A stretch of DNA of 64,000 bases from Elusimicrobiota bacterium (GTDB lineage Bacteria; Elusimicrobiota; Elusimicrobia; UBA1565; UBA9628). Below are positions 1-64,000 of the stretch, piece by piece. The position numbers and the translations under genes were made by a program. The DNA is taken from contig CP096137.1 of NCBI GenBank assembly GCA_023213235.1, positions 1,313,587 to 1,377,586 on the forward strand, read 5' to 3'. The notes below the pieces were generated by a model that was given only the letters and a program-made list of their open reading frames with translations, was not told the DNA's origin and made no database searches. Position 1 is the stretch's first letter. Every line of letters begins with the position of its first letter.

Positions 1-303
1 AACGGCTGGCTTTTCGCTTGGATTTACTTCGCCGCCTTCGCGCTTCACCGAGGCATTTGGTCCTACCCGCTGTTCGGGGCGGCCATCGGCCTCGCTCACT
101 CCCTGTTCGTGCTGACCGCCGGGATGTCCCTGCTTCCATCTCTCCATCCGCGCATGGCGACTGAACAGTGCGGCCCGGGCGTTAAACGACTGCTCGAGCC
201 TCCTGGCTTCATGGCGCTCAATTACGGAGCGGGCACCCCCATCGTGACGGTCCTCGCGCATTTAGCGTACGGCGCCTTCCTAGGATGGTGCTTTTCCGCT
301 TGA
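1..303 (+). CDS. C-terminal part of a small integral membrane protein (5' end outside window)
   Basis: An open frame runs from base 1 to a TGA at 301-303 with no start needed inside the window, so the gene begins further left. The 100 visible residues are strongly hydrophobic: a segment rich in Trp, Phe and Ala, a loop with the motif SLHPRMA, and a last membrane segment ending GAFLGWCFSA. This is a polytopic membrane protein of unknown family. It converges on the minus-strand copper/cytochrome run that ends at 341. An internal ATG at 109 exists but would cut off the first membrane segments, so I do not accept it as the start. Confidence 0.6.
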   Translation, partial: NGWLFAWIYFAAFALHRGIWSYPLFGAAIGLAHSLFVLTAGMSLLPSLHPRMATEQCGPGVKRLLEPPGFMALNYGAGTPIVTVLAHLAYGAFLGWCFSA

Positions 304-340
304 CCTCCTTTTCCGCTTTCGCCCCCGCGCGGATGCGGGC

Positions 341-649
341 TCAGCTCAATTCGAGAAAGCGGTTCATCGTGCCGAATTCATTCGCCACGCATTTGGGGCA
401 GCCTCGATATGCGTCCTCGCAGCCCGGCTCGCAGCACCACTGACCATCCACGACATACTTGAATTCATGACGCCCGGGCGGCAGCGGCAGCGCCGTTCTC
501 CAATTCCCATCGGCCTGACGCTTCAGCGGGGCCGCCTCGGGACGCCACTCATTGAAGGTGCCGGCCACGAACACGGCCTGTGCTTCCGGCGCATGGCAGG
601 TGAATTCGACGAGTTGAGTCTTGCTCTTATCTGCTGTGGGCGGTTTCAT
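341..649 (-). CDS. Glycogen-binding (CBM48/AMPK-beta type, early-set) domain protein with Cys-rich tail
   Basis: A 102-residue single-domain protein. Residues ~12-75 carry the early-set fold signature of AMPK-beta/CBM48 glycogen-binding domains (VFVAGTFNEW, LPPGRHEFKYVVDG). The C-terminus has a cluster of five cysteines (WCCEPGC, GCPKC) before FGTMNRFLE. Known family members bind alpha-glucans. The cysteines suggest a metal site or disulfides, which is inference. There is no signal peptide. It is the last gene of the minus-strand run that starts with copA, 19 bases after the cytochrome gene. A frame-broken relative lies at 14053-14290, so this domain occurs twice in the island. Confidence 0.75.
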   Translation of the reverse strand: MKPPTADKSKTQLVEFTCHAPEAQAVFVAGTFNEWRPEAAPLKRQADGNWRTALPLPPGRHEFKYVVDGQWCCEPGCEDAYRGCPKCVANEFGTMNRFLELS

Positions 650-668
650 ATGTCGTCTCCGTTATTTC

Positions 669-1469
669 TTAGTGATGCTTATACCAACCGATGCCTTTGA
701 TGTCGTTCCATGACGTCGTTTGGTGGCATTTGAAGCATTGCGACACGGCGGCTTTCGGCTGCGTGGCGATTTTCATCGAGATCATTTGAAAATGCATCAT
801 GTAGTGGCTGGGGGGCGCTTGATGGCATTGCGCGCAGTCCATGGATCGGGGCGGCGGGTGCTGAAATTCAGCGATGGTCCATTGAGCCGTGCCGTGGCAG
901 GAGGCGCAGTCCGAGCCGAATTGCTGCCGGTGAACGTCCTTCGTCGCATGGCATGACGCGCAATTCAGGGCGCTTTCCTTCGGCGTGATGGAATGATTGA
1001 AGAACGGGGATTCTTCGGCGCCGCCGCCTTGTCGGAAATAGGCCTTAACGATCCTCGCCGCTTGCTCGTCATCGCTGCCGGGCGGCGCGCGCTTAAGATT
1101 CTTTAACCCAACGTCCGCCAGGGCCTCATGATTCATCTTCACGGGGCGAAGATTGACGCCTTGGTGTTCGACGTGGCATTCGACGCAGCTGCCGATGCTC
1201 GCATGAAAGGCGGTCGGCTGGCTCTGCAGCAAGGCCAGGTCATTGGCATGGCACGAGATGCACTTCGCCGGCTCGATCCCCTTGCCCGAGGTATGACAGG
1301 AGGCGCAGTCGTTTTTGAGAAAAGCGTGGGATTTTGACAATGCTCCGGGGCTCGCCTGATGCTCCCAAACGGGCGTGCGGCTGTGTTTGGGCGCCGCGAC
1401 CATATAGACGATCGCGGAGATGGCCGCTACCGCTGAAAGCACAGGCAGCCATCGCTTCAACGAAGCCAC
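669..1469 (-). CDS. Membrane-anchored heptaheme c-type cytochrome
   Basis: Seven CxxCH haem-c motifs are visible (CASCH, CISCH, CVECH, CASCH, CASCH, CAQCH, CFKCH), preceded by an uncleaved-looking N-terminal membrane helix (LPVLSAVAAISAIVYMVAA). The spacing resembles the cytochrome c3/c7 and NapC-like multihaem families. The protein should sit on the periplasmic face and carry electrons. I place the start at a GTG at 1469, inside the end of the b-type cytochrome gene; a TTG at 1460 overlapping the upstream stop is an alternative. An open frame continues further upstream to 1568, but there it only shadows the other gene. The overlap implies co-translation with the membrane cytochrome. Confidence 0.82.
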   Translation of the reverse strand: MASLKRWLPVLSAVAAISAIVYMVAAPKHSRTPVWEHQASPGALSKSHAFLKNDCASCHTSGKGIEPAKCISCHANDLALLQSQPTAFHASIGSCVECHVEHQGVNLRPVKMNHEALADVGLKNLKRAPPGSDDEQAARIVKAYFRQGGGAEESPFFNHSITPKESALNCASCHATKDVHRQQFGSDCASCHGTAQWTIAEFQHPPPRSMDCAQCHQAPPSHYMMHFQMISMKIATQPKAAVSQCFKCHQTTSWNDIKGIGWYKHH

Positions 1470-2200
1470 CGCAGTCCGAATCGGATACCGGACCAGACGT
1501 GCAGCCCGAGCAGCGCGTAGAAAACGACGGAGAGGACGATGTGCAGCACCAGAGCCCGGCCGAACCACTTCTTGAACAGCTCATGCGTGCGAATCGCGTA
1601 CTCCAAATCCGCCACGCTTTCCGCGGTTTTGACGACCTCGCCGGCCGGACCCCCGAAGGGGAGTTCGATCCCGACCGAAGCCAGGCCCGCCGCCAGGACG
1701 GGCATTCGGGGCCGCGTTCTCAGTTCCACCGGGGAGTTCTCCAGCGCTCCCCACGCGCTGTCGAGATCTCCCCGCGCGGTCTGCAGCAGGAGCAATTTGT
1801 CGGTGATCTCACGGTTGACATAAGTGAGCAGGTAGCGAACGGCGAACCCGCTCGCGATCAGAAGCAGCATCGCCGCCGTCAGCGCCGTTCCAAGCACGCT
1901 GTCGAACTTGTGGCCCGTGTGAATGAGCGCCAGCAGCGGCCCGAGAAGGCCCGAGTAAACGTGCAGAGTCAGCAGCGACTGCATCGAAATGCGCGCTGTT
2001 ATCCGAGTTTTGAGGGAGGGGACGCGCTTTGCGACGGTATACGCGAGTGGGACGAGCATGAGCGCGGCTCCCGCGATCCCGAACGCCGTCCCGGCTCCGC
2101 TGCCGGCGAACCTCGGCGAGCTGTGGACGAGAAATCCGAGCCAGACCAGCATCAAAACGAAGACCGCCCCGGTCGCGATGAGGCTTTCGCGCTCCTTCAT
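1457..2200 (-). CDS. Integral membrane b-type cytochrome-like protein
   Basis: A 247-residue protein with about five hydrophobic helices. Paired histidines lie within helices (LHVYSGLLGPLLALIHTGH near residue 80-97, LHIVLSVVFYALLGLHVWSG near 220-238), the pattern of haem b ligands in cytochrome b561/ferric-reductase-like membrane proteins. The central loop is soluble and has no cofactor motif. It sits between a flavin/iron-sulfur reductase (3 bases upstream) and a heptaheme cytochrome (overlapping downstream), so it is the plausible membrane wire between cytoplasmic NAD(P)H oxidation and periplasmic haem c. Family assignment is tentative; the haem inference rests on histidine placement. Confidence 0.7.
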   Translation of the reverse strand: MKERESLIATGAVFVLMLVWLGFLVHSSPRFAGSGAGTAFGIAGAALMLVPLAYTVAKRVPSLKTRITARISMQSLLTLHVYSGLLGPLLALIHTGHKFDSVLGTALTAAMLLLIASGFAVRYLLTYVNREITDKLLLLQTARGDLDSAWGALENSPVELRTRPRMPVLAAGLASVGIELPFGGPAGEVVKTAESVADLEYAIRTHELFKKWFGRALVLHIVLSVVFYALLGLHVWSGIRFGLRWLR

Positions 2201-2202
2201 GG

Positions 2203-3468
2203 CTAGGCCTCCACCGCGACGTCGACCTTCGGTTTCGCCTGGCAGGCGAGAATGACGCCGCCGGCTTTGTCGTCGGGGCCGAGGGCGTCCTGCACCGCCA
2301 TCTCGACCTCGCCGGCGGTCATCTTCACCTTACACACGCCGCAGGTGCCGATGCGGCATGAGAATTCGATTCCGATGCCGAGCTCCTCGGAGAGCTCCAG
2401 AACGGTTTGATCGGCATGGATCTTGGCGGACTTGCTGTTCTTTGAAAACGTGACCAGCGGGCCGGTCGCGGGAGCCGTCGGTTTGGCGGTGGTCCCAGGG
2501 GCCGCCGGGGCGGGCTTGATCGCGCCGAAGGCCTCGGTCTTCAAGCGCTCCGCGGGAACTCCGAGTTCGGCGAGTATGGCCTTGGTGGCGTCCATCATCG
2601 ACGGCGGCCCGCACAGATGAATTCTCCGCGCCGCGAGGTTGGGCACCGTCTGCGCGAGCAGCTCCTTCGTGAGATGTCCGCGGGGGCCCTTCCAGTCCGT
2701 TCCTTCAGGGCGAGACATCGCCACCGTGACGCGCAGCTTCGGGTTGTCCCGCTCGAGCGCGGCGAACTCGCCGGCGAAGATGAAGTCGGACGGAGTGCGG
2801 CATTGGTAGATGAAGAAGATCTCGCCCGGCCAGGACCGCTCGGTAAGATACCGCGTGATGCTCATCATCGGCGTGATGCCCACGCCGCCGCTGATCAGGA
2901 CTACGCTGTCCGCCTCCGTTCCGTCGAACGTAAATCGTCCGATCGGGCCTCCCGCCTCGATCGTCTCGCCGACCTTCAAGAGATCGACGATATGGCGGGA
3001 CACCGCGCCTCGCGGCTCGCGCCGAACGGTCAGGTCGACATATTCGCGCTGCGCCGGCGAGGATGAGATCGAATACGAGCGGTTCATGCGCGCGCCGCCG
3101 ATCATGAACGCGACGTTGAGGAATTGCCCGGGCACGAAGGTAAAGGGGAGGAATGGGCCGTCAGGCGAGGGCAGCAGGCGAAAGGTCTTCACGAACGGAG
3201 TTTCCTTGACGATGCCCGCCACGCGCAGCCGGCCGCGCCAATTCGCGGTCTTGGGCGGCGGCTTTTCCGTCGTGTCGGAGGTCTTGGCATCAGTGGCGGC
3301 TCTGGCGGGCGAGTCTTTAGCCGGCTTCTCCGGAGCGGCCGGCGACCCGGCCGGCGGCGTTTTTGGGGATTTCGGAGCGGCAGGAGCATTCGCCCCTCCG
3401 GGGGCGGGTCCTCCGGCGATTTTCCGGGGGGATTGACGGCTTATCTTCCGCCTTCGCGGTTTTCCCAT
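2203..3468 (-). CDS. FAD/NAD(P)H oxidoreductase with C-terminal plant-type [2Fe-2S] ferredoxin domain
   Basis: From residue ~75 there is a ferredoxin-NADP reductase-like module: FAD site RMNRSYSISSSP, NAD(P) site LISGGVGITPMMS, and CGPPSMMD. A linker rich in Pro/Ala/Thr follows, then a ferredoxin domain with the cluster motif CRIGTCGVC and a distant cysteine in ILACQAKP. This is the architecture of one-component oxygenase reductases and NqrF. The first ~25 residues read as frame-shifted sequence. A one-base change in the C-run near 3426-3431 would join this frame to the membrane-anchor protein upstream, giving a single anchored reductase with a long Pro/Ala linker. It probably feeds the neighbouring b-type cytochrome. 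Confidence 0.85.
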   Translation of the reverse strand: MGKPRRRKISRQSPRKIAGGPAPGGANAPAAPKSPKTPPAGSPAAPEKPAKDSPARAATDAKTSDTTEKPPPKTANWRGRLRVAGIVKETPFVKTFRLLPSPDGPFLPFTFVPGQFLNVAFMIGGARMNRSYSISSSPAQREYVDLTVRREPRGAVSRHIVDLLKVGETIEAGGPIGRFTFDGTEADSVVLISGGVGITPMMSITRYLTERSWPGEIFFIYQCRTPSDFIFAGEFAALERDNPKLRVTVAMSRPEGTDWKGPRGHLTKELLAQTVPNLAARRIHLCGPPSMMDATKAILAELGVPAERLKTEAFGAIKPAPAAPGTTAKPTAPATGPLVTFSKNSKSAKIHADQTVLELSEELGIGIEFSCRIGTCGVCKVKMTAGEVEMAVQDALGPDDKAGGVILACQAKPKVDVAVEA

Positions 3469-4375
3469 CCGGAGCGGCCTTGGCGGGCGTGCCGGGTGAT
3501 TTCGGCGCTCCCGGCGCGGATGGCCCGGATGCTCCGGCTAGAGGCGGCGCTGCTCCGGGCGGCGGGTTCTTTTCTTCGTCGAGACGCCCAAAGAGGGCCG
3601 CCGCGCGGCGCATCTTGAAGAAGTACATGGCGATCATCGCCAGCGCGAAGGCGATGAGCAGCAGCATCGAGAAGAGGTGAAATGGCGTCACGCCGAGGAT
3701 GGTGCGCTGCTCTTCAGAGGCGGCCTGCGGCCCGAGGTTCATCTCGCTTTTGAACCAGCTGAGCGCCACGAACCGGGGAGCCATTCCCACCGCGAGAGCC
3801 TGACGAACGGCCAAACCGCTTTCGAACTGATCCATTCCTTCTCGAACCTGCGCCATCGCTTCCTGTTGGCCGGCATAATCATCCGTCGCGGCCACGGCTG
3901 CCAGCCGTTCAAATCCTCCGGACATCAACGCCGCCCCGGCCTTTACGCGGTCATGAGCCGATCCTTCCATTTGCAAACGGCGTTCCGGGGACAGGGTGGG
4001 CAACTCCATCAAAGTGGGGTAGAGCTGCTTAGGAGGTGGAGTCCCCATCTTCTCCATCATCTTGCCCATCATTTCGCCCATACCGCCCGCGGGCGCTCCG
4101 CCGGGCGGTCCGCCCTTAGGACCACCATCGGAAGCGGGCGGACCACCCATGTTCCCCATCGCCCCAGGTACCGCGGCTGCTGGAGCGCTCCCCGCCGGAG
4201 GATCCGCCGGAGCGGGTTGCCCCGTCCCGGCGGACGCGTCCTTCGGATGGTGGGATTCGTGCTCGCTGGGCGATGGATCGGCGCAGTATCCCTTGCTTGA
4301 AAACAAGCCGGCCGCAACAAGGACTGCAACCGACACAACACCGGCTTTCCTGATGAATGAGCGATGCCGAATCAT
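3317..4375 (-). CDS. Secreted/anchored Met-Pro-rich protein, probable N-terminal half of the membrane-bound reductase
   Basis: It starts MIRHRSF with a signal-type helix. A Gly/Pro/Met-rich region (GGMGEMMGKMMEKMG) follows, then a helical domain (residues ~115-215) and a clear membrane helix (FHLFSMLLLIAFALAMIAMY, ~230-250). The tail is a Pro/Ala-rich linker. The last ~40 residues become Arg-rich and look like out-of-frame reading of the reductase's Pro/Ala linker, so the true gene most likely continues into 2203-3468. The Met-rich stretch suits Cu(I) binding, as in its neighbours. If the break is real, this is a stand-alone anchored periplasmic protein. Confidence 0.6.
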   Translation of the reverse strand: MIRHRSFIRKAGVVSVAVLVAAGLFSSKGYCADPSPSEHESHHPKDASAGTGQPAPADPPAGSAPAAAVPGAMGNMGGPPASDGGPKGGPPGGAPAGGMGEMMGKMMEKMGTPPPKQLYPTLMELPTLSPERRLQMEGSAHDRVKAGAALMSGGFERLAAVAATDDYAGQQEAMAQVREGMDQFESGLAVRQALAVGMAPRFVALSWFKSEMNLGPQAASEEQRTILGVTPFHLFSMLLLIAFALAMIAMYFFKMRRAAALFGRLDEEKNPPPGAAPPLAGASGPSAPGAPKSPGTPAKAAPDGKTAKAEDKPSIPPENRRRTRPRRGECSCRSEIPKNAAGRVAGRSGEAG

Positions 4376-4397
4376 AGAGGCGCCTCTTATCTCGACT

Positions 4398-5162
4398 TTA
4401 CTTGGTCTTCCCTGAAGCCGGTGTCGCCACGACCATCTGTCGCTGATGATCCGTCAGCACTTTGGCCGCTTCTCCGACGCTGTTGATGAGGTCGTAACGC
4501 CGAGCCGCGCGGAGCTTTTCGATTTCACCCAGTTTCGCTTGAATCCGCGCCGCGTCCGGCGCATCAGAATCGGTCAGAGCCCAAAGCTGCTGTTCGGCGG
4601 AAACGATTTTCTGTTTGAAGTCGGCCCTGCGCTGAAGGGACTGCTTCTTTATGACGTTGATCGCCGCTTTCTGCTCGGTTGAAAGCCCGAGCCTCTTCGC
4701 GTGATCGATGAAGAAGCCGGAAGCGCCTACATGATAGATGTGGGGATTGCCGGGCATCTGCGGAAGCGGCGCCGACATGCCTGCCATGCCGCCTTTTGCT
4801 CCCATTTTCCCCATCATATCCATCCCGTCCATTTTCTTCATCATGGGGTCATCCTTCATGCCGCCCATCGCCGGGTCCGGCTTCGGCGCCATTCCACCCA
4901 TCTCCTTGTCCATCATGCCGCCCATTGCGGGCGCCGGGGCGGCGGCCGCGGGAGGCATGGCGCTTCCCATCGCCGCTCCCGGTTTTGGCGGCATGCCCAT
5001 CTCGCCCATCATGTCATCATCCATCATGCCGCCCATTGCGGGCGCCGGGGCGGCTCCCGCCGGAGGCATCGCCCCCATCTGGTCGTCTTCGGCATAGGCG
5101 CCTTGAACGGCGACGAAAGTCAGCATCCCGAACCCCAGCAACAAGCTTTTTGCGATTTTCAT
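4398..5162 (-). CDS. Met-rich periplasmic CpxP/Spy-like protein
   Basis: The start at 5162 is chosen because GGAGG lies five bases upstream and MKIAKSLLLGFGMLTFVAVQGAYA makes a good cleavable signal peptide; a longer frame to 5189 lacks both. After the signal comes a Met/Asp/Pro-rich repeat region (MMDDDMMGEMG and similar), whose DNA contains an exact 32-bp repeat (4911-4942 and 5022-5053). The C-terminal ~100 residues are helical with HIYHVGASGFFIDHAKRLGL and resemble the heavy-metal-sensor fold of CpxP/Spy/ZraP. It is paralogous to the next gene upstream (5207-5911). A likely role is periplasmic copper binding; the family link is from pattern only. Confidence 0.7.
   Translation of the reverse strand: MKIAKSLLLGFGMLTFVAVQGAYAEDDQMGAMPPAGAAPAPAMGGMMDDDMMGEMGMPPKPGAAMGSAMPPAAAAPAPAMGGMMDKEMGGMAPKPDPAMGGMKDDPMMKKMDGMDMMGKMGAKGGMAGMSAPLPQMPGNPHIYHVGASGFFIDHAKRLGLSTEQKAAINVIKKQSLQRRADFKQKIVSAEQQLWALTDSDAPDAARIQAKLGEIEKLRAARRYDLINSVGEAAKVLTDHQRQMVVATPASGKTK
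4911..5053. repeat. Direct repeat inside the Met-rich coding region
   Basis: The 32-base block at 4911-4942 recurs exactly at 5022-5053. It encodes the PAPAMGGMMD unit of the Met-rich protein on the minus strand. The second unit is flanked by shorter degenerate copies, so the Met-rich stretch appears to have grown by local duplication. Confidence 0.75.
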
Positions 5163-5206
5163 AACGCCTCCAGTTAGCTTCATCGTCATTTTCTTGGTTG
5201 ATGCTT

Positions 5207-5911
5207 TTATTGGGTCGCCACCGTCGCAGACAGCCGCCGGCGCTGTCCATCGGAAAGCATGCGGGCTGCCTCGCCCACTTGCCGAATAAAATATAGACGC
5301 AAATCGGCGCGAATTAGCGCGGATTCCGCCAGCTTGGATTGGATTTGCGCGTCATCCGGCTGCGCGGAAGCCGCCAGCGTCAGGAGTTCTTTCTCTGCCT
5401 GATCAATTTGTCGTTGGCGCTCCGAAATCTGGAGAACAGTGTCTTTCTTGATGCGCATCAGCGCGATCTTCTGCTCGGAGGTCAGACCGACCTTTGCGGA
5501 GTAATCAAGGAATAAATCGGATGAGCCGACATGATAGAGGTGCGGAGTCCCCTGAAAGGCGGGCAGGACGGCCATAGCGCCCGGACCCGACCCCATGTCT
5601 GAAGCCATTCCTGGAGCGGCGGGCTTATCGCGCGGTAACTGCTGTACAGCCGCTTGTAAACGGGCGATTTGGCCCCGTATTTCCGCGATTTGGTTCAGCA
5701 GCAGTTGGTTGTCCTCGACGGCAGCCGCGGGAGAGCGCTCCATCGCCAAATCATCTTCGGCGGCGATGTCCCGGGTGCTTGAGAAAATACCCAAGACCAT
5801 GATCGCCGTCAGATACGATTTGCATCTATGGTTGACCCGCCAAGGTTGGCCAGCGCATGCGGTAATCCCGCTGCGCTGACCAACCTGATGACGGGCGTTT
5901 GCCGACTTCAC
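5207..5911 (-). CDS. CpxP/Spy-like periplasmic protein, paralogue of the downstream gene
   Basis: The C-terminal half (HLYHVGSSDLFLDYSAKVGL, then four amphipathic helices) aligns well with HIYHVGASGFFIDHAKRLGL in the neighbouring gene, so the two are tandem paralogues. A coiled-coil-like stretch (LLLNQIAEIRGQIARLQAAV) precedes it. The N-terminus has a weak hydrophobic segment (LTAIMVLGIFSSTRDIAA) that could be a signal peptide. The start is a GTG at 5911, six bases from the upstream stop, and is uncertain because the signal begins about 30 residues in. Unlike its paralogue it has no long Met repeat. A role in periplasmic metal sensing or chaperoning is inferred from family resemblance and context. 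Confidence 0.62.
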   Translation of the reverse strand: MKSANARHQVGQRSGITACAGQPWRVNHRCKSYLTAIMVLGIFSSTRDIAAEDDLAMERSPAAAVEDNQLLLNQIAEIRGQIARLQAAVQQLPRDKPAAPGMASDMGSGPGAMAVLPAFQGTPHLYHVGSSDLFLDYSAKVGLTSEQKIALMRIKKDTVLQISERQRQIDQAEKELLTLAASAQPDDAQIQSKLAESALIRADLRLYFIRQVGEAARMLSDGQRRRLSATVATQ

Positions 5912-5916
5912 CTTGC

Positions 5917-6264
5917 TTACATCCCGTCCATCGTTTTCGAGTCGGGATTCATCGGCATGCCCTTATCCTTGGCCTTCTTGTCGTGTTTCTTGTGGTCCTT
6001 ATGCTTCGTGTGGTCTTGCGCGGGCTGGTCCACGGCCGCGTCGTTCGCCGGCATAGACGCGTCCGCCGGCTTCTTTGCCTTCTTCATCTTCTTGACCTTC
6101 TTAGGCTCCTGCGGCTTCACTTCGTCCGCGGGCTTCGTCTCCGCCGCCTTATTCATGTTCATCGACGGATCCATCGGCTCGTCCTCCGCATGCGCAAGTC
6201 CGCTCATGAGCGAGCCTGCGAGGACTCCCGTGGTGATGAGGCTTTGCAGCTGTTTTCTTTTCAT
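5917..6264 (-). CDS. Small Lys/His/Met-rich periplasmic protein
   Basis: The start at 6264 is supported by AAGGAGG seven bases upstream and by the signal peptide MKRKQLQSLITTGVLAGSLMSGLAHA. The mature ~88 residues are highly charged and of low complexity: MDPSMNMNKA, a lysine-rich block (KKVKKMKKAKK), a His/Lys block (HTKHKDHKKHDKK) and a Met-rich tail. There is no recognisable domain. His and Met clusters suit copper binding in the periplasm, consistent with the copA/copB genes just upstream. It may be a disordered metal buffer; this function is inferred. Confidence 0.6.
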   Translation of the reverse strand: MKRKQLQSLITTGVLAGSLMSGLAHAEDEPMDPSMNMNKAAETKPADEVKPQEPKKVKKMKKAKKPADASMPANDAAVDQPAQDHTKHKDHKKHDKKAKDKGMPMNPDSKTMDGM

Positions 6265-6295
6265 GGTGCCTCCTTGTATTGTCCGTGCGCACGAC

Positions 6296-7116
6296 CTAGA
6301 ACCATAATCGGATTCCCGCGACGAAGCGAACCTGACTGGGATCACCGCCATCCTGCCGAACGAGCTCGGCCGTTCCGGCGAAGCTCCGCTCGAACGAAAC
6401 TCCGATATAAGGCGCGATCTCGCGCCAAATTTCATAACGTAAGCGCAGCCCCAGCTCGATGTTATTGAGCCCGCCGCCGGTCGTAAACTTCTCCACCTTT
6501 TGAACGGCCGCGTTCGTTTCGAAGCGAGGCTGGAGAACCCATCGCTGGGTCACGAATAAATCCCTTGTCGCGGTGAAGCGCGCGGAGATGTCCCCGTCTT
6601 GGCTGATGAACAGCGCGGGTTCGATCTCATAGCGGTACGGAACAAGCCCGGCCAGCCCGACAACCGCGAAGGCGCGCGCTACGTTGCCCCCACGGTAAGT
6701 CTGGGTCTCGACGCGCGCTCCAACTTGAACGTCGTAGTAGCGTTTGAGGAAACGGCCGTAAAGCAGTTGAAAGTCATAATCGTAGTCCGCCTTGAAGGCG
6801 GTGTTGCGTTGGCCCTCGCTTTTGAACCAGAGGCGGTTATAGTCGCCTCCGCTCCAGCCGACGATGTCCCACCGGATATCGGCGCTGTCCTTTTAGGACG
6901 GATTTCGAGCAAGTCGGCGAGGACGAAGGTGTGCCGCGCCTGGTCATCGGTGGGGCTGGGCCACACGGCGGGCGCCGGCCACTTGGGCGCTTCGACTCGC
7001 GGCGGCTGTAGGAAGCTTCCGGGAGGATGCGGGCCATGTCCGACCTCGGCGGAGACGGGCGTAACGGACAGGCCGAGCGCGACGACTCCGACAGCGATCC
7101 GCGCCAGGGGGCTCAT
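6296..7116 (-). CDS. copB: Copper resistance outer-membrane protein CopB (frame broken near 6895)
   Basis: ATG at 7116 overlaps the copA stop (ATGA). The N-terminus has a signal peptide (LARIAVGVVALGLSVTPVSA) and the segment HTFVLADLLEIRP. A one-base change in CCTAAAAGG near 6890-6900 then shifts the frame; in the next frame the typical CopB sequence continues (DIRWDIVGWSGGDYNRLW, FKADYDYDFQLLYGR, VGLAGLVPYRYEIEPALFIS) and ends with the beta-strand tail FVAGIRLWF. Total length ~273 residues fits the family. CopB is an outer-membrane beta-barrel that works with the multicopper oxidase. The break is probably a sequencing artefact. Confidence 0.82.
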
Positions 7117-8926
7117 GGCTTCACCTCGGGCGCGCCGCTCGTTACTTCCACCACTCGGAACATGCCGGCTTCCATGTGCAGGAGGAGATGGCAGTGGAAT
7201 GCCCACTTTCCGAGCTCTTCCGGAGTGATGAGGACCGACACGCGCTCGGCGGGCTTGACGATGACCGTGTGTTTGCGCGGCAGCCGCCGGCCCGCGCCGT
7301 TGTCGAGGTGCATCCACATTCCGTGCAGGTGGAGCGTATGCTCCATCATCGTATCGTTGATGAAGGTCCAGCGCAGGCGCTCGCCCTGGCGAAAGGGAAT
7401 CGGATTCGCGTCCGAGGCTTTGACGCCGTCGAACGACCACATGAAACGCTCCATGTGCCCCGTCAGATGCAGTTCGAGCTCGCGTTCAGGGGGCGCTGGT
7501 CGGGGTACAGGTCAAGGCTCTTCAGATCGGCATAGACCAACACGCGCCGCTTGTCGCTTCCTAGTCCGCGGCCCGGATCCTTCGGACGACTGCGCGTGGA
7601 ATCCGGAACGATCTGATTGCCGGACCCGTGATCGTCGGGTCCGTGTTTGACCGCCGCGCTTAAGGACTCTGTATCGCTCATCTCGGGGGTCTTCATGTCC
7701 TGCGCCGGGGCCGGCATGTCCATGCCGGGCATGCTTCCGGCGCTTTCGGCGCCGGGCTCCGCTGCCGCGGCCTTCATGGGAGCCATCTTCATGCCTTCCA
7801 TCGCCATTCCCATGTCTTCCATCGTGCGGACCGGACGCCGGCGGCGCGCGGGGACGTCGGCGCTCATCCCGGCGCGCGGAGCGAGCGTGCCGCGCGCGTA
7901 GCCGCTGCGGTCGAGCGCCTCGGCGAAGATCGTGTAAGCGCGCTCCTCTTTGGGCTCGACGATCACGTCATATGTCTCGGCGGGCCCCACGCGAAACTCG
8001 TCGACCTCGACGGGCTGCACGTTTTGCCCGTCGGCCTGCACGACCGTCATCTTGAGACCCGGGATGCGCACGTCGAAGAAGGTCATGGCGCCCGCGGCGA
8101 CGAACCGCAGCCGCACCCGCTCGCCCGGGTGAAAAAGAGCCGTCCAATTGGCGGCGGGAGCGATGCCGTTCATCAAATAGGTGTACTCGGCGCCGGTGAC
8201 GTCGGCCATGTCGGTCGGGTCCATGCGCATGCGGGCCCACGACCGGTAGTCCTTGATCGCGGCCCATAGTCCCTTTTCAGCGGCGTCCGAGAAGAACTCG
8301 CGCATGGTCCTGCGTTGGAAGTTGAAGTACCCGGAGCGCTTCTTGAGCTTGTCGATGAGTTTTGCGCTCGATTTGAAGGTCCACTCGGAAAGCACGATCA
8401 CGTGCTCCCGGTCGTATTTGAACGGGTCCGCCTTAAGCGGCTCGATTATGATCGGCGCGTAAACGCCGGCCTGTTCCTGCCCGCCCGAATGACTGTGAAA
8501 CCAGTACGTTCCGCTTTGCACGATAGGGAAGCGATAAACGAAGGTTTCTCCCGGCTCGATGCCCGCGTAGCTGACGCCGGGCACGCCGTCCATGCCGGCT
8601 GGGACGAGGAGCCCGTGCCAATGGATGGAGGCGGACTCCTTCAAACGGTTCGTCACGCGCAGGGTCACGTCGTCGCCCTCTCGCAGGCGAAGCAATGGTC
8701 CAGGCACGGACCCGTTGATCGCCATGGCCTTTCCGGCGCGGCCATCGACGCGGAAGGAGAGATCATCGATCGTCAGATCGATCGTCTTGCCGCTCAATTC
8801 GGTCGGGCCGGCGATGTTCGCGTTCGCAAAGGACCACGAAGGACCGCAGGCAGGCAGTATCACTGCCAAACCGATAATTCCGGCCTCGCATAGGAGGCGG
8901 CTCAAGAGAGACCTTAGAACGTTCAT
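7113..8926 (-). CDS. copA: Periplasmic multicopper oxidase CopA, PcoA/CopA type (frame broken near 7490)
   Basis: All four copper-binding segments are present: IHWHG, WFHSHSGGQEQAG, HTLHLHGMWMH and FHCHLLLHMEAGM. A Met-rich insert (MEDMGMAMEGMKMAPM, SMPGMDMPAP) lies before the last domain, as in PcoA-type Cu(I) oxidases. The frame breaks in the C-run of CGCCCCCTGAA; one extra C joins the 487-residue part to the last 113 residues, total ~604, normal for the family. The N-terminus is hydrophobic with a cysteine (LPACGPSW) and could be a lipoprotein signal, though Pro before Ala-Cys is atypical. It is the first gene of the long copper/redox run. Confidence 0.88.
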
Positions 8927-9097
8927 TTTCCATTACAGTGTCCGTTAAATAGAGCGGGGCGTGAATAGTGGGTTTGTCGTGGTTTTGTCGCCTTTCAGTT
9001 AACTGCGTGTCATATAAGATTCATAATTCCATTGCCCACTATGAATAGCAATGGCAGGCCACGCGTGCGATACTGAGCGCGGTGCACGGAGGAAGCC
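8927..9097. promoter_or_regulatory. Divergent control region between copA and the DUF2933 gene
   Basis: 171 bases separate the divergent starts, and the region is clearly AT-richer than its surroundings. It holds the inverted repeat ATTCATA (9019-9025) / TATGAAT (9040-9046) with a 14-base spacer, a candidate regulator site for the copper run. A TTATAT-like -10 for the minus strand lies near 9012. No known CueR or CopR box is recognised with certainty. Confidence 0.35.
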
Positions 9098-9334
9098 ATG
9101 CTGACAGGCGGTTGCTGCGGCGAACGAACGCGAGCGAATTGGGTGCTTTGGATTCTCATTGCGGCCGTCGGCGTCTACGCGTTCATGGAACACCGGGGTC
9201 ATCTTCTCCGGGCATTGCCCTACCTGATCCTCCTCGCTTGCCCGTTGATGCATCTCTTCCATGGCCGCGCTCATCAGGGGAAACATGAAGAGGCCCAGCA
9301 CGATATCACCCCGCATTCCACTCCCAAGAAATGA
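9098..9334 (+). CDS. DUF2933 small membrane protein
   Basis: A 78-residue protein: Cys-Cys N-terminus (GGCCGER), a membrane helix (NWVLWILIAAVGVYAFMEH), and a second hydrophobic segment with LPYLILLACPLMHLFH. The CPLMHLF motif is typical of the DUF2933 family, commonly found near copper-resistance genes. The His-rich tail (HGRAHQGKHEEAQHD) may bind metal. The next gene begins within four bases of its stop (ATGATG), so the two are probably co-transcribed. A membrane metal-handling role is inferred from context; the family's biochemistry is unknown to me. Confidence 0.75.
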   Translation: MLTGGCCGERTRANWVLWILIAAVGVYAFMEHRGHLLRALPYLILLACPLMHLFHGRAHQGKHEEAQHDITPHSTPKK

Positions 9335-10208
9335 TGTCGATGAATCACGATCATTTTATTGTTCCGCCCGGAAAAAAGATCCGATTGAAGAATTATGATC
9401 CGGGGTTCACGTGTCATTACAAGAACAAGGACGAGGCCTCGGAGAAATTGCGGAAGGATATTAAACGACTGGCGAAATATCAGAACGTGCTCTACGCCAA
9501 TAAGACTTATGCGCTGCTGGTGATGCTGCAGGCGATGGACACAGCCGGCAAAGACGGCGTGATACGGCATGTGATGTCGGGAGTCAATCCGCAGGGCACG
9601 CAAGTCCACTCCTTCAAAGCACCTTCAGAGGAAGAGCTCGGGCACGATTTTCTCTGGCGGAGCATGAAGGCTTTGCCGGAACGCGGCGGGATCGGCATTT
9701 TCAACCGCTCGTATTACGAAGAGGTGCTTGTCGTACGGGTCCATCCAAAGATTCTGGATTTACAAGGTCTGCCGCCTGGAACGAGGGAAAAACCATCTGG
9801 AAGCATCGCTTCAATGAGATCAACAGCTTCGAGAAGTATCTAGTCAGGAACGGGATCGTCGTCCTAAAATTCTTCCTCAACCTCTCGAAAGGAGAGCAGA
9901 AGCGCCGCTTGCTCTCGCGCATCGATACGCCGGAGAAGAACTGGAAGTTTTCATTCAACGATGTTAAAGAGCGGGCCTACTGGGACGACTACATGAACGC
10001 TTTTGAGGACACCTTAAACCATACGAGCACTGAACATGCGCCCTGGCACATCATCCCCGCCGACAACAAATGGTTCACTCGCACGGCTGTCGCCGATATA
10101 ATTGTCGAAAAACTCAAATCGCTCAAATTGAGCTACCCAGCTACAAGTAAAGAACACCGACAGCATCTTCTCGAGGCTAAGACGCTATTGGAACGGGAGG
10201 CTGCATGA
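9331..10208 (+). CDS. ppk2: Polyphosphate kinase 2 family protein (frame broken near 9788)
   Basis: PPK2-family signatures: Walker A-like AMDTAGKDG (~70), GVNPQGTQVHSFKAPS, Walker B-like GIFNRSYYEEVLVVRVHP, and a lid motif KERAYWDDYM. The frame breaks in the A-run of GGGAAAAACC; one more A restores EKTIWKHRFNEIN and the continuation KFFLNLSKGEQKRRLL into the C-terminal part. Total ~292 residues, typical of class I PPK2. Such enzymes phosphorylate nucleoside mono- or diphosphates from polyphosphate. Its presence fits the polyphosphate glucokinase gene at 17986-18635: both would link a polyphosphate store to energy and sugar phosphate metabolism. Confidence 0.85.
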
Positions 10209-10941
10209 AAACCAGCGTAATTGAAGTGCGTGACTTCCTATCTGTGTTAAGCGTGCTCGGAGTGGAACAACGGATTATGAAGGTGCCGGGAGTCGAAAGT
10301 GCGACGGTCAATTTCGCCGCGGGCACCGCCACGGTCCGCTACGACGAAACTCAGCTCGAGGCGGCCGATATCAAGACGGCCGTGCACCAATCCGAGTCGC
10401 ATTCGACGCAGGCTTCCCGCGTCAAGCACGCGAAAAAGCATAAATCCACATCCAAGCCTGCGGTGCCTCCAGAGACACCGGCGGTAAAACCGCCGGAGGC
10501 CAAAGTCGATTCCAAGGCGCCTGCGCCGCTCAAGGATGAAAAGACTAAAACCGAACCATCGCCGAAGGGCGGCGGCGCGAAGGGCGGAGATGCTCCAGTT
10601 CCGACCGCTCCGTCTCCCGTGGCCGCTAAGCCCGTGAACGAGAAAGACAAAGAATTATCGCCTCCGAAGCCGGCCGCCGCTAAACCGACCGAGCAGAAGG
10701 GGAGAAGGATTCCCAGGCCCCCGTGAGCGGTGAACCGAAGTCGGACGATCACAAGCGCCACAAGCCGGACGCGATGGCGGCGAATAAGGCGGAAATGGCG
10801 TCGGAGATGGGGCATGGGGAGGGAAAGGACCTGGAAGGGATGGCGCGCGACATTCGCAACCGCCTCCGACCTTCCCCCGAAAACAGGGCCAAGTGAAAGT
10901 TGAGTCCGAAGTGGTAAAACACCCAACGGAGGACTCAAAAA

Positions 10942-11205
10942 ATGGCGAAGCGAAGGACGGAAGAACAGATCATCGGCGTGCTGAAGGAATCGGAAGCCGG
11001 CATGAAGACGTCGGAGCTGTGCCGCAAGCACGGCATCAGCGAAGGGACGTTCTACAAGTGGAAGGACAAGTTCGGCGGCATGACGATCAGCGAAGCTCGG
11101 CGCTTGCGCAGTCTTGAGCAGGAAAACAGCCGCCTGAAGCAGATCGTGGCCGACCAGGCGCTGGACATCCGGGCACTGAAGGAGATCAACTCAAAAAACT
11201 GGTAA
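10942..11205 (+). CDS. IS3-family transposase OrfA
   Basis: 87 residues with an HTH_Tnp_1 helix-turn-helix (TEEQIIGVLKESEAGMKTSE, then HGISEGTFYKWKDKFGGM) and a C-terminal leucine-zipper-like helix (LRSLEQENSRLKQIVADQAL). GGAGG lies upstream of the ATG. The end contains the A6 run of CTCAAAAAACTGG, where -1 slippage would fuse it to OrfB, the usual IS3 mechanism for making the active transposase. Confidence 0.93.
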   Translation: MAKRRTEEQIIGVLKESEAGMKTSELCRKHGISEGTFYKWKDKFGGMTISEARRLRSLEQENSRLKQIVADQALDIRALKEINSKNW

Positions 11206-11240
11206 GGCCCAAGGCGAAACGTGCGGCGGCAGAGCACGTT

Positions 11241-12059
11241 GTGGTGAGTCTTGGGCTGAGCGCGCGGCGGGCTTGCCTGCTGGTGAGCTTGTGGCGCTCG
11301 AGCTACCAGTATGTGTCTCGGCGTCCGGACGACGCGGAGCTGCGGCAGGCCATGCGCGAGATCGCCGAGAAACGGCGGCGCTTCGGCTCACCGCGGATCG
11401 GCGTGATGCTCAAGCGCCAGGGCTGGAAGGTCAACCACAAGAAAGTCGAACGGCTTTATGCCGAGGAGAAGCTGGCTCTCCGACGGAGAAAGCGGCGCAA
11501 GAAGTTCGTGGGGCCGCGGGTGCCGTTGCCTGTGGCGACGAGGCCGAATCAGTTCCTGGCGATGGACTTCGTAGAGGACCGGCTGACGAGCGGCCGGAAG
11601 ATCCGGACGCTGACGATCGTGGATAGCTTCACGCGGGAATGCCCCGCGCTTGAGGTAGACACATCGATTGGCGGCCGGCGTGTAGCGCGGGTCTTGGAGC
11701 GTCTGGCGGAACGCCACGGCGCGCCTGAGGCCATCACGATCGACAACGGCACGGAGTTCGACAGCAAGGTGATGGACGAGTGGGCGTTCAAGCGGAAGGT
11801 CCGGCTTGCTTTCATCCGGCCCGGCAAGCCGAACGAGAACGCCTACTGCGAGAGCTTCAACGGAAAATTCAGAGACGAGTGCTTGAACGAAAATCTGTTC
11901 GAGACGCTCGACCACGCGAGAAAACTCATCGAGGACTGGCGTATCGACTACAACGACGTACGGCCGCACAGCTCGCTGGACAATCTGACGCCGGCAGAAT
12001 TCCGGCTACATCATGATAAGATGAAAGACGGACCTGCTCACGGAACGCAGGTTCGTTAA
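11241..12059 (+). CDS. IS3-family transposase OrfB (DDE integrase domain)
   Basis: rve-type catalytic core with the DDE triad visible in AMDFVEDRL (D), TIDNGTEF (D) and [20 protein letters not shown] (E), preceded by HTH_21-like sequence ([20 protein letters not shown]). It lies in the -1 frame relative to OrfA. The open frame extends upstream across the A6 run at ~11193-11198 (LKKLVRPKAKRAAAE), so the first ATG/GTG at 11241 is probably not the real start; the product is expected mainly as an OrfAB fusion. It appears intact, so the element may be active. Confidence 0.92.
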
Positions 12060-14052
12060 GAACTCAACTTAACAACGGCCCAACGTTGGGGGAAGGTCGC
12101 CTCATCGTCACGTTCGTCCTTCTGGTCGCGATCTATCTCTATGGGCCGATGTTCATGAAGATGACAGGAGTCACGCTATCGGTGCCCTTCGGTCTTTCCA
12201 AGAATGTCTGGCTGTTCTTGCTCGCCACCCCGGCCGTGTTCTACGGCGGCTGGGTGTTCTATATCGGCGCGTGGCGCGCGCTCAAGCACGGCATCTTCAA
12301 TATGCCGGTGCTTGTTTCCTTGTCGGTGATTGCGGGCTATTCTTTCAGCGTCGGAGCGACCTTCTTCTTTAAGGCGCAGGTCTTCTACGAAGCGCTCGCC
12401 ATGCTGCTTGTCTTCATCCTGGTCGGCCACTGGCTTGAGATGCGCGCCCGCTCCGGCGCGTCAAAAGCGGTCAAGGCGCTCTTGAACTTGGCGCCTCCCA
12501 AGGCCACGGTGATACGCAACGGCCAACCGCTCGAGGTGCCGACCCCGGAAGTACTCATGAACGACATCGTGCTCATTCGCCCCGGCGACAAGATTCCCGT
12601 GGACGGCGAAGTCACCGAAGGTGAGTCTAATGTGGACGAGTCGATGATCACGGGCGAGAGCATGCCGGTAAACAAGGCAGCAGGCGGCAAGGTGACCGGC
12701 GCCACGATCAATAAGACCGGAACTTTTCAATTTCGCGCGACTAAGGTCGGGGCGGACACGGCGCTCGCCCAAATCGTCAAGCTGGTTCAGGCGGCCCAGA
12801 ACTCGAAGGCCCCATCGCAACGCTTTGCTGATGTCGCCGCTCAAGTGCTGACCATCTCAGCCATCGTTTTCGGCTTCACGACCTTTGCCGTCTGGTACTG
12901 GCTCGCAGGAGCGACGCTGGTCTTCGCCATGCTCGCGGCAATCACGGTCGTCGTCATCGCGTGCCCCGACGCGCTTGGTCTTGCCACGCCCATGGCGATC
13001 ATGGTCGCCAGCGGCAAGGGCGCGCGACACGGTATCCTCTTTAAGGACGCGACCGCGCTTGAGGAGGCCGGAAGACTTCAGGCGGTCATCTTCGACAAGA
13101 CGGGCACGCTGACCGTCGGGCAGCCGCAAGTCGTCGAGATCGTCGCTGAAGGCGGATCCGTCACAGATAAGGAATTGCTCCGACTCGTGGCATCGCTTGA
13201 ACAATCGAGCGAGCACCCGCTGGCGCAAGCCGTCATCGATAAGGCGAAGGCCGACGGCGCGGCGCTCAGCGCGCCGACGCAATTTATCGCGATTCCAGGG
13301 AAGGGCGCGAGCGCTTCGGTCGACGGACGCAAGGTGCTCGTGGGCAACCGCGGGTTGATGGACGACAATCGAATCGTCCTCGACGGGCTCAGTGAGCGGG
13401 CGAAGGCGCTGGAGCAGATGGGCAAAACGGTCATCTATTCGGCCGTCGACGGCTCTCCGGGTGGACTTATCGCCATCTCCGACTCGGTCCGTCCGAACGC
13501 GAAACAGGCGATCCAGCAGTTGACGTCGTTAGGCATCGAGGTCGCGATGTTGACGGGCGACAATCAAGGCTTGCGGATATGGTCGCCAAAGAACTCGGCA
13601 TCAAGACGGTCTTCGCCGAAATACAGCCGGGGCAGAAGGCGGAGAAGGTCAAAGAGATGCAAGCTCGCGGCCTGCGGGTCGGCATGGTCGGCGACGGCAT
13701 CAATGACGCGCCGGCGCTCGCCCAAGCCGAGGTCGGCATCGCCATCGGCGGCGGCACCGACGTGGCGATGGAGACGGCCGATGTGGTGCTGATGAAGAGC
13801 GACCCCTTCGACGTGATCGGCACCGTCATCCTCAGCCGCGCCACGCGGCGCAAGATGCGACAGAATCTGTGGTGGGCTGCCGGGTATAACGTGATTGCCT
13901 TCCCGCTCGCCGCCGGTCTGCTCTATCCCCTGACCGGGTGGCTTCTAAGTCCCGAGGTCGCGGCTCTCTCGATGTCCGGTTCGACTTTGATCGTGGTCGC
14001 CAACGCCCTGCTGTTGAAGCGCGTGAAGATGCGCGAAGCTGTACCGGCTTGA

Positions 14053-14290
14053 TATTTCAAACAGTGGCCGGCACCTCAACGAGTGGCATCCCGAGTCGAT
14101 CCCGCTGAAGCGGCACGCCGACGGGAATTGGCGCACCGCCCTGCCGTTGCCGCCCGGGCACCACGAATTCAAGTACATCGTGGACGGACGATGGTGCTGC
14201 GAGCCGGGGTGCGAGGATGAATATCGCGGCTGTTCCAAATGCGTAGCGAATGCATTCGGCACGATGAACCGCGTGCTGGAACAGCGTTAA
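14053..14290 (+). pseudogene. Remnant of a second glycogen-binding (CBM48-like) domain gene
   Basis: Directly after the ATPase stop, a frame reads NEWHPESIPLKRHADGNWRT, LPPGHHEFKYIVDGRWCC and FGTMNRVLEQR to a TAA at 14288. This closely matches the protein at 341-649 (NEWRPEAAPLKRQADGNWRT and so on). The upstream part VAGT is in another frame one base away (GTGGCCGGCACC then TCAACGAGTGG), so a base has been lost. Everything before that is missing, so there is no start. It is a 5'-truncated, frame-shifted copy lying on the opposite strand to the intact gene. Confidence 0.75.
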
Positions 14291-14306
14291 CTCGGTCCAC
14301 GCCATT

Positions 14307-14816
14307 ATGCAGATTGGAATCGCAGGACTGGGACGAATGGGCGCCAACATGGCGCGTCGCCTGCTTCGCGGGGGACACGAAGTCGTGGTCTATAACCGCA
14401 CTCAGGCGAAAACGGCGGACGTTGTGAAGGAAGGCGCTATCGGCGCCCCCACCCTCGCCGATTTCGCGGGCAAGCTGAACAAACCACGTGCGGCCTGGGT
14501 GATGATGCCCGCCGGCGCGGTGACGCATGCCGTGATCTTGGAGATAGCCGGCCATATGGAGCCCAGCGACATCATCATCGACGGCGGCAATTCGCGTTTC
14601 GTCGACGATGCAGGGCACTCGGCTCTGCTGAAGGAGAAAGGAATCCAATTCGTCGACTGCGGGACCAGCGGAGGAGTGTGGGGCTTGGAACGGGGATATT
14701 GCCTGATGATCGGCGGCGAGAAAGCCGTCGTCGAACGTTTGGACCCGATCTTCAAAACCTTGACTCCGGGCATCGGCGGTATCGACCGCACCGTAAACCA
14801 TATTGATTATCCTTAG
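14307..14816 (+). pseudogene. 3'-truncated 6-phosphogluconate dehydrogenase (gnd) copy
   Basis: The NADP-binding domain of a decarboxylating 6-phosphogluconate dehydrogenase is intact: [48 protein letters not shown]. The sequence stops at GGIDRTVNHIDYP, exactly where the full gene at 20017-20994 continues [12 protein letters not shown] into the C-terminal helical domain. That domain carries the substrate lysine and asparagine ([12 protein letters not shown]), so this product cannot be catalytic. The two copies differ at roughly one base in six or seven over the first ~90 bases, so the duplication is not recent. They lie in opposite orientation around the pentose-phosphate operon. Confidence 0.82.
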
Positions 14817-14861
14817 CAGACCAAACCGAAGCGGACAGGTCCAATTTGTCGTAGCGACGAT

Positions 14862-17219
14862 TCAGTCAATTATTTGTACCTTGAAATCCTTGTTTTGCAC
14901 CGTAAAGACGATTTGGGCGCCGCTCTGAAGCGTGTTCGAAGGCAAATCCGCGCACCAGCAGCCGAATCCCGCGTCTCGCGCAGCCAGCTCGTTCGTCGTC
15001 GCCCGCCCATCAAAACTCCAAAGAATCGTCGCCGCCGATTCGGTGATGATGCGCAGTGTTTTCCCATGGGGTATCCGCTGCAGTTGGTGAGCGAATGTCC
15101 ACATTTCAATGTTGCTGCCCGTCTTGGCCTTGGCATAACGCTGATAAACCGGCTCGATGCGGTCGAAGCAGACGCCGTCTTTTCGGCTCCGAACCAAGGT
15201 CACGTACTCCGCGTGCGCCCAACACAGCGGCATCGCCGAGCCGGTCGGGCCGCCGAGTATCATCTTCCCGTCCGGCAAATCGGCGGTGTCCCACAGCTGC
15301 TCCGGGAGCATGGCGCCCTCATTGGCCATGTTTTCCAGCTGATCGATGAAAGGCAGCGGATCGTGACCCGCTGCCAGCTCATAGTGACCGCGTTCGCCAC
15401 TCAGAATGGGCCAGCAGCGGCCTTCGCCCGTTCCGTCATAGTCGCGGCCGTCCGCTTTTTCTCCGTATCCATCGTGATTGTAGCGACGCCAACCGGGCCC
15501 TTGGGGCAGGTCGCGTTTGAGCACTTGGTCGATGACCTCGAGGGAATCTCTCATCAGCGGTTCATCGGCTGCCCGCACTCCCAGGCGAACAAGTTGGAGA
15601 AAATCGCCGCTGACGATGTTGCGCGCCGGGAATACTCCGCCGGCGTTGGCTAGAACGAGGTCCGCCTCGTCCGGGCTGGGGAAACGGCGGCCTGTCCCGG
15701 GTCGGCGGGCGCAATGCGAATGTAGTGCCGCGGCTTGCCCTTCACCAGCTCGCCGCGGCCGGTGACCGTCCAATCTTCGACATGCGCTGAGAGCCAGTCC
15801 GCGTAATCGCGCAGAATGTCGGCCGCGAACTCATCTTTTCTGCCGCGCGCGAATTCGGCCGCGCACGTCAACCCCGCTATGATCGTCGCCAGCGTCGACG
15901 GGGAATAGCCCGAGTTTTCCTCCCAACGCTCCTGCGCCGTCACCGGCCCATGCAGAATCAAATAACGCGCGGCGCGCGAGACCAGCGGCCAAGGATCGAA
16001 TTGACGGAGCGCGCCGGCCTGCTCCAGGCGCCAGGCGAGCAGGATCGGCGCCGCCACTTCGTCCAGCTGGACGCCTGTCCAGTAGGCCTTGCCGGAAATC
16101 GAGCTGTTTTGCGGCAGGAGGCCGTCGGCGGCCTGGACGCACGCAAGCCAGATCAGCGCTCGCAGCGGCGACTCTTTTGCCCGCACGCGAGCAGCGCCGT
16201 GGCGGTCTGCACCATGTCGCGCGTCCAGACCCGATGATACCCGCCCCTATCCTGGTCGTCCTTCGTCTCTCCCCAGGGGATGCTCAGCGACGCCACGAAC
16301 GCGCCCTGGAAGGTCTTGTCCTCATGCGCCAGCAGCAGGCATTGGCTCAGCCGCAGCAGCGAGCCGCCGTCTTGAGTGTGCGGGCTCAAATCGACGGCGG
16401 CGCGGGTGCGCTGCCATTGGCTTACGTACTTCCCGCGCTGCTCGCTGAATGGAGAGGCGAACGACTGAAGCAGGTGGGCCGAGGCGCTGTGCGGAGTATG
16501 CCCGAATCCGACGCCCAGCGTGAACTCCATCCCCTTGGAGAGATCGATCTCGCCCGTCAAGGCGATGTTCCCGTCCTCGGCCCGGCCGAATTCCCAGTCC
16601 ATCTTGAAGTTGTCCATCAAGTCCTGCCAGCCGTCGCTGAATCCGACGTAGCCGATGGATCTCCGCGTGAAATCCGGGGTGCAGCCGAACGACATGTCTA
16701 TATCCTCGCGTTGGACGTCGAACAGCTTGCGGCCGTCCAAGTCGCAGCGCCAAGCCGAGTTATTCTTGCCCGTGCCTTTCAGGTGGGGGCAAGCAGGGCG
16801 TAAAGGCGCAGCTTGCCGAGGAGCTTTGGGTCGAGGACTTCGAGGCGCGTGTGCATCAATAAGACCGGCGAATGCGGATCCGAAAGAATCTCCTTGACGA
16901 GGCGATATCGTCCCCCGGGGTCGGAGTTGGTCAGCCGGTACAGCAGCGCGTTCTGCTCCGGGTATTCGATTTTGTGCAGCAGGTCGCGTTTTTCCTCGTG
17001 GCAGAACGATTCCCCGTCGGTGATCAGAAACTCTAAGTCGCGGGTATTGGGCGAATCGACATACGGGAAATAGATCTCATTGACGATGCCGTGGCTGAGC
17101 GTGAACCAGACTCGGGAGCTGCTGTTGTACGCGGTGCCGACGCCGTTCTTGGCGCTGGACGTCCAGCGCGGTTCGATCCCCGGCGCTCCAAAGGCGGCCG
17201 GGCACTCATTCATGTTCAT
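14862..17219 (-). CDS. GH15 glucoamylase / glucan 1,4-alpha-glucosidase (frame broken at three places)
   Basis: The start ATG at 17219 overlaps the pgl stop (ATGA). The N-terminal beta domain has SSRVWFTLSHGIVNEIYFPYVDSPNTRDLEFLI; the (alpha/alpha)6 barrel has GGYHRVWTRDMVQTATALLA, AYWTGVQLDEVAAPILLAWR, YSPSTLATIIAGL and WRRYNHDGYGEKADG. These are glucoamylase/glucodextranase signatures. Frame changes near 16780, 16170 and 15700 split it into four open stretches, jointly ~786 residues, the usual length for bacterial GH15 enzymes. It releases beta-glucose from alpha-glucans. No signal peptide is visible, so it probably acts on internal glycogen. As last gene of the operon it would supply glucose to the polyphosphate glucokinase. 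Confidence 0.85.
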
Positions 17220-17989
17220 AGATCGTTTCCTCCAGCCGTCAGCTCCGCCGCCGCGGCGGCGTCGACGAGCCACCGCAGGCGGCCGGCGCGAGGCGCGACC
17301 AGCTGCGCCGGTAATTCTTGGGGAAGATACGGGCCTTCCAGCACCCGGCGGAGCATCGCCGCTTTCCTCCGGCCGGAGACGAGGAACAAGACCTCTGCCG
17401 CCGCGTTGATCAGAGCCGGAGTAAAGGTCACGCGCCACATGCTCGCCTCCGCAGCGTGCCGCGCCGTGACCCACCGTGATTCCTCGCCCGCGCCCGGCGA
17501 GCCTGGAAAAAGGGAAGCGGTGTGCCCGTCTTCGCCCATGCCGAGGATAATGAGGTCGAAGCGCGCGACCGGCGCCTTTGGATCGTCGGCGGCGCGGAAG
17601 GCCTGCCGCAGTTCGCGCTCATACGCCGAGGCGGCCTCGGTTGGGACGCTCTCGCCGCGTATTCGGTGAACGTTCTCCGGTCTCACGGGAACGCGAGAGA
17701 GCAGCGCCTCGCGCGCCATCCGGTAGTTGCTGATGGGATCGGAGGGCGGCACGCAGCGTTCATCGCCCCAAAACGCATGGACGCGGGACCAGTCGATGCG
17801 CGGGGCGTAGCGGTCGGTCGCGAGCAGCGCGTACAGGCTCGTCGGCGTGGAGCCTCCCGAAAGCGCGACGAAAAATCGACCGGATGATCGGATGGCATCC
17901 GCGGCGGCGGCGACGAAGCATTCCGCCGCGAACAGCATGAGCGCGTCGCCGTTAGGGAGTACTTCGACGTCGGCTCGGGTCGTTTTCAT
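17216..17989 (-). CDS. pgl: 6-phosphogluconolactonase
   Basis: 257 residues with the family motifs FFVALSGGSTPTSLYALL, HAFWGDERCVPPSDPISNYRM, and LIILGMGEDGHTASLFPGSP. It hydrolyses 6-phosphogluconolactone in the oxidative pentose phosphate pathway. The ATG at 17989 overlaps the stop of the glucokinase gene upstream, and its own stop overlaps the glucoamylase start, so it is translationally coupled on both sides. It appears intact. Confidence 0.95.
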   Translation of the reverse strand: MKTTRADVEVLPNGDALMLFAAECFVAAAADAIRSSGRFFVALSGGSTPTSLYALLATDRYAPRIDWSRVHAFWGDERCVPPSDPISNYRMAREALLSRVPVRPENVHRIRGESVPTEAASAYERELRQAFRAADDPKAPVARFDLIILGMGEDGHTASLFPGSPGAGEESRWVTARHAAEASMWRVTFTPALINAAAEVLFLVSGRRKAAMLRRVLEGPYLPQELPAQLVAPRAGRLRWLVDAAAAAELTAGGNDL

Positions 17990-18635
17990 TTGTCCCAGAG
18001 CCGAAAGCCGCCGGTGAACGCGCTCGAGTTTTGAACGCGCCTGGCTCCGGCGGGCAAAGTCTTAAGCTTGTTCGTATTCCCGCCGCCTAGCACGAGGTCG
18101 TCGGCCTCCAGCGCCGCCTTCAGCAGCTTCGCCACCGCTCCGACGTGCTTTTTCCACTTTTTTCGCCGAGACGCTTCAAACCGCGCGCGCCGACGTAATC
18201 CTCATAGGTGCGGTCTTTCCTGTAGGGGAGGTGCCCGAGCTCCATGGGCGCGAGCATGCCGTCGACGACCAGCGCCGTCCCCAGCCCGGTGCCGAGGCCC
18301 AGGAACAGCATGCTCCCGCTCCGGTAGCACCCCAGCGCCTGCAGCGCCGCGTCGTTGACCATCTTGACCGGGCGGCCAAGCGCCTTTTCGAAATCAAAGT
18401 CCACCCAGCCGCGGCCGAGATTGTGAGGCTCCAGAGCCGGGCGATTGTGGAGGACCGCCCCCGGATACCCGATGGACACCGCTTCGTACTCCCAATCGCC
18501 CGAAAGCCGCTTCACCGAGGCTATCATCTCGAGCGCGGTCATGGCTGGGCCGGACGCAAATTGGCGGTGCTCTTCAAATCCCGTGGCAAGACACTTGACG
18601 TGCGTCCCGCCGACATCGATGACGAGGATCTTCAC
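17986..18635 (-). CDS. ppgK: ROK-family polyphosphate glucokinase (frame broken near 18150)
   Basis: ROK/ASKHA phosphate-1 motif [18 protein letters not shown], sugar-binding region VSIGYPGAVLHNRPALEPHN, and phosphate-2 LFLGLGTGLGTALVVDG are visible. Polyphosphate glucokinases share this short ROK form. The frame breaks in the A6 run of GGCGAAAAAAGTGG; the next frame continues KKWKKHVGAVAKLL, LVLGGGNTNKL and ends GGFRLWDK with a stop overlapping the pgl start. Total ~216 residues, slightly short. It phosphorylates glucose, using polyphosphate if it follows the subfamily; an ATP-dependent ROK kinase cannot be excluded. It sits between zwf and pgl, the right place to feed glucose 6-phosphate. 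Confidence 0.82.
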
Positions 18636-20020
18636 GCCGGCGTCCCCGTGAGCGCCGCGTCACAAGAGCAGTGCCAGGCGCAGCCGCCCGCGAGGACGTT
18701 GTTCGACTCCGGAGGTCCCCAAGTTCCGGGTTCATATTCGTGCAAGGGCGTCGCCGCCCCCAGGATGGGCTGGACGACCGCCCACGCCGCCTCCACGCCG
18801 TCCTGCCCGGCGAAAAGGGTTCCATCCCCCGCCATGGCGTCGCTCAAGAGGCGCTCGTAGGCGCCCATCTCGTCTCCGTCCGGGCGGCTGACGACTTTGA
18901 GCTCCGCCGGATCGCCGATCAAATGTTCGCCGGGACGCTTGACTCGGGCGCCGAGGGCGATCGCCACGTCGGGGCTCAGCCTAAAGCGCACATAGTTCGC
19001 CTGGCCGGGGCATAGCTTGCCGAGCGCGGGCGCTTTGAGCGTGACCAGAACCTCCGTCATAGTCACCGGCAGGCGCTTGCCCGCGCGGATATAGAAGGGC
19101 ACGCCTTCCCAGCGAGGAGAGTCGATGCGCAGCCGGGCGACGGCGAATGTCTCGACCTTCGAGTCGCGCGCGACGCCGTCTTCCTTCAGATAGCCGCGAA
19201 ACTGTCCACGCACCGAATCCCGGGGACCAAGGGGGAATTTTCCGGAACACCTTCACCTGCTCTTCTCGGATCGACTCCTGGCTCGTCGCCGCCGGCGGCT
19301 CCATCGCGATGAAGCCCAAGACTTGGAGCATGTGGTTCTGAATCACGTCGCGGATCGCGCCGGACTCCTCGTAGAAGCCGCCGCGCCCTCGACGCCGAAG
19401 CTCTCGGCCATCGTGATCTGGACGCTCTCCACGTAATCCCGATTCCAGAACGGCTCGAGAAAGGTGTTCGCGAAGCGAAACACGAGGATATTCTGCACGG
19501 CTTCCTTGCCGAGATAATGGTCGATGCGGAAGACCCGCGACTCATCGAACACCGTATGGAGCGTCGCGCTGAGCTCGCGCGCGGACCCGAGATCGCGGCC
19601 GAAGGGCTTCTCGACGACGACGCGCGCGCCGCGGGCGCAGCCCGACCGGCCGAGGCCTTCCACGACTTTCCCGAATACGCTCGGAGGGATCGCGAGATAG
19701 TGCAGCGGGTGGGCGGCGCCGCCGAGCGCCTCGCGGAGCGCGACGTGCGTCGCGGAAGCGCCGTAGTCGCCGCTGATATAGCGCAGCCGCTCCTGAAATC
19801 TCGCGAAGACCGTCTCATCGAAGCCGCTTTGCTTCTCGACGCTCTCGCGTGCCCGCGCCCTGAACCGTTCGATCGTCCAGTCCGACCTCGCGACCCCGAT
19901 GACGGGAACCTTGAGATGTCCGCGCCGTTCCATCGCATAGAGCGCTGGAAAGATCTTCTTATAGACGAGGTCTCCGGTGGCCCCGAAAAAGACGAGGGCG
20001 TCGGACAGCGGCTCGCTCAT
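18632..20020 (-). CDS. zwf: Glucose-6-phosphate dehydrogenase (frame broken at two places)
   Basis: ATG at 20020 overlaps the gnd stop. N-terminal nucleotide motif [19 protein letters not shown], conserved EKPFGRDL, catalytic [21 protein letters not shown], later [17 protein letters not shown], and C-terminal [15 protein letters not shown]. Frame changes near 19385 (after FGVEG) and near 19225 (after FRKIPP) split it into three open stretches, together ~463 residues, a normal length. It converts glucose 6-phosphate to the lactone with NAD(P)+. Its stop overlaps the glucokinase start. Confidence 0.92.
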
Positions 20021-20994
20021 TTGAGCGGCTCGACGTGGCCGCCGAACCCGGAGCGCATGGCTGAGAGCAGTTTGTCCGCGAACGTATGATCTTGCCGCGA
20101 CCGGAAACGCGCGTAGAGGCTTGCCGTAAGCACGGGGCAAGGCACGGCCGTGTTGATCGCGGCTTCGATCGTCCAGCGGCCCTCGCCCGAGTCATCGACG
20201 CGGCCGTTGAACTTCTCCAGCTGCGGGCTCTTCGCAAGGGCGCTCGCCGTAAGATCGAGCAGCCATGAAGCGACGACGCTGCCGCGGCGCCAAACCTCGG
20301 CGATATCGGCGAGGGGAAGGTCATAGCGCAATTCGGGCGCGTTGCCGTCGGACTTGGCGGCCCGCATGATGTCGAATCCTTCGGCGTACGCCTGCATGAG
20401 TCCGTACTCGATCCCGTTGTGGACCATCTTGACGAAATGGCCCGCGCCGGCCTGGCCGCAATACAGGTAGCCTTGCTCGGCGGTCTGATCGAACGCCTCG
20501 CGGTTCGGAGTGCGGTCTATGCCGCCGGCGCCGGGAGCCAAGGACTTGAAGATCGGATCTAAGTGTTCGACGACATCTTTTTCGCCGCCGATCATGAGGC
20601 AATAACCCCGTTCCAATCCCCAAACCCCGCCGCTGGTCCCGCAGTCGACGAAGTGGATTCCCTTCTCTTTGAGCAGAGAGGCGTGCCTGGCATCCTCGGT
20701 ATAGCGGGAATTCCCGCCGTCGATGATGATGTCGCCCCGCTCCATGTTCTCCGCGATCTCCATGATCGCGGAATGCGTCACCTCGCCGGACGGCATCATC
20801 ACCCATGCCGCGCGAGGACCGCTCAACTTGCCCGCGAACTCCGCGAGAGAGGAGCTGGCGATCGCGCCTTCCTTTTCAAGGCCCTTCGCTTTGTCCTGGG
20901 AGCGGTTATAAACCACGACCTCGTGTCCCGCACGCAGCAGCCGGCGCGCCATGTTGGCGCCCATTCGACCCAGTCCCACAATTCCTATTTGCAT
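20017..20994 (-). CDS. gnd: 6-phosphogluconate dehydrogenase, decarboxylating (short YqeC/GndA type)
   Basis: 325 residues, intact. Rossmann motif [18 protein letters not shown], substrate motif [35 protein letters not shown], and the catalytic [21 protein letters not shown]. The length fits the short bacterial type. It is the first gene of a five-gene run in which every junction is a four-base stop/start overlap (gnd-zwf-ppgK-pgl-glucoamylase). A truncated paralogue lies at 14307. It oxidises 6-phosphogluconate to ribulose 5-phosphate with reduction of NAD(P)+. Confidence 0.95.
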
Positions 20995-21167
20995 GTTCTA
21001 AACCTGTACGGTGACGGTACTGGAACAATTACGCCGACACGGAACCATCGCGCGGATGTAAAGGTATTTCGACCTCGCGCCGGCCTATGCGGGCGTTAAA
21101 ACTTTACGGTGCGGGCATGTGCTTCTGGATCACGGGTGGCTACAATTGAGGCGCAGGAGGAGGAAAT
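20995..21167. promoter_or_regulatory. Divergent intergenic region, gnd operon versus YHS/copper ATPase
   Basis: 173 bases between divergent starts. For the plus strand, a TACAAT -10-like element lies near 21141 and AGGAGGAGG sits just before the ATG at 21168. For the minus strand, TACAGG lies near 21005, shortly before the gnd start. I see no clear operator palindrome. Confidence 0.4.
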
Positions 21168-21350
21168 ATGACCACGAAAGAACCGAAACCCGCGACAAAA
21201 GATCCCGTCTGCGGAATGACCGTGGACGAGGCGACCGCAGCACGCTCGATACGCGACGGTAAGGCCTTTTACTTTTGCGGCGAGCACTGCCAGAAGTCAT
21301 TTCTATCCGGCGCTGATCCCGAGAAGAAGTCAGGCGGCTGCTGCACATAG
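21168..21350 (+). CDS. YHS-domain metal-binding protein
   Basis: A 60-residue stand-alone YHS domain: [17 protein letters not shown], then FYFCGEHCQKSFL and a Cys-Cys tail (GGCCT). YHS domains bind heavy metals through these cysteines and are often attached to copper ATPases. The same unit, clearly paralogous, forms the N-terminus of the ATPase that starts 54 bases downstream, so it probably arose by local duplication. It is likely co-transcribed with it and may act as a cytoplasmic metal donor. AGGAGGAGG lies before the start. Confidence 0.85.
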   Translation: MTTKEPKPATKDPVCGMTVDEATAARSIRDGKAFYFCGEHCQKSFLSGADPEKKSGGCCT

Positions 21351-21404
21351 GCAGAACTGTCTCGAGGCCGAAAGCTGAAAGCCGCGGAAGGGGAAGACGC
21401 AGCC

Positions 21405-23669
21405 ATGACAAAGGACCCGATTTGCGGAATGACGGTGGACGAGGCGACGGCACTTCACGCCGAACACGATGGGGTGAAGGCGTTCTTTTGCAGCGAACAC
21501 TGCCGGAAACAGTTTTTGGCCGGGGCTAAGCCCGCCGCCAAAGCCGAGGCGGTTCGTGGCGCCGTCTACACCTGCCCGATGCACCCCGAGATCGAGCAGG
21601 ATCACCCCGGCGATTGCCCCAAGTGCGGCATGCCGCTCGAACCGAAGACGGCGACGGCGGGCGCCGATGACGCGGCGCTGGCGGAGATGCGCGGCATGAC
21701 AATGCGCCTCTGGATCGGCGCCGGGCTGACCTTGCCCGTATTCCTGCTGGCGATGGCCCATTTGATCCCGGGCTTGTCCTGGGCGAACGGCCACGCCTCG
21801 CGCTGGACGCAATTCGCGCTCGCCACGCCCGTCGTCTGGTGGGCGGGTTGGCCGTTCTTCCGCCGCGGCTGGAGCTCCCTCGTGACGCGGCAATTGAACA
21901 TGTTCACGTTGATCGCCATCGGCGTGGGCGCGGCCTACGTCTTCAGCGCCGCGGCCATGCTGATGCCCGGTCTATTCCCGCACGCGATGCGGCACGAGGG
22001 CATGGTCGCCGTCTACTTCGAGGCCGCGGCGGTGATCGTCGTGCTGGTCCTCCTCGGCCAGGTGCTGGAACTTCGCGCCCGCAGCCGTACCGGCAGCGCC
22101 ATCAAGGCGCTGCTCAATCTCGCTCCGCCCACGGCGCGGCAGGTCGCGCCGGGCGGTGATCATGAGGTCCCGCTCGATCAGGTGAAAGTCGGCGACCGGC
22201 TGCGGGTGGTTCCCGGCGACAAGGTGCCCGTCGACGGCGCGGTCGTCGAAGGCCGCTCGAGCGTGGATGAGGCCATGCTCACCGGGGAATCGCTCCCGGT
22301 GGAAAAGGCCGTCGGCGACAAGGTGACCGGCGGAACCGTCAACGGCCCCGGCAGCTTCGTCATGCGCGCCGAGCGCGTCGGCAGCGATACCCTGCTCGGG
22401 CAGATCGTGAACATGGTGGCCGAAGCCCAGCGCAGCCGCGCGCCCATTCAGGGCCTCGCCGACAAGATCGCGGGCATCTTCGTGCCGGCGGTGCTGGCGG
22501 TTTCGGCGCTCAGCTTCATCCTATGGCTGCGGCTCGGGCCCGAGCCGAGGCTCGCGCACGCCGTCGTCAACGCGGTCGCGGTCCTCATCATCGCCTGCCC
22601 GTGCGCCCTCGGCCTGGCGACGCCCATGTCCATCATGGTCGGCGTCGGGCACGGCGCGCAGGAAGGCGTGCTCGTGAAAAACGCGGAGGCGCTCGAACGC
22701 CTGGAGAAAGTCACCACGCTCGTCGTGGACAAGACGGGGACGCTCACGGAGGGCAAGCCCAAGCTCATGGACGTCCTGCCCGCAGCCGGCATCGACCCGA
22801 AGGAGTTCCTGCGGCTCGCCGCGTCACTCGAGCAGAGCAGCGAGCACCCGCTCGCCGCCGCGATCGTGCGGGGCGCGAAGGAGCAGGGCCTCGCGCTCGA
22901 GGCCGTGAAAGACTTTCGTTCGGTGACGGCGGGCGGCGTGGTCGGCGCCATCGGCGGCCGCGTGGTGATGATCGGCAAGCCGGATTTCCTGCGAAACGAG
23001 AAAATCGCCGGTTTGGAGCCGTTTGAAACGTCGGCTGTGAAGCTTCAGGAAGAAGGCAAGACCGCGATGTTCGTCGCCATCGACGGCAAGCCGGCCGGTA
23101 TTCTCGCCGTCGCCGACCCGATCAAATCCACCACCCCCGAGGCCATCCGCGAGCTTCACGCGCTTGGACTGAAGCTCATCATGCTGACCGGCGACAACCG
23201 CCGCACCGCCGCCGCGGTGGCCAAGTCGCTCGGCCTTGACGCCGTGGAGGCGGAGATCGAACCGGCCGGGAAGGTCGCCTACGTCAAGAAACTGCGCGCG
23301 GAAGGCCGGCATGTCGCGATGGCCGGCGATGGGATCAACGACGCGCCCGCCCTCAGCGAAGCGGAGGTCGGCATCGCCATGGGCACCGGCACCGACGTGG
23401 CCATGCAAAGCGCGGGCATCACCCTCGTCAAGGGCGACCTCCGAGGCATCGCCAAGGCCATCCGCCTCAGCCGCGCCACCATGCGAAACATCCGTCAGAA
23501 CCTGTTCTTTGCCTTTCTCTACAACGCGCTCGGCATTCCGGTGGCCGCGGGGGCGCTGTATCCTTTCTTCGGCTTGCTTCTCAGCCCGATCATCGCCGGC
23601 GCGGCGATGAGCCTGAGCTCCGTCTCGGTCATCGGCAACGCCTTGCGGCTTCGGACGGTGAAGCTGTGA
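21405..23669 (+). CDS. copA: Copper-translocating P1B-ATPase with YHS and HMBD N-terminal domains
   Basis: 754 residues and intact. Domains: YHS ([15 protein letters not shown]...[12 protein letters not shown], ~2-42), heavy-metal-binding HMBD ([20 protein letters not shown], ~53-75), six to eight membrane helices, actuator MLTGESLPV, ion motif [11 protein letters not shown], phosphorylation DKTGTLT, nucleotide SSEHPLA, hinge [10 protein letters not shown]. The CPC motif and C-terminal helices ([33 protein letters not shown]) mark a Cu+ exporter. It is the only copper ATPase in the window that is not disrupted. The stop overlaps the phosphoketolase start (GTGA). Confidence 0.95.
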
Positions 23670-26021
23670 AAACGAAAACTCTCGCGCCGGAGCCGCTGCG
23701 CAAGCTCGATGCCTATTGGCGCGCCGCGAACTATCTGTCGGTCGGCCAGATTTATCTCTTCGACAACCCTCTGCTGAAGGAGCCGCTCAAGCTCGCGCAC
23801 ATCAAGCCGCGTCTGCTCGGCCACTGGGGCACGACGCCGGGATTGAACTTTATCTATGCCCATCTGAATCGCGTCATCACGGAACACGACCTGAACGTTC
23901 TCAACATCACCGGGCCGGGCCACGGAGGGCCGGGGCTGGTCGCGAACGCCTACCTAGAAGGCGTCTACAGCGAGGTTTATCCGGCCATCTCGCAGGACGA
24001 GGCTGGGATGAAGCGTCTGTTCAAGCAGTTCTCCTTTCCCGGGGAATACCGAGTCACGTCGCGCCCGAGACGCCGGGTTCGATCCACGAGGGCGGGGAGC
24101 TGGGTTATTCGCTGTCGCACGCTTTCGGCGCGGCGTTCGACAACCCGGACCTCCTCGTCGCGTGCGTCGTCGGCGACGGCGAAGCCGAGACCGGCCCGCT
24201 CGCCGCCAGCTGGCACTCGAACAAGTTTCTCAATCCGGTCCACGACGGGGCCGTGCTGCCCATCCTGCATCTAAACGGTTACAAGATCGCGGGCCCGACC
24301 GTGCTGGCGCGCATTCCGCGCGCCGAGCTCGAAGCACTCTTCCGCGGCTGCGGCTACAAGCCGTATTTCGTCGAGGGCGACGACCCTGTCAGGATGCACC
24401 GGCTCATGGCCGCCGCGCTCGACGCGGCCGTGGCCGACATCGGGCGCATCCAACGCGGCGCCCGCGCCAAGGGTTTCAAAATACGTCCGCGCTGGCCCAT
24501 GATCATCTTGCGGTCGCCGAAGGGTTGGACCGGTCCGAAGAGCGTGGACGGCAAACCCGCCGAAGGCACGTTCCGCTCGCATCAGGTGCCGATGGGCGAC
24601 ATGAGCCGTCCGGGGCATGTGAAGATTCTGGAGAAGTGGATGAAGAGTTATCGTCCGCGGGAGCTGTTCGATGAAGTCGGCAAGCTGCGTCCTGAAATCG
24701 CGGAACTTGCCCCGAAAGGCGAGCGCCGCATGAGCGCCAATCCGCACGCGAACGGCGGCGTCCTGCTGCGGGACCTGAGCCTGCCGGATTTCCGCGACTA
24801 CGCGGTGCCTGTGCCGAAGCCCGGCGCCGTAAACGGCGAAGCCACCCGCGTCCAAGGCGAGTTCATCCGCGACGTGATAAGACTCAATCCCGGCAATTTC
24901 CGCGTCTTCAGCCCGGACGAAACATCCTCGAACCGCTGGGGCGCGGTATTCGAGGCGACGAGCCGCTGCTCGACGGCGGAGATTATTCCCCAGGACGACC
25001 GCGTCGCGCCCGACGGCCGGGTGATGGAGATGCTGAGCGAGCATCAGTGCGAGGGCTGGCTCGAAGGCTACCTGCTCACCGGCCGTCATGGCTTCTTTTC
25101 CTGCTATGAGGCGTTCATTCACATCGTGGATTCGATGTTCAATCAGCACGCCAAGTGGCTCAAGACGGCAAATCATATCCCGTGGCGGCGGCCGATCGCC
25201 TCGCTGAACTACCTGCTCTCTTCGCACGTCTGGAGGCAGGACCATAACGGCATCAGCCATCAGGACCCGGGTTTCATCGACCATGTCGTCAATAAGAAGG
25301 CGGAGGTCGATTCGCGTCTACCTGCCGCCCGACGTCAACACTTTGCTCTCGGTCACGGACCACTGCCTGCGCAGCCGGAACTACGTCAACGTGATCGTCG
25401 CGGGCAAACAGCCGAGCGCCGCAGTGGCTGCCGATGGACGCCGCGATCGCGCACTGCGCGGCCGGCATCGGCGTCTGGGACTGGGCGAGCAATGATCACG
25501 GGGCGGAGCCGGATGTCGTGATGGCCTGCGCGGGGGACGTTCCTACTCTCGAGACCTTGGCCGCGGTGAGCATATTGAGGCGGCAGCTTCCGAAGCTGAA
25601 AATCCGGGTGATCAATATCGTGGATCTCATGACGCTGCAGTCGCAGCGCGAGCATCCGCACGGCTTGAGCGACCAGGAATTCGACGCCATCTTCACCCGG
25701 GACAAGCCGATCATCTTCGCCTATCACGGCTACCCGTGGCTCATTCATCGGCTGACCTACCGCCGGACGAACCACGGGAACCTGCATGTGCGCGGCTACA
25801 AGGAGGAAGGCACGACGACCACGCCGTTCGACATGACGGTGATGAACGATCTCGACCGCTTCCATCTGGTGGCCGACGTCGTCAATCGCCTGCCGCAGCT
25901 CGGCGCCGAGGCGGCCCGCGTCGAGCAGGCGATGCGCGCCAAGTTGCTCGAGCACTTTCACTATGTTCGCCGGCACGGGGAAGACCTGCCGGAAATCCAG
26001 AACTGGAAATGGACGGCATGA
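23666..26021 (+). CDS. xfp: Xylulose-5-phosphate/fructose-6-phosphate phosphoketolase (frame broken at three places)
   Basis: Thiamine-diphosphate enzyme with N-terminal motifs [44 protein letters not shown], the ThDP/metal site [14 protein letters not shown], and LNGYKI. The C-terminal part has [48 protein letters not shown] and [17 protein letters not shown]. Frame changes near 24047 (G-run), 25305 and 25425 split it; the sum is ~785 residues as expected. It cleaves xylulose 5-phosphate or fructose 6-phosphate to acetyl phosphate. It would draw on the pentose phosphates made by the gnd-zwf operon. It starts with GTG inside the copper ATPase stop. Confidence 0.92.
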
Positions 26022-26022
26022 G

Positions 26023-26508
26023 ATGGGACTTCTGACCGCGCTGTGGCGCGCGACCTGGCGTGTGCGGGCCGCCGCGGAGGCGCGGCGCCCGGAGGGGCAG
26101 GCGTTCCCGGACTTCACGCTCCGGGACACCACAGGCAGGCCGCACGCCCTGTCTTCCGGCGGGCCGACAGTCCTGTGGTTCACAAACCTCTGCGAGGACT
26201 GCCGGAGCCGCGCGCCGCTGCTGGGCGAGATGGTGGACGCCGGCCTGCGCGTACTCGCCGTGAGCATCCTGACGCCGGACGATCCCTTGCCGCTGGAGTA
26301 CGGCGAGACCGCCCCTTTCCCGGTCCTCCTCGACCCCGAGGACGTCGTCGGGCGGCAGTTGGGCCTGGAGCATCCGCTGGGGACCTGCCCGCTGCACAAC
26401 CTCTACATCCTCGACCGTGGCCGGCACGTGTTATTCCGCCACCATCTCTCGGCCGTCGATCCGCAGACGCTCCGTCGCGTCTGGCGCGACCTGCTGGAGG
26501 AACGATGA
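26023..26508 (+). CDS. Thioredoxin-fold redoxin with CxxC
   Basis: The start at 26023, two bases after the phosphoketolase stop, gives ~161 residues. The fold resembles AhpC/TSA-Redoxin: GQAFPDFTLRDTTGRPHAL, TVLWFTNLCEDCRSRAPLL with the CEDC active-site pair, then FPVLLDPEDVVGRQLGL and LYILDRGRHVLFRHH. No signal peptide, so cytoplasmic. It may reduce peroxide or disulfides; the substrate is unknown. It is likely the third gene of the copper ATPase-phosphoketolase operon. Confidence 0.72.
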   Translation: MGLLTALWRATWRVRAAAEARRPEGQAFPDFTLRDTTGRPHALSSGGPTVLWFTNLCEDCRSRAPLLGEMVDAGLRVLAVSILTPDDPLPLEYGETAPFPVLLDPEDVVGRQLGLEHPLGTCPLHNLYILDRGRHVLFRHHLSAVDPQTLRRVWRDLLEER

Positions 26509-26612
26509 AACGATATCTCGCATTGCCGCTGCGCGCACCCGGCGGACGCCCGCCCTCCGACAACATCACGGACAAGCCCGGCCCGCACACGGTCGACGCC
26601 CAGCCCTACTAA
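26505..26612 (+). CDS. Very small ORF overlapping the redoxin stop, doubtful
   Basis: ATG at 26505 overlaps the preceding stop (ATGA) and reads 35 codons (MKRYLALPLRAPGGRPPSDN...) to a TAA. The coupling and the GAGGAACG just upstream are in favour. Its short length, low complexity and absence of any motif are against. It could be the beginning of a truncated gene. Confidence 0.3.
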   Translation: MKRYLALPLRAPGGRPPSDNITDKPGPHTVDAQPY

Positions 26613-26640
26613 CGCCGAGTCGTCCAACCAAGGCCGGGCC

Positions 26641-26672
26641 TTGACTCTATATCATGGTATAGAGTCTATGCT
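26641..26672 (+). promoter_or_regulatory. MerR-type promoter/operator
   Basis: TTGACT (-35, 26641-26646) and TATGCT (-10, 26667-26672) are separated by 20 bases. The spacer holds a perfect dyad, GACTCTATA (26643-26651) and TATAGAGTC (26658-26666). Over-long spacers with a central dyad are the hallmark of promoters activated by MerR-family regulators. It lies 22 bases upstream of merR and reads in the same direction, so merR autoregulates the whole mer run. Confidence 0.9.
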
Positions 26673-26694
26673 TTAACAAGGGGATGGGGAATGC

Positions 26695-27129
26695 ATGTCA
26701 GAGCATTATATTCAGATAGGAGCTGTCGCCAAACGGGCTCGGGTTAACATCCAGACGATCCGCTATTACGAGCGCCGGGGCCTGGTGTCTCCCGAGGACC
26801 ATCGGGAGTCGGGCTATCGCCTGTACTCGGGCGAGGCGGTCAAGAAAATACGATTCATCAAGAACGCCCAAGAGTTGGGCTTTACGCTCGGCGAGATCCT
26901 GGGCTTGCTCAAGCTCCAAGTCAGCCATAGGTCCAAATGCGGCGAAGTCAAACGGAAGGCGGAAGGGAAGCTCAACGACGTGCGCTCTAGGATCGATTCT
27001 CTCAAGGCCATCGAGAAAGCGCTGATTGAGTTGGTCGATACTTGCCGCTCCCGAGCGGCAACGGACTCTTGCCCGATTCTCAAGAGCCTGGAGATCGGCA
27101 TAACGGCGAAACGGAGGAGGCGAGCATGA
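26695..27129 (+). CDS. merR: Mercury-responsive regulator MerR
   Basis: 144 residues with an N-terminal winged helix (IGAVAKRARVNIQTIRYYERRGL, GYRLYSGEAVKKIRFIKNAQELGF) and a dimerisation helix. Cysteines stand at residues 82, 117 and 126, exactly the three Hg(II) ligands of Tn501/Tn21 MerR, which separates it from CueR, ZntR or CadR. It should repress and, on Hg(II), activate the promoter just upstream. Its stop overlaps the merTP start. Unlike Tn21 MerR it is transcribed with, not away from, the structural genes. Confidence 0.93.
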   Translation: MSEHYIQIGAVAKRARVNIQTIRYYERRGLVSPEDHRESGYRLYSGEAVKKIRFIKNAQELGFTLGEILGLLKLQVSHRSKCGEVKRKAEGKLNDVRSRIDSLKAIEKALIELVDTCRSRAATDSCPILKSLEIGITAKRRRRA

Positions 27130-27719
27130 AAGACAGGATCGCAGCAGCCGCGGCCGTGGTCTCCGCAGCGTTGGCGTCGGTCTGCTGCATCGGGCCCGTC
27201 GTCCTGGCCGCGCTCGGACTGGGCGGCGTCGGCTTGGCGGCGGGATTTGAGAAATATCGCCCTTATTTCCTGCTCGCCACGGCGATACTTCTGGGCATAG
27301 GCTTCTTCCAAGCTTATCGGCATCGCGATGAGTCTTGCTCCGGCGGCGATTGCAAGACGGGGGCGTCGAGCCATTCGAGGAGGCGCGCGTTGTGGATCAT
27401 CGCGGCCGTGGCCCTCGGAGTCGCGTCGTTCCCATCGTGGGCGCCGCTTCTTCTGCGCCATTCGCCGCGTCCGGCCGCCGCGGACGCGAAGACGATCAAG
27501 CTGACCGTCTCGGGCATGGACTGCGCGGCTTGCGCCGCAGGAATCGAGAAGTCGCTCAAGAAGGTCCCGGGCGTTCAGGACGCCTCGGTCGACTTCGACA
27601 AGGGCGAGGCGACGGTTTACGCCGACCGCGGCCGCGTTTCCGCTTCAGACCTGCTACACGCCGTCCAATCGGCCGGACCGTACTCGGCGCGGCTTGAGGA
27701 GAACCGTCATGTCCAATGA
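27126..27719 (+). CDS. merT: MerT-MerP fusion, mercuric transport protein
   Basis: ATG at 27126 overlaps the merR stop. MerT-like part: helix 1 with the vicinal cysteines VCCIGPVVLAALGLGG, helix 2 (YFLLATAILLGIGFFQAYRH), a loop with CSGGDCK, and helix 3 (LWIIAAVALGVASFPSWAPL). From residue ~120 a MerP/HMA domain follows: KLTVSGMDCAACAAGIEKSL with the metal-binding CxxC. About 197 residues, matching known MerTP fusions. It moves Hg(II) across the inner membrane. No mercuric reductase gene is present in the window. Confidence 0.9.
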   Translation: MKDRIAAAAAVVSAALASVCCIGPVVLAALGLGGVGLAAGFEKYRPYFLLATAILLGIGFFQAYRHRDESCSGGDCKTGASSHSRRRALWIIAAVALGVASFPSWAPLLLRHSPRPAAADAKTIKLTVSGMDCAACAAGIEKSLKKVPGVQDASVDFDKGEATVYADRGRVSASDLLHAVQSAGPYSARLEENRHVQ

Positions 27720-28179
27720 CGAGGCGCAGCCCCGCCGTCCACCCAAGTCGACGGCTTGCCGCTGCCCGGTCTGCGGCGACGCGGGCCGTCTCGTGAGCGC
27801 GCTCACGCTCGCGAATCACCTGCCGAGCGAGATTTATGCCCAGTCCGGAGGACAGGGCAGCTTCTGCGCCAATCCGAACTGCGCCGTGGTCTACTGCAAT
27901 TCCAGGGGGATGCTCATCCGGCGCGGCGATACCGTGCTGCCCGTCACGATCAAGGACGCCGGCGACGACGTCCATGTCTGCTACTGCTTCGATTTTAAAC
28001 GCGCCGATATTCGTCGCGAGATCCTTGAAAAGGGCAAGACGACGATCCCGGAGGAGATCAAGAAAGGCATCAAGGCCGGCCGCTGCGACTGCGAACGAAA
28101 GAATCCCCAAGGGGTCTGCTGCCTTGGCAACGTCGCCGCGGCTGTAAAAGTCATTCTGGCCGAGGTCAACCGCAAATGA
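27709..28179 (+). CDS. CopZ-like zinc/[2Fe-2S] metallochaperone-type protein
   Basis: Start at 27709, inside the end of merTP, after GAGGAGAA. The N-terminal zinc-ribbon-like module has CRCPVCG and GSFCANPNCAVVYCNS. The C-terminal half is BFD-like with CYCFDFKRADIRREI and CDCERKNPQGVCCLGNV, four cysteines in the arrangement expected for a [2Fe-2S] cluster. This matches the N-terminal region of Archaeoglobus CopZ; the HMA domain of that protein is missing. In mer operons such proteins may handle Hg(II) or supply thiols; the role here is inferred. 156 residues. Confidence 0.82.
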   Translation: MSNDEAQPRRPPKSTACRCPVCGDAGRLVSALTLANHLPSEIYAQSGGQGSFCANPNCAVVYCNSRGMLIRRGDTVLPVTIKDAGDDVHVCYCFDFKRADIRREILEKGKTTIPEEIKKGIKAGRCDCERKNPQGVCCLGNVAAAVKVILAEVNRK

Positions 28180-28194
28180 GCGCTGCGAATGCTA

Positions 28195-28214
28195 ATATCT
28201 GCCTAGGCAGATAT
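28195..28214 (+). promoter_or_regulatory. ArsR operator, perfect 20-bp palindrome over the arsR start
   Basis: ATATCTGCCTAGGCAGATAT is perfectly self-complementary. Its last two bases are the first two of the arsR ATG at 28213. A related imperfect copy lies before arsC at 28560. No Shine-Dalgarno sequence precedes arsR, so this mRNA may be leaderless or the gene may be read from upstream. Confidence 0.85.
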
Positions 28215-28545
28215 GATCGCTCCCAATCGACTCTTTCGCGCCCTTTCTGACGAGACCCGCCTGCGCATCCTCCACCTTCTCACGAAGGGAGAACTCTGCG
28301 TCTGCGACCTGATGGCCGTGATCAGGGCTCCCCAGCCGAAGATCTCGCGACACTTGGCCTATCTGAAGCGCGCCGGCCTAGTCGTAGACCGCAAGGAGGG
28401 CCCCTGGCGCCATTATTCGTTGACGAGGCCCGAATCCGCCTTCCAGCGCCGGCTGATCGACTGCGTCGGCTCCTGCCTGGACGAAGCGCCCGCCCTGCGC
28501 ACTGACGCCGCCAGGCTCAAGAAGAATAGAGCGGCTTGTCGATGA
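28213..28545 (+). CDS. arsR: ArsR-family arsenic-responsive repressor
   Basis: 110 residues: NRLFRALSDETRLRILHLLTKGELCVCDLMAVI with the ELCVCDL As(III)-binding motif in helix 3, then winged-helix APQPKISRHLAYLKRAGLVVDRKEG. The C-terminus has further cysteines (CVGSC, AACR). It should repress the ars genes until arsenite binds. The palindrome at its start codon and the related site before arsC indicate autoregulation of both transcription units. It lies 34 bases after the CopZ-like gene. Confidence 0.93.
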   Translation: MIAPNRLFRALSDETRLRILHLLTKGELCVCDLMAVIRAPQPKISRHLAYLKRAGLVVDRKEGPWRHYSLTRPESAFQRRLIDCVGSCLDEAPALRTDAARLKKNRAACR

Positions 28546-28559
28546 TTTTTTTGATCATC

Positions 28560-28578
28560 ATATCTGCATAGGCGTATA
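28560..28578 (+). promoter_or_regulatory. Second, imperfect ArsR-type operator before arsC
   Basis: ATATCTGCATAGGCGTATA shares its first eight bases and TAGGC with the perfect palindrome before arsR. It lies just upstream of the GGAGG that serves arsC (start 28588). A weaker site here could give arsC separate ArsR control. Confidence 0.65.
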
Positions 28579-28587
28579 CGGAGGATT

Positions 28588-29034
28588 ATGGGAAGAGCGC
28601 GCGTGCTGTTCGTCTGCATCCACAACTCGGGGCGAAGCCAGATGGCCGAGGCCCTGCTGCGTCGCATCGGAAGCGAACGTTTCGAAGCCGAAAGCGCGGG
28701 CTTTGAGCCCGGCACCCTCAATCCTGTCGTCGTCGCCGCGCTCAAGGAGATCGGAATCGACATCTCCGCCGCCAAGACCAAGAGCGTCTTCGACCTCTTC
28801 AAGCAAGGCCGGATGTACCAATACGTCGTGACCGTCTGCGACGAATCAAGTTCCGAGAGATGCCCCATATTCCCTGGAGTTGTTCGCGAACGCATGCACT
28901 GGAGCTTTAGGGACCCGTCCGCCTTCGAGGGAACTGCCGAAGAGAAGCTCGCCAAGACTCGGGTCGTTCGGGATGAGATCAAGGCCAAGATCGAGGCCTT
29001 CATCAAGGAGACTGCAGGCGATGTCGGGCGCTAG
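28588..29034 (+). CDS. arsC: Arsenate reductase, low-molecular-weight phosphatase (thioredoxin-coupled) type
   Basis: 148 residues. The P-loop [19 protein letters not shown] carries the catalytic cysteine and arginine (CX5R). The resolving cysteine pair [17 protein letters not shown] is also present, marking the thioredoxin-coupled S. aureus type rather than the glutaredoxin type. HWSFRDPS holds the catalytic Asp. It reduces arsenate to arsenite. GGAGG lies just upstream. It overlaps the aquaglyceroporin gene by 14 bases, so the product arsenite probably leaves through that channel. Confidence 0.94.
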
Positions 29035-29674
29035 AGCGCGCTATCTCGCCGAGGCGATCGGCACCTTCTGCCTCGTCTTCGCGGGCACCGGCGCCGTCGT
29101 CGTCGATGAGGTCTCCGGAGGACGGGTGTCTCGCCTGGGGATCAGCCTCGTGTTCGGCCTCGTCGTCATGGCCATGATCTACGCCATCGGGCACGTCTCT
29201 GGGGCACACATGAACCCAGCGGTGACGCTGGCATTTCACTCGGTAGGACGACACCCGACCTCGGAGCTCGCGCCGTACATCGCCGCACAGCTGATCGGCG
29301 CCGTGGTCGCCTCCGCGACGCTCAAGGCCCTGTTCTTCGGACAAGCGACAGGGCTGGGCGTCACGCTGCCGGCTGGGCCGGCGATGCAGAGCTTAGTCTT
29401 GGAGTTCATCCTCAGCTTCATGCTCATGTTCACGATCATGGGCGTGGCTACGGATGATCGCGCGGAAGGAACGATGGCTGGAATCGCCATAGGAGCGGTC
29501 GTCGCCCTGGAGGCGGCGTTCGGCGGGCCGATTTCAGGGGCGTCGATGAATCCGGCTCGCTCATTAGCGCCCGCTCTTGTCACGATGAGCCTCAACCAAC
29601 AGTGGATCTACTGCGCCGGGCCGATCTTCGGCGCGATCGCGGGCGCCAAGGCCTACAAACTGATCCGGGAGTGA
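29021..29674 (+). CDS. MIP-family aquaglyceroporin, probable arsenite channel
   Basis: 217 residues with six membrane helices and two NPA boxes ([13 protein letters not shown] and [14 protein letters not shown]). The start ATG at 29021 lies inside the end of arsC. In ars operons such as that of Sinorhizobium meliloti, an aquaglyceroporin (AqpS) replaces ArsB/Acr3 and lets arsenite flow out down its gradient. The context matches, as no ArsB or Acr3 gene is nearby. The arsenite specificity is inferred from position only. Confidence 0.9.
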
Positions 29675-29746
29675 GCCGGTCTGGCTGTCCAGGCACTGCG
29701 TGTACCGTGTCGCGTCAAAATGACAGTTGCGGAGGGCGATAGTGAT

Positions 29747-29775
29747 TTGACAGTCTTACGTTTGTATGTTACAGT
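29747..29775 (+). promoter_or_regulatory. Sigma70-type promoter of the czc-like cluster
   Basis: TTGACA at 29747-29752, 17-base spacer, TACAGT at 29770-29775. The tract TTTGACAG overlaps the -35 and an ATGACAG lies about 20 bases upstream, a possible direct-repeat operator. The first ATG at 29782 is only six bases past the -10, so the mRNA would begin at or near the start codon. Confidence 0.7.
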
Positions 29776-29781
29776 GCCGCG

Positions 29782-30051
29782 ATGATGCGCCGCAAGGCTC
29801 TTCGATTCCTATTCGCCATCGCGCTGGGCCTGACGCTTTTCGACAGCGTGGCCGACGCCGCCGGCTGCGACGACTCTAAAGCTGCCGCGGCCGCTTGCCA
29901 CGCCTGCGCTTGCGGACCCCACCTTGTTTCGCCCGGGATCATCGTGATCGTCGCGGCCCCCGCGCCGGTGCAGCATGCCGTCTACGCGCCGCCTTCGTAC
30001 GCCTTCCTCCTTCCTTCGTCGATTTTCCGCCCGCCCTGCCTCGTCGCTTAG
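29782..30051 (+). CDS. Small exported protein preceding the czc-like efflux genes
   Basis: 89 residues: signal peptide KALRFLFAIALGLTLFDSVADA, then a cysteine-bearing segment (AGCDDSKAAAAACHACACGPH) and a hydrophobic, proline-rich tail. Small Cys/His-bearing secreted proteins of this kind often precede czcC. A periplasmic metal-binding role is plausible but unproven. The start codon choice (29782 or the next ATG at 29785) is open; both fall just behind the -10 element. Confidence 0.55.
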   Translation: MMRRKALRFLFAIALGLTLFDSVADAAGCDDSKAAAAACHACACGPHLVSPGIIVIVAAPAPVQHAVYAPPSYAFLLPSSIFRPPCLVA

Positions 30052-30141
30052 GCTAGCGCGTTCCCGAGTCGTTGCTGCTAAATTCGGCAGCATTTCTAGC
30101 CGTGCGTTTTCCGGCAGGCGAACCGCATCCATCGAGGCACT

Positions 30142-31425
30142 ATGTCATCAATGCACTTTAGTCCGTACACTGTCGTCGCCGTGGCCGTCTCCATGCTCCT
30201 CGCCTGCCCGGGCTTGGCTCAGGAATCCGCGCCGTCCGCGAAGAAATACGCGCTCGCGGAACTCGTGGTGTTGGCTCTTAAGAGCACTCCCTTCCTCGCG
30301 GCTCAGGATGCTCGCCTCGAGGAGAAGACCTTCTCGGCGGCGCAGGCCCGCGTCTGGCAGGGTCCGTCCGTGGGGTTGCTGTTTGGGCGAACGAAGCAGA
30401 CCCAAGCGAGCGGGTCGCGCTACGAACTCTCACTGGCTCAACCGATCCCGCTGACAGGAATCCCGGGCCTGCGCGGCCGGCTGCTGAGCCTGGAGTCTGA
30501 GTCTTTGCTCGTCCAGCGCGCGGCCTCGGAAGTCCTTGTCACGCTGAGCGTCGCTCAAGGAGCCTACGAGTACGCCGCCAGCCGCAGAAAGGCGGCCTTC
30601 GCGGAGAGCCGCCGTAAGCGCTTCCAACTCATCGAGTCCTACTTGGCGGGCCGGGTATTCGCGACACCGCAGCGCATGGCGGAGAGCCGCATCGTCACCA
30701 ACCGGGTCAAGAATCTTGTCGCCGAGGCGATTCGAGGCGAAGCCGGCTACAAGGCTTCGTTGGAAAAATTAAAGGCATTCGTGCCGTTGGACTCCGGCGC
30801 GTACCCCGACATCGACGTGCCTTGGCTCTCCGGCGCCCGCGGCCTGGATGAGAAGGAGTGGATGGATAAGATTCTCGTCGATAACCCCGAACTCCGCGCG
30901 CAGCGGCTCACCGTCCAGGGCGCGGGACTCGAGAAAACCTTGGCGTCACGCGCGGGTCTTCCGGACGCGGCGTTGATCGCTTCTTATGAGAAGGGGCAGG
31001 CTGACATAATCGGCACGGCCTACGGGCTCGGCCTCAGCTTCGGCTTCCCGTCGTGGAACCGCAACCGCTCCGGGATCAAGAGCGCCGAGCAGCGGAAGAT
31101 TGCCTCGGAGCGGCAGCTCTCATTCGCCGAGCAGCGGCTTCGAGCCGAGTTATCGCGCGCCCTCGTGGAATACGAGGCGGCGAGGCAGGTTGTTCTCAAG
31201 TACCCGTCCGGGACGATGGCCGAGTTGGAAGGCCAGCTTAAGGGAGCCGACGAAGGCTTCCGCAAGGGGCAGGTGGACTTGCTGACCTTCCTGGAGCTGG
31301 ACGGCTCCGCCGCCGAGACCTACGGACTCGCCCTCGACGCCCAGGCCGATCTGGCCGCCAAGGCTGCGGAAGTGCTGGCGCTGACGGCCGACCGCGACGC
31401 TTTGACCAAGCTCGCCTCATTTTAG
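30142..31425 (+). CDS. czcC: Outer-membrane factor of heavy-metal RND efflux, CzcC/TolC family
   Basis: 427 residues: signal peptide (TVVAVAVSMLLACPGLA), then the TolC-type repeat of two long helical hairpins (for example YELSLAQPIPLTGIPGLRGRLL and LGLSFGFPSWNRNRSGIKSAEQ) that matches the CzcC family. GAGG lies upstream of the ATG. It forms the outer-membrane channel of a tripartite pump. The RND gene follows after nine bases with TAGGAG, clearly one operon, but no membrane-fusion (CzcB) gene lies between them or elsewhere in the window. Confidence 0.88.
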   Translation: MSSMHFSPYTVVAVAVSMLLACPGLAQESAPSAKKYALAELVVLALKSTPFLAAQDARLEEKTFSAAQARVWQGPSVGLLFGRTKQTQASGSRYELSLAQPIPLTGIPGLRGRLLSLESESLLVQRAASEVLVTLSVAQGAYEYAASRRKAAFAESRRKRFQLIESYLAGRVFATPQRMAESRIVTNRVKNLVAEAIRGEAGYKASLEKLKAFVPLDSGAYPDIDVPWLSGARGLDEKEWMDKILVDNPELRAQRLTVQGAGLEKTLASRAGLPDAALIASYEKGQADIIGTAYGLGLSFGFPSWNRNRSGIKSAEQRKIASERQLSFAEQRLRAELSRALVEYEAARQVVLKYPSGTMAELEGQLKGADEGFRKGQVDLLTFLELDGSAAETYGLALDAQADLAAKAAEVLALTADRDALTKLASF

Positions 31426-31434
31426 GAGAACGAC

Positions 31435-34897
<3,463 letters not shown>

Positions 34898-34909
34898 CAT
34901 GGCTCAGCC

Positions 34910-35392
34910 TTGAATCAAGCGCTCTTTGCGGTGATATTTTTCGGTCTGGCCGCCTGCGGCGAGCCCGCGGGGTCGCGCCAGGCGCCGGAGTTCGTCCTGC
35001 CGGACCTCTCCGGCAAGACCGTGAGCCTCTCCTCATTCCGGGGCAAGCCGGTGCTCGTCAACTTTTGGGCCACGTGGTGCGACACCTGCCGCGTGGAGAT
35101 GCCGGACCTCGAGGCGCTCTTCCGCCGTTCCGGCGGAAGATATGCCGTCATAGGTCTGTCCATGGACGAGAACGCGAACTCGGTGGTGCCGCCGTTCGTT
35201 AAGGAGCACGAACTTACCTTCCCCATGCTGATCGCCGACCGCAAGGCTTCCGTCGCCTACGCGGTGCGCGGCCTGCCGGCCGCATTCTTGATCGACGCTG
35301 ACGGCCGCATCGCGCGCCGCTGGGTCGGCCCGTTGGACGTCCGCGCGGCCGAAAACGACATTATGACTTTGCTCAAAAGGAGACCTGAATGA
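34910..35392 (+). CDS. TlpA/ResA-type thioredoxin lipoprotein
   Basis: About 160 residues. N-terminal lipoprotein signal with lipobox LAAC (FAVIFFGLAACGEP), then a TlpA-like redoxin fold: APEFVLPDLSGKTVSLSSFR, PVLVNFWATWCDTCRVEMPDL with active site WCDTC, and cis-Pro region RGLPAAFLIDADGR. Start is a TTG at 34910; the nearby ATG at 34899 is out of frame. Anchored on the periplasmic face, it probably reduces disulfides, for instance for haem-c maturation. First of four Dsb-type genes. Confidence 0.85.
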   Translation: MNQALFAVIFFGLAACGEPAGSRQAPEFVLPDLSGKTVSLSSFRGKPVLVNFWATWCDTCRVEMPDLEALFRRSGGRYAVIGLSMDENANSVVPPFVKEHELTFPMLIADRKASVAYAVRGLPAAFLIDADGRIARRWVGPLDVRAAENDIMTLLKRRPE

Positions 35393-36168
35393 ACATCGTT
35401 CGCATGACGCCCCTGCTTCTCTCCGTGCTACTCGCCGCTTCGGCCTCCGCCGAAATATCCCGGGACGACCTCAAGAAGGCGCTCGACGCCAATCCCGACT
35501 TGGTCCTCTCCGCGCTGAAGAAGGCGGACAAGATGAAATTCTTTGAGATCGTCGTCGAGTCCCAGCAGGAATACCAGAAGAACAAGGGCCAGGAAGCGGC
35601 CAAGCGCGAGCGGCAGGAGCTGGAAAAGGCTTTCAAAAATCCGTTGAAGCCCGTGATCGGCGGCGACGCCCGGACGCGCGGAAACGCGGACGCGCCCATC
35701 ACCATCGTCGAGTACTCCGACTTCCAGTGCCCCTACTGCGTGCAGGGGTATAAGAACCTCGAGCAGCTGCGCAAGACTTACGGCGCCAAACTTCGCGTCG
35801 TCTTCAAGAACTTCCCGTTGGACTTCCACCCGATGGCCCTGCCCGCGGCGCAGTGGTTCGAGGCGCTGGCCCTGCAGTCTCCTGAGAAGGCCTGGACCTT
35901 CCATGACACTTTGTTCGAGAACCAGAGCAAGCTCGGCGAGGACTACTTCAAGCTGCTGGCGAAGGACCTCGGGCTCGATGTGGAAAAAGCGGCCAAGGAC
36001 GCCAAGAGCGACGCGGTCAAGAATAAGATCGAGGCCGATATCAAGGAAGGCAAGGGCTTCGGCGTCGAGGGCACGCCGGCGTACCTGATCAACGGCGTTC
36101 CGTTGCGCGGGGCGTATCCGGTCAAGGCGTTCGAGGAGATCATCTCCAAGCTCCAGGCCCCGAAGTAG
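35389..36168 (+). CDS. DsbA/DsbG-family thiol-disulfide oxidoreductase with N-terminal extension
   Basis: 259 residues. Signal peptide (MTPLLLSVLLAASASA), a charged helical region (residues ~25-85), then the thioredoxin domain with TIVEYSDFQCPYCVQGYKNL (CPYC active site), VVFKNFPLDFHPMALPAA and the cis-Pro motif VEGTPAYLINGVPLRGAYP. This is the Com1/BdbD-like arrangement. Together with the DsbB that follows, it should oxidise cysteine pairs of exported proteins. Its ATG overlaps the tlpA-like stop by four bases. Confidence 0.88.
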   Translation: MNIVRMTPLLLSVLLAASASAEISRDDLKKALDANPDLVLSALKKADKMKFFEIVVESQQEYQKNKGQEAAKRERQELEKAFKNPLKPVIGGDARTRGNADAPITIVEYSDFQCPYCVQGYKNLEQLRKTYGAKLRVVFKNFPLDFHPMALPAAQWFEALALQSPEKAWTFHDTLFENQSKLGEDYFKLLAKDLGLDVEKAAKDAKSDAVKNKIEADIKEGKGFGVEGTPAYLINGVPLRGAYPVKAFEEIISKLQAPK

Positions 36169-36176
36169 CGGGGGAA

Positions 36177-36626
36177 ATGAAAACCTCCGCGCTCAGACGC
36201 ACCGGCCCGACGACATGGACTTTGATCTTCGGCGCCTGGCTGGTCGCCAGCATCGCGACGCTCGGGGCGCTGTTTTTCAGCGAAGTCATGCAGCTGCCTC
36301 CATGCGTTCTCTGCTGGTATCAGCGAATCTTCATGTTTCCGCTGGCATTGATCCTGCCGATAGGTCTGTTTCCTCTCGACCGTAAAGTGGTCCGCTATGC
36401 GCTGCCGTTGGCCGCGCTCGGCTGGATGTTCGCCGTCTTTCACCTGCTCCTGATCGCCGGGATCATCCCGGAGAGCATAAAGCCTTGCACCCAGGGCGTG
36501 CCCTGCTCGGAAAAGGCGATCGAGTGGTTCGGCTTCGTGACGATTCCGCTGTTGTCGGCCGCGGCCTCCACGACGATCATCGGATTGCTGGTTCTAGCGG
36601 GCGTCAGGAGATCAAGTGAGCAATAA
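36177..36626 (+). CDS. dsbB: DsbB/BdbC-family quinone-linked disulfide bond protein
   Basis: 149 residues, four membrane helices. The first periplasmic loop carries LPPCVLCWYQRIFMFPLAL with the CxxC and the following Trp-Tyr-Gln-Arg, and the second loop holds KPCTQGVPCSE, the other Cys pair. It reoxidises DsbA-type partners with quinone. It lies between two DsbA-family genes, eight bases after the first and overlapping the second. Confidence 0.93.
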   Translation: MKTSALRRTGPTTWTLIFGAWLVASIATLGALFFSEVMQLPPCVLCWYQRIFMFPLALILPIGLFPLDRKVVRYALPLAALGWMFAVFHLLLIAGIIPESIKPCTQGVPCSEKAIEWFGFVTIPLLSAAASTTIIGLLVLAGVRRSSEQ

Positions 36627-37271
36627 AACTCTATTCGTCGGTTCCGTCGCGGCCCTGCTGGTGGCTTTCACGACGGTTACCGTCACCTACAAGAGAAATA
36701 AAGCCAGGCAGCTCGCGGAAATGGCTAAAAATAACAGCGCCCCTCTTGTACGCACGCACTCGCCCACGCTCGGCAAGCCTGACGCGCCGGTCGTGATCGT
36801 CGAGTTTATCGACCCCGCCTGCGAGACCTGCTCGACCTTCTACCCGCTGGTCAAGACATTGCTGGCGAAGAATCCCGACAAGGTTCGGATGGTGCTGCGT
36901 TACGCGCCCTTCCATCACGGTTCGGATAAAGTGGTCGCGGTGCTGGAGGCAGCGCGCCGGCAGGGCAAGTTCTGGCAGGCGTTGGAGGCATTGCTGGCCG
37001 CGCAGGCGGACTGGGCTCCGCACCATACGGCGCAAGTGGACTTGGTTTGGAATCATCTCGGGGGCTGGGGTTGGATTTTAAAAAGATGCGGGCCGACATG
37101 AACGCTCCTGAAATCCGTGCCGCAATCGCGCAAGATTTCGAAGACCTCCGCAGCCTAAACGTCACCAAGACGCCGGCGTTCTTCGTCAACGGAAAGCCGC
37201 TGATGAACTTCGGGTACGAACCGCTGAAGAAGCTTGTCGACGACGAGCTCAAGGAGCAGCAGCGGTGGTAA
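36616..37271 (+). CDS. DsbA-family protein, membrane-anchored (frame broken near 37070)
   Basis: GTG start at 36616 within the end of dsbB. N-terminal membrane anchor (LFVGSVAALLVAFTTVTVTY), then the thioredoxin domain with IVEFIDPACETCSTFYPLVK (active site CETC), YAPFHHGSDKV, and after a one-base frame change near the G-rich GGGGGCTGGGG, LDFKKMRADMNAPEIRAAIA and cis-Pro region NVTKTPAFFVNGKPL. About 218 residues. An acidic/Thr-containing active site differs from CPYC of the first DsbA, suggesting different redox behaviour or partner. Confidence 0.85.
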
Positions 37272-37990
37272 GCGCGAGAGTCCTCGCTCTCGGCGCCGCA
37301 ATCCTCTGCGCGGCTCCGGCCGCCGCGCAGTACGTGGAGCCGGAAGTGGCGGTCCAAAAACTTTCCGAGAAGACATACCCTGCCGTCGCGGAAGACGAGC
37401 CGTCCATCATGAGCACCGATGAGTTCTACAAGCTGAGGAACAAGTCCTTTTCCATGGAGGAGATCGCCTCCATACGGGTCGTATTCAAGGGCAAGTGGTA
37501 CAGATCCGCCGACTACCTGGCGCGGGAGAAGGCGGCGTCGCTGGGCGCAAACGGGCTCCTCCCTGTCGAATCCATCGGCCGCGAGGACATAGGCTTCGGC
37601 GCGAGCATGACCTACAGAGCATTCCGTTTTACGGACACGTTCGGAAGGCCGTTTTATACGAAGCCCGATTCGGAGGCGCCGTCCGCCAAGCCGCCCGAGG
37701 CGTCGTCCGGGAGTCCCTTCATTGCGCCGAAGCCGGCGGCGGCCGCTTCCGTCGCCCCGCCGGCGCCGCCCAGGAAGCACCGTCATTTCGACTGGGTCTG
37801 GACGAAGGACAGTTCGGTCCTCTCCCATCGCCTCGGCTTCGACACGGCGTCCGCGAGCAAGGATGAGTTGGAGCAATTGAAGCTGTACGTCCGGGAGAAT
37901 TTCTCGGCCGCGGAATATAAAAAATTGGATAAGGCGTCCGAAAAGCGCTCGAAGGTCATGCTGGAATTCGTGAAGAGGACGCTCGAATGA
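37265..37990 (+). CDS. Exported protein of unknown function, paralogue of the next gene
   Basis: 241 residues from a GTG overlapping the end of the Dsb gene. Signal peptide ARVLALGAAILCAAPAAA. A domain at ~30-125 contains YLAREKAASLGANGLLPVESIG and YRAFRFT. A Pro/Ala linker follows, and a helical tail ends MLEFVKRTLE. The SGAN/EKAA...LGAN pattern resembles the secreted YdgH/DUF-type alpha-beta domains that expose a 'LGAN' turn, but I do not recognise the family with confidence. The next gene repeats the design, so the pair arose by duplication. Function unknown. Confidence 0.65.
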   Translation: MVSARVLALGAAILCAAPAAAQYVEPEVAVQKLSEKTYPAVAEDEPSIMSTDEFYKLRNKSFSMEEIASIRVVFKGKWYRSADYLAREKAASLGANGLLPVESIGREDIGFGASMTYRAFRFTDTFGRPFYTKPDSEAPSAKPPEASSGSPFIAPKPAAAASVAPPAPPRKHRHFDWVWTKDSSVLSHRLGFDTASASKDELEQLKLYVRENFSAAEYKKLDKASEKRSKVMLEFVKRTLE

Positions 37991-38697
37991 GGCGCACGGC
38001 CCTGCTCGGCATCCTGCTTTGCGCCGCCTCCCGGGCCTGGGGCCAATACCAGCCCGAGGTAGAGGTCACGCAGATCCTTCAGGAGAAGCGCCCGCACATG
38101 CTCGCCTCCAATGTGGCCGTCGCCGATTGCTACACGAATACTCTTTCGGGCTCGCAAAGAGAAGAGGTGGCGCTGGTCAAGGTGACCATCCGCGGGCCCT
38201 GGGAGAGGAGCGCCCAGCATCTGGCCTCGGAGAAGGCCGCGGAACTCGGGGCCAACTGCCTGCTCACCGTGGCCTCCTTCGGCAAGGACAACGAGCAGTA
38301 TCCCGTTCAGCGGTCCTATAAAGCGTTCCGGATCACGGTGCCCTACGGCCCGTGGCGCGTCCCGGCGTCGCCCTCAAGCCTCGTTTCCGCCCCTTCCGCG
38401 ACTGGCCCCCGCTCTGCCGGATTCGACTTCCCTCAGCCGATACTCAAGGTCCCCGTCATTGAGAAGAAACCCTCCCCGACTCACGGCGACCACCTCAGCC
38501 GCGCCATGGGCGATGCCGTCTATGTCCACGAAGTGGTATTGGACCCCTCTCGCGCCGACCCGGAGACGTGGGCGGACGTCGTTCAGGACGTGAAGGAATA
38601 TTTCGGCGAAGCTGAAGCGGAGAAGCTGGCCCGGCTCGTTGCGGCGGGAAGGACGGTCCGGATAGATCTGAGGACGGGTGCGGTGTCAGGGCTATGA
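37987..38697 (+). CDS. Exported protein of unknown function, second paralogue
   Basis: 236 residues, ATG overlapping the upstream stop. Signal peptide RRTALLGILLCAASRAWG. It shares HLASEKAAELGANCLLTVASFG and YKAFRITVPYG with the preceding protein (YLAREKAASLGANGLL, YRAFRFT). A Pro/Ser linker is followed by a helical end (VVQDVKEYFGEAEAEKLARLV). A coupled pair of related periplasmic proteins after the Dsb genes may be substrates of that system, but they carry few cysteines. Function unknown. Confidence 0.65.
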   Translation: MRRTALLGILLCAASRAWGQYQPEVEVTQILQEKRPHMLASNVAVADCYTNTLSGSQREEVALVKVTIRGPWERSAQHLASEKAAELGANCLLTVASFGKDNEQYPVQRSYKAFRITVPYGPWRVPASPSSLVSAPSATGPRSAGFDFPQPILKVPVIEKKPSPTHGDHLSRAMGDAVYVHEVVLDPSRADPETWADVVQDVKEYFGEAEAEKLARLVAAGRTVRIDLRTGAVSGL

Positions 38698-39160
38698 CGC
38701 ACTATCCGCGACGGGCCGCCGCGATGATCGGCGTTCTGTGCCTGACGCTGCCGGGATGCGGGCCGCTCATCAAAGGCCATGAGGCTCAGGTCGATCCTCA
38801 GACCCGTTGGCGCCAGTCAAAAGACGATTTCATCATTGCTTTTGACGTGATCCCCGGACGCCGGAGCAAGGTCAGGAAGCTTATTTTCAAGTCTCCATCC
38901 ATGACGAATCCAAGGAGCCGCCCCAACCGATCACCGATGCGACTATCATCGGGATCGCCGTTATGCCGAGCATGCCGGGATATATGCGTGAGCTGGAATT
39001 TAAGTCCGGCATGGGAGCGGCCGCGCCGGGTACCTACCGGGCGCGCTCGAACTTCGATACCAAAGGGGAATGGTCTGCGAAACTTGCGATCCGCCTATCC
39101 CCTGGACTGAAGATAGATGTCGAGTTCCCGTTTCGGGTCTCCGATTCCATTTCAAAATGA
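38694..39160 (+). CDS. YtkA-like lipoprotein (frame broken near 38890)
   Basis: N-terminal lipoprotein signal AAAMIGVLCLTLPGCGPL with a plausible lipobox. The frame shifts near TTTTCAAGTCTCC (38885-38895); the continuing frame reads VSIHDESKEPPQPITDATII, then AVMPSMPGYMRELEFKSGMG and ARSNFDTKGEWSAKL. The MPSMPGM-like core and the Gly-Thr-Tyr strand pattern are those of the YtkA/FixH-like fold, often found in copper- and cytochrome-related exported proteins. About 155 residues. Its last codons lie in the upstream flank that is repeated at 39476. Confidence 0.7.
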
Positions 39161-39200
39161 AAAACATTAGAGTCGAATTTGAGCCGGCGGGGCCCCGCTA

Positions 39201-39443
39201 ATGGCGTCGGAAGACATGGATCGAGGTCCATGGGCGACTATTGAAGTCGTTTATCCCGATGGGAGAGCCAAGGTTCTAACTTTGCATTTTCCTACTACTT
39301 ACGGCAAAATGGAGTGGCTGGGAATCAACATGTGTGAATGCGGCGGAAGCATCCGGTACAAGTGGGATGCCGCGCGCACCCGTCGAAAGGCCATCTGTCG
39401 AGCATGCGGCATCACTTACCAGGTACGGGAGGATCGACGATAA
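39201..39443 (+). CDS. Small zinc-ribbon-like protein, copy 1
   Basis: 80 residues, no signal peptide. An N-terminal strand region (TIEVVYPDGRAKVLTLHFP) precedes a four-cysteine ribbon: NMCECGGSIRYKW, then ICRACGITYQV. The CxC...CxxC arrangement suggests one bound zinc or other metal ion. Not a family I can name. The next gene encodes a close relative (39550-39789). It lies between metal-efflux and Dsb genes and the Cd/Zn ATPase. Confidence 0.6.
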   Translation: MASEDMDRGPWATIEVVYPDGRAKVLTLHFPTTYGKMEWLGINMCECGGSIRYKWDAARTRRKAICRACGITYQVREDRR

Positions 39444-39549
39444 CCGTGCAGTATGACGCGACGCAGTGCGCGACGGTTCCCGTTTCGGATCTCCGGTATT
39501 TCAAAATGAGAAACATTCAAAGCGGATTTGTGCAGGCGAGGCTTCGCTA

Positions 39550-39789
39550 ATGGCGTCGGAGGACATGGATCGCGGCGCATTGGCGACGATCGAAGTCGTC
39601 TATCCCGATGGGAGAACCAAGGTTCTATCTTTGAATTTTCCCAGTGTCTTCGAAAAAACTCAGTGGCTCGGAATCAATATGTGCGAGTGCGGCGGAAGCA
39701 TCCGGTACGAGTGGGATGACGCTCATACCCGTCGTCAGGCCGTTTGTCCTGCATGCGGCATCACCTTCCTGGTACGGAAAGGCCGGTAA
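39550..39789 (+). CDS. Small zinc-ribbon-like protein, copy 2
   Basis: 79 residues from ATG 39550, chosen because it matches the start of copy 1 (MASEDMDRG in both). It keeps the cysteines (NMCECGGSIRYEW, VCPACGITFLV), with mainly conservative changes elsewhere. An upstream open extension is the shared non-coding flank. Retention of all four cysteines in both copies argues that the fold is functional. Its stop overlaps the ATG of the next small gene. Confidence 0.6.
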   Translation: MASEDMDRGALATIEVVYPDGRTKVLSLNFPSVFEKTQWLGINMCECGGSIRYEWDDAHTRRQAVCPACGITFLVRKGR

Positions 39790-39902
39790 TGGATGAGATG
39801 GGCATGCGGGGCTATGTCGCGGTCGCCTGCACGCTCGGAGGCGTCGCCTTTATCGTCGTTGCCCTTTATACGTTGTGTAAGCATCGCAAAGATGAACATT
39901 AG
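39789..39902 (+). CDS. 37-residue single-span membrane protein
   Basis: ATG at 39789 overlaps the preceding stop (TAATG). It reads MDEMGMRGYVAVACTLGG, a hydrophobic helix (VAFIVVALYTL), and a basic end CKHRKDEH. One membrane span with a positively charged tail is typical of small membrane subunits. Function unknown. The coupling to the upstream gene supports expression. Confidence 0.45.
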   Translation: MDEMGMRGYVAVACTLGGVAFIVVALYTLCKHRKDEH

Positions 39903-39924
39903 AGAGCAGTTCGGAGCCATCTGA

Positions 39925-40413
39925 ATGCAGATCGTCGATAATACGCCTCAATCCTATGCGCCGCTGCTGAAGGTGACGCTGCGCGAGATGATTGACTGCG
40001 CTCCCGCCCACCGCCTCAAAGGCATTCGTCTCATGTTTTGGGAGGTCGGCGGCGACAGCCCGGACAACCCCCGATTGACCACGCGGTATTCGCATAAAAA
40101 CGGGCAAGCCGTAGTGCACGTCGAATTGGCTTCGATCCTCCGGCTGGCGGGCCTCGAATGGCGTCCGTGGGCATTGGGCCGCCGGGCAGCCAAGGCGTTA
40201 TCGTTTACCCTGGCGAACCATGCCCTCCATCATGCCGGAGCAAACCGGACTCACTTGGCGGGCGAGGCACGGCGCATCCAGGTTGAGCTCCTGAAAACTT
40301 GGTCGGAGCGGTTGATTGCCCGAATGGGACTTCCAAGCTTCGTTAAGCGCCTCATGTCTGCCTTTGTGGCGCGCCGCCTTGCCGCCATCGCCGGAAGCGG
40401 CCGATCAGCGTAA
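39925..40413 (+). CDS. Protein of unknown function
   Basis: 162 residues, not recognised. It has no signal peptide and no clear membrane segment. A mixed alpha/beta first half includes GIRLMFWEVGGDSPDNPRLT and QAVVHVELASILRLAG. The second half is basic and helical (RRAAKALSFTLANHALHHAG). It lies 22 bases before the start of the Cd/Zn-type ATPase and on the same strand, so it may be co-transcribed with it. Confidence 0.5.
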   Translation: MQIVDNTPQSYAPLLKVTLREMIDCAPAHRLKGIRLMFWEVGGDSPDNPRLTTRYSHKNGQAVVHVELASILRLAGLEWRPWALGRRAAKALSFTLANHALHHAGANRTHLAGEARRIQVELLKTWSERLIARMGLPSFVKRLMSAFVARRLAAIAGSGRSA

Positions 40414-40435
40414 GCGGATCTAGGAGAATAACAAG

Positions 40436-42608
40436 ATGAGCAGTTTCAAGATAAGAGGGATGGATTGCGCCGAAGAGGTCTCGGCCTTGAAGCGGGAACT
40501 TGGGCCTATGGTCGGCGGTGAGGACAAGCTCTCCTTTGACCTTCTCAACGGCAAGATGACGGTGCAATCGCCCACGGCGCCTTCTTCCGCCATCGTCGAG
40601 GCCGTCGCGCGGACGGGAATGAGCGCACGGCCCTGGGACGAATCGGACAAGTCAGATCAGTCCGGCTCTCAACTCGGTCCTCTGCGAACGATTCTTACGA
40701 CCGCGAGCGGCCTTTGTCTCGCGTCGGGCTATTTTGCCCACGCCTGGCTTGCCGGGAGCTTCTTGGCCGCGATGGGCTCGGAAGGACTCGGCCTGGCCCA
40801 TGCCGTGCCCCCGGGGGCGCGCGTCCTCTACGGCCTCGGGATACTGACGGGTTCCTGGCTCATACTGCCGAAAGCGCTTTTCGCGGCCAGACGCCTGCGG
40901 CCCGACATGAACCTGCTCATGATCGTCGCCGTCGCCGGAGCCGTCGGCATCGGAGAATGGTTCGAGGCCGCCACTGTCGCCTTCTTATTTTCCGTGGCGC
41001 TGCTCCTCGAATCCTGGAGCATCGGACGCGCGCGCCGGGCGATCGCAGCGCTCATGGAGCTGTCGCCGTCCGTCGCGCACCTGAAGCTCGAGGACGGCAC
41101 GCTGCGCGAAACGCCTGCCGGCGAGGTGCCGGTCGGCGCGGTGTTCGTGGTCAAGCCGGGAGACAAGATCGCCCTCGACGGCCTCGTCGTCGCGGGGGAG
41201 AGCGCGGTCAATCAGGCGCCCATCACCGGCGAAAGCATGCCCGTGGTGAAGGCGCCGGGCGGCGTCGTGTACGCCGGCACGATCAACGGCGACGGAGCTC
41301 TCGAAGTCCGGTCCACGAAGGCCGCGGGACAGACGACGTTGGCCCACATCATCCGGCTGGTGGGGAGGCCCAGAGCAAGCGTTCGCCCTCGGAGCAGTGG
41401 GTGGAGAAGTTCGCGAGGATCTATACCCCGGCCGTCATGGTCCTCTCCCTGGCCGTCCTGCTCATCCCGCCGCTGCTCTTCGGAAGCCCTTGGACGCCGT
41501 GGCTTTACCGCTCTTTGGTCCTGCTCGTCATCGGCTGTCCCTGCGCGCTCGTCATATCGACGCCGGTGACGGTCGTCGCCGCCCTCGCGGCCGCCGCCAA
41601 GAACGGCGTTCTGCTCAAAGGGGGACTTTCGTCGAGACGCCGGCGCGGCTGAAGGCCGTGGCGTTCGATAAGACCGGGACTTTGACGAAGGGCGAGCCCG
41701 CGGTCGTGTCGGTCACGGCGCTCGGCGGCCACACCGAGACCGAGCTGCTCGAGATCGTCGCCGCCATGGAGGCGCACAGCGGTCATCCGCTCGCGAAATC
41801 CATCATGGCTTACGCCCAGCAGAAGGGCGTCCGGCCGGCCGCGGCAAGCGGCTTCGAGATCATTCAAGGCAAAGGAGCGACGGCGACCGTGAACGGAGAG
41901 CGGTACTGGCTCGGCTCGCATCGCTACCTGGAGGAGCGCAGACAGGAGACGAAGGAAGTCCACGAGATGCTCGAGACCATGACGAACTCGGGACGCAGCG
42001 TCGTGATCGTCGGGGACGAAAAGCACGTCTGCGGACTCATCGCGCTCGCGGACACGGTCCGGCCCGAGGCCCGGAGGACTTTGGAGGCGCTGCGCGCGGA
42101 GGGCATCGAGCACCTCGTGATGCTCACCGGCGACAATAAGGGAACGGCGGACGCGATCGCCAAAGAGCTGGGTCTCGACGAGGTCTACGCCGAGCTGCTG
42201 CCGCAAGACAAGGTCTCCGCCATCGAGAAGCTGGTCTCACGCTACGGCGCGGTGGCGATGGTGGGCGACGGCGTCAACGACGCGCCCGCCCTCGCGGCCT
42301 CCACGATGGCGGTGGCGATGGGTGCTGCGGGAAGCGACGCGGCGATCGAGACAGCAGACGTGGCGTTGATGTCGGATGACCTTTTGAAGCTGCCCTGGCT
42401 CATGCGGCACTCCCGGCGCAGTCTGCGGATCATACGCCAGAACATCGGGCTGTCCCTATTAACCAAGGCCGCGTTCGTGCTGTTGACGTTTCTCGGCTAC
42501 GCTTCGCTGTGGAGCGCGATCGCGGCCGATATGGGGGTGTCGTTGATCGTGATCTTCAACGCCTTGCGGCTGCTCGCCGATTCGGGGGCAGGATCATCGA
42601 GCCGGTAA
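40436..42608 (+). CDS. cadA: Zn/Cd/Pb-type P1B-ATPase, CadA/ZntA family (frame broken at two places)
   Basis: TAGGAG lies upstream. The N-terminal HMA domain has FKIRGMDCAEEVSALKREL; the single cysteine followed by Ala-Glu-Glu is typical of CadA/ZntA. Then TGESMPVVKAPGG, ion motif IGCPCALVISTPVT, DKTGTLTKGEP, GHPLAKSIM, GDGVNDAPALA, and last helices MGVSLIVIFNALRLL. CPCALVISTP and the late helix pattern indicate a divalent-metal exporter. Frame changes near 41370 and 41630 (G-runs) split it; total ~724 residues, normal. Inner membrane; exports Zn, Cd or Pb from the cytoplasm. Confidence 0.92.
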
Positions 42609-42892
42609 TGACTCGGCGAAAGGGCGATAACAAGAGGAGGTCTCGACGTTCCAAGGTCTGGGTTACGTGGGTTTTCGGTACGGTCATTCTGACGATTGCC
42701 GTGGGCGGAAGCGCTTTTTCTTTCGCCAAGCGGCGAAATCAATTGAATGCTCTTCATCGGAGCACAAGCGCCGTTTCCACGGCCCCTTGCCGGCCGGCGG
42801 CAAGCGTGAAGATTGTCCATGCCGCTGACGGTTATGAGGAGTACAGAATGAATAAACTCGGATTCGTCCTTCTCGCGACGACAGGCGGATGA
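42608..42892 (+). CDS. Small basic single-span membrane protein
   Basis: ATG at 42608 overlaps the ATPase stop (TAATG). 94 residues: a strongly basic start (TRRKGDNKRRSRRSKV), one membrane helix (WVTWVFGTVILTIAVGGSAFSF), then a soluble end. The last codons coincide with a good new start (ATG at 42848, NKLGFVLLAT), so the tail may really be the beginning of another, broken gene. Function unknown. Confidence 0.45.
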   Translation: MTRRKGDNKRRSRRSKVWVTWVFGTVILTIAVGGSAFSFAKRRNQLNALHRSTSAVSTAPCRPAASVKIVHAADGYEEYRMNKLGFVLLATTGG

Positions 42893-43138
42893 TGTTTAGG
42901 GCTCGCGTTCTCATCGCGCTGTCTACTCAGGTACGGGCTGAAGCGTCTCTGGCACCGCGCCTTTCCGGACGCCGGGCTCCGCGAGCATGGCCCAGCGCGG
43001 ACGCTCGAAGAGAAAGCACAGGACGGTGCCCCTCGTCAGTCGGTCGAAGCCGAGCGACGCCAGGACGCTGAGCGCCGTGAGCGTGGCGGCGAGGCTCCCC
43101 GGCCCGCGAACCAGCCGAACTGGCCGACCGCGAGGACC
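42893..43138. other. Junction region with a possible decayed gene on the minus strand
   Basis: No convincing plus-strand gene. On the minus strand, frames between ~43140 and 42930 read GQFGWFAG and, after a frame change, LAATLTALSVLASLGFDRLT and CFLFERPRWAMLAEP. These look like a remnant membrane protein with no start and at least one break. It overlaps the start region of the VirB10-like ORF and may mark a recombination junction. Confidence 0.3.
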
Positions 43139-43741
43139 ATGGCGGTCATCGGTAAGAAAGAGGGCGCGGGGCCTCCGGCTAAGTTCTTGGGCGTCACGCA
43201 GAAGACGCCCTCGAAGACCAACTACTTCCTGCCGACCGGGTTCACCTTTCCTGTTCGTTTGGAGAACGCGATCTTCAGCTTCAACGTGGAGACCCCGGCA
43301 ATCGCCGTGGTGGAGCGCGACGTGGTTTACCTCAGGCGCGTGGTCATCCCGGCAGGGACGCGCGCCATCGGTTCGGTCGCCGTCCTCAAGAGCCACGACC
43401 GAGTGCTCGTCAACTTCCACACGCTCGTCTTCGAGACGGGCGACGAAGTGAAGTTGACGGGCATGGCGCTGGCCCTCGACGGCTCGGCGGGCCTAAAGGG
43501 GAAGGTCGAGACGCACAAGGACGCGGCGGTCGCCAACACGGTGCTGCGCTCCTTCGTCAACGGGACGCAGTCCGCCTTGGAGATGAGCGGCGTCAGCCCC
43601 ATCGCATCCTCGGCGACGCAGGGGATCACCCAGGAGGCGGTCAAGGAGCTGGACGTCCAGCGCCAGGAAGTGACGCAGAGCATCACAATCGAGGCGGAGA
43701 CGGGTCTGCGAATTTATATCCCGCAGAGACTCGAATATTGA
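43139..43741 (+). CDS. VirB10/TrbI-like conjugation protein, C-terminal domain only
   Basis: 200 residues matching the beta-barrel part of TrbI/VirB10: LENAIFSFNVETPAIAVVER, VIPAGTRAIGSVAVLKSHDR, VLVNFHTLVFETGDEVKLTG, GLKGKVETHKDAAVANTVLR. Full VirB10 proteins have a cytoplasmic start, one membrane helix and a proline-rich stretch; none of these is visible upstream. No other type IV secretion gene is in the window. It is therefore a remnant of a conjugation module or a domain reused alone. The start at 43139 is formal. It lies 14 bases from the excisionase-like gene. Confidence 0.65.
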   Translation: MAVIGKKEGAGPPAKFLGVTQKTPSKTNYFLPTGFTFPVRLENAIFSFNVETPAIAVVERDVVYLRRVVIPAGTRAIGSVAVLKSHDRVLVNFHTLVFETGDEVKLTGMALALDGSAGLKGKVETHKDAAVANTVLRSFVNGTQSALEMSGVSPIASSATQGITQEAVKELDVQRQEVTQSITIEAETGLRIYIPQRLEY

Positions 43742-43754
43742 TGGGGGTGTCGCG

Positions 43755-43958
43755 TTGAATCGAAAGCTAATGAAGATCGAGGACCTTTCAGTGTACTTGG
43801 ACACGCCGGTCGCCACGATCTATACGTGGACCCATCAGAAGAAAATCCCGCATGTGAAAATCGGCCGATCTCTCCGCTTCGATCTCGCGGAAATCGATCT
43901 GTGGGTCAATGAGCGGAAGGTCGCTCAGGCCGTGGTGCGCAGGCCGGCGTTCGCGTGA
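43755..43958 (+). CDS. Excisionase-like helix-turn-helix protein (MerR/AlpA-like HTH_17)
   Basis: 67 residues from a TTG; an ATG at 43770 is also possible. KIEDLSVYLDTPVATIYTWT, KKIPHVKIGRSLRFDLAEID and LWVNERK form the compact winged helix of excisionase-family DNA-binding proteins. It lies 40 bases upstream of the integrase on the same strand, the usual arrangement for recombination directionality factors. It likely controls excision of the island. Confidence 0.85.
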   Translation: MNRKLMKIEDLSVYLDTPVATIYTWTHQKKIPHVKIGRSLRFDLAEIDLWVNERKVAQAVVRRPAFA

Positions 43959-43997
43959 ATATCGGGAACGAATAGAGGGGTGAAATCGTATTAACTT

Positions 43998-44983
43998 ATG
44001 GGAATATTCAAGAAGGATGAAACCTGGTACATCGATTATTACGTCGATGGCCGGCGGAAGAGAGAAACGGTCGGCGCGTCCAAGAGCCTCGCCAAGGAGG
44101 TCTTGAGCAAGCGGCTGACGGAAATCGCCGACCGCAAATACTTTCCCGAGCGGCAAGCTCAGGCGCACCCGCTCAATTTCGATGAATTCATCGAGAAATA
44201 CTGGGAGCGTCATTGGAAGCGGCTGTCCGGCAAAGGGGGCGCGTTCATCAAGAAATCGCTCCTCGCCGCCTTCGGGGCCCGGACGCTCGACCGCATCACG
44301 CCCGGGCTCGTCCAGGACTACTACAACCACAAGCGCGAACAGACAAGCGCGGCGACGGCGAATCGCCACTTGGCGCGTCTGGCGCACATCTTCAACTCGG
44401 CCCGCAAATGGAAGGAGTATGTCGGCCCGAATCCTGCCGACGATGTCGAGAAAGAGCGCGAGGAGAACCACAAGACCCGATTTCTCTCAAAGGAAGAAAT
44501 CGCGAAACTGCTTCCGGTCTGTAGCGGACGGCTCTATCCCGTGATCGTCTGCGCCCTGCATACGGGCATGAGACGGGGCGAGATCCTCGGCCTTCGATGG
44601 GAAAACATCGACCTGAGCGTCGGCATCATCTACATCCTGAAATCGAAGTCGGGCAAGGCCCGGGAATTGCCCATAACTCCGCAGCTTGCCGAGGTACTCC
44701 GTTCGCTGGAGCCTCGCGCGGAGGGGGCGTATTTGAGATGCCCGTCGTCGCGGTGAGGCGCCACTTCGCGAAGGCTTTGCATAAGGCTGGAATCGCGAAT
44801 TTCCGCTTTCACGACCTTCGCCACACGTTCGCTTCGCATTTCGTCATGAGCACGGGCGATTTGCCGGCCCTCCAGCGCCTCCTCGGCCATTCGTCGTTGA
44901 AGATGACGCAGCGTTACGCGCATCTGTCCAAAGCCCATCTGGACCGGGAAATGAAGGCGTTCGCGGAGGCAATGAAGCCGTAG
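43998..44983 (+). CDS. int: Tyrosine recombinase / phage-type integrase (frame broken near 44745)
   Basis: N-terminal arm-binding region (KKDETWYIDYYVDGRRKRET), core-binding helices, and the catalytic domain: first Arg in LHTGMRRGEILGLRW, then after a one-base change near 44740-44750 the HxxR box FRFHDLRHTFASHF, the His/Trp position GHSSLKMTQ, and the nucleophile Tyr in QRYAHLSKAH. About 328 residues. It lies next to the tRNA-Ala fragment at 45261, as expected for an integrase that inserted this island at tRNA-Ala. Confidence 0.92.
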
Positions 44984-45260
44984 CCCGCGTCGACCTCGGG
45001 CGTGAGGCGGCGCCTTGGTTTTGCATGTCGGGGGAAGAAGCATTACACTCTGGTTGAACAGGAAGCCATGAGAGAAACGGGAGAACCGGGGTCAGGGTCG
45101 CGCTCGGCTACCCCCAAATAGCCGGAGTTGGTTCGAGTTCGCCCGAATTTGACTGAGTATGGACACTTTTTGGACACCTGGCGGGATTTTCATCGCGATT
45201 GGAACCCGGAAAAAGAGGATTCCTCCTCGTAAATATGAGGGAAAGCCCAACAAAGCCCGT

Positions 45261-45308
45261 TCTGCATGGCATGCAGGAGGTCAGCGGTTCGATCCCGCTA
45301 AGGTCCAA
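45261..45308 (+). other. Displaced 3' half of tRNA-Ala(GGC): island attachment site
   Basis: The sequence from TCTGC ATGGCAT GCAGG (anticodon arm, anticodon GGC) continues with AGGTC, the T arm AGCGG TTCGATC CCGCT and the acceptor strand AAGGTCC plus A. No D arm or 5' acceptor strand exists upstream. This is what remains when an element integrates into a tRNA gene and rebuilds the intact gene at its far end. The terminator just after it is the native tRNA terminator. Confidence 0.88.
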
Positions 45309-45322
45309 GATTTCCCGACACA

Positions 45323-45349
45323 GAACCCCCGAAAGGGGGTTCGTTTTTT
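45323..45349 (+). terminator. Rho-independent terminator behind the tRNA-Ala fragment
   Basis: Stem GAACCCCC / GGGGGTTC with loop GAAA, followed by a run of T (TCGTTTTTTA). It lies 15 bases after the tRNA 3' end and fits a tRNA transcript end. Confidence 0.92.
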
Positions 45350-45444
45350 ACCCTTCGCCGGGGCGTTAACTTTCCATTTAGGTTTTATTTGGTGGTGACT
45401 TCGGGCACTCCGGGGCTATAACCATGACGAGAGGTGGCAACGAC

Positions 45445-45909
45445 ATGGATGACATCCGGATCGTGCAGCTGACGAAGGAGATGGTGGCCGAGGAGCTCCG
45501 GCTCATGGGGGACCCCTGCGCGGCCGCCGCCGCCGTGGTCCGCAAGACGATCGACGCCGCCCACCAGGCGACCCCGCCCCAGGATTTCAAGCCGTACGTC
45601 GTCATCGAGGACACGGTCAAGGGCGCGATGACGGCGCTGCTGCTCGCCGACCACAGCGTCGTGCGCGGCTCGATCCTCGTGCTCGAGGCGGTCACCGACG
45701 TCGCCGCCAAGCGCGGCTTCGACCCGACGGAGAGCATGCAGGCCGCCCTCAAGGGCCTGGCCGACCTGCGCCGCTTCGTGGAGCCGGCGCGCCTCGACGA
45801 CATCCGCACCGAGATCTCGGCCCGCTACATGGGCGCGGACGAAGTCTTCGTCGAGTACCTGAAGGCCGTCCCGATGCCGGACAAGAGCGTCCCGAAAGTC
45901 TCGGCCTGA
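45445..45909 (+). CDS. Protein of unknown function, all-alpha
   Basis: 154 residues from ATG 45445, preferred over 45424 because GAGAGGTGG lies at the right distance before it. It starts MDDIRIVQLTKEMVAEELRL and is predicted mostly helical (DPCAAAAAVVRKTIDAAHQA, TVKGAMTALLLADHSVVRGS). No catalytic motif or export signal. It is the first chromosomal gene after the island. Function not recognised. Confidence 0.65.
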   Translation: MDDIRIVQLTKEMVAEELRLMGDPCAAAAAVVRKTIDAAHQATPPQDFKPYVVIEDTVKGAMTALLLADHSVVRGSILVLEAVTDVAAKRGFDPTESMQAALKGLADLRRFVEPARLDDIRTEISARYMGADEVFVEYLKAVPMPDKSVPKVSA

Positions 45910-45941
45910 CCGGGCGGCGCGGTATCTGGTAAGATGGGCGC

Positions 45942-46499
45942 GTGCTCGCCGCGCTCATCGCCATGGCCCTGCCTCCGACGACGAACCCGCTGGTCGACCT
46001 CCGGAAGCTGATCCCGGACGCGGTGCTCGACGTCCGCTACGCGACGGCCGACAACATCGCGGGAAAGCCCCTGTATCCGTTCCCGGCCGCCTATCTGCGC
46101 CGCTCCTCCGCGGAGAAGCTCGTGAAGGCCGCCGACGCCCTGCGCGCCCGGGGCCTGCGCCTGGTCGTCCACGACGCGTACCGCCCGCTCTCGGTCCAGA
46201 AGGCGCTCTGGGCGATCAAGCCGGACTCAAACTACGTGGCGAACCCGGCGAAGGGCTCGTCGCACAACCGCGGCGGCGCGGTCGACGTCGCGCTCGCCGA
46301 CGCGAACGGCAAGCCCCTTCCGTCGCCGTCCGCCTACGACGAGTTCGGCCCGCGCGCGCGCGTGCGCGTGAAGGCGCTCGACGAGGCGATGAGCGCGGCC
46401 GGCTTCGAGCCGCTCGCCTCCGAGTGGTGGCACTACCGCGACGCGGACGCCAAGGACTGGCCCGTGCTCGACGTCCCGTTCGAGGAGCTCGAGAAATGA
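45942..46499 (+). CDS. D-alanyl-D-alanine dipeptidase, VanX/DdpX family
   Basis: About 185 residues from a GTG. Motifs of the zinc peptidase family M15D: VLDVRYATADNIAGKPLYP, VVHDAYRPLSVQKALW, the zinc site SSHNRGGAVDVAL (SxHxxGxAxD) and the catalytic Glu-Trp-Trp-His (SEWWHYRD). It hydrolyses D-Ala-D-Ala in peptidoglycan recycling or, in resistant strains, glycopeptide resistance; no vanH/vanA genes are nearby. A hydrophobic start (LAALIAMALPP) may be an export signal. Coupled to the next gene by ATGA. Confidence 0.9.
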   Translation: MLAALIAMALPPTTNPLVDLRKLIPDAVLDVRYATADNIAGKPLYPFPAAYLRRSSAEKLVKAADALRARGLRLVVHDAYRPLSVQKALWAIKPDSNYVANPAKGSSHNRGGAVDVALADANGKPLPSPSAYDEFGPRARVRVKALDEAMSAAGFEPLASEWWHYRDADAKDWPVLDVPFEELEK

Positions 46500-47194
46500 A
46501 GAAAGGCCTGCGCGCGCTGTTCCTGCTCGTCCTGATCCTCGGGCTCGTGGCCGCCGGCGCCGCCTCGCTGTGGCTCGGCCGCGGCGTCAAGCTCGCCGTC
46601 GAGCGCTTCGGCCCGGGCATCGTCGGCGCGCCCGTGACCGTCGGCGCCGTCGTGCTGGCGCCGTTCTCCGGCGTCGGGACGATCACGAACCTCGAGATCG
46701 GCAACCCGCCGGGCTTCAAGGGACCCTACGCGCTGCGCGTCGGCTCCATCGAGGTGAAGATCAAGCTCGCCACCCTCGCGCGCGAGACCGTCGTCGTCGA
46801 GCGCGTCGTGATCAAGGAGCCCCGGATCAACTACGAGCTCGGCCCGGGCGGCAGCAACCTCGCGCGCCTGCAGAAGAACGCCGAGGGCGGCAAAGGCAAG
46901 CCCGCGGCGTCCCAGGGCGGCAAGTCCCTCGAGATCGGGCTGCTGTCGGTCACGGGCGGGCAGGTCGGGCTCTCGGCCGCCGCGCTCGGCTCGGCGACGG
47001 TCGCGCTGCCCGACGTGCGTTTGAGCAACCTCGGCGGCAAGGGCCGCTCGCCGGCCGACGCGGCCGCGGAGGTGCTGTCGGCGATCTCCGGCGGGGCGGC
47101 GAAGGCCGTCTCCAACCTCGGCGGCAAGGCGCTCGAGACGGCCGCGAGCGAGGTCCTGGGCCGGCTCGGCGGCATGCTGAAGGGGAAGAAATGA
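46496..47194 (+). CDS. AsmA-like membrane-anchored protein
   Basis: 232 residues from ATG 46496, overlapping the dipeptidase stop. An N-terminal anchor helix (LRALFLLVLILGLVAAGAAS) precedes a beta-rich domain with IVGAPVTVGAVVLAPFSGVG, ITNLEIGNPPGFKGPYALRV and VERVVIKEPRINYELGPGGS, typical of AsmA/DUF748-type inner-membrane proteins implicated in lipid transport to the outer membrane. Much shorter than classical AsmA. A Gly/Ala-rich helical end follows. Its stop overlaps the aldehyde dehydrogenase start. Confidence 0.72.
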   Translation: MKKGLRALFLLVLILGLVAAGAASLWLGRGVKLAVERFGPGIVGAPVTVGAVVLAPFSGVGTITNLEIGNPPGFKGPYALRVGSIEVKIKLATLARETVVVERVVIKEPRINYELGPGGSNLARLQKNAEGGKGKPAASQGGKSLEIGLLSVTGGQVGLSAAALGSATVALPDVRLSNLGGKGRSPADAAAEVLSAISGGAAKAVSNLGGKALETAASEVLGRLGGMLKGKK

Positions 47195-48633
47195 GCGGCG
47201 CCGCGCGCTTCCCGTCCGCGCTCGAGGCCACGCCCGAGGAGGCCGCCGCCAAGGCCGCCGCCGCCCGCCGCGCGGCCGCCGTCTGGCGCCGCACCACGGT
47301 GGGCCAGCGCGTGAAGGCCCTGCGCTCGGTCTGGAAGGCGCTCGCCGCCCGCCGCGAGGAGATCCGCGCCGTCGTCCACGAGGAGACCGGCAAGCCGCTC
47401 GTCGAGGTCGACCTCATGGAGCTCGGCGCCGCCGGCCTGCTCGTCGACTGGATGACCTCCGCCGCGCCGCGCGTGCTGGCCGACAAGGCCGCGTCGAAGC
47501 CCTGGTCGCTGTTCAACAAGCGCGCCTACGAGCGCCGCGTGCCGCGCGGCGTCGTGGGCCTCGTCACGCCGTGGAACATGCCGTTCCTGATTCCCTTCGG
47601 CGACGCGTTCGCGGCCATGCTCGCCGGCAACGCCGTCCTGCTCAAGCCGTCCGAATGGACCACGAAGACCGCGCTGTGGCTCGAGGGCGCGCTCGCCGCG
47701 ACCGCCTTGCTGCCCGAGGGCCTGCTCTCCGTGGTGCCCGGCGGCGCCGCCTCCGGCGAGGCCGTCATCGACGCCTCCGACATGGTCGTCTTCACCGGCT
47801 CGACGAAGACCGGCCGCGCGGTCGCCGCGCGGGCGGCTATGCAGCTGAAGCCGTCCATTTTGGAGCTCGGCGGCAAGCACCCGATGATCGTCTGCGCCGA
47901 CGCCTCCCTCGAGCGCGCCGCCTCCGCCGCCGTCTGGGCCGCCTGCTCGAACGCGGGCCAGGTCTGCGTCGGCGTCGAGCGCGTGTTCGTCGAAGCCGAC
48001 GCCTACGACCGCTTCGTCGAGCTCCTCAAGCCCAAGGTCGCCGCCCTGCGCCAGAAGCTCGACGGCAAGGACGCCGACCTCGGCCGCCTCGTCTTCCCGC
48101 CGCTCGTCGACCGCATCCAAGACCAGCTCGAGGACGCGCGCGGCAAGGGCGCGCGCGTGATCGGCGGCGAGGTCATCGACCGCGCCAACCTCGTCGTCGC
48201 CCCCGCGATCGTGCTGGACGCTCGCATGGACATGAAGGTCATGACCGAGGAGACCTTCGGGCCCGTCATCCCCGTGATGAAAGTGTCCCGCGCCGAGGAG
48301 GCCGTCGCGCTCGCGAACGCGGGCTCCGAGGGCCTGGCGGCGTCCGTGTGGACGACTGACCTCGCGAAGGGCGAGACGCTCGCCGCCGCGCTGGAAGTCG
48401 GCTTGGTGGGAGTGAACGAGCCCGCGTCTCATTACGCGTTCGGCGCGCTCCCGTTCGGCGGCATGAAGCAATCGGGAATGGGAAGAAGGCACGGCGACGA
48501 AGGATTGCTGGCGTTCACGCAGTCTCAATCGGTCTTGGTCCACGAGTGGCCGGACGCCGCGCCGGATCTGTGGTGGTTCCCGTACGACGAGCGCAAGGCC
48601 GGGTTCCTTAGAAAGTTGATGGGTTTGCCGTGA
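47191..48633 (+). CDS. NAD(P)-dependent aldehyde dehydrogenase
   Basis: 480 residues from ATG 47191 (overlaps the previous stop). Family motifs: VTPWNMPFLIPFGDAFAAML, VVFTGSTKTGRAV, the general-base Glu in LKPSILELGGKHPMIV, the nucleophile Cys in CSNAGQVCVGVERVF, and EETFGPVIPV. The C-terminal GGMKQSGMGRRHG is also typical. Close to succinate-semialdehyde or broad-range dehydrogenases; the substrate is not clear. Frames with long antisense ORFs here are only codon-bias shadows. Confidence 0.93.
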   Translation: MSGAARFPSALEATPEEAAAKAAAARRAAAVWRRTTVGQRVKALRSVWKALAARREEIRAVVHEETGKPLVEVDLMELGAAGLLVDWMTSAAPRVLADKAASKPWSLFNKRAYERRVPRGVVGLVTPWNMPFLIPFGDAFAAMLAGNAVLLKPSEWTTKTALWLEGALAATALLPEGLLSVVPGGAASGEAVIDASDMVVFTGSTKTGRAVAARAAMQLKPSILELGGKHPMIVCADASLERAASAAVWAACSNAGQVCVGVERVFVEADAYDRFVELLKPKVAALRQKLDGKDADLGRLVFPPLVDRIQDQLEDARGKGARVIGGEVIDRANLVVAPAIVLDARMDMKVMTEETFGPVIPVMKVSRAEEAVALANAGSEGLAASVWTTDLAKGETLAAALEVGLVGVNEPASHYAFGALPFGGMKQSGMGRRHGDEGLLAFTQSQSVLVHEWPDAAPDLWWFPYDERKAGFLRKLMGLP

Positions 48634-49469
48634 TACTCGGGGTCCATGCGTCCGTTCGCATGGGCTTCGACGCGGCTCTCAAAGAAGCCGTGGCGCTCGG
48701 CTGTGCGTCACTCCAGATTTTGCCGTACCCGCGCCACGATCCCCATCCAAATCCGTCGCACTTAGCGTCGTTCAACGCGGCCCGAAGGGCCGCGGGCGTG
48801 CGCGTATTGTTGGTGCACTCGCGTTTCGTCCCCAGTCTCGCCTCGTCCGATCCCCAACGCCGTCGTCGTTCAATAGAACATCTCGCGCACGAGCTGGAAC
48901 TGGCCACGGCGCTCGGCGCCGATTCGTACGTCATTCATGGCGGCGCCTATTCCGAAGGCTCGTCCCTCGACGAAGGCGTCAGGCTGTTCTCAGAGTCGAT
49001 CCTCGAGGCCGTCCAGAGAAGTTCCTGCGACGTGCCGTTGTTGATCGAGAACGTGCCCGGCGGAGGACGCCGCATGGGAGGGCCTCTGGAAGAAGTCGCA
49101 CGGCTCTATGACGCCCTGAAGCCGAGGGCGCCGAGCATGGCCGTCTGTCTCGACACCGCGCACGCTTATGCGGCGGGATACGACTGCTCCACGATCGAGG
49201 GCGCGCTGAAGTTCATCGCCCGCGCCCACCGCCTCATGGGCTTCGACGCGATCAAGGCTTTTCATCTGAACGACACCCGCGCCCTGCTCAACTCCAACCG
49301 CGAGAACCACGAGCATTGGGGCAAGGGCCGCCTCGGCTCCGAGGGCCTCAAGGCGTTGCTGACCCGCGACGAGTTCTCCGCCGTTGCCGGTATTTTAGAA
49401 ACGCCGAAGGACGGTCCGGAGTCGGATCGCGCGAATCTTGCGTTCGCGCGCGCGCTGGCCTCCGCTTAA
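48630..49469 (+). CDS. nfo: Deoxyribonuclease IV (AP endonuclease IV)
   Basis: 279 residues; ATG overlaps the previous stop. TIM-barrel zinc enzyme: LGVHASVRMGFDAALKEAV, SYVIHGGAYSEGSS, PLLIENVPGGGRRMGG, VCLDTAHAYAAGYD, IKAFHLNDTRALLNSNRENH, and ILETPKDGPESD. These match the metal-binding His/Glu/Asp residues of Nfo. It cleaves abasic sites in base-excision repair. The usual start MxxGAHxS is here MILGVHAS. Confidence 0.92.
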   Translation: MILGVHASVRMGFDAALKEAVALGCASLQILPYPRHDPHPNPSHLASFNAARRAAGVRVLLVHSRFVPSLASSDPQRRRRSIEHLAHELELATALGADSYVIHGGAYSEGSSLDEGVRLFSESILEAVQRSSCDVPLLIENVPGGGRRMGGPLEEVARLYDALKPRAPSMAVCLDTAHAYAAGYDCSTIEGALKFIARAHRLMGFDAIKAFHLNDTRALLNSNRENHEHWGKGRLGSEGLKALLTRDEFSAVAGILETPKDGPESDRANLAFARALASA

Positions 49470-50738
49470 GCGGAGACGCGCAGACCTTCGCGCCCGACGA
49501 CGACCTTCAGGTTCTTGTAGCCGCGCTCCTCGATCCGCGCGTTGGCGTCCTTGCCCATCTGGTCGAGCACGCCGTCGGCGTAGGAGCCGTCCTGGTGGAC
49601 GAGCACGAGCGCCTTCACGAGGTTCTTGCCCGCGAAGTCGACGGCCGCGATGAAGCTCGAGTGGCCCTGGTTGCGGTTCTTCTTGTAGTCGTCGGGCGTG
49701 AAGCGCCCGTCGTGGAACATGAGGTCGGCGCCGCGGCACACCGCGCCGATCTTCTCGTCGTAGTCCTGCAGGGCGGTCGCGTACTCGCCGTAGAGCTCGC
49801 TGTCCGGGCAGTACACGATCTTGCGGCCCTCGACCTGGAGGATGTACGCCAAGGTCGTGCCCGGGTGGTTGGCGTAGAACGCCGAGAGGCGCACGCCGGG
49901 CAGGATTTCGTAAGTCTGCTCCATCAGTTCGTAGAGCTCGATCTTGGCCGGGGGCATTTCCGCGCCGAAGCCGGGCTCGAAGGCGGCCTTGAGCGCCTGC
50001 TCGAGCGGCTTGTCGGGGTCGGAGGCGGCGCTGATGTGGAGAGTGTAGTCCTTGTCCCGCGCGCAGGGGAAGCCCGCCAGCCCTTCTATATGGTCATGAT
50101 GAAAGTGGGTGAGAAACAACCACAGCTCCTTGTGCTTGCCGCTCTTCATCAACTCGTTGCCCAGCAGGCTGATGCCGGAGCCCGCGTCGAAGATGAACAT
50201 ATGCTGCGGCGTCTCGATCGACACGCACGCCGTGTGCTTGCCGTACTTCGCGACCACGGGCGAGGTCGCCGTCGACGTCGAGCGGGCGCCCCAGACGGCG
50301 GCCTTGACCTCGGCGCGCGCGATCGGCGCGGGCTCGGAGGGGGCGGGCGATCTTGCCGGGCGCGGCGCCCGCCTTGTCCATGATCTCCTTCACCTTCTGG
50401 GCGAAAAGGTCGACGTCGTAGGGCTTCTCGATGAAGGCCTCGGCGCCGTACTGCGCGGCGCGCTGCTTCTCGGCCTCGAACGACTTGCCCGACACGACGA
50501 TCGCGCGGATCGACTGGGTCTCGGGGTCGGACTTGAGTCTATGGAGCAAGGTGAGCCCGTCGAGGCCGGGCATCAGGATGTCGAGCACGACGAGCGCCGG
50601 CTTGGCGGCCTTGATCGCGTCCTGGGCCTTGAGGCTGTCCTGGATCAAGATCGAGGAGTAGCCCGCGTCGTTGAGGAGCTCGAGCGTGAGCCCTCCGACC
50701 AGCGGGTCGTCGTCGACGATGATGATTTGAGGCGGCAT
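49466..50738 (-). CDS. Response regulator receiver fused to a metallo-beta-lactamase-fold domain (frame broken near 50355)
   Basis: Start ATG 50738. A receiver domain has the acidic pair IIIVDDDPLV, the phospho-Asp in LVVLDILMPGLDGLTLL, VVSGKS and the lysine in FIEKPYDV. After a Pro-rich hinge and a one-base change in the C-run near 50350-50357, the same strand continues VKAAVWGARSTSTATSPVVA, GKHTACVSIETPQHMFIFDA, and the MBL metal site LFLTHFHHDHIEGL, with ANHPGTTLAYILQVEGRKI and MFHDGRF. The MBL domain belongs to the beta-CASP-less, phosphodiesterase-like group. An output domain with hydrolase fold on a receiver is unusual and may act in nucleotide or signalling turnover. About 424 residues joined. 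Confidence 0.82.
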
Positions 50739-50763
50739 AGGCGGCGGTATTCTATAATAAAGC
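50739..50763. promoter_or_regulatory. Very short divergent promoter, candidate leaderless start for rsmD
   Basis: Only 25 bases separate the divergent start codons. TATAAT stands at 50753-50758, five bases before the rsmD ATG at 50764, with no room for a Shine-Dalgarno site. On the opposite strand TTATTATAG gives a -10-like element for the response-regulator gene. rsmD mRNA would begin at or near its ATG. Confidence 0.55.
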
Positions 50764-51351
50764 ATGCGCATCATCGCGGGCGCCGGACGGGGCCGCTCCC
50801 TCAAGAGCGTGCCCAAGGAACTGATGGTCAAGCCGATCTCGGCGCGGATCAAGAAGTCCGTGTTCGACATCCTGCGCCCGCGCCTCGAGGGCTCGCGGTT
50901 CCTGGACCTCTACGCGGGAACGGGGGCGGTCGGCCTCGAGGCCCTCTCGCGCGGGGCCGCGTCCTGCTTCTTCGTCGACGCCGACAAGCGCTGCGTCGCC
51001 GTCATCGAGGAGAACCTCAAACGCCTGGGCTTCGCGGCCAAGGGGCGCGCGAGCTTCGGCGACATCCTGCAGGACCTGTCCTGGGTCGGCTACCGGGCGG
51101 GGAACTCCGAGTTCGACATCGTCTTTCTCGGGCCGCCGTATCGAACGGAAGAGAACGTCATGCTCGCCTATTCGACCCCGTCTCTCGCGCGGGTGGCGGA
51201 GGCCGCTCTGCTGGCTCCCGGCGGCATCATTCTTCTCCAGCGGTATAAGAAAGAGAAAGTCGAGCTGCCCGCGGGGTACGAGAAGTACCGGGAAGAGCGG
51301 TACGGCGATACGGATGTCGAGTTCATCCGTCGCTCCGTTCCGGCCGCTTAG
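50764..51351 (+). CDS. rsmD: RsmD-like 16S rRNA (guanine966-N2)-methyltransferase
   Basis: 195 residues. MRIIAGAGRGRSL and PISARIKKSVFDIL fit the RsmD start, and the SAM site is FLDLYAGTGAVGLEALSRGA with acidic FVDADKRC. The catalytic (N/D)PPY box reads FLGPPYRTEEN, with Gly in place of Asp/Asn, which is unusual because that residue holds the target amino group. Otherwise intact. It may be a weakened enzyme, a variant, or carry a sequencing error. Divergent from the response-regulator gene. Confidence 0.87.
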   Translation: MRIIAGAGRGRSLKSVPKELMVKPISARIKKSVFDILRPRLEGSRFLDLYAGTGAVGLEALSRGAASCFFVDADKRCVAVIEENLKRLGFAAKGRASFGDILQDLSWVGYRAGNSEFDIVFLGPPYRTEENVMLAYSTPSLARVAEAALLAPGGIILLQRYKKEKVELPAGYEKYREERYGDTDVEFIRRSVPAA

Positions 51352-51360
51352 GCCGTTATC

Positions 51361-52068
51361 TTGGAAATTTCGTACACGCGGTATAGGGTCTACCGCGAAT
51401 GCCCCTGGAAATATAAATTATTGTTCGTCGACGGCCGCAAGATCCCGCTGACCGCCAAGTCGTCCTTCGGCCTGTCCTTGCACCGGGCGCTCGAGAAGTG
51501 GCTGCGCGGGGGAACGTTCGACCTTGATTCTCTCTTGGACGCGCTCGACTCCCAGTGGCTGCGCTCCGGCTACGCCGACGAGTCCGACGAGAACAAGTGG
51601 CGCACCAAGGCCGAGCGCGCCCTGACGCGGTTCCACCAGGACGAGGAATCCCGGCGCGCCCGCACCGTCGGCGTGGAGAAGGAGTTCGTCTTCCCGGTCG
51701 GGACGCACCAGGCCCGGGGCATGATCGACCGCATCGACCAGGGCCCCGACGGCGCCTACGAGATCATCGACTACAAGACGGGCCCCGGCGTGCCCACGGC
51801 GGCGCAGGTCGCCGCCGACCCGCAGATGCGCTTCTACGCGCTCGGCCTCTCGCGCGGGCTGCACATGGAGCCGTCGACCTTGACCGTCGACTGCGTCGTC
51901 GCCGGCGCGCGCGTCAGCGCGGCGTACGACCCGTCGGGCGTGGACTCGCTCGCGGCCGACGTGCGCGCGGCGGCGTCGGGGATCGAGGCGGCGGTGTTCG
52001 AGCCGAACACGAGCTTCTGCCAGCGGTGCGATTTCCGGAAAGACTGCGCCTACTCCGTCGCCAAGTGA
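51361..52068 (+). CDS. PD-(D/E)XK nuclease-family protein (RecB/Cas4-like)
   Basis: 235 residues from a TTG, nine bases after rsmD. Starts SYTRYRVYRECPWKYKLLFV, has the histidine SLHRALEKWL, and the nuclease core GMIDRIDQGPDGAYEIIDYK (Asp...Glu-Ile-Ile-Asp-Tyr-Lys), with FYALGL and terminal cysteines CQRCDFRKDCAY that could bind a [4Fe-4S] cluster as in AddB/Cas4 proteins. Probable DNA exonuclease in repair. No cas genes are nearby, so a CRISPR role is not indicated. Its end overlaps the convergent XRE gene by 19 bases. Confidence 0.87.
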   Translation: MEISYTRYRVYRECPWKYKLLFVDGRKIPLTAKSSFGLSLHRALEKWLRGGTFDLDSLLDALDSQWLRSGYADESDENKWRTKAERALTRFHQDEESRRARTVGVEKEFVFPVGTHQARGMIDRIDQGPDGAYEIIDYKTGPGVPTAAQVAADPQMRFYALGLSRGLHMEPSTLTVDCVVAGARVSAAYDPSGVDSLAADVRAAASGIEAAVFEPNTSFCQRCDFRKDCAYSVAK

Positions 52069-52379
52069 GCCCGGACGCGTTGCTCCCTGCGCGCCAGCCA
52101 GGCCTCCTGCCGCGCCGCGACGTGATCGTCGGCCATGACGCACAGCGGCCGCGGCGAGCGGACGCCCAGCACGAGCGCGCCGCCGAGCCGTGAGACGATC
52201 CGAATCACGGTGCTCAGGCGCGGATCGCGTCCGTTCTCTACCTTCGCCAGGAAGCCCCGGTCGATCCCCGCGGCGTCCGCGAGTTCCTGCTGCGACAATC
52301 GCAGCTTGAACCGGAAATGGCGGACGAACTCGGTGACCGGCGCCTCGTCGAGCCAGAGTTCCTCGCTCATGTGACTCAT
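52050..52379 (-). CDS. XRE-family helix-turn-helix regulator
   Basis: 109 residues. The HTH is LRLSQQELADAAGIDRGFLAKVENGRDPRLSTVIRIVSRL, matching Cro/C1-type. A short basic C-terminus follows (RPLCVMADDHVAARQEAWLA). Palindromes immediately upstream (52391-52428) suggest autoregulation. No toxin gene sits beside it, so a toxin-antitoxin role is not supported. The start could be the first or fourth codon (MSHM). Confidence 0.87.
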   Translation of the reverse strand: MSHMSEELWLDEAPVTEFVRHFRFKLRLSQQELADAAGIDRGFLAKVENGRDPRLSTVIRIVSRLGGALVLGVRSPRPLCVMADDHVAARQEAWLARREQRVRAHLATE

Positions 52380-52390
52380 ACGTCCCGCGA

Positions 52391-52428
52391 ACTATTCCCG
52401 GGGATAGTCCGCGTGACCTTGGAGTCAC
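52391..52428. promoter_or_regulatory. Two palindromes upstream of the XRE regulator
   Basis: ACTATTCCCGGGGATAGT (52391-52408) is an 18-base palindrome with one mismatched pair, 11 bases before the XRE start. GTGAC...GTCAC (52413-52428, six-base gap) follows. The dyads are placed as operators for the XRE protein. Confidence 0.6.
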
Positions 52429-52496
52429 GGCGGTGATTTCCGGAAAGAGTGCGGGCGCCTCCACCATACAGACGATCGAGACCCCGGAAAAGTTCC

Positions 52497-53350
52497 CTAA
52501 CTTTTCTTCGCGTCGTCGTGGCGCCGGCGCGGGACGCCGGGAAGCTTGCAGTAGTCCCGCACGCAGTTCTTCCCGTCGTGCTTGGCCTGGTACAGGTTCA
52601 TGTCGGCGCGGTGCAGCAACTCCGCCGGCGTCTCGACCCCGGACCCCTCGAACGTGGCCACGCCGACGCTGATCGTCGCGAGGTAGCCGTTCTTGGCGAT
52701 GCCCGAGCGCGCCCGGCTCGCGACGTGGAGCGCGGTGTCGGCGTCGGCGCCGGGCATGATCGCGACGAACTCGTCGCCGCCGTAGCGGCCGAGGATGTCG
52801 TCGGAACGGACGTTGGCCGACAGGGTTTCCGCGGTCTCTTTGATGACGCGGTCGCCGAAAAGATGGCCGTGGGAATCATTGATGCGCTTGAAGTCATCGA
52901 TGTCGATGATCATGACCGAGAGGGGCGACTTCTCGGTCAGCGCGCGCTGGATCTCGATCTCGAGGATCTCCTGCAGGTAGCCGTGGGTGAACGCGCCCGT
53001 GAGGCCGTCGGTGACGGACTTAAGGTGCAGCTCGTCGACGCGCGCGGAGAGCTGGCGGTTGTTGACGCGCTGGCGCTCGGAGCGCAGGCCGATGACGTAG
53101 CCGAACGTCATGAACGCCAGGACCGTTCCGATTGCCATATACGCGTAAAAAGAAAGTTGTAGTCGAGCTCGTGCTGGATCCAGAGGCGCTTGAGCAGGGG
53201 CTCCTGCAGCCAAAAGCGCAGGATGAAGGCGCCCGTCGGGGAGCCGAGGCCCAGTACGGCGCCGATCGCCGGGTAAAGGTAGTAGTGCGGAATCGCGCGC
53301 CAGCCCCCGCGCTCGTCCCGGTCGCCGTGGCGGCGGCGGTCGCGGCTCAT
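52497..53350 (-). CDS. Membrane-bound diguanylate cyclase (GGDEF; frame broken near 53155)
   Basis: ATG at 53350 overlaps the sixA stop. Two hydrophobic helices (YYLYPAIGAVLGLGSPTGAF and, after a one-base change in a T-run, YAYMAIGTVLAFMTFGYVIG) anchor the protein. The GGDEF domain has VTDGLTGAFTHGYLQEIL, IDIDDFKRINDSHGHLFGD, the active GRYGGDEF and an inhibitory RxxD site (RSDD) five residues before GGDEF. It makes cyclic di-GMP. About 284 residues. The frame break is likely artefactual since the helix is restored by one T. Confidence 0.9.
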
Positions 53351-53823
53351 CCGGCGGCTTCGGGCCCCGCCGCCCACAGGGGGCGCGGCGCGGGCTCGAG
53401 CTCGAGGGCGACGACGGTGGCGGGCGTGAACTCGAAGAGCCGGCGGCCGAGCATCGCGGCGAGCTCGCCGATCTGCGGCTGGTGTCCGACGGCGAGGACC
53501 TCCTCGGCGGAGACGCCGCGCAGCGCCAGCTCGCGCGCGAGCTCCTCGGCGGGGCGCGTGTTGTCCAGGGGGAGGAACTCGGCGGCCCCGCCGGAGGGCT
53601 TGAGCACGGCGGCGGCCTCGGCGGCGGTCTGGACGGCGCGCAGCAGCGGGGAGTGCAGGATCAGCGACGGCTTGCCGCCGCGGCCGGCGATCTCGGCGGC
53701 CATGGCGCGGACGTCGGCTCGTCCTTTGTCGGACAGCGGTCGCAGGGCGTCCTTGGAGACGCGCGCCTCGCTCGTCGACAAAGAATGACCGTGGCGCATG
53801 AGATATATCCGTTTCATGGCCAT
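53347..53823 (-). CDS. sixA: Phosphohistidine phosphatase SixA / histidine phosphatase
   Basis: 158 residues. The catalytic RHG is in KRIYLMRHGHSLS, followed by LRPLSDKGRADVRAMAAEIA, LILHSPLLRAVQTAA and the second His in VLAVGHQPQIGELAAML. All match the SixA branch of the histidine phosphatase superfamily, which dephosphorylates HPt-type histidines. It is coupled to the GGDEF gene. Start could also be ATG 53817. Confidence 0.9.
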   Translation of the reverse strand: MAMKRIYLMRHGHSLSTSEARVSKDALRPLSDKGRADVRAMAAEIAGRGGKPSLILHSPLLRAVQTAAEAAAVLKPSGGAAEFLPLDNTRPAEELARELALRGVSAEEVLAVGHQPQIGELAAMLGRRLFEFTPATVVALELEPAPRPLWAAGPEAAG

Positions 53824-53851
53824 GAATTATGCCATTTCGTTAATTCGTTAT

Positions 53852-55032
53852 CTAAAAGAAGTAATCGAAGGACGAGAAAAAGCGCTCGAGCCCGCGCTCG
53901 AGCGCCGACCGCTTCGCCCACGCGTCGGGCGTGATCTCACGCGCGCCCTGGAGCCCGACGGCGAAGGCGGAGAGCAGCTCCGACGCGAACGCTTCGTCGA
54001 CCGCGTGCAGATTCGCCTCGAGGTTGTGCTGCAGCGAGCGGCGGTCGAGGTTGTAGGAGCCGACGGCGCTCCACCGGCCGTCGACGACGACGGCTTTCGC
54101 GTGCATCATCGGGCCCTGCCACTCGAAGATGCGCACGCCGCGCGAGAGCAGGGAGGAGTACGTCGAGCGCATCGCGTACCAGACCGAGCGGATGTCGGAG
54201 ATCCCGGGCACGAGCACGCGCACCGAGACTCCGCGCTTGACGGCCTGCGCGAGCGAGCGGCGGATGCGCCAGTCGGGGATGAAGTAGGAGTTGGCGATCG
54301 CGACGTCGGACCTGGCGGCGCGCAGCGCGTTGACGTAGGCCTCGCGGATCGCGAAGCGCTTGAGCAGCTCGTGGTTGCCGACGACGCGGGCGGAGGCCGA
54401 GCCGGCCGGCGGCCCCTCGGGCGCCGTCGCCTCGAACCAGCGGCCGGTCTCCTTGTGCCAGACCGCGCGGAACAGGCGCTCGAGCTCGTGGGCGGCCGGC
54501 CCCTCGACGCGCGCGTGGGCGTCGGGCCAGTCGAGGCCGCCCGCGTCGGCGGGGGCGTGCTCGTCGCTGAGGTTCATCCCGCCGACGAAGCCGATCCGGC
54601 CGTCCACCACGAGGATCTTGCGGTGGTCCCGGCGGTTCCACGCCCATCGCGGCCGCCACGGCGCCACCGGGTGGTACTCGAGGAGCTGCACGCCCGCGTT
54701 GCGCATCATCGAGACCGTCTCCGGGAGCAGCTCGAGCGAGCCGACGGAGTCGTAGATGACGCGCACGCGCACGCCGCGGCGCGCCGCCTCGGCGAGGCGG
54801 CCGGCGAAGGCGCGCCCGGTCGCGTCGCCGCCGAAACGGTAGGTCTCGAGGCTCACGGAGTCCTTCGCGGCCGCGATCTCGTCGAACATCGCGGCGTACA
54901 GCGAGGAGCCGCGCACGAACAGCGAGAGCTTGTTGTTCGGGACGTACTCGTCGGCGTCCCAGGTGAAATCGGACGAGCCCGGCGCGGGCCGGCGCAGGAA
55001 CTTCCGGACGGGGGAAGCTTGGGGAGCTCCAT
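53852..55032 (-). CDS. Cardiolipin synthase-like phospholipase D protein
   Basis: Two HKD motifs: RRDHRKILVVDGRIGFVGGM and MMHAKAVVVDGRWSAVGSYN, each with the following Gly-Gly/Asn pattern of PLD phosphatidyltransferases. SSLYAAMFDEIAAAKDSVSL is also typical. The likely start is ATG 55032 (MELPKLPP), but joining it to the body (VRKFLRRPAPGSSDFTW) needs one extra C in the run CCCCC near 55015. Otherwise GTG or TTG codons just upstream serve. The open frame extends to 55414 only as antisense shadow of the helicase. About 393 residues. No N-terminal membrane helices, unlike ClsA. Confidence 0.85.
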
Positions 55033-55067
55033 CGCCCGATCGTATCAAACTGATAGGATATCCCACG

Positions 55068-56987
55068 ATGGCGGGCAAGGAACACTTCGAACGGCTCCAG
55101 GCGCTGATCGACCTCGAACGCGAGGCCGAAAAGGCGGAGAACCTCCGCGAACTGCGGAAGTTCCCCGTCTCCCAGCGCGAGACGCGGGGCAAGACCGTGA
55201 CGGCGCTCGTCATCGACGGCTTCGAGGGCGGCATGGGCGGCATGACGATGGTCACGCTCTCCCGCGCGCCGCGCTCCGGCGAGGAGCTGACCCCGTTCCA
55301 CGCGATGAACGCGGGCGACAACGTGCTCCTGACCTTCCCGAACGGCACCGACCCCGGCAGCCTCGAGGGGACGTTGTTCAAGGTCGGCGACCACCGCGTC
55401 ACCGTCGCGCTCAACGGCCCCGCGCCCGAGGATCCCGACGAGGTCCGCGGCCACTGCCAGATCGACCTGCTCGGCTCCGACGCGACCTACCAGCGGATGC
55501 GCAAGGCGCTGACGACGGCCGCCGAGTCGAAGCGCTCGCGCCTGTCGACTTTGCGCGAGATCTTCCTCGGGGAAGAGGTCCCGGAGCGCGTCCGCGTCCC
55601 AAAGATCATCTGGCTCAACCGCAACCTCAACGAGTGGCAGCAGGCCGCGGTCAAGAGCTCGCTCGCCGCCCAGGACGTCGCGCTCGTGCACGGCCCGCCC
55701 GGCACCGGCAAGACGACCGTCCTCGTCGAGATCATCCGGCAGCACGTCGCCCGCGGCGAGCGCGTGCTCGCGAGCGCTCCCTCGAACATCGCCGTCGACA
55801 ACATCCTCGAGAAGCTGATCGGGCTGGGCCTGCGCGTCGTGCGCCTGGGGCATCCGGCCCGCACGCTGGAGAGCCTGCGGCACGGCAACCTCGCCGCGCA
55901 AGTCGAGGCCGACCCCGCGTACGAGGAGGTCAAGGAGCTCGACGCGTACCGCGAGCGCCTGATCCACCGCAAGTCGCGCTTCGGCCGCGGCCGCGACCAG
56001 CTCGGCTACGACGAGCGCAATCTGCGCGAGCGCGAGGTCGCCCGGCTCTGGCGGCAGGCGCGCGACCTCGAGAGCGATATCTCGCGCTCGATCGTGGCCG
56101 GCGCCAACGTCGTGCTCGCGACGCACGCGGGGCTCTCGAAGCGCCACGTGAAGGGCGACTTCGACCTCGTCGTGCTCGACGAGGCCAGCCAGGCCAGCGA
56201 GCCGCTGTCGTGGGTGCCGCTGACGATCGCGCGCAAGGCGATCTTCGCGGGAGATTCGAACCAGCTGCCGCCGACGATCTACTCCAAAGAAGCGGCCGAG
56301 GGCGGCCTCACCGTCACGCTCTTCGACCGTCTCAAGGACATCCTGCCCGCGTCGGCGCAGACCCTGCTGCGCGTGCAGTACCGCATGCACGAGGACATCA
56401 TGCGCTTCCCGTCGGACGAGTTCTACGAGGGCAAGCTCATCGCCGACGAGTCCGTCGCCAAGCACGTCGCCGCCGAGCTGCCGGGCGTAGCGCCCTCGGA
56501 CCTCACGAGCCGCCCCGTCACCTACGTCGACACCGCGGGCGCCGGCTTCGACGAGACCTGGAACGACCTGCTCGAGAGCCGCGAGAACAAGGGCGAGGCG
56601 GAGCTCGCGGTGAAGCTGCTCCACGAGCTGCTCGGCTCGGGCTTGAAGCCCAAGGACGTCGCGATCCTGACGCCGTACGTCGCGCAGGCCAAGCGCCTGA
56701 AGACGCTCGTTCAGGAGCGCGGCGTCGAGATCGGCTCCGTCGACGGCTTCCAGGGCCGCGAGAAGGAGGCGATCATCCTGAGCCTCGTGCGCTCGAGCGA
56801 GTCCGGACAGATCGGCTTCCTGTCGGACCTGCGGCGGCTCAACGTCGCGATCACGCGCGCGCGGCGCTGCCTGATCGTCGTCGGGGACTCCGCGACGATC
56901 GGCCGACACCCGACGTACGCGCGCCTGGTCGCGCGAGCGGACGCCCTCGACAGCCATCGCTCGGCCTATGAGTGGATCGGAGCCTAA
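55068..56987 (+). CDS. SF1B DNA/RNA helicase, IGHMBP2/UPF1-like
   Basis: 639 residues from ATG 55068. Start AGKEHFERLQALIDLEREAE, an OB-like region, Walker A ALVHGPPGTGKTTVLVEIIR, ANVVLATHAGLS, Walker B FDLVVLDEASQASEPLSW, motif III FAGDSNQLPPT, LLRVQYRMHEDIMRFP, motif V SVDGFQGREKEAIILSLVRS, and motif VI NVAITRARRCLIVVGD. This matches bacterial SMUBP-2-type helicases. Divergent from the phospholipase gene. Function may be in DNA repair or RNA metabolism; not determined. Confidence 0.93.
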   Translation: MAGKEHFERLQALIDLEREAEKAENLRELRKFPVSQRETRGKTVTALVIDGFEGGMGGMTMVTLSRAPRSGEELTPFHAMNAGDNVLLTFPNGTDPGSLEGTLFKVGDHRVTVALNGPAPEDPDEVRGHCQIDLLGSDATYQRMRKALTTAAESKRSRLSTLREIFLGEEVPERVRVPKIIWLNRNLNEWQQAAVKSSLAAQDVALVHGPPGTGKTTVLVEIIRQHVARGERVLASAPSNIAVDNILEKLIGLGLRVVRLGHPARTLESLRHGNLAAQVEADPAYEEVKELDAYRERLIHRKSRFGRGRDQLGYDERNLREREVARLWRQARDLESDISRSIVAGANVVLATHAGLSKRHVKGDFDLVVLDEASQASEPLSWVPLTIARKAIFAGDSNQLPPTIYSKEAAEGGLTVTLFDRLKDILPASAQTLLRVQYRMHEDIMRFPSDEFYEGKLIADESVAKHVAAELPGVAPSDLTSRPVTYVDTAGAGFDETWNDLLESRENKGEAELAVKLLHELLGSGLKPKDVAILTPYVAQAKRLKTLVQERGVEIGSVDGFQGREKEAIILSLVRSSESGQIGFLSDLRRLNVAITRARRCLIVVGDSATIGRHPTYARLVARADALDSHRSAYEWIGA

Positions 56988-57330
56988 GAAGGACCTCTCG
57001 AAGCTCACGCCGGAGGACCGGGCCGCGCTCGTCGCGGAGCTGACGGCGCTCGTCGGGAAGGCCGGGCTGCGCGTCGACGAGGAAGCCGTGATGCGCCACA
57101 TCCTCGCGCACGCGGGCTTGAGCGAGGCCGGCCTCTTCTTGCCGAGCCTGTCGGCGCTGTGGGGCGCGACGCGCTCCTACTTCCCGAGCGTGCCGATCGA
57201 CGCCGAGCGCGTCGTCGAGGCCGTGCGCTTCTTGAGACGGCGGGGAATCCTGCGCGAAGCCGAGGGTGGATCGGCCTTCGTCGACGGCGCGGCGCTTCGC
57301 GAGCTCGCGGACAAGACCTCCGGCGCCTAG
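56968..57330 (+). CDS. Small protein of unknown function
   Basis: 120 residues; ATG lies inside the last codons of the helicase. Helical, charged: KLTPEDRAALVAELTALVGK, LRVDEEAVMRHILAHAGL, and a winged-helix-like end VEAVRFLRRRGILREAEGGS. The last part resembles a small wHTH, but I cannot name a family. Likely co-expressed with the helicase. Confidence 0.65.
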   Translation: MSGSEPKKDLSKLTPEDRAALVAELTALVGKAGLRVDEEAVMRHILAHAGLSEAGLFLPSLSALWGATRSYFPSVPIDAERVVEAVRFLRRRGILREAEGGSAFVDGAALRELADKTSGA

Positions 57331-57371
57331 GTCACGGAACTTTTCGGCCCCCTCAATCGTCTGGTAAGCGA

Positions 57372-57390
57372 GGCCGCCGGAAAGGCGGCC
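57372..57390 (+). promoter_or_regulatory. Strong hairpin immediately upstream of the spoVG ribosome binding site
   Basis: GGCCGCC (57372-57378), loop GGAAA, GGCGGCC (57384-57390), directly followed by AGGAGG (57391-57396). There is no T-run, so it is not a terminator. The fold could protect the 5' end, or it could insulate spoVG from the upstream operon. Confidence 0.55.
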
Positions 57391-57401
57391 AGGAGGGTAC
57401 C

Positions 57402-57722
57402 ATGGAAAACTTGCCGAAACTCGACGCGCGCGTGCGGCCGTACCAGGACACGTCGGACCGCCCCACCAAGCTCATGGCGTTCGCGGAGCTGATCATCGCG
57501 GATGCCTTCGTGATCAAGAACATCCGCGTGCTGAAGAAGGCGGAGGGGACCGACGAGCCGTTCGTCGTGTTCCCCGCGGAGAAGGGGAAGGGGGCGCTCG
57601 CCGACCGCTGGTTCGACACGGCGCATCCGGTGACGGCCGAGGCGCGCGTCGCCGCGATCGAGCTGATCCTCGAGAAGTACCGCCGCGCGGCCGGAGGCGC
57701 TCCGGCGCCCGCTCCCTTCTAG
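57402..57722 (+). CDS. spoVG: SpoVG family RNA/DNA-binding regulator
   Basis: 106 residues. The match to SpoVG is strong: DARVRPYQDTSDRPTKLMAF, ELIIADAFVIKNIRVLKKAE, PFVVFPAEKGKG, WFDTAHPVTAEARVAAIELI. Start ATG 57402 is set by AGGAGGGTACC. SpoVG is a site-specific nucleic-acid-binding protein in many bacteria, not only spore formers. A hairpin lies just before its ribosome site. Its stop overlaps the convergent DedA gene by four bases. Confidence 0.95.
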   Translation: MENLPKLDARVRPYQDTSDRPTKLMAFAELIIADAFVIKNIRVLKKAEGTDEPFVVFPAEKGKGALADRWFDTAHPVTAEARVAAIELILEKYRRAAGGAPAPAPF

Positions 57723-58357
57723 GGGCGGGTCTTCATGCGGGCGCGCAGCCAGAGGACGGCGCCCAGCACGGAGGCGACGATCGCCGCCGAGATCAGGGAC
57801 TCGGCCGTGTTGATCTGCTTGGCCAGGCCCTCGTAGGTGTCGCGCGTCAGGTAGCCGAGGTAGCCGAGCAGCAGGCAGCGCGGGATGGAGCCGAGAAAGG
57901 TCCACAGCGTGAACTGCCCGAGCGGCAGGCGCAGCACGCCGGCGGCCGCCGAGATCAGCGAGAGCGGGACGATGGGCGCGGCGCGCAGGAGGAAGATCAT
58001 CGTCGGGACGCGGCCCTTGAGGCGCGCCTCCATCGCGAGGATGTCGTCCCAGTCGAAGCCGAGGAAGCGGCCCCAGCGGTCGATCATGGGCTTGCCTCCC
58101 CAATACGCGATGCCGAAGGCGAAGTAGGCGCCGAGCGTGGAGGCCACGGCGCCGGGCAGGACGATGCGCGTGAGGATGGGGACGAGCGCGCCCGACCAGG
58201 ACAGTCCCGGCGTGATCAGCAGGGCGCCGGCGCCCATGATGATCAGCGGGGAGGGGATCGGGACGATGACGGACTCGACGATGACGCCCAGGAACACGAC
58301 GATGGGGCCGTGCGCCTGCATCATGTCCATGATCCAGCGGGTGATGTCTCCGATCAT
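57719..58357 (-). CDS. DedA/VTT-domain inner-membrane protein
   Basis: 212 residues from ATG 58357 (longer frame to 58420 has no good start region). Domain hallmarks: IVVFLGVIVESVIVPIPSPL, PGAVASTLGAYFAFGIAYWG, MIDRWGRFLGF, IFLLRAAPIVPLSLISAAAG and LGSIPRCLLLGYLGYL. These belong to the DedA family, thought to act as lipid flippases or transporters (undecaprenyl phosphate or phospholipid). Inner membrane. Convergent with spoVG. Confidence 0.9.
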   Translation of the reverse strand: MIGDITRWIMDMMQAHGPIVVFLGVIVESVIVPIPSPLIIMGAGALLITPGLSWSGALVPILTRIVLPGAVASTLGAYFAFGIAYWGGKPMIDRWGRFLGFDWDDILAMEARLKGRVPTMIFLLRAAPIVPLSLISAAAGVLRLPLGQFTLWTFLGSIPRCLLLGYLGYLTRDTYEGLAKQINTAESLISAAIVASVLGAVLWLRARMKTRP

Positions 58358-58403
58358 GGGCGAAAGGGTAGCAAAAATCGGATAAACGGACGTCAAAACC
58401 CGG

Positions 58404-58409
58404 TATAAT
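58404..58409 (+). promoter_or_regulatory. -10 element of the pfa operon
   Basis: TATAAT at 58404-58409, 32 bases before the pfaD ATG. The -35 position (58381-58386, GATAAA) is weak, so an activator may be needed. No other promoter is evident between DedA and pfaD. Confidence 0.6.
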
Positions 58410-58440
58410 CTAGGCGCCATTCCTAATACGCGCGCGTAGA

Positions 58441-59961
58441 ATGACCCCGAGCTCCCGCACCCTCGAGACGTCCCCGGCCGGCCTTCGCGGCCTCCTGCGC
58501 GACCTGCGCGCCCCCGTCGTTTCCGGGAAGGCCTCCGCGCCCGCGCTCCTGCCCGAGCAGCTCGGCGACCCCGCGTTCCTGAAGGAACACGGCGTGAGAT
58601 ATCCTTACGCCACCGGCGCGATGGCCAACGGCATCGCCTCGGAGGCCCTCGTCGAGGCCGGCGCCAAGGCCGGCCTGCTCTCCTTCTTCGGCGCGGCGGG
58701 CCTGCCGCCCGCCCGAGTCGAGGCCGCGATCGACCGTCTCGACAAATCCCTCGGCGCCCTGCCGCGCGGCTTCAACCTGATCCACAGCCCGAGCGAGAGC
58801 GACCTCGAGAACGCGGTGTGCGACCTGTACCTGCGCCGCGGCGTGCGCCTCGTCGAGGCCTCGGCCTTCATGGGCCTGACGCCGGCGATCGTGCGCTACC
58901 GCCTGCACGGCATCCGCCGCGGCGCGGACGGCCGCGTCGAGGCGCCGAACAAGGTCGTGGCGAAAGTGTCCCGCGTGGAGGTCGCCGAGAAGTTCCTGGC
59001 TCCCGTCTCCGAGACGATGCTGCGCGAGATGACGGCGTCGGGCCTCATCACCGCCGAGCAGGCCGCGCTGGCCGCCGAGCTCCCGATGGCCCAGGACCTC
59101 ACCGTCGAAGCCGACAGCGGCGGCCACACCGACAACCGCCCGCTCGTCGCGATGTTCCCGGCGATGATCGCCCTGCGCGACCGCCTGCAGGCGAAGTTCA
59201 AGTTCAAGAACCCGGCGCGCGTCGGCGCCGCCGGCGGCATCGCCACGCCCGACGCCGCGGCCGCCGCGTACATGATGGGTGCCGCCTACGTGCTCACGGG
59301 CTCCGTCAACCAGAGCTGCGTGGAATCCGGTTCCTCCGACAAGGTGCGCGCGATGCTCGCCGCCGCCGGCCAGGCCGACTGCATCATGGCGCCCGCCGCC
59401 GACATGTTCGAGCTCGGCGTGAAGGTCCAGGTGCTCAAGCGCGGCACGATGTTCGCCCAGCGCGGCATGAAACTCTACGACGTTTGGAAGTCGTTCGATT
59501 CCATCGAGGCGATCCCCGCCGCCGTTCGCGCTCAGCTCGAAAAGGATCTCTTCAAGGATAATCTCGACGCCGTTTGGTCCTCGACGCGGGAATTCTTCTT
59601 GAAGAGGGATCCCTCTCAGGTAGACCGCGCCGAGCGCGAGCCCAAGCACAAGCTCGCGCTGGTGTTCCGCTCCTACCTCGGCCAGGCCTCGCGCTGGGCC
59701 AACGCCGGCGTGCCGGACCGCGTCCTCGATTATCAGGTCTGGTGCGGGCCCGCGATGGGCGCGTTCAACGAGTGGGCGCAGGGAAGCTTCCTGCAGGCGC
59801 CCGAGAACCGCACGGTCGCCGTCGTGGCGCGCAACATTCTGTACGGGGCGGCCGTGCTGACGCGCGCCCATTTCTTGAGATGTCAGGGCGTTATCCTGGA
59901 ACCTGAAACGACCCGCGTCGAGCCATTAACAGCCGACGAACTTGCCCGCCTATTGGACTGA
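58441..59961 (+). CDS. pfaD: PfaD-type enoyl reductase of a PUFA/polyketide synthase
   Basis: 506 residues. FMN-dependent 2-nitropropane dioxygenase-like TIM barrel: VRYPYATGAMANGIASEALV, LSFFGAAGLPPARVEAAI, FNLIHSPSESDLENAVCDLY, LTVEADSGGHTDNRPLVAMF, and VGAAGGIATPDAAAAAYMMG. C-terminal part typical of PfaD (LVFRSYLGQASRWANAGVP, DYQVWCGPAMGAFNEWA). It performs the trans enoyl reduction for PfaA-type synthases. It precedes pfaA by seven bases, an order different from pfaABCD of Shewanella. Confidence 0.93.
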   Translation: MTPSSRTLETSPAGLRGLLRDLRAPVVSGKASAPALLPEQLGDPAFLKEHGVRYPYATGAMANGIASEALVEAGAKAGLLSFFGAAGLPPARVEAAIDRLDKSLGALPRGFNLIHSPSESDLENAVCDLYLRRGVRLVEASAFMGLTPAIVRYRLHGIRRGADGRVEAPNKVVAKVSRVEVAEKFLAPVSETMLREMTASGLITAEQAALAAELPMAQDLTVEADSGGHTDNRPLVAMFPAMIALRDRLQAKFKFKNPARVGAAGGIATPDAAAAAYMMGAAYVLTGSVNQSCVESGSSDKVRAMLAAAGQADCIMAPAADMFELGVKVQVLKRGTMFAQRGMKLYDVWKSFDSIEAIPAAVRAQLEKDLFKDNLDAVWSSTREFFLKRDPSQVDRAEREPKHKLALVFRSYLGQASRWANAGVPDRVLDYQVWCGPAMGAFNEWAQGSFLQAPENRTVAVVARNILYGAAVLTRAHFLRCQGVILEPETTRVEPLTADELARLLD

Positions 59962-59968
59962 ATAGATC

Positions 59969-62900
59969 ATGGCCAAATTAACCAATCATGAATTCATGCC
60001 GCTCGCCGTCGTCGGTCTCGGCGGGGTGTTCCCGAAGGCGAAGACTTTGCGTCAGTACTGGGCCAACATCAAGAACAAGGTCGACTGCATCCAGGACGTT
60101 CCCGCGAGCCACTGGACCAAGGAAGACTACTTCGACGCGGACCAGAAGAAGCAGGACAAGGTCTACTCCTACAAGGGCGGCTTCCTGGACACGTACGATT
60201 TCGATCCCTCCGAGTTCGGCCTCTCGCCCAACACGCTCGAGGCCACCGACCCCGCGCAGCTCTTCGGTCTGGTCGCCGCCAAGATGGCGCTGGCCGACGC
60301 CGGCTACGACGTGAACCAAGAGACCTGGGACCGCACGCGCGTGTCGTGCATCTTGGGCGTCACCGGCGCTCTCGAAATCGTGATCCCGCTCGGCGCGCGC
60401 CTCATGCACCCCAAGTGGAAGGCCGCGATGGAGGGCGCCGGCGTGCCCAAGGACCGCGTCGACGACGCGCTCGCGCGCATGGCCGACGAGTTCGTGCCGT
60501 GGCAGGAGGCCTCGTTCCCCGGCCTGCTCGGCAACGTGATCGCGGGCCGCATCGCCAACCGCTTCAACCTCGGCGGCACGAACTGCGTCGTCGACGCCGC
60601 GTGCGGCTCCTCGCTCTCCGCCGTCCACATGGCCGCGATGGAACTGCAGGCCGGCCGCGCCAAGATGGTCGTCACCGGCGGCGTCGACACCTTCAACGAC
60701 ATCTTCATGTACACGTGCTTCACCAAGACCCCGGCGCTGTCGCCGTCGGGTCACTCGAAGCCCTTCGACTCTAAGGCCGACGGCACCACCCTCGGCGAGG
60801 GTGTCGGCATGATCGTCCTCAAGCGCTACGAGGACGCGGTCAAGGACGGCGACACGATCCACGCGATCCTGCGCGGCCTCGGCACGTCCTCCGACGGGCG
60901 CGGCAAGTCCATCTACGCGCCCTCGGCCGGCGGCCAGACGCGCGCCATCGAGGAGGCCTACCGCCTCGCCGGCGTCTCTCCCGACACCGTCGAGCTCGTC
61001 GAGGCGCACGGCACCGGCACGGCCGTCGGCGACGGCATCGAGGTCGAGGCGATCTCGGGCGTTTACAAGAAGACGGGCCGCGAGGGCTCTTGGGCCGCGC
61101 TCGGCTCCGTGAAGTCCATGGTCGGCCACACGAAGGCCGCCGCCGGCGCCGCCGCGTTCGTCAAAGCCGCGATGGCCCTGCGCCACAAGGTGTACCCGCC
61201 GACGCTCAAGGTCACCGAGCCGCTTCCCATCCTCGCGAAGGGCGACGTTCCGTTTTACCTGAGCCTCGAGAAGCGCCCCTGGTTGGCGCCCAAGGGCCAC
61301 CCGCGCCGCGCCGCGATCTCCGCCCTCGGCTTCGGCGGTACGAACTTCCACGCGATCCTCGAAGAGTCGTCGTCCGCGAAGACCGAGACCGACTGGGACG
61401 CCGAGCATGAGCTGTTCACGGCGAGCGGCGCCCTTCAAGAACAATTGGCCATGCTCGGCGCCGCGAGGAATTGGGACGAAGTCCGTTCCCTTTGTCATAA
61501 GTCCCGTTTGTCGTTTGATCCGTCCGCTCCGAGCCGTCTGGTGCTCGTCCTCGAGCGCGCGTCCGACTGGAAGGCCCTCGCCGAGAAGGCCAAGTCGTTG
61601 AAGTCGTCTCCCGCCGAAGGCATCTACTACGGCGCCGGCAAGCCCGGAAAGCTCGGCGTGCTGTTCCCCGGCCAGGGCGCTCAGTACGTCGGCATGTCGC
61701 GCGATCTCGTCTGCGCCTTCCCCGAGGCGTTCGACGCCCTGACCGAGGCGGACGCCGTCTCCGGCGGGACGCTTTCGTCCTTGATGTTCCCGAAGCCCGG
61801 CTGGAACGCCGAGCAGAAGGACGCCCAGGAGAAGGCCCTGCGCGACACGTCCGTCGCCCAGCCCGCCCTCGGCTCCGCCGCGCTGTCCGCGTGGCGCGTC
61901 CTGTCGCGCTTCGGCGTGAAGGCCGACGCCGCCGCCGGCCACAGCTACGGCGAGTTGGTCGCCCTGCACGTCGCGGGCCGCTACGACTCCAAGACGCTGC
62001 ACGAGCTCTCCGGCCTGCGCGGCAAGCTCATGAAGGGCGACGGGTCGGACAAAGGCTCTATGCTCGCCGTGATCGCGTCGTTCTCCGACGTCGAGACGAT
62101 CCTGAAGGCCGAGAATCTCGACCTCGTCATCGCCAATCGCAACGCTCCCGCGCAGAACGTGCTGTCGGGCGCGACGTCCGAGATCGAGAAGGCGGACAAG
62201 GCGTTCAACTCGAGAGGCATCAAGGCCGTGCGGCTGCCCGTGGCCGCCGCGTTCCACAGCCCACTCGTGGCCGCGGCGCTCGAGCCCTTCGCGACGGCGC
62301 TCAATTCGTTGCCGTTCGGCAAGCCGTCGCTCGCCGTCTATTCCAACACGACGGGGGACGTCTATCCCGACTCCGCGCCGAAGGCGCGGAAGCTCTCGCG
62401 AACCAGTTGGCCAAGCCCGTCGAGTTCGTGAAGCTCGTCGAATCGATGATCCGCGACGGCGTCACCACCTTCGTCGAGTGCGGCGCCGGCAACCGCCTGA
62501 CCGGACTCGTCGGACTGATCACCAAGGACGCGACGGCGATCTCCGTCGACGCCTCCAACGGCAAGAAGAACGGAATCGGCGACCTCGCCAAGACGCTCGC
62601 CCAGCTCGCCGCCCTCGGCTACTCCGTCGACCTCAAGGACTGGCAGGGTGGGGAGAAGGGTCTGCGCGACGCGCGCCCCACGCCGAAGATGGCGGTCAAG
62701 CTCACCGGCGCGACCTACCGCTCCACTCCCAAGAAGAATTTCCCGGCGCCGAGGCTGGACGCTATGAAGACTTCCGATGCCGCGTCCGTGCCGGGTGCGA
62801 AGCATCCCGGCCTCGCCGCCGAAGGCGGCGATAGCTCGCTGCTCTCCCAGGCTCTCTCCGCGGCGCAAGCCAGCATCGACGCCATGACCAAGCTCCAGGA

Positions 62901-64000
62901 GCAGACCGCCGCCCTTCATCTCCAGTTCCTCCAGGGTCAGGCCGCCGCGCAAAGCTCCGTTCAGGCGCTCGTCGAGCAACAGCAAGCGTTATACGCGACG
63001 CTCTCGAACGGATCCGTCATTCCGGCCCCCGGAAGACCCGCCCAATCCGTCGCCGTTAATATTCCGTCGCCGTCTCCGTTGCCGTCCCCGGCTCCGATCC
63101 GCGAGGCCGTCGCCGTTCCGCCGAAGGCGACCGTGCTGCCTGTTCTGCCCGTTCTCCTCTCCGTGGTCTCCGAGAAGACCGGCTACCCGGCGGAGACCAT
63201 CAACGCCGAGATGGACCTCGAGGCCGATCTCGGCATCGACTCCATCAAGCGCGTCGAGATTCTCTCGGCCGTGTCCGAGAAGCTGCCCGGCGCTCCCAAG
63301 GTGAAGCCCGAGCACCTCGGCACGCTCCGCAATCTGAAGCAGATCGCGGCGTACCTCTCCGAGGGAATGGCGAGCGTGCCTTCAGCGGCACAAGTCGCGG
63401 CCCCGGCTCCGGTTGCCGTGACGAATGCGGCACAGCCTTCGGTTCTGCCCGTCCTCATCTCCGTCGTCTCCGATAAGACCGGCTACCCCGCCGAGACCAT
63501 CAATCCCGAGATGGACCTCGAGGCCGACCTCGGCATCGACTCCATCAAGCGCGTCGAGATCCTCTCCGCCGTCTCCGAGAAGCTCCCGGGCGCTCCGAAG
63601 GTCAAGCCCGAGCACCTGGGCACGCTGCGCAACCTCAAGCAGATCGCGGCGTACCTCTCCGAGGGCATGACCGTCTCCGCACCCGCCGCCGCGCCCGTCG
63701 CGGCGCCGAAGGGCGACGTCCTGCCCGTCCTGCTCGCCGTCGTCGCCGACAAGACCGGCTATCCCGCCGAGACGATCAACCCCGAGATGGACCTCGAGGC
63801 CGACCTCGGCATCGACTCCATCAAGCGCGTCGAGATCCTCTCCGCCGTCTCCGAGAAGCTGCCGGGCGCGCCCAAAGTGAAGCCCGAGCACCTCGGCACG
63901 CTCCGAAATCTCAAGCAGATCGCGGCGTACCTCTCCGAAGGTATGCCGACTGCCCCGGTCGCCGCTCCCGTCGCGGCGGCTCCCAAGGGCGACGTCCTGC
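59969..64000 (+). CDS. pfaA: PfaA-type polyunsaturated fatty acid / polyketide synthase, KS-AT-ACP repeats (3' end outside window; frame broken near 62390)
   Basis: Domains in order: ketosynthase (~1-470) with nucleophile VVDAACGSSLSAVHMA, histidines VELVEAHGTGTAVGDG and SMVGHTKAAAGAA; acyltransferase (~560-860) with VLFPGQGAQYVGMS and the Ser in AAGHSYGELVALH; then, after a one-base change near 62385-62392, the AT end (FVECGAGNRLTGLVG) and a helical linker. At least three tandem ACPs follow, each with LEADLGIDSIKRVEIL (phosphopantetheine serine), and the window ends as a fourth unit may begin. PfaA of known systems continues with KR and DH domains. Product likely a polyunsaturated or other long-chain lipid; no proof of product. 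Confidence 0.93.
63130..63960 (+). repeat. Tandem ACP-coding repeats in pfaA
   Basis: Three units of about 230-240 bases, roughly 63130-63369, 63439-63669 and 63718-63945, are almost identical in DNA (the DSIKRVEILSAVSEKLPGAP core repeats exactly), separated by Ala/Pro linkers. Such tandem ACPs are typical of Pfa synthases, where their number scales with productivity. Near-identity suggests gene conversion. The linkers differ in length. Confidence 0.9.

What the first reader, a model, noticed from the sequence alone, without database searches (positions are those of the whole stretch)
26641..28179. Mercury module with MerR, a MerT-MerP fusion and a CopZ-like protein but no MerA
MerR has the three Hg ligands at canonical positions, and its dyad promoter with a 20-base spacer is intact. 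Yet importer genes without mercuric reductase would raise internal Hg(II). Either merA lies elsewhere, or the Cys-rich CopZ-like protein and cytosolic thiols sequester mercury, or the pump is used for export.
Basis: partly seen in the sequence, partly recalled or inferred. Interest (0 to 1): 0.5.

Follow-up and report, generated by a model that had tools for sequence, protein, structure and literature searches.

The report
Mercury operon with CopZ replacing MerA
This bacterium carries a mercury-type operon in which the usual mercury-reducing enzyme is missing and a small protein of an iron-sulfur type sits in its place; the same swap recurs in related and unrelated microbes, which suggests a second, untested way of dealing with mercury inside cells.

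Summary
Confirmed: window 26641-28179 is one operon: MerR-type promoter, merR (Cys82/117/126), merTP and a CopZ-type gene, with no MerA over the curated cut-off in the 3.80 Mb assembly. The operator occurs at two places in the genome, both before merR-merTP-copZ operons. The 'CopZ' matches the Zn/[2Fe-2S] N-terminal domain of Archaeoglobus CopZ (2HU9), not an HMA chaperone. In the phylum (Elusimicrobiota), 35 MerT places in 340 genomes divide into 23 with copZ only, 6 with merA only, 2 with both, 2 cut off by contig ends, 2 with neither; the promoter type is shared. MerA over cut-off: 8 of 340, each beside merTP. Elsewhere copZ follows Hg-type MerR without MerT, is fused to MerT-HMA, or precedes merB. 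Best reading: a MerA-less mer operon whose Fe-S-type protein takes Hg(II) from MerTP and disarms it, by reduction or thiol trapping. The operon family is well supported; the chemistry is inferred and untested. Against: relatives of this CopZ also sit beside P-type ATPases or ars genes, two operons keep both merA and copZ, and the assemblies are incomplete.

The parts
26641..26672 (+). MerR-type promoter/operator: TTGACT, 20-base spacer with dyad, TATGCT
   Evidence: same form before 28 of 32 merR genes examined in the phylum
26695..27129 (+). merR, Hg-type regulator (Cys82, Cys117, Cys126)
   Evidence: TIGR02051 129.1 bits, under the cut-off of 150.85
27126..27719 (+). merTP: MerT membrane part fused to a C-terminal HMA (MerP-like) domain; Cys20-21, Cys71/76, Cys133/136 invariant in 19 of 19 aligned
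27709..28179 (+). copZ-type gene: zf_CopZ plus [2Fe-2S] type domain, no HMA domain; occupies the place of merA

Best explanation
It is a mercury-type operon in which a CopZ-type Zn/[2Fe-2S] protein stands in the place of mercuric reductase. Shown by sequence: promoter, Hg-type MerR, MerTP with its three cysteine pairs, the CopZ-N fold with conserved cysteines, absence of MerA from the assembly, and recurrence of the swap. Inferred: Hg(II) binds MerR and switches the promoter on; the HMA domain of MerTP catches Hg(II) outside the membrane; it passes the Cys20-21 pair to the Cys71/Cys76 loop on the inner side; the CopZ-type protein takes it by thiol exchange and disarms it. For the last step I hold two options about equally likely: reduction to volatile Hg(0) through the [2Fe-2S] cluster, or tight thiol binding with hand-over. 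Either way import makes sense as in classical mer operons, because the operon brings its own acceptor.
For: Same slot: 23 places with copZ only, 6 with merA only, 2 with merA then copZ, of 35. Same promoter type before both kinds: 28 of 32, all 8 merA operons among them. MerA over cut-off in 8 of 340 genomes, each beside merTP; none in the 19 copZ-only genomes. copZ over cut-off in 22 of 340 genomes, 20 of them with MerT (Fisher p 6.6e-23, related genomes not independent). Operator at only two places in this genome, both copZ operons. copZ directly behind Hg-type merR without merT: G221, G002, two Caldilineaceae, plasmids of Cytobacillus (3), Cohnella, Peribacillus, Stenotrophomonas (2). copZ-merT-HMA in one reading frame: L114, L118, L126, L180. 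copZ followed by an annotated merB in two Deinococcus plasmids. Fold match to 2HU9. A review reports that the Fe-S domain of A. fulgidus CopZ mediates Cu(II) reduction (PMC7558416, passage).
Against: No experiment. MerR and MerTP are under the curated NCBIfam cut-offs. The wider CopZ-N family is not mercury-specific: P-type ATPase directly upstream on Enterococcus and Paenibacillus plasmids, ArsR-copZ-ArsC in two in-phylum genomes (L155, L156), no MerR or MerT near six other weaker in-phylum members examined, and 20 of 57 out-of-phylum loci with neither MerR nor MerT near. Two operons keep merA and copZ together, and Halorussus has both near each other, so copZ is not simply an alternative. 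The N-terminal Cys-Cys pair of most relatives is missing in the window protein. Deinococcus and cyanobacterial regulators lack the Hg-type spacing. The Deinococcus merB tested is short and under its model cut-offs (72.3 against 193). Assemblies are incomplete (own genome 83.6%).
Confidence: 0.6

Rival explanations
1. CopZ is only a chaperone or buffer. It takes Hg(II) from MerTP and passes it to small thiols or to a MerA-like FAD oxidoreductase (NF004991 type) encoded elsewhere, which does the reduction.
For: NF004991 over cut-off in 28 of 340 genomes, 14 of them with MerT (p 1.2e-9); in 12 of the 19 copZ-only genomes, in 9 of these on the same contig within about 18 kb of merT. A MerA-like protein (398 bits, under cut-off) directly follows copZ in two Halorussus plasmids and lies about 3 kb from merR-copZ-merB in D. 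wulumuqiensis.
Against: Absent from this genome at E 1e-200 and from 6 others of the 19 copZ-only genomes as a full-length match. copZ stands alone with merR in several places.
Confidence: 0.25
2. The operon exports mercury or another soft metal: CopZ collects it in the cytosol and hands it to MerT running outward.
For: CopZ hands Cu(I) to the exporter CopA in Archaeoglobus (PMC5552934, passage); CopZ-N genes directly follow P-type ATPases on two plasmids.
Against: MerT keeps the cysteine pairs of importers; no energy source for export is visible; merA takes the same slot behind the same merTP in 6 operons and MerA works on imported Hg(II); copZ occurs without merT.
Confidence: 0.08
3. The operon answers to another soft metal, such as Cu(I), Ag(I), Cd(II) or Pb(II), and not to mercury.
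For: MerR is under the TIGR02051 cut-off; the best-studied CopZ handles copper.
Against: Cys82/117/126 spacing; MerR model scores best; the same promoter type drives merA operons in the phylum; the Cytobacillus regulator next to copZ is close to PDB 4UA1 (249 bits), recalled as a mercury-bound MerR.
Confidence: 0.08
4. The importer feeds mercury methylation by HgcAB.
For: An importer without a reductase.
Against: No HgcA match in the genome by family NF040863 (control rang in two methanogens, below cut-off) or by a cap-helix DNA pattern.
Confidence: 0.01

Closest known systems
Classical mer operon (merR, merT, merP, merA)
   Same: MerR-type promoter with 20-base spacer (classical spacing 19-20, recalled), Hg-type MerR, MerT plus MerP-like domain, single transcript
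   Different: No merA; a CopZ-N gene in its place. One paper says all mer operons encode MerA (PMC6445937, passage); a survey of 272 mer operons, found through merA, lists no CopZ (PMC3466566, passages)
Archaeoglobus fulgidus CopZ, N-terminal domain (PDB 2HU9)
   Same: Fold (Foldseek E 9.4e-9, TM 0.67/0.80) and cysteine pattern
   Different: No C-terminal HMA copper-binding domain; sits in a mercury-type operon beside MerTP instead of with a copper ATPase
NF047645 CopZ_Nterm_CC, putative iron-sulfur cluster-binding metallochaperone
   Same: Passes the curated cut-off (110.2 against 100)
   Different: The family name claims no metal and no role; its link to merR and merT is what is added here
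(2Fe-2S)-binding selenoproteins of the CopZ family (Csac_0668 type) and MerT/CopZ fusion-like selenoprotein (NF045683)
   Same: Same domain kinds; listed among predicted selenoproteins (PMC13188914, passages; families)
   Different: Cys instead of Sec here; scores far below those cut-offs (55.7 against 190; 91.7 against 375)
Stand-alone TRASH-domain protein of Sulfolobus mer operons
   Same: Small extra protein proposed for Hg trafficking (PMC3466566, passage)
   Different: Different domain, found in operons with merA, archaeal only in that survey

Membership tests
Classical mer operon | Hg-type MerR with three cysteine ligands | tested here: met
   Cys82/117/126 aligned with 5CRL and 4UA1; but under the TIGR02051 cut-off
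Classical mer operon | MerR promoter with long spacer and dyad | tested here: met
Classical mer operon | MerT and MerP transport parts | tested here: met
   PF02411 and PF00403 over cut-off in one protein; NF033556 under cut-off
Classical mer operon | Mercuric reductase MerA | tested here: not met
   none over cut-off in the held genome
Classical mer operon | Turns Hg(II) into Hg(0) | not testable with these tools
   needs a bench assay
A. fulgidus-type CopZ | N-terminal Zn/[2Fe-2S] domain with its cysteines | tested here: met
   metal content itself not testable here
A. fulgidus-type CopZ | C-terminal HMA copper-binding domain | tested here: not met
   156 residues, no HMA match
NF047645 CopZ_Nterm_CC | score over the curated cut-off | tested here: met
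   110.2 against 100
Mercury methylation (HgcAB) | HgcA in the genome | tested here: not met
Organomercury resistance | MerB in the genome | tested here: inconclusive
   no match, but the search rang in no control genome

The most novel reading that the evidence does not exclude
The CopZ-type [2Fe-2S] protein is a second, MerA-independent mercuric reductase, or an electron relay that turns Hg(II) into Hg(0). It recurs in several phyla, travels as a minimal merR-copZ cassette on plasmids, is fused to its own importer in some bacteria and is followed by merB in others, which would explain part of the known genomes with MerB but no MerA.
Probability: 0.3. Interest if true: 0.85.

Novelty: new variant of a known kind. 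Interest (0 to 1): 0.62.

Why it matters
Mercury-resistant microbes are usually recognised by merA. If merR-copZ and merR-merTP-copZ operons give resistance, a share of mercury-handling microbes is being missed, among them uncultured groundwater bacteria, cyanobacteria, Deinococcus and Bacillota with plasmids. A review of mer genes names genomes with MerB but no MerA as an open problem and considers ferredoxin-driven Hg(II) reduction (PMC8261052, passages). A dedicated protein of an Fe-S type behind Hg-type regulators, and in two Deinococcus plasmids directly before merB, makes that question testable in cultured strains.

Tried and rejected
merA elsewhere: not found in this assembly. HgcA: none. 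MerB: no match, but no control genome rang, so absence is not shown. Another member of the regulon: the operator pattern has only two places.

Literature: ten searches. In their listings I saw no paper that joins this CopZ Fe-S protein with mercury resistance. Listings were capped and only open-licence papers are held, so this is weak evidence of absence. The primary paper on A. fulgidus CopZ is not held; its Cu(II) reduction is taken from a review. Papers were seen as passages (PMC13188914, PMC8261052, PMC7558416, PMC5552934, PMC3466566, PMC6445937) or listings; none was read whole.

Rows dropped or weak: the 'Redoxin' query was cut out of frame and the 'Aqp' query started late and ended in a stop; neither was used. 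In one search the ligand check failed for minus-strand stop-to-stop frames (L091, L092, L094, L095, L096), which I did not resolve, though the L096 tail shown looks Hg-type by eye. L040 and L054 show no 20-base-spacer promoter and were not followed up; L068 has an 18-base spacer; L056 none. Named loci L070-L090, L104 and L137 are of the same phylum and many are the same contigs as those fetched by handle; they were not added to the phylum counts. The number of merA/copZ swaps is unsettled: the MerTP tree forces merA into two places, the MerR tree allows one. Only 8 loci of the weaker in-phylum CopZ hits were looked at (L152-L156, L160-L162), of 34 genomes with hits below the cut-off.

Full report
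What is there. Window 26641-28179 is a compact operon: a MerR-type promoter (TTGACT, 20 bases, TATGCT), merR (26695-27129), merTP (27126-27719) and a copZ-type gene (27709-28179), with overlaps of 4 and 11 bases. A separate ars group follows; the start of its arsR (28213) lies in the palindrome ATATCTGCCTAGGCAGATAT. MerR carries Cys82, Cys117 and Cys126, aligned with the cysteines of solved MerR proteins. Its best model is TIGR02051, though under the cut-off. MerTP has a Cys pair in the first membrane helix, a loop pair and the HMA CxxC pair, invariant in 19 of 19 aligned sequences.

The third gene. It passes NF047645. Sequence, predicted structure (mean pLDDT 93.4) and fold search point to one solved structure, the N-terminal domain of A. 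[quoted passage not shown] In an alignment of 44, eight cysteines (19, 53, 58, 91, 126, 128, 137, 138) are in 44, Cys93 in 43 and Cys22 in 39. By the alignment with 2HU9 I read Cys19/22/53/58 as the zinc site, Cys91/93/128/137 as the cluster site and Cys126/138 as further thiols; this is inference. An N-terminal Cys-Cys pair, present in 18 of 20 phylum members aligned, is missing from the window protein.

No MerA. In the single contig of 3.80 Mb (completeness 83.6%, contamination 2.1%) the best MerA hit is a dihydrolipoyl dehydrogenase. The operator pattern, with up to two mismatches, is found only at this operon and at a second merR-merTP-copZ operon about 100 kb away (G000:C1, operator 1240476, merR from 1240525, copZ to 1241973).

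The phylum. Record titles of the closest named relatives say Elusimicrobia or Elusimicrobiota. MerT was found at 35 places in 30 of 340 genomes; I looked at all 35. copZ without merA: 23 places in 19 genomes. merA without copZ: 6. merA followed by copZ: 2. Cut by a contig end: 2. Neither: 2 (one with an in-frame stop near a contig end, one a weak hit). Of the 23, L050 shows no merR, and L068 has a short MerT without HMA and a different MerR. One of the two cut places (G203) may continue as copZ, since a CopZ end lies at the start of another contig. MerA over its cut-off occurs in 8 of 340 genomes, each beside merTP. The 20-base-spacer promoter precedes 28 of 32 merR genes, the 8 operons with merA included. 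So one kind of switch drives either merA or copZ. copZ passes its cut-off in 22 of 340 genomes, 20 of them with MerT; Fisher p is 6.6e-23, with the caveat that related genomes are not independent. On the MerTP tree the merA operons fall in two places; on the MerR tree they may be one group.

Results against. A further 34 genomes have CopZ hits below the cut-off. Of eight such loci that I looked at, none has MerT or MerR nearby, and two have ArsR-copZ-ArsC (L155, L156). Those proteins are more distant, and several carry a C-terminal extension.

Operons without an importer. In G221 (L150) and G002 (L158) merR is followed directly by copZ under the same promoter form. The same holds in two Caldilineaceae, L130 and L142; the L142 regulator scores 147.1 against the MerR cut-off of 150.85, and its neighbours are an ABC transporter gene and a weak MFS match. 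On plasmids, 25 of 72,556 records match the window protein at E 1e-5. I looked at all 25. Sixteen have a merR-type gene just upstream, in two of them with merF between; one of the sixteen is an unannotated record where I found merR by translation. The other nine: two Alicyclobacillus, two Halorussus, one fusion (below), two behind a P-type ATPase (Enterococcus, Paenibacillus), one Anaerococcus selenoprotein-family member, one without annotation. Of 15 upstream regulators that I read, 7 have the Hg-type cysteine spacing. The Deinococcus and cyanobacterial ones do not; there the mercury link rests on an annotated merB directly downstream (Deinococcus sp. QL22, D. wulumuqiensis) or merF upstream. 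The merB of D. wulumuqiensis is short and under its model cut-offs. MerA over cut-off lies on 3 of the 25 records: Peribacillus and two Halorussus. The Stenotrophomonas regulator passes the MerR cut-off (182.4), but is Bacillus-like, so a wrong host label or a recent transfer is possible. The Cytobacillus regulator is close to PDB 4UA1 (249 bits), which I recall as a mercury-bound MerR.

Fusions. One reading frame holds CopZ, MerT and HMA parts in a Planctomycetota MAG (L118), a Planctomycetes plasmid where it is annotated 'Mercuric reductase' (L180), a Wallbacteria MAG (L114) and a Limisphaerales MAG (L126). This argues that CopZ works directly with MerT.

Wider setting. The scan of named genomes gave 350 relatives; the best 80 were kept. 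Of the 57 outside the phylum, 31 have MerT within 1.5 kb, 28 a MerR within 2.5 kb, 22 both, 20 neither, and 4 a P1B ATPase near; thresholds are mine. The family thus has other jobs too.

How it may work. Shown: genes, promoter, fold, conserved cysteines, recurrence. Inferred: induction by Hg(II), import by MerTP, transfer to CopZ, disarming there. Reduction is plausible because the Fe-S domain of A. fulgidus CopZ is reported to mediate Cu(II) reduction (PMC7558416, passage) and because MerA-independent Hg(II) reduction in anaerobes has been ascribed tentatively to ferredoxins (PMC8261052, passages). Sequestration with hand-over is equally open. A MerA-like FAD oxidoreductase (NF004991) is a candidate partner in 12 of the 19 copZ-only genomes, but not in this one.

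Novelty. In the ten literature searches I saw no report of a mer operon without merA but with this protein; the library holds open-licence papers only. One paper states that all mer operons encode MerA (PMC6445937, passage). I call it a new variant of a known kind.

Noticed in passing
G000:C1:1240476-1241973 (L007 4477-5974), outside the window: A second merR-merTP-copZ operon in the same genome, closer to those of other members of the genus than the window copy is; its CopZ keeps the N-terminal Cys-Cys pair.
   Followed up: partly
L044, L045, L048, L054, L055 and others; G-handles: A MerA-like FAD oxidoreductase (NF004991) is found in 14 of 30 MerT genomes and 14 of 310 others, often within 18 kb of merT; a possible electron partner of CopZ.
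   Followed up: partly
L172 2431-2952, L174 2425-2946: merR-copZ-merB on Deinococcus plasmids without MerA over cut-off on the record; in D. wulumuqiensis a MerA-like protein (398 bits) lies about 3 kb away.
   Followed up: partly
L186 1995-3820, L187 1995-3820: Halorussus plasmids: copZ directly followed by a lipoamide-dehydrogenase-like gene, with merB and a true MerA within a few kb.
   Followed up: partly
L180 3010-4245: Planctomycetes plasmid gene annotated 'Mercuric reductase' is a CopZ-MerT-HMA fusion, with no MerA-family match on that record.
   Followed up: yes
L058 2766-4025, L060 3054-4286: Downstream of some copZ operons lies an NHL-repeat protein with a C-terminal HMA domain.
   Followed up: no
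window 28191-28210: Perfect 20-base palindrome ATATCTGCCTAGGCAGATAT just before arsR, probably its operator; arsR, arsC-like and aquaporin genes follow.
   Followed up: no
window 26023-26508: AhpC/TSA-family redoxin gene (PF00578 39.8 bits) just upstream of the mer promoter.
   Followed up: no
window 23666-26021 and 31435-34339: A phosphoketolase-like gene and a CusA-like RND gene (named by eye) appear split over frames, perhaps sequencing errors or decay.
   Followed up: no
L152, L153, L154, L160, L161, L162: Longer CopZ-N proteins in another family of the phylum carry a C-terminal extension without an HMA match and have no MerR or MerT nearby.
   Followed up: no
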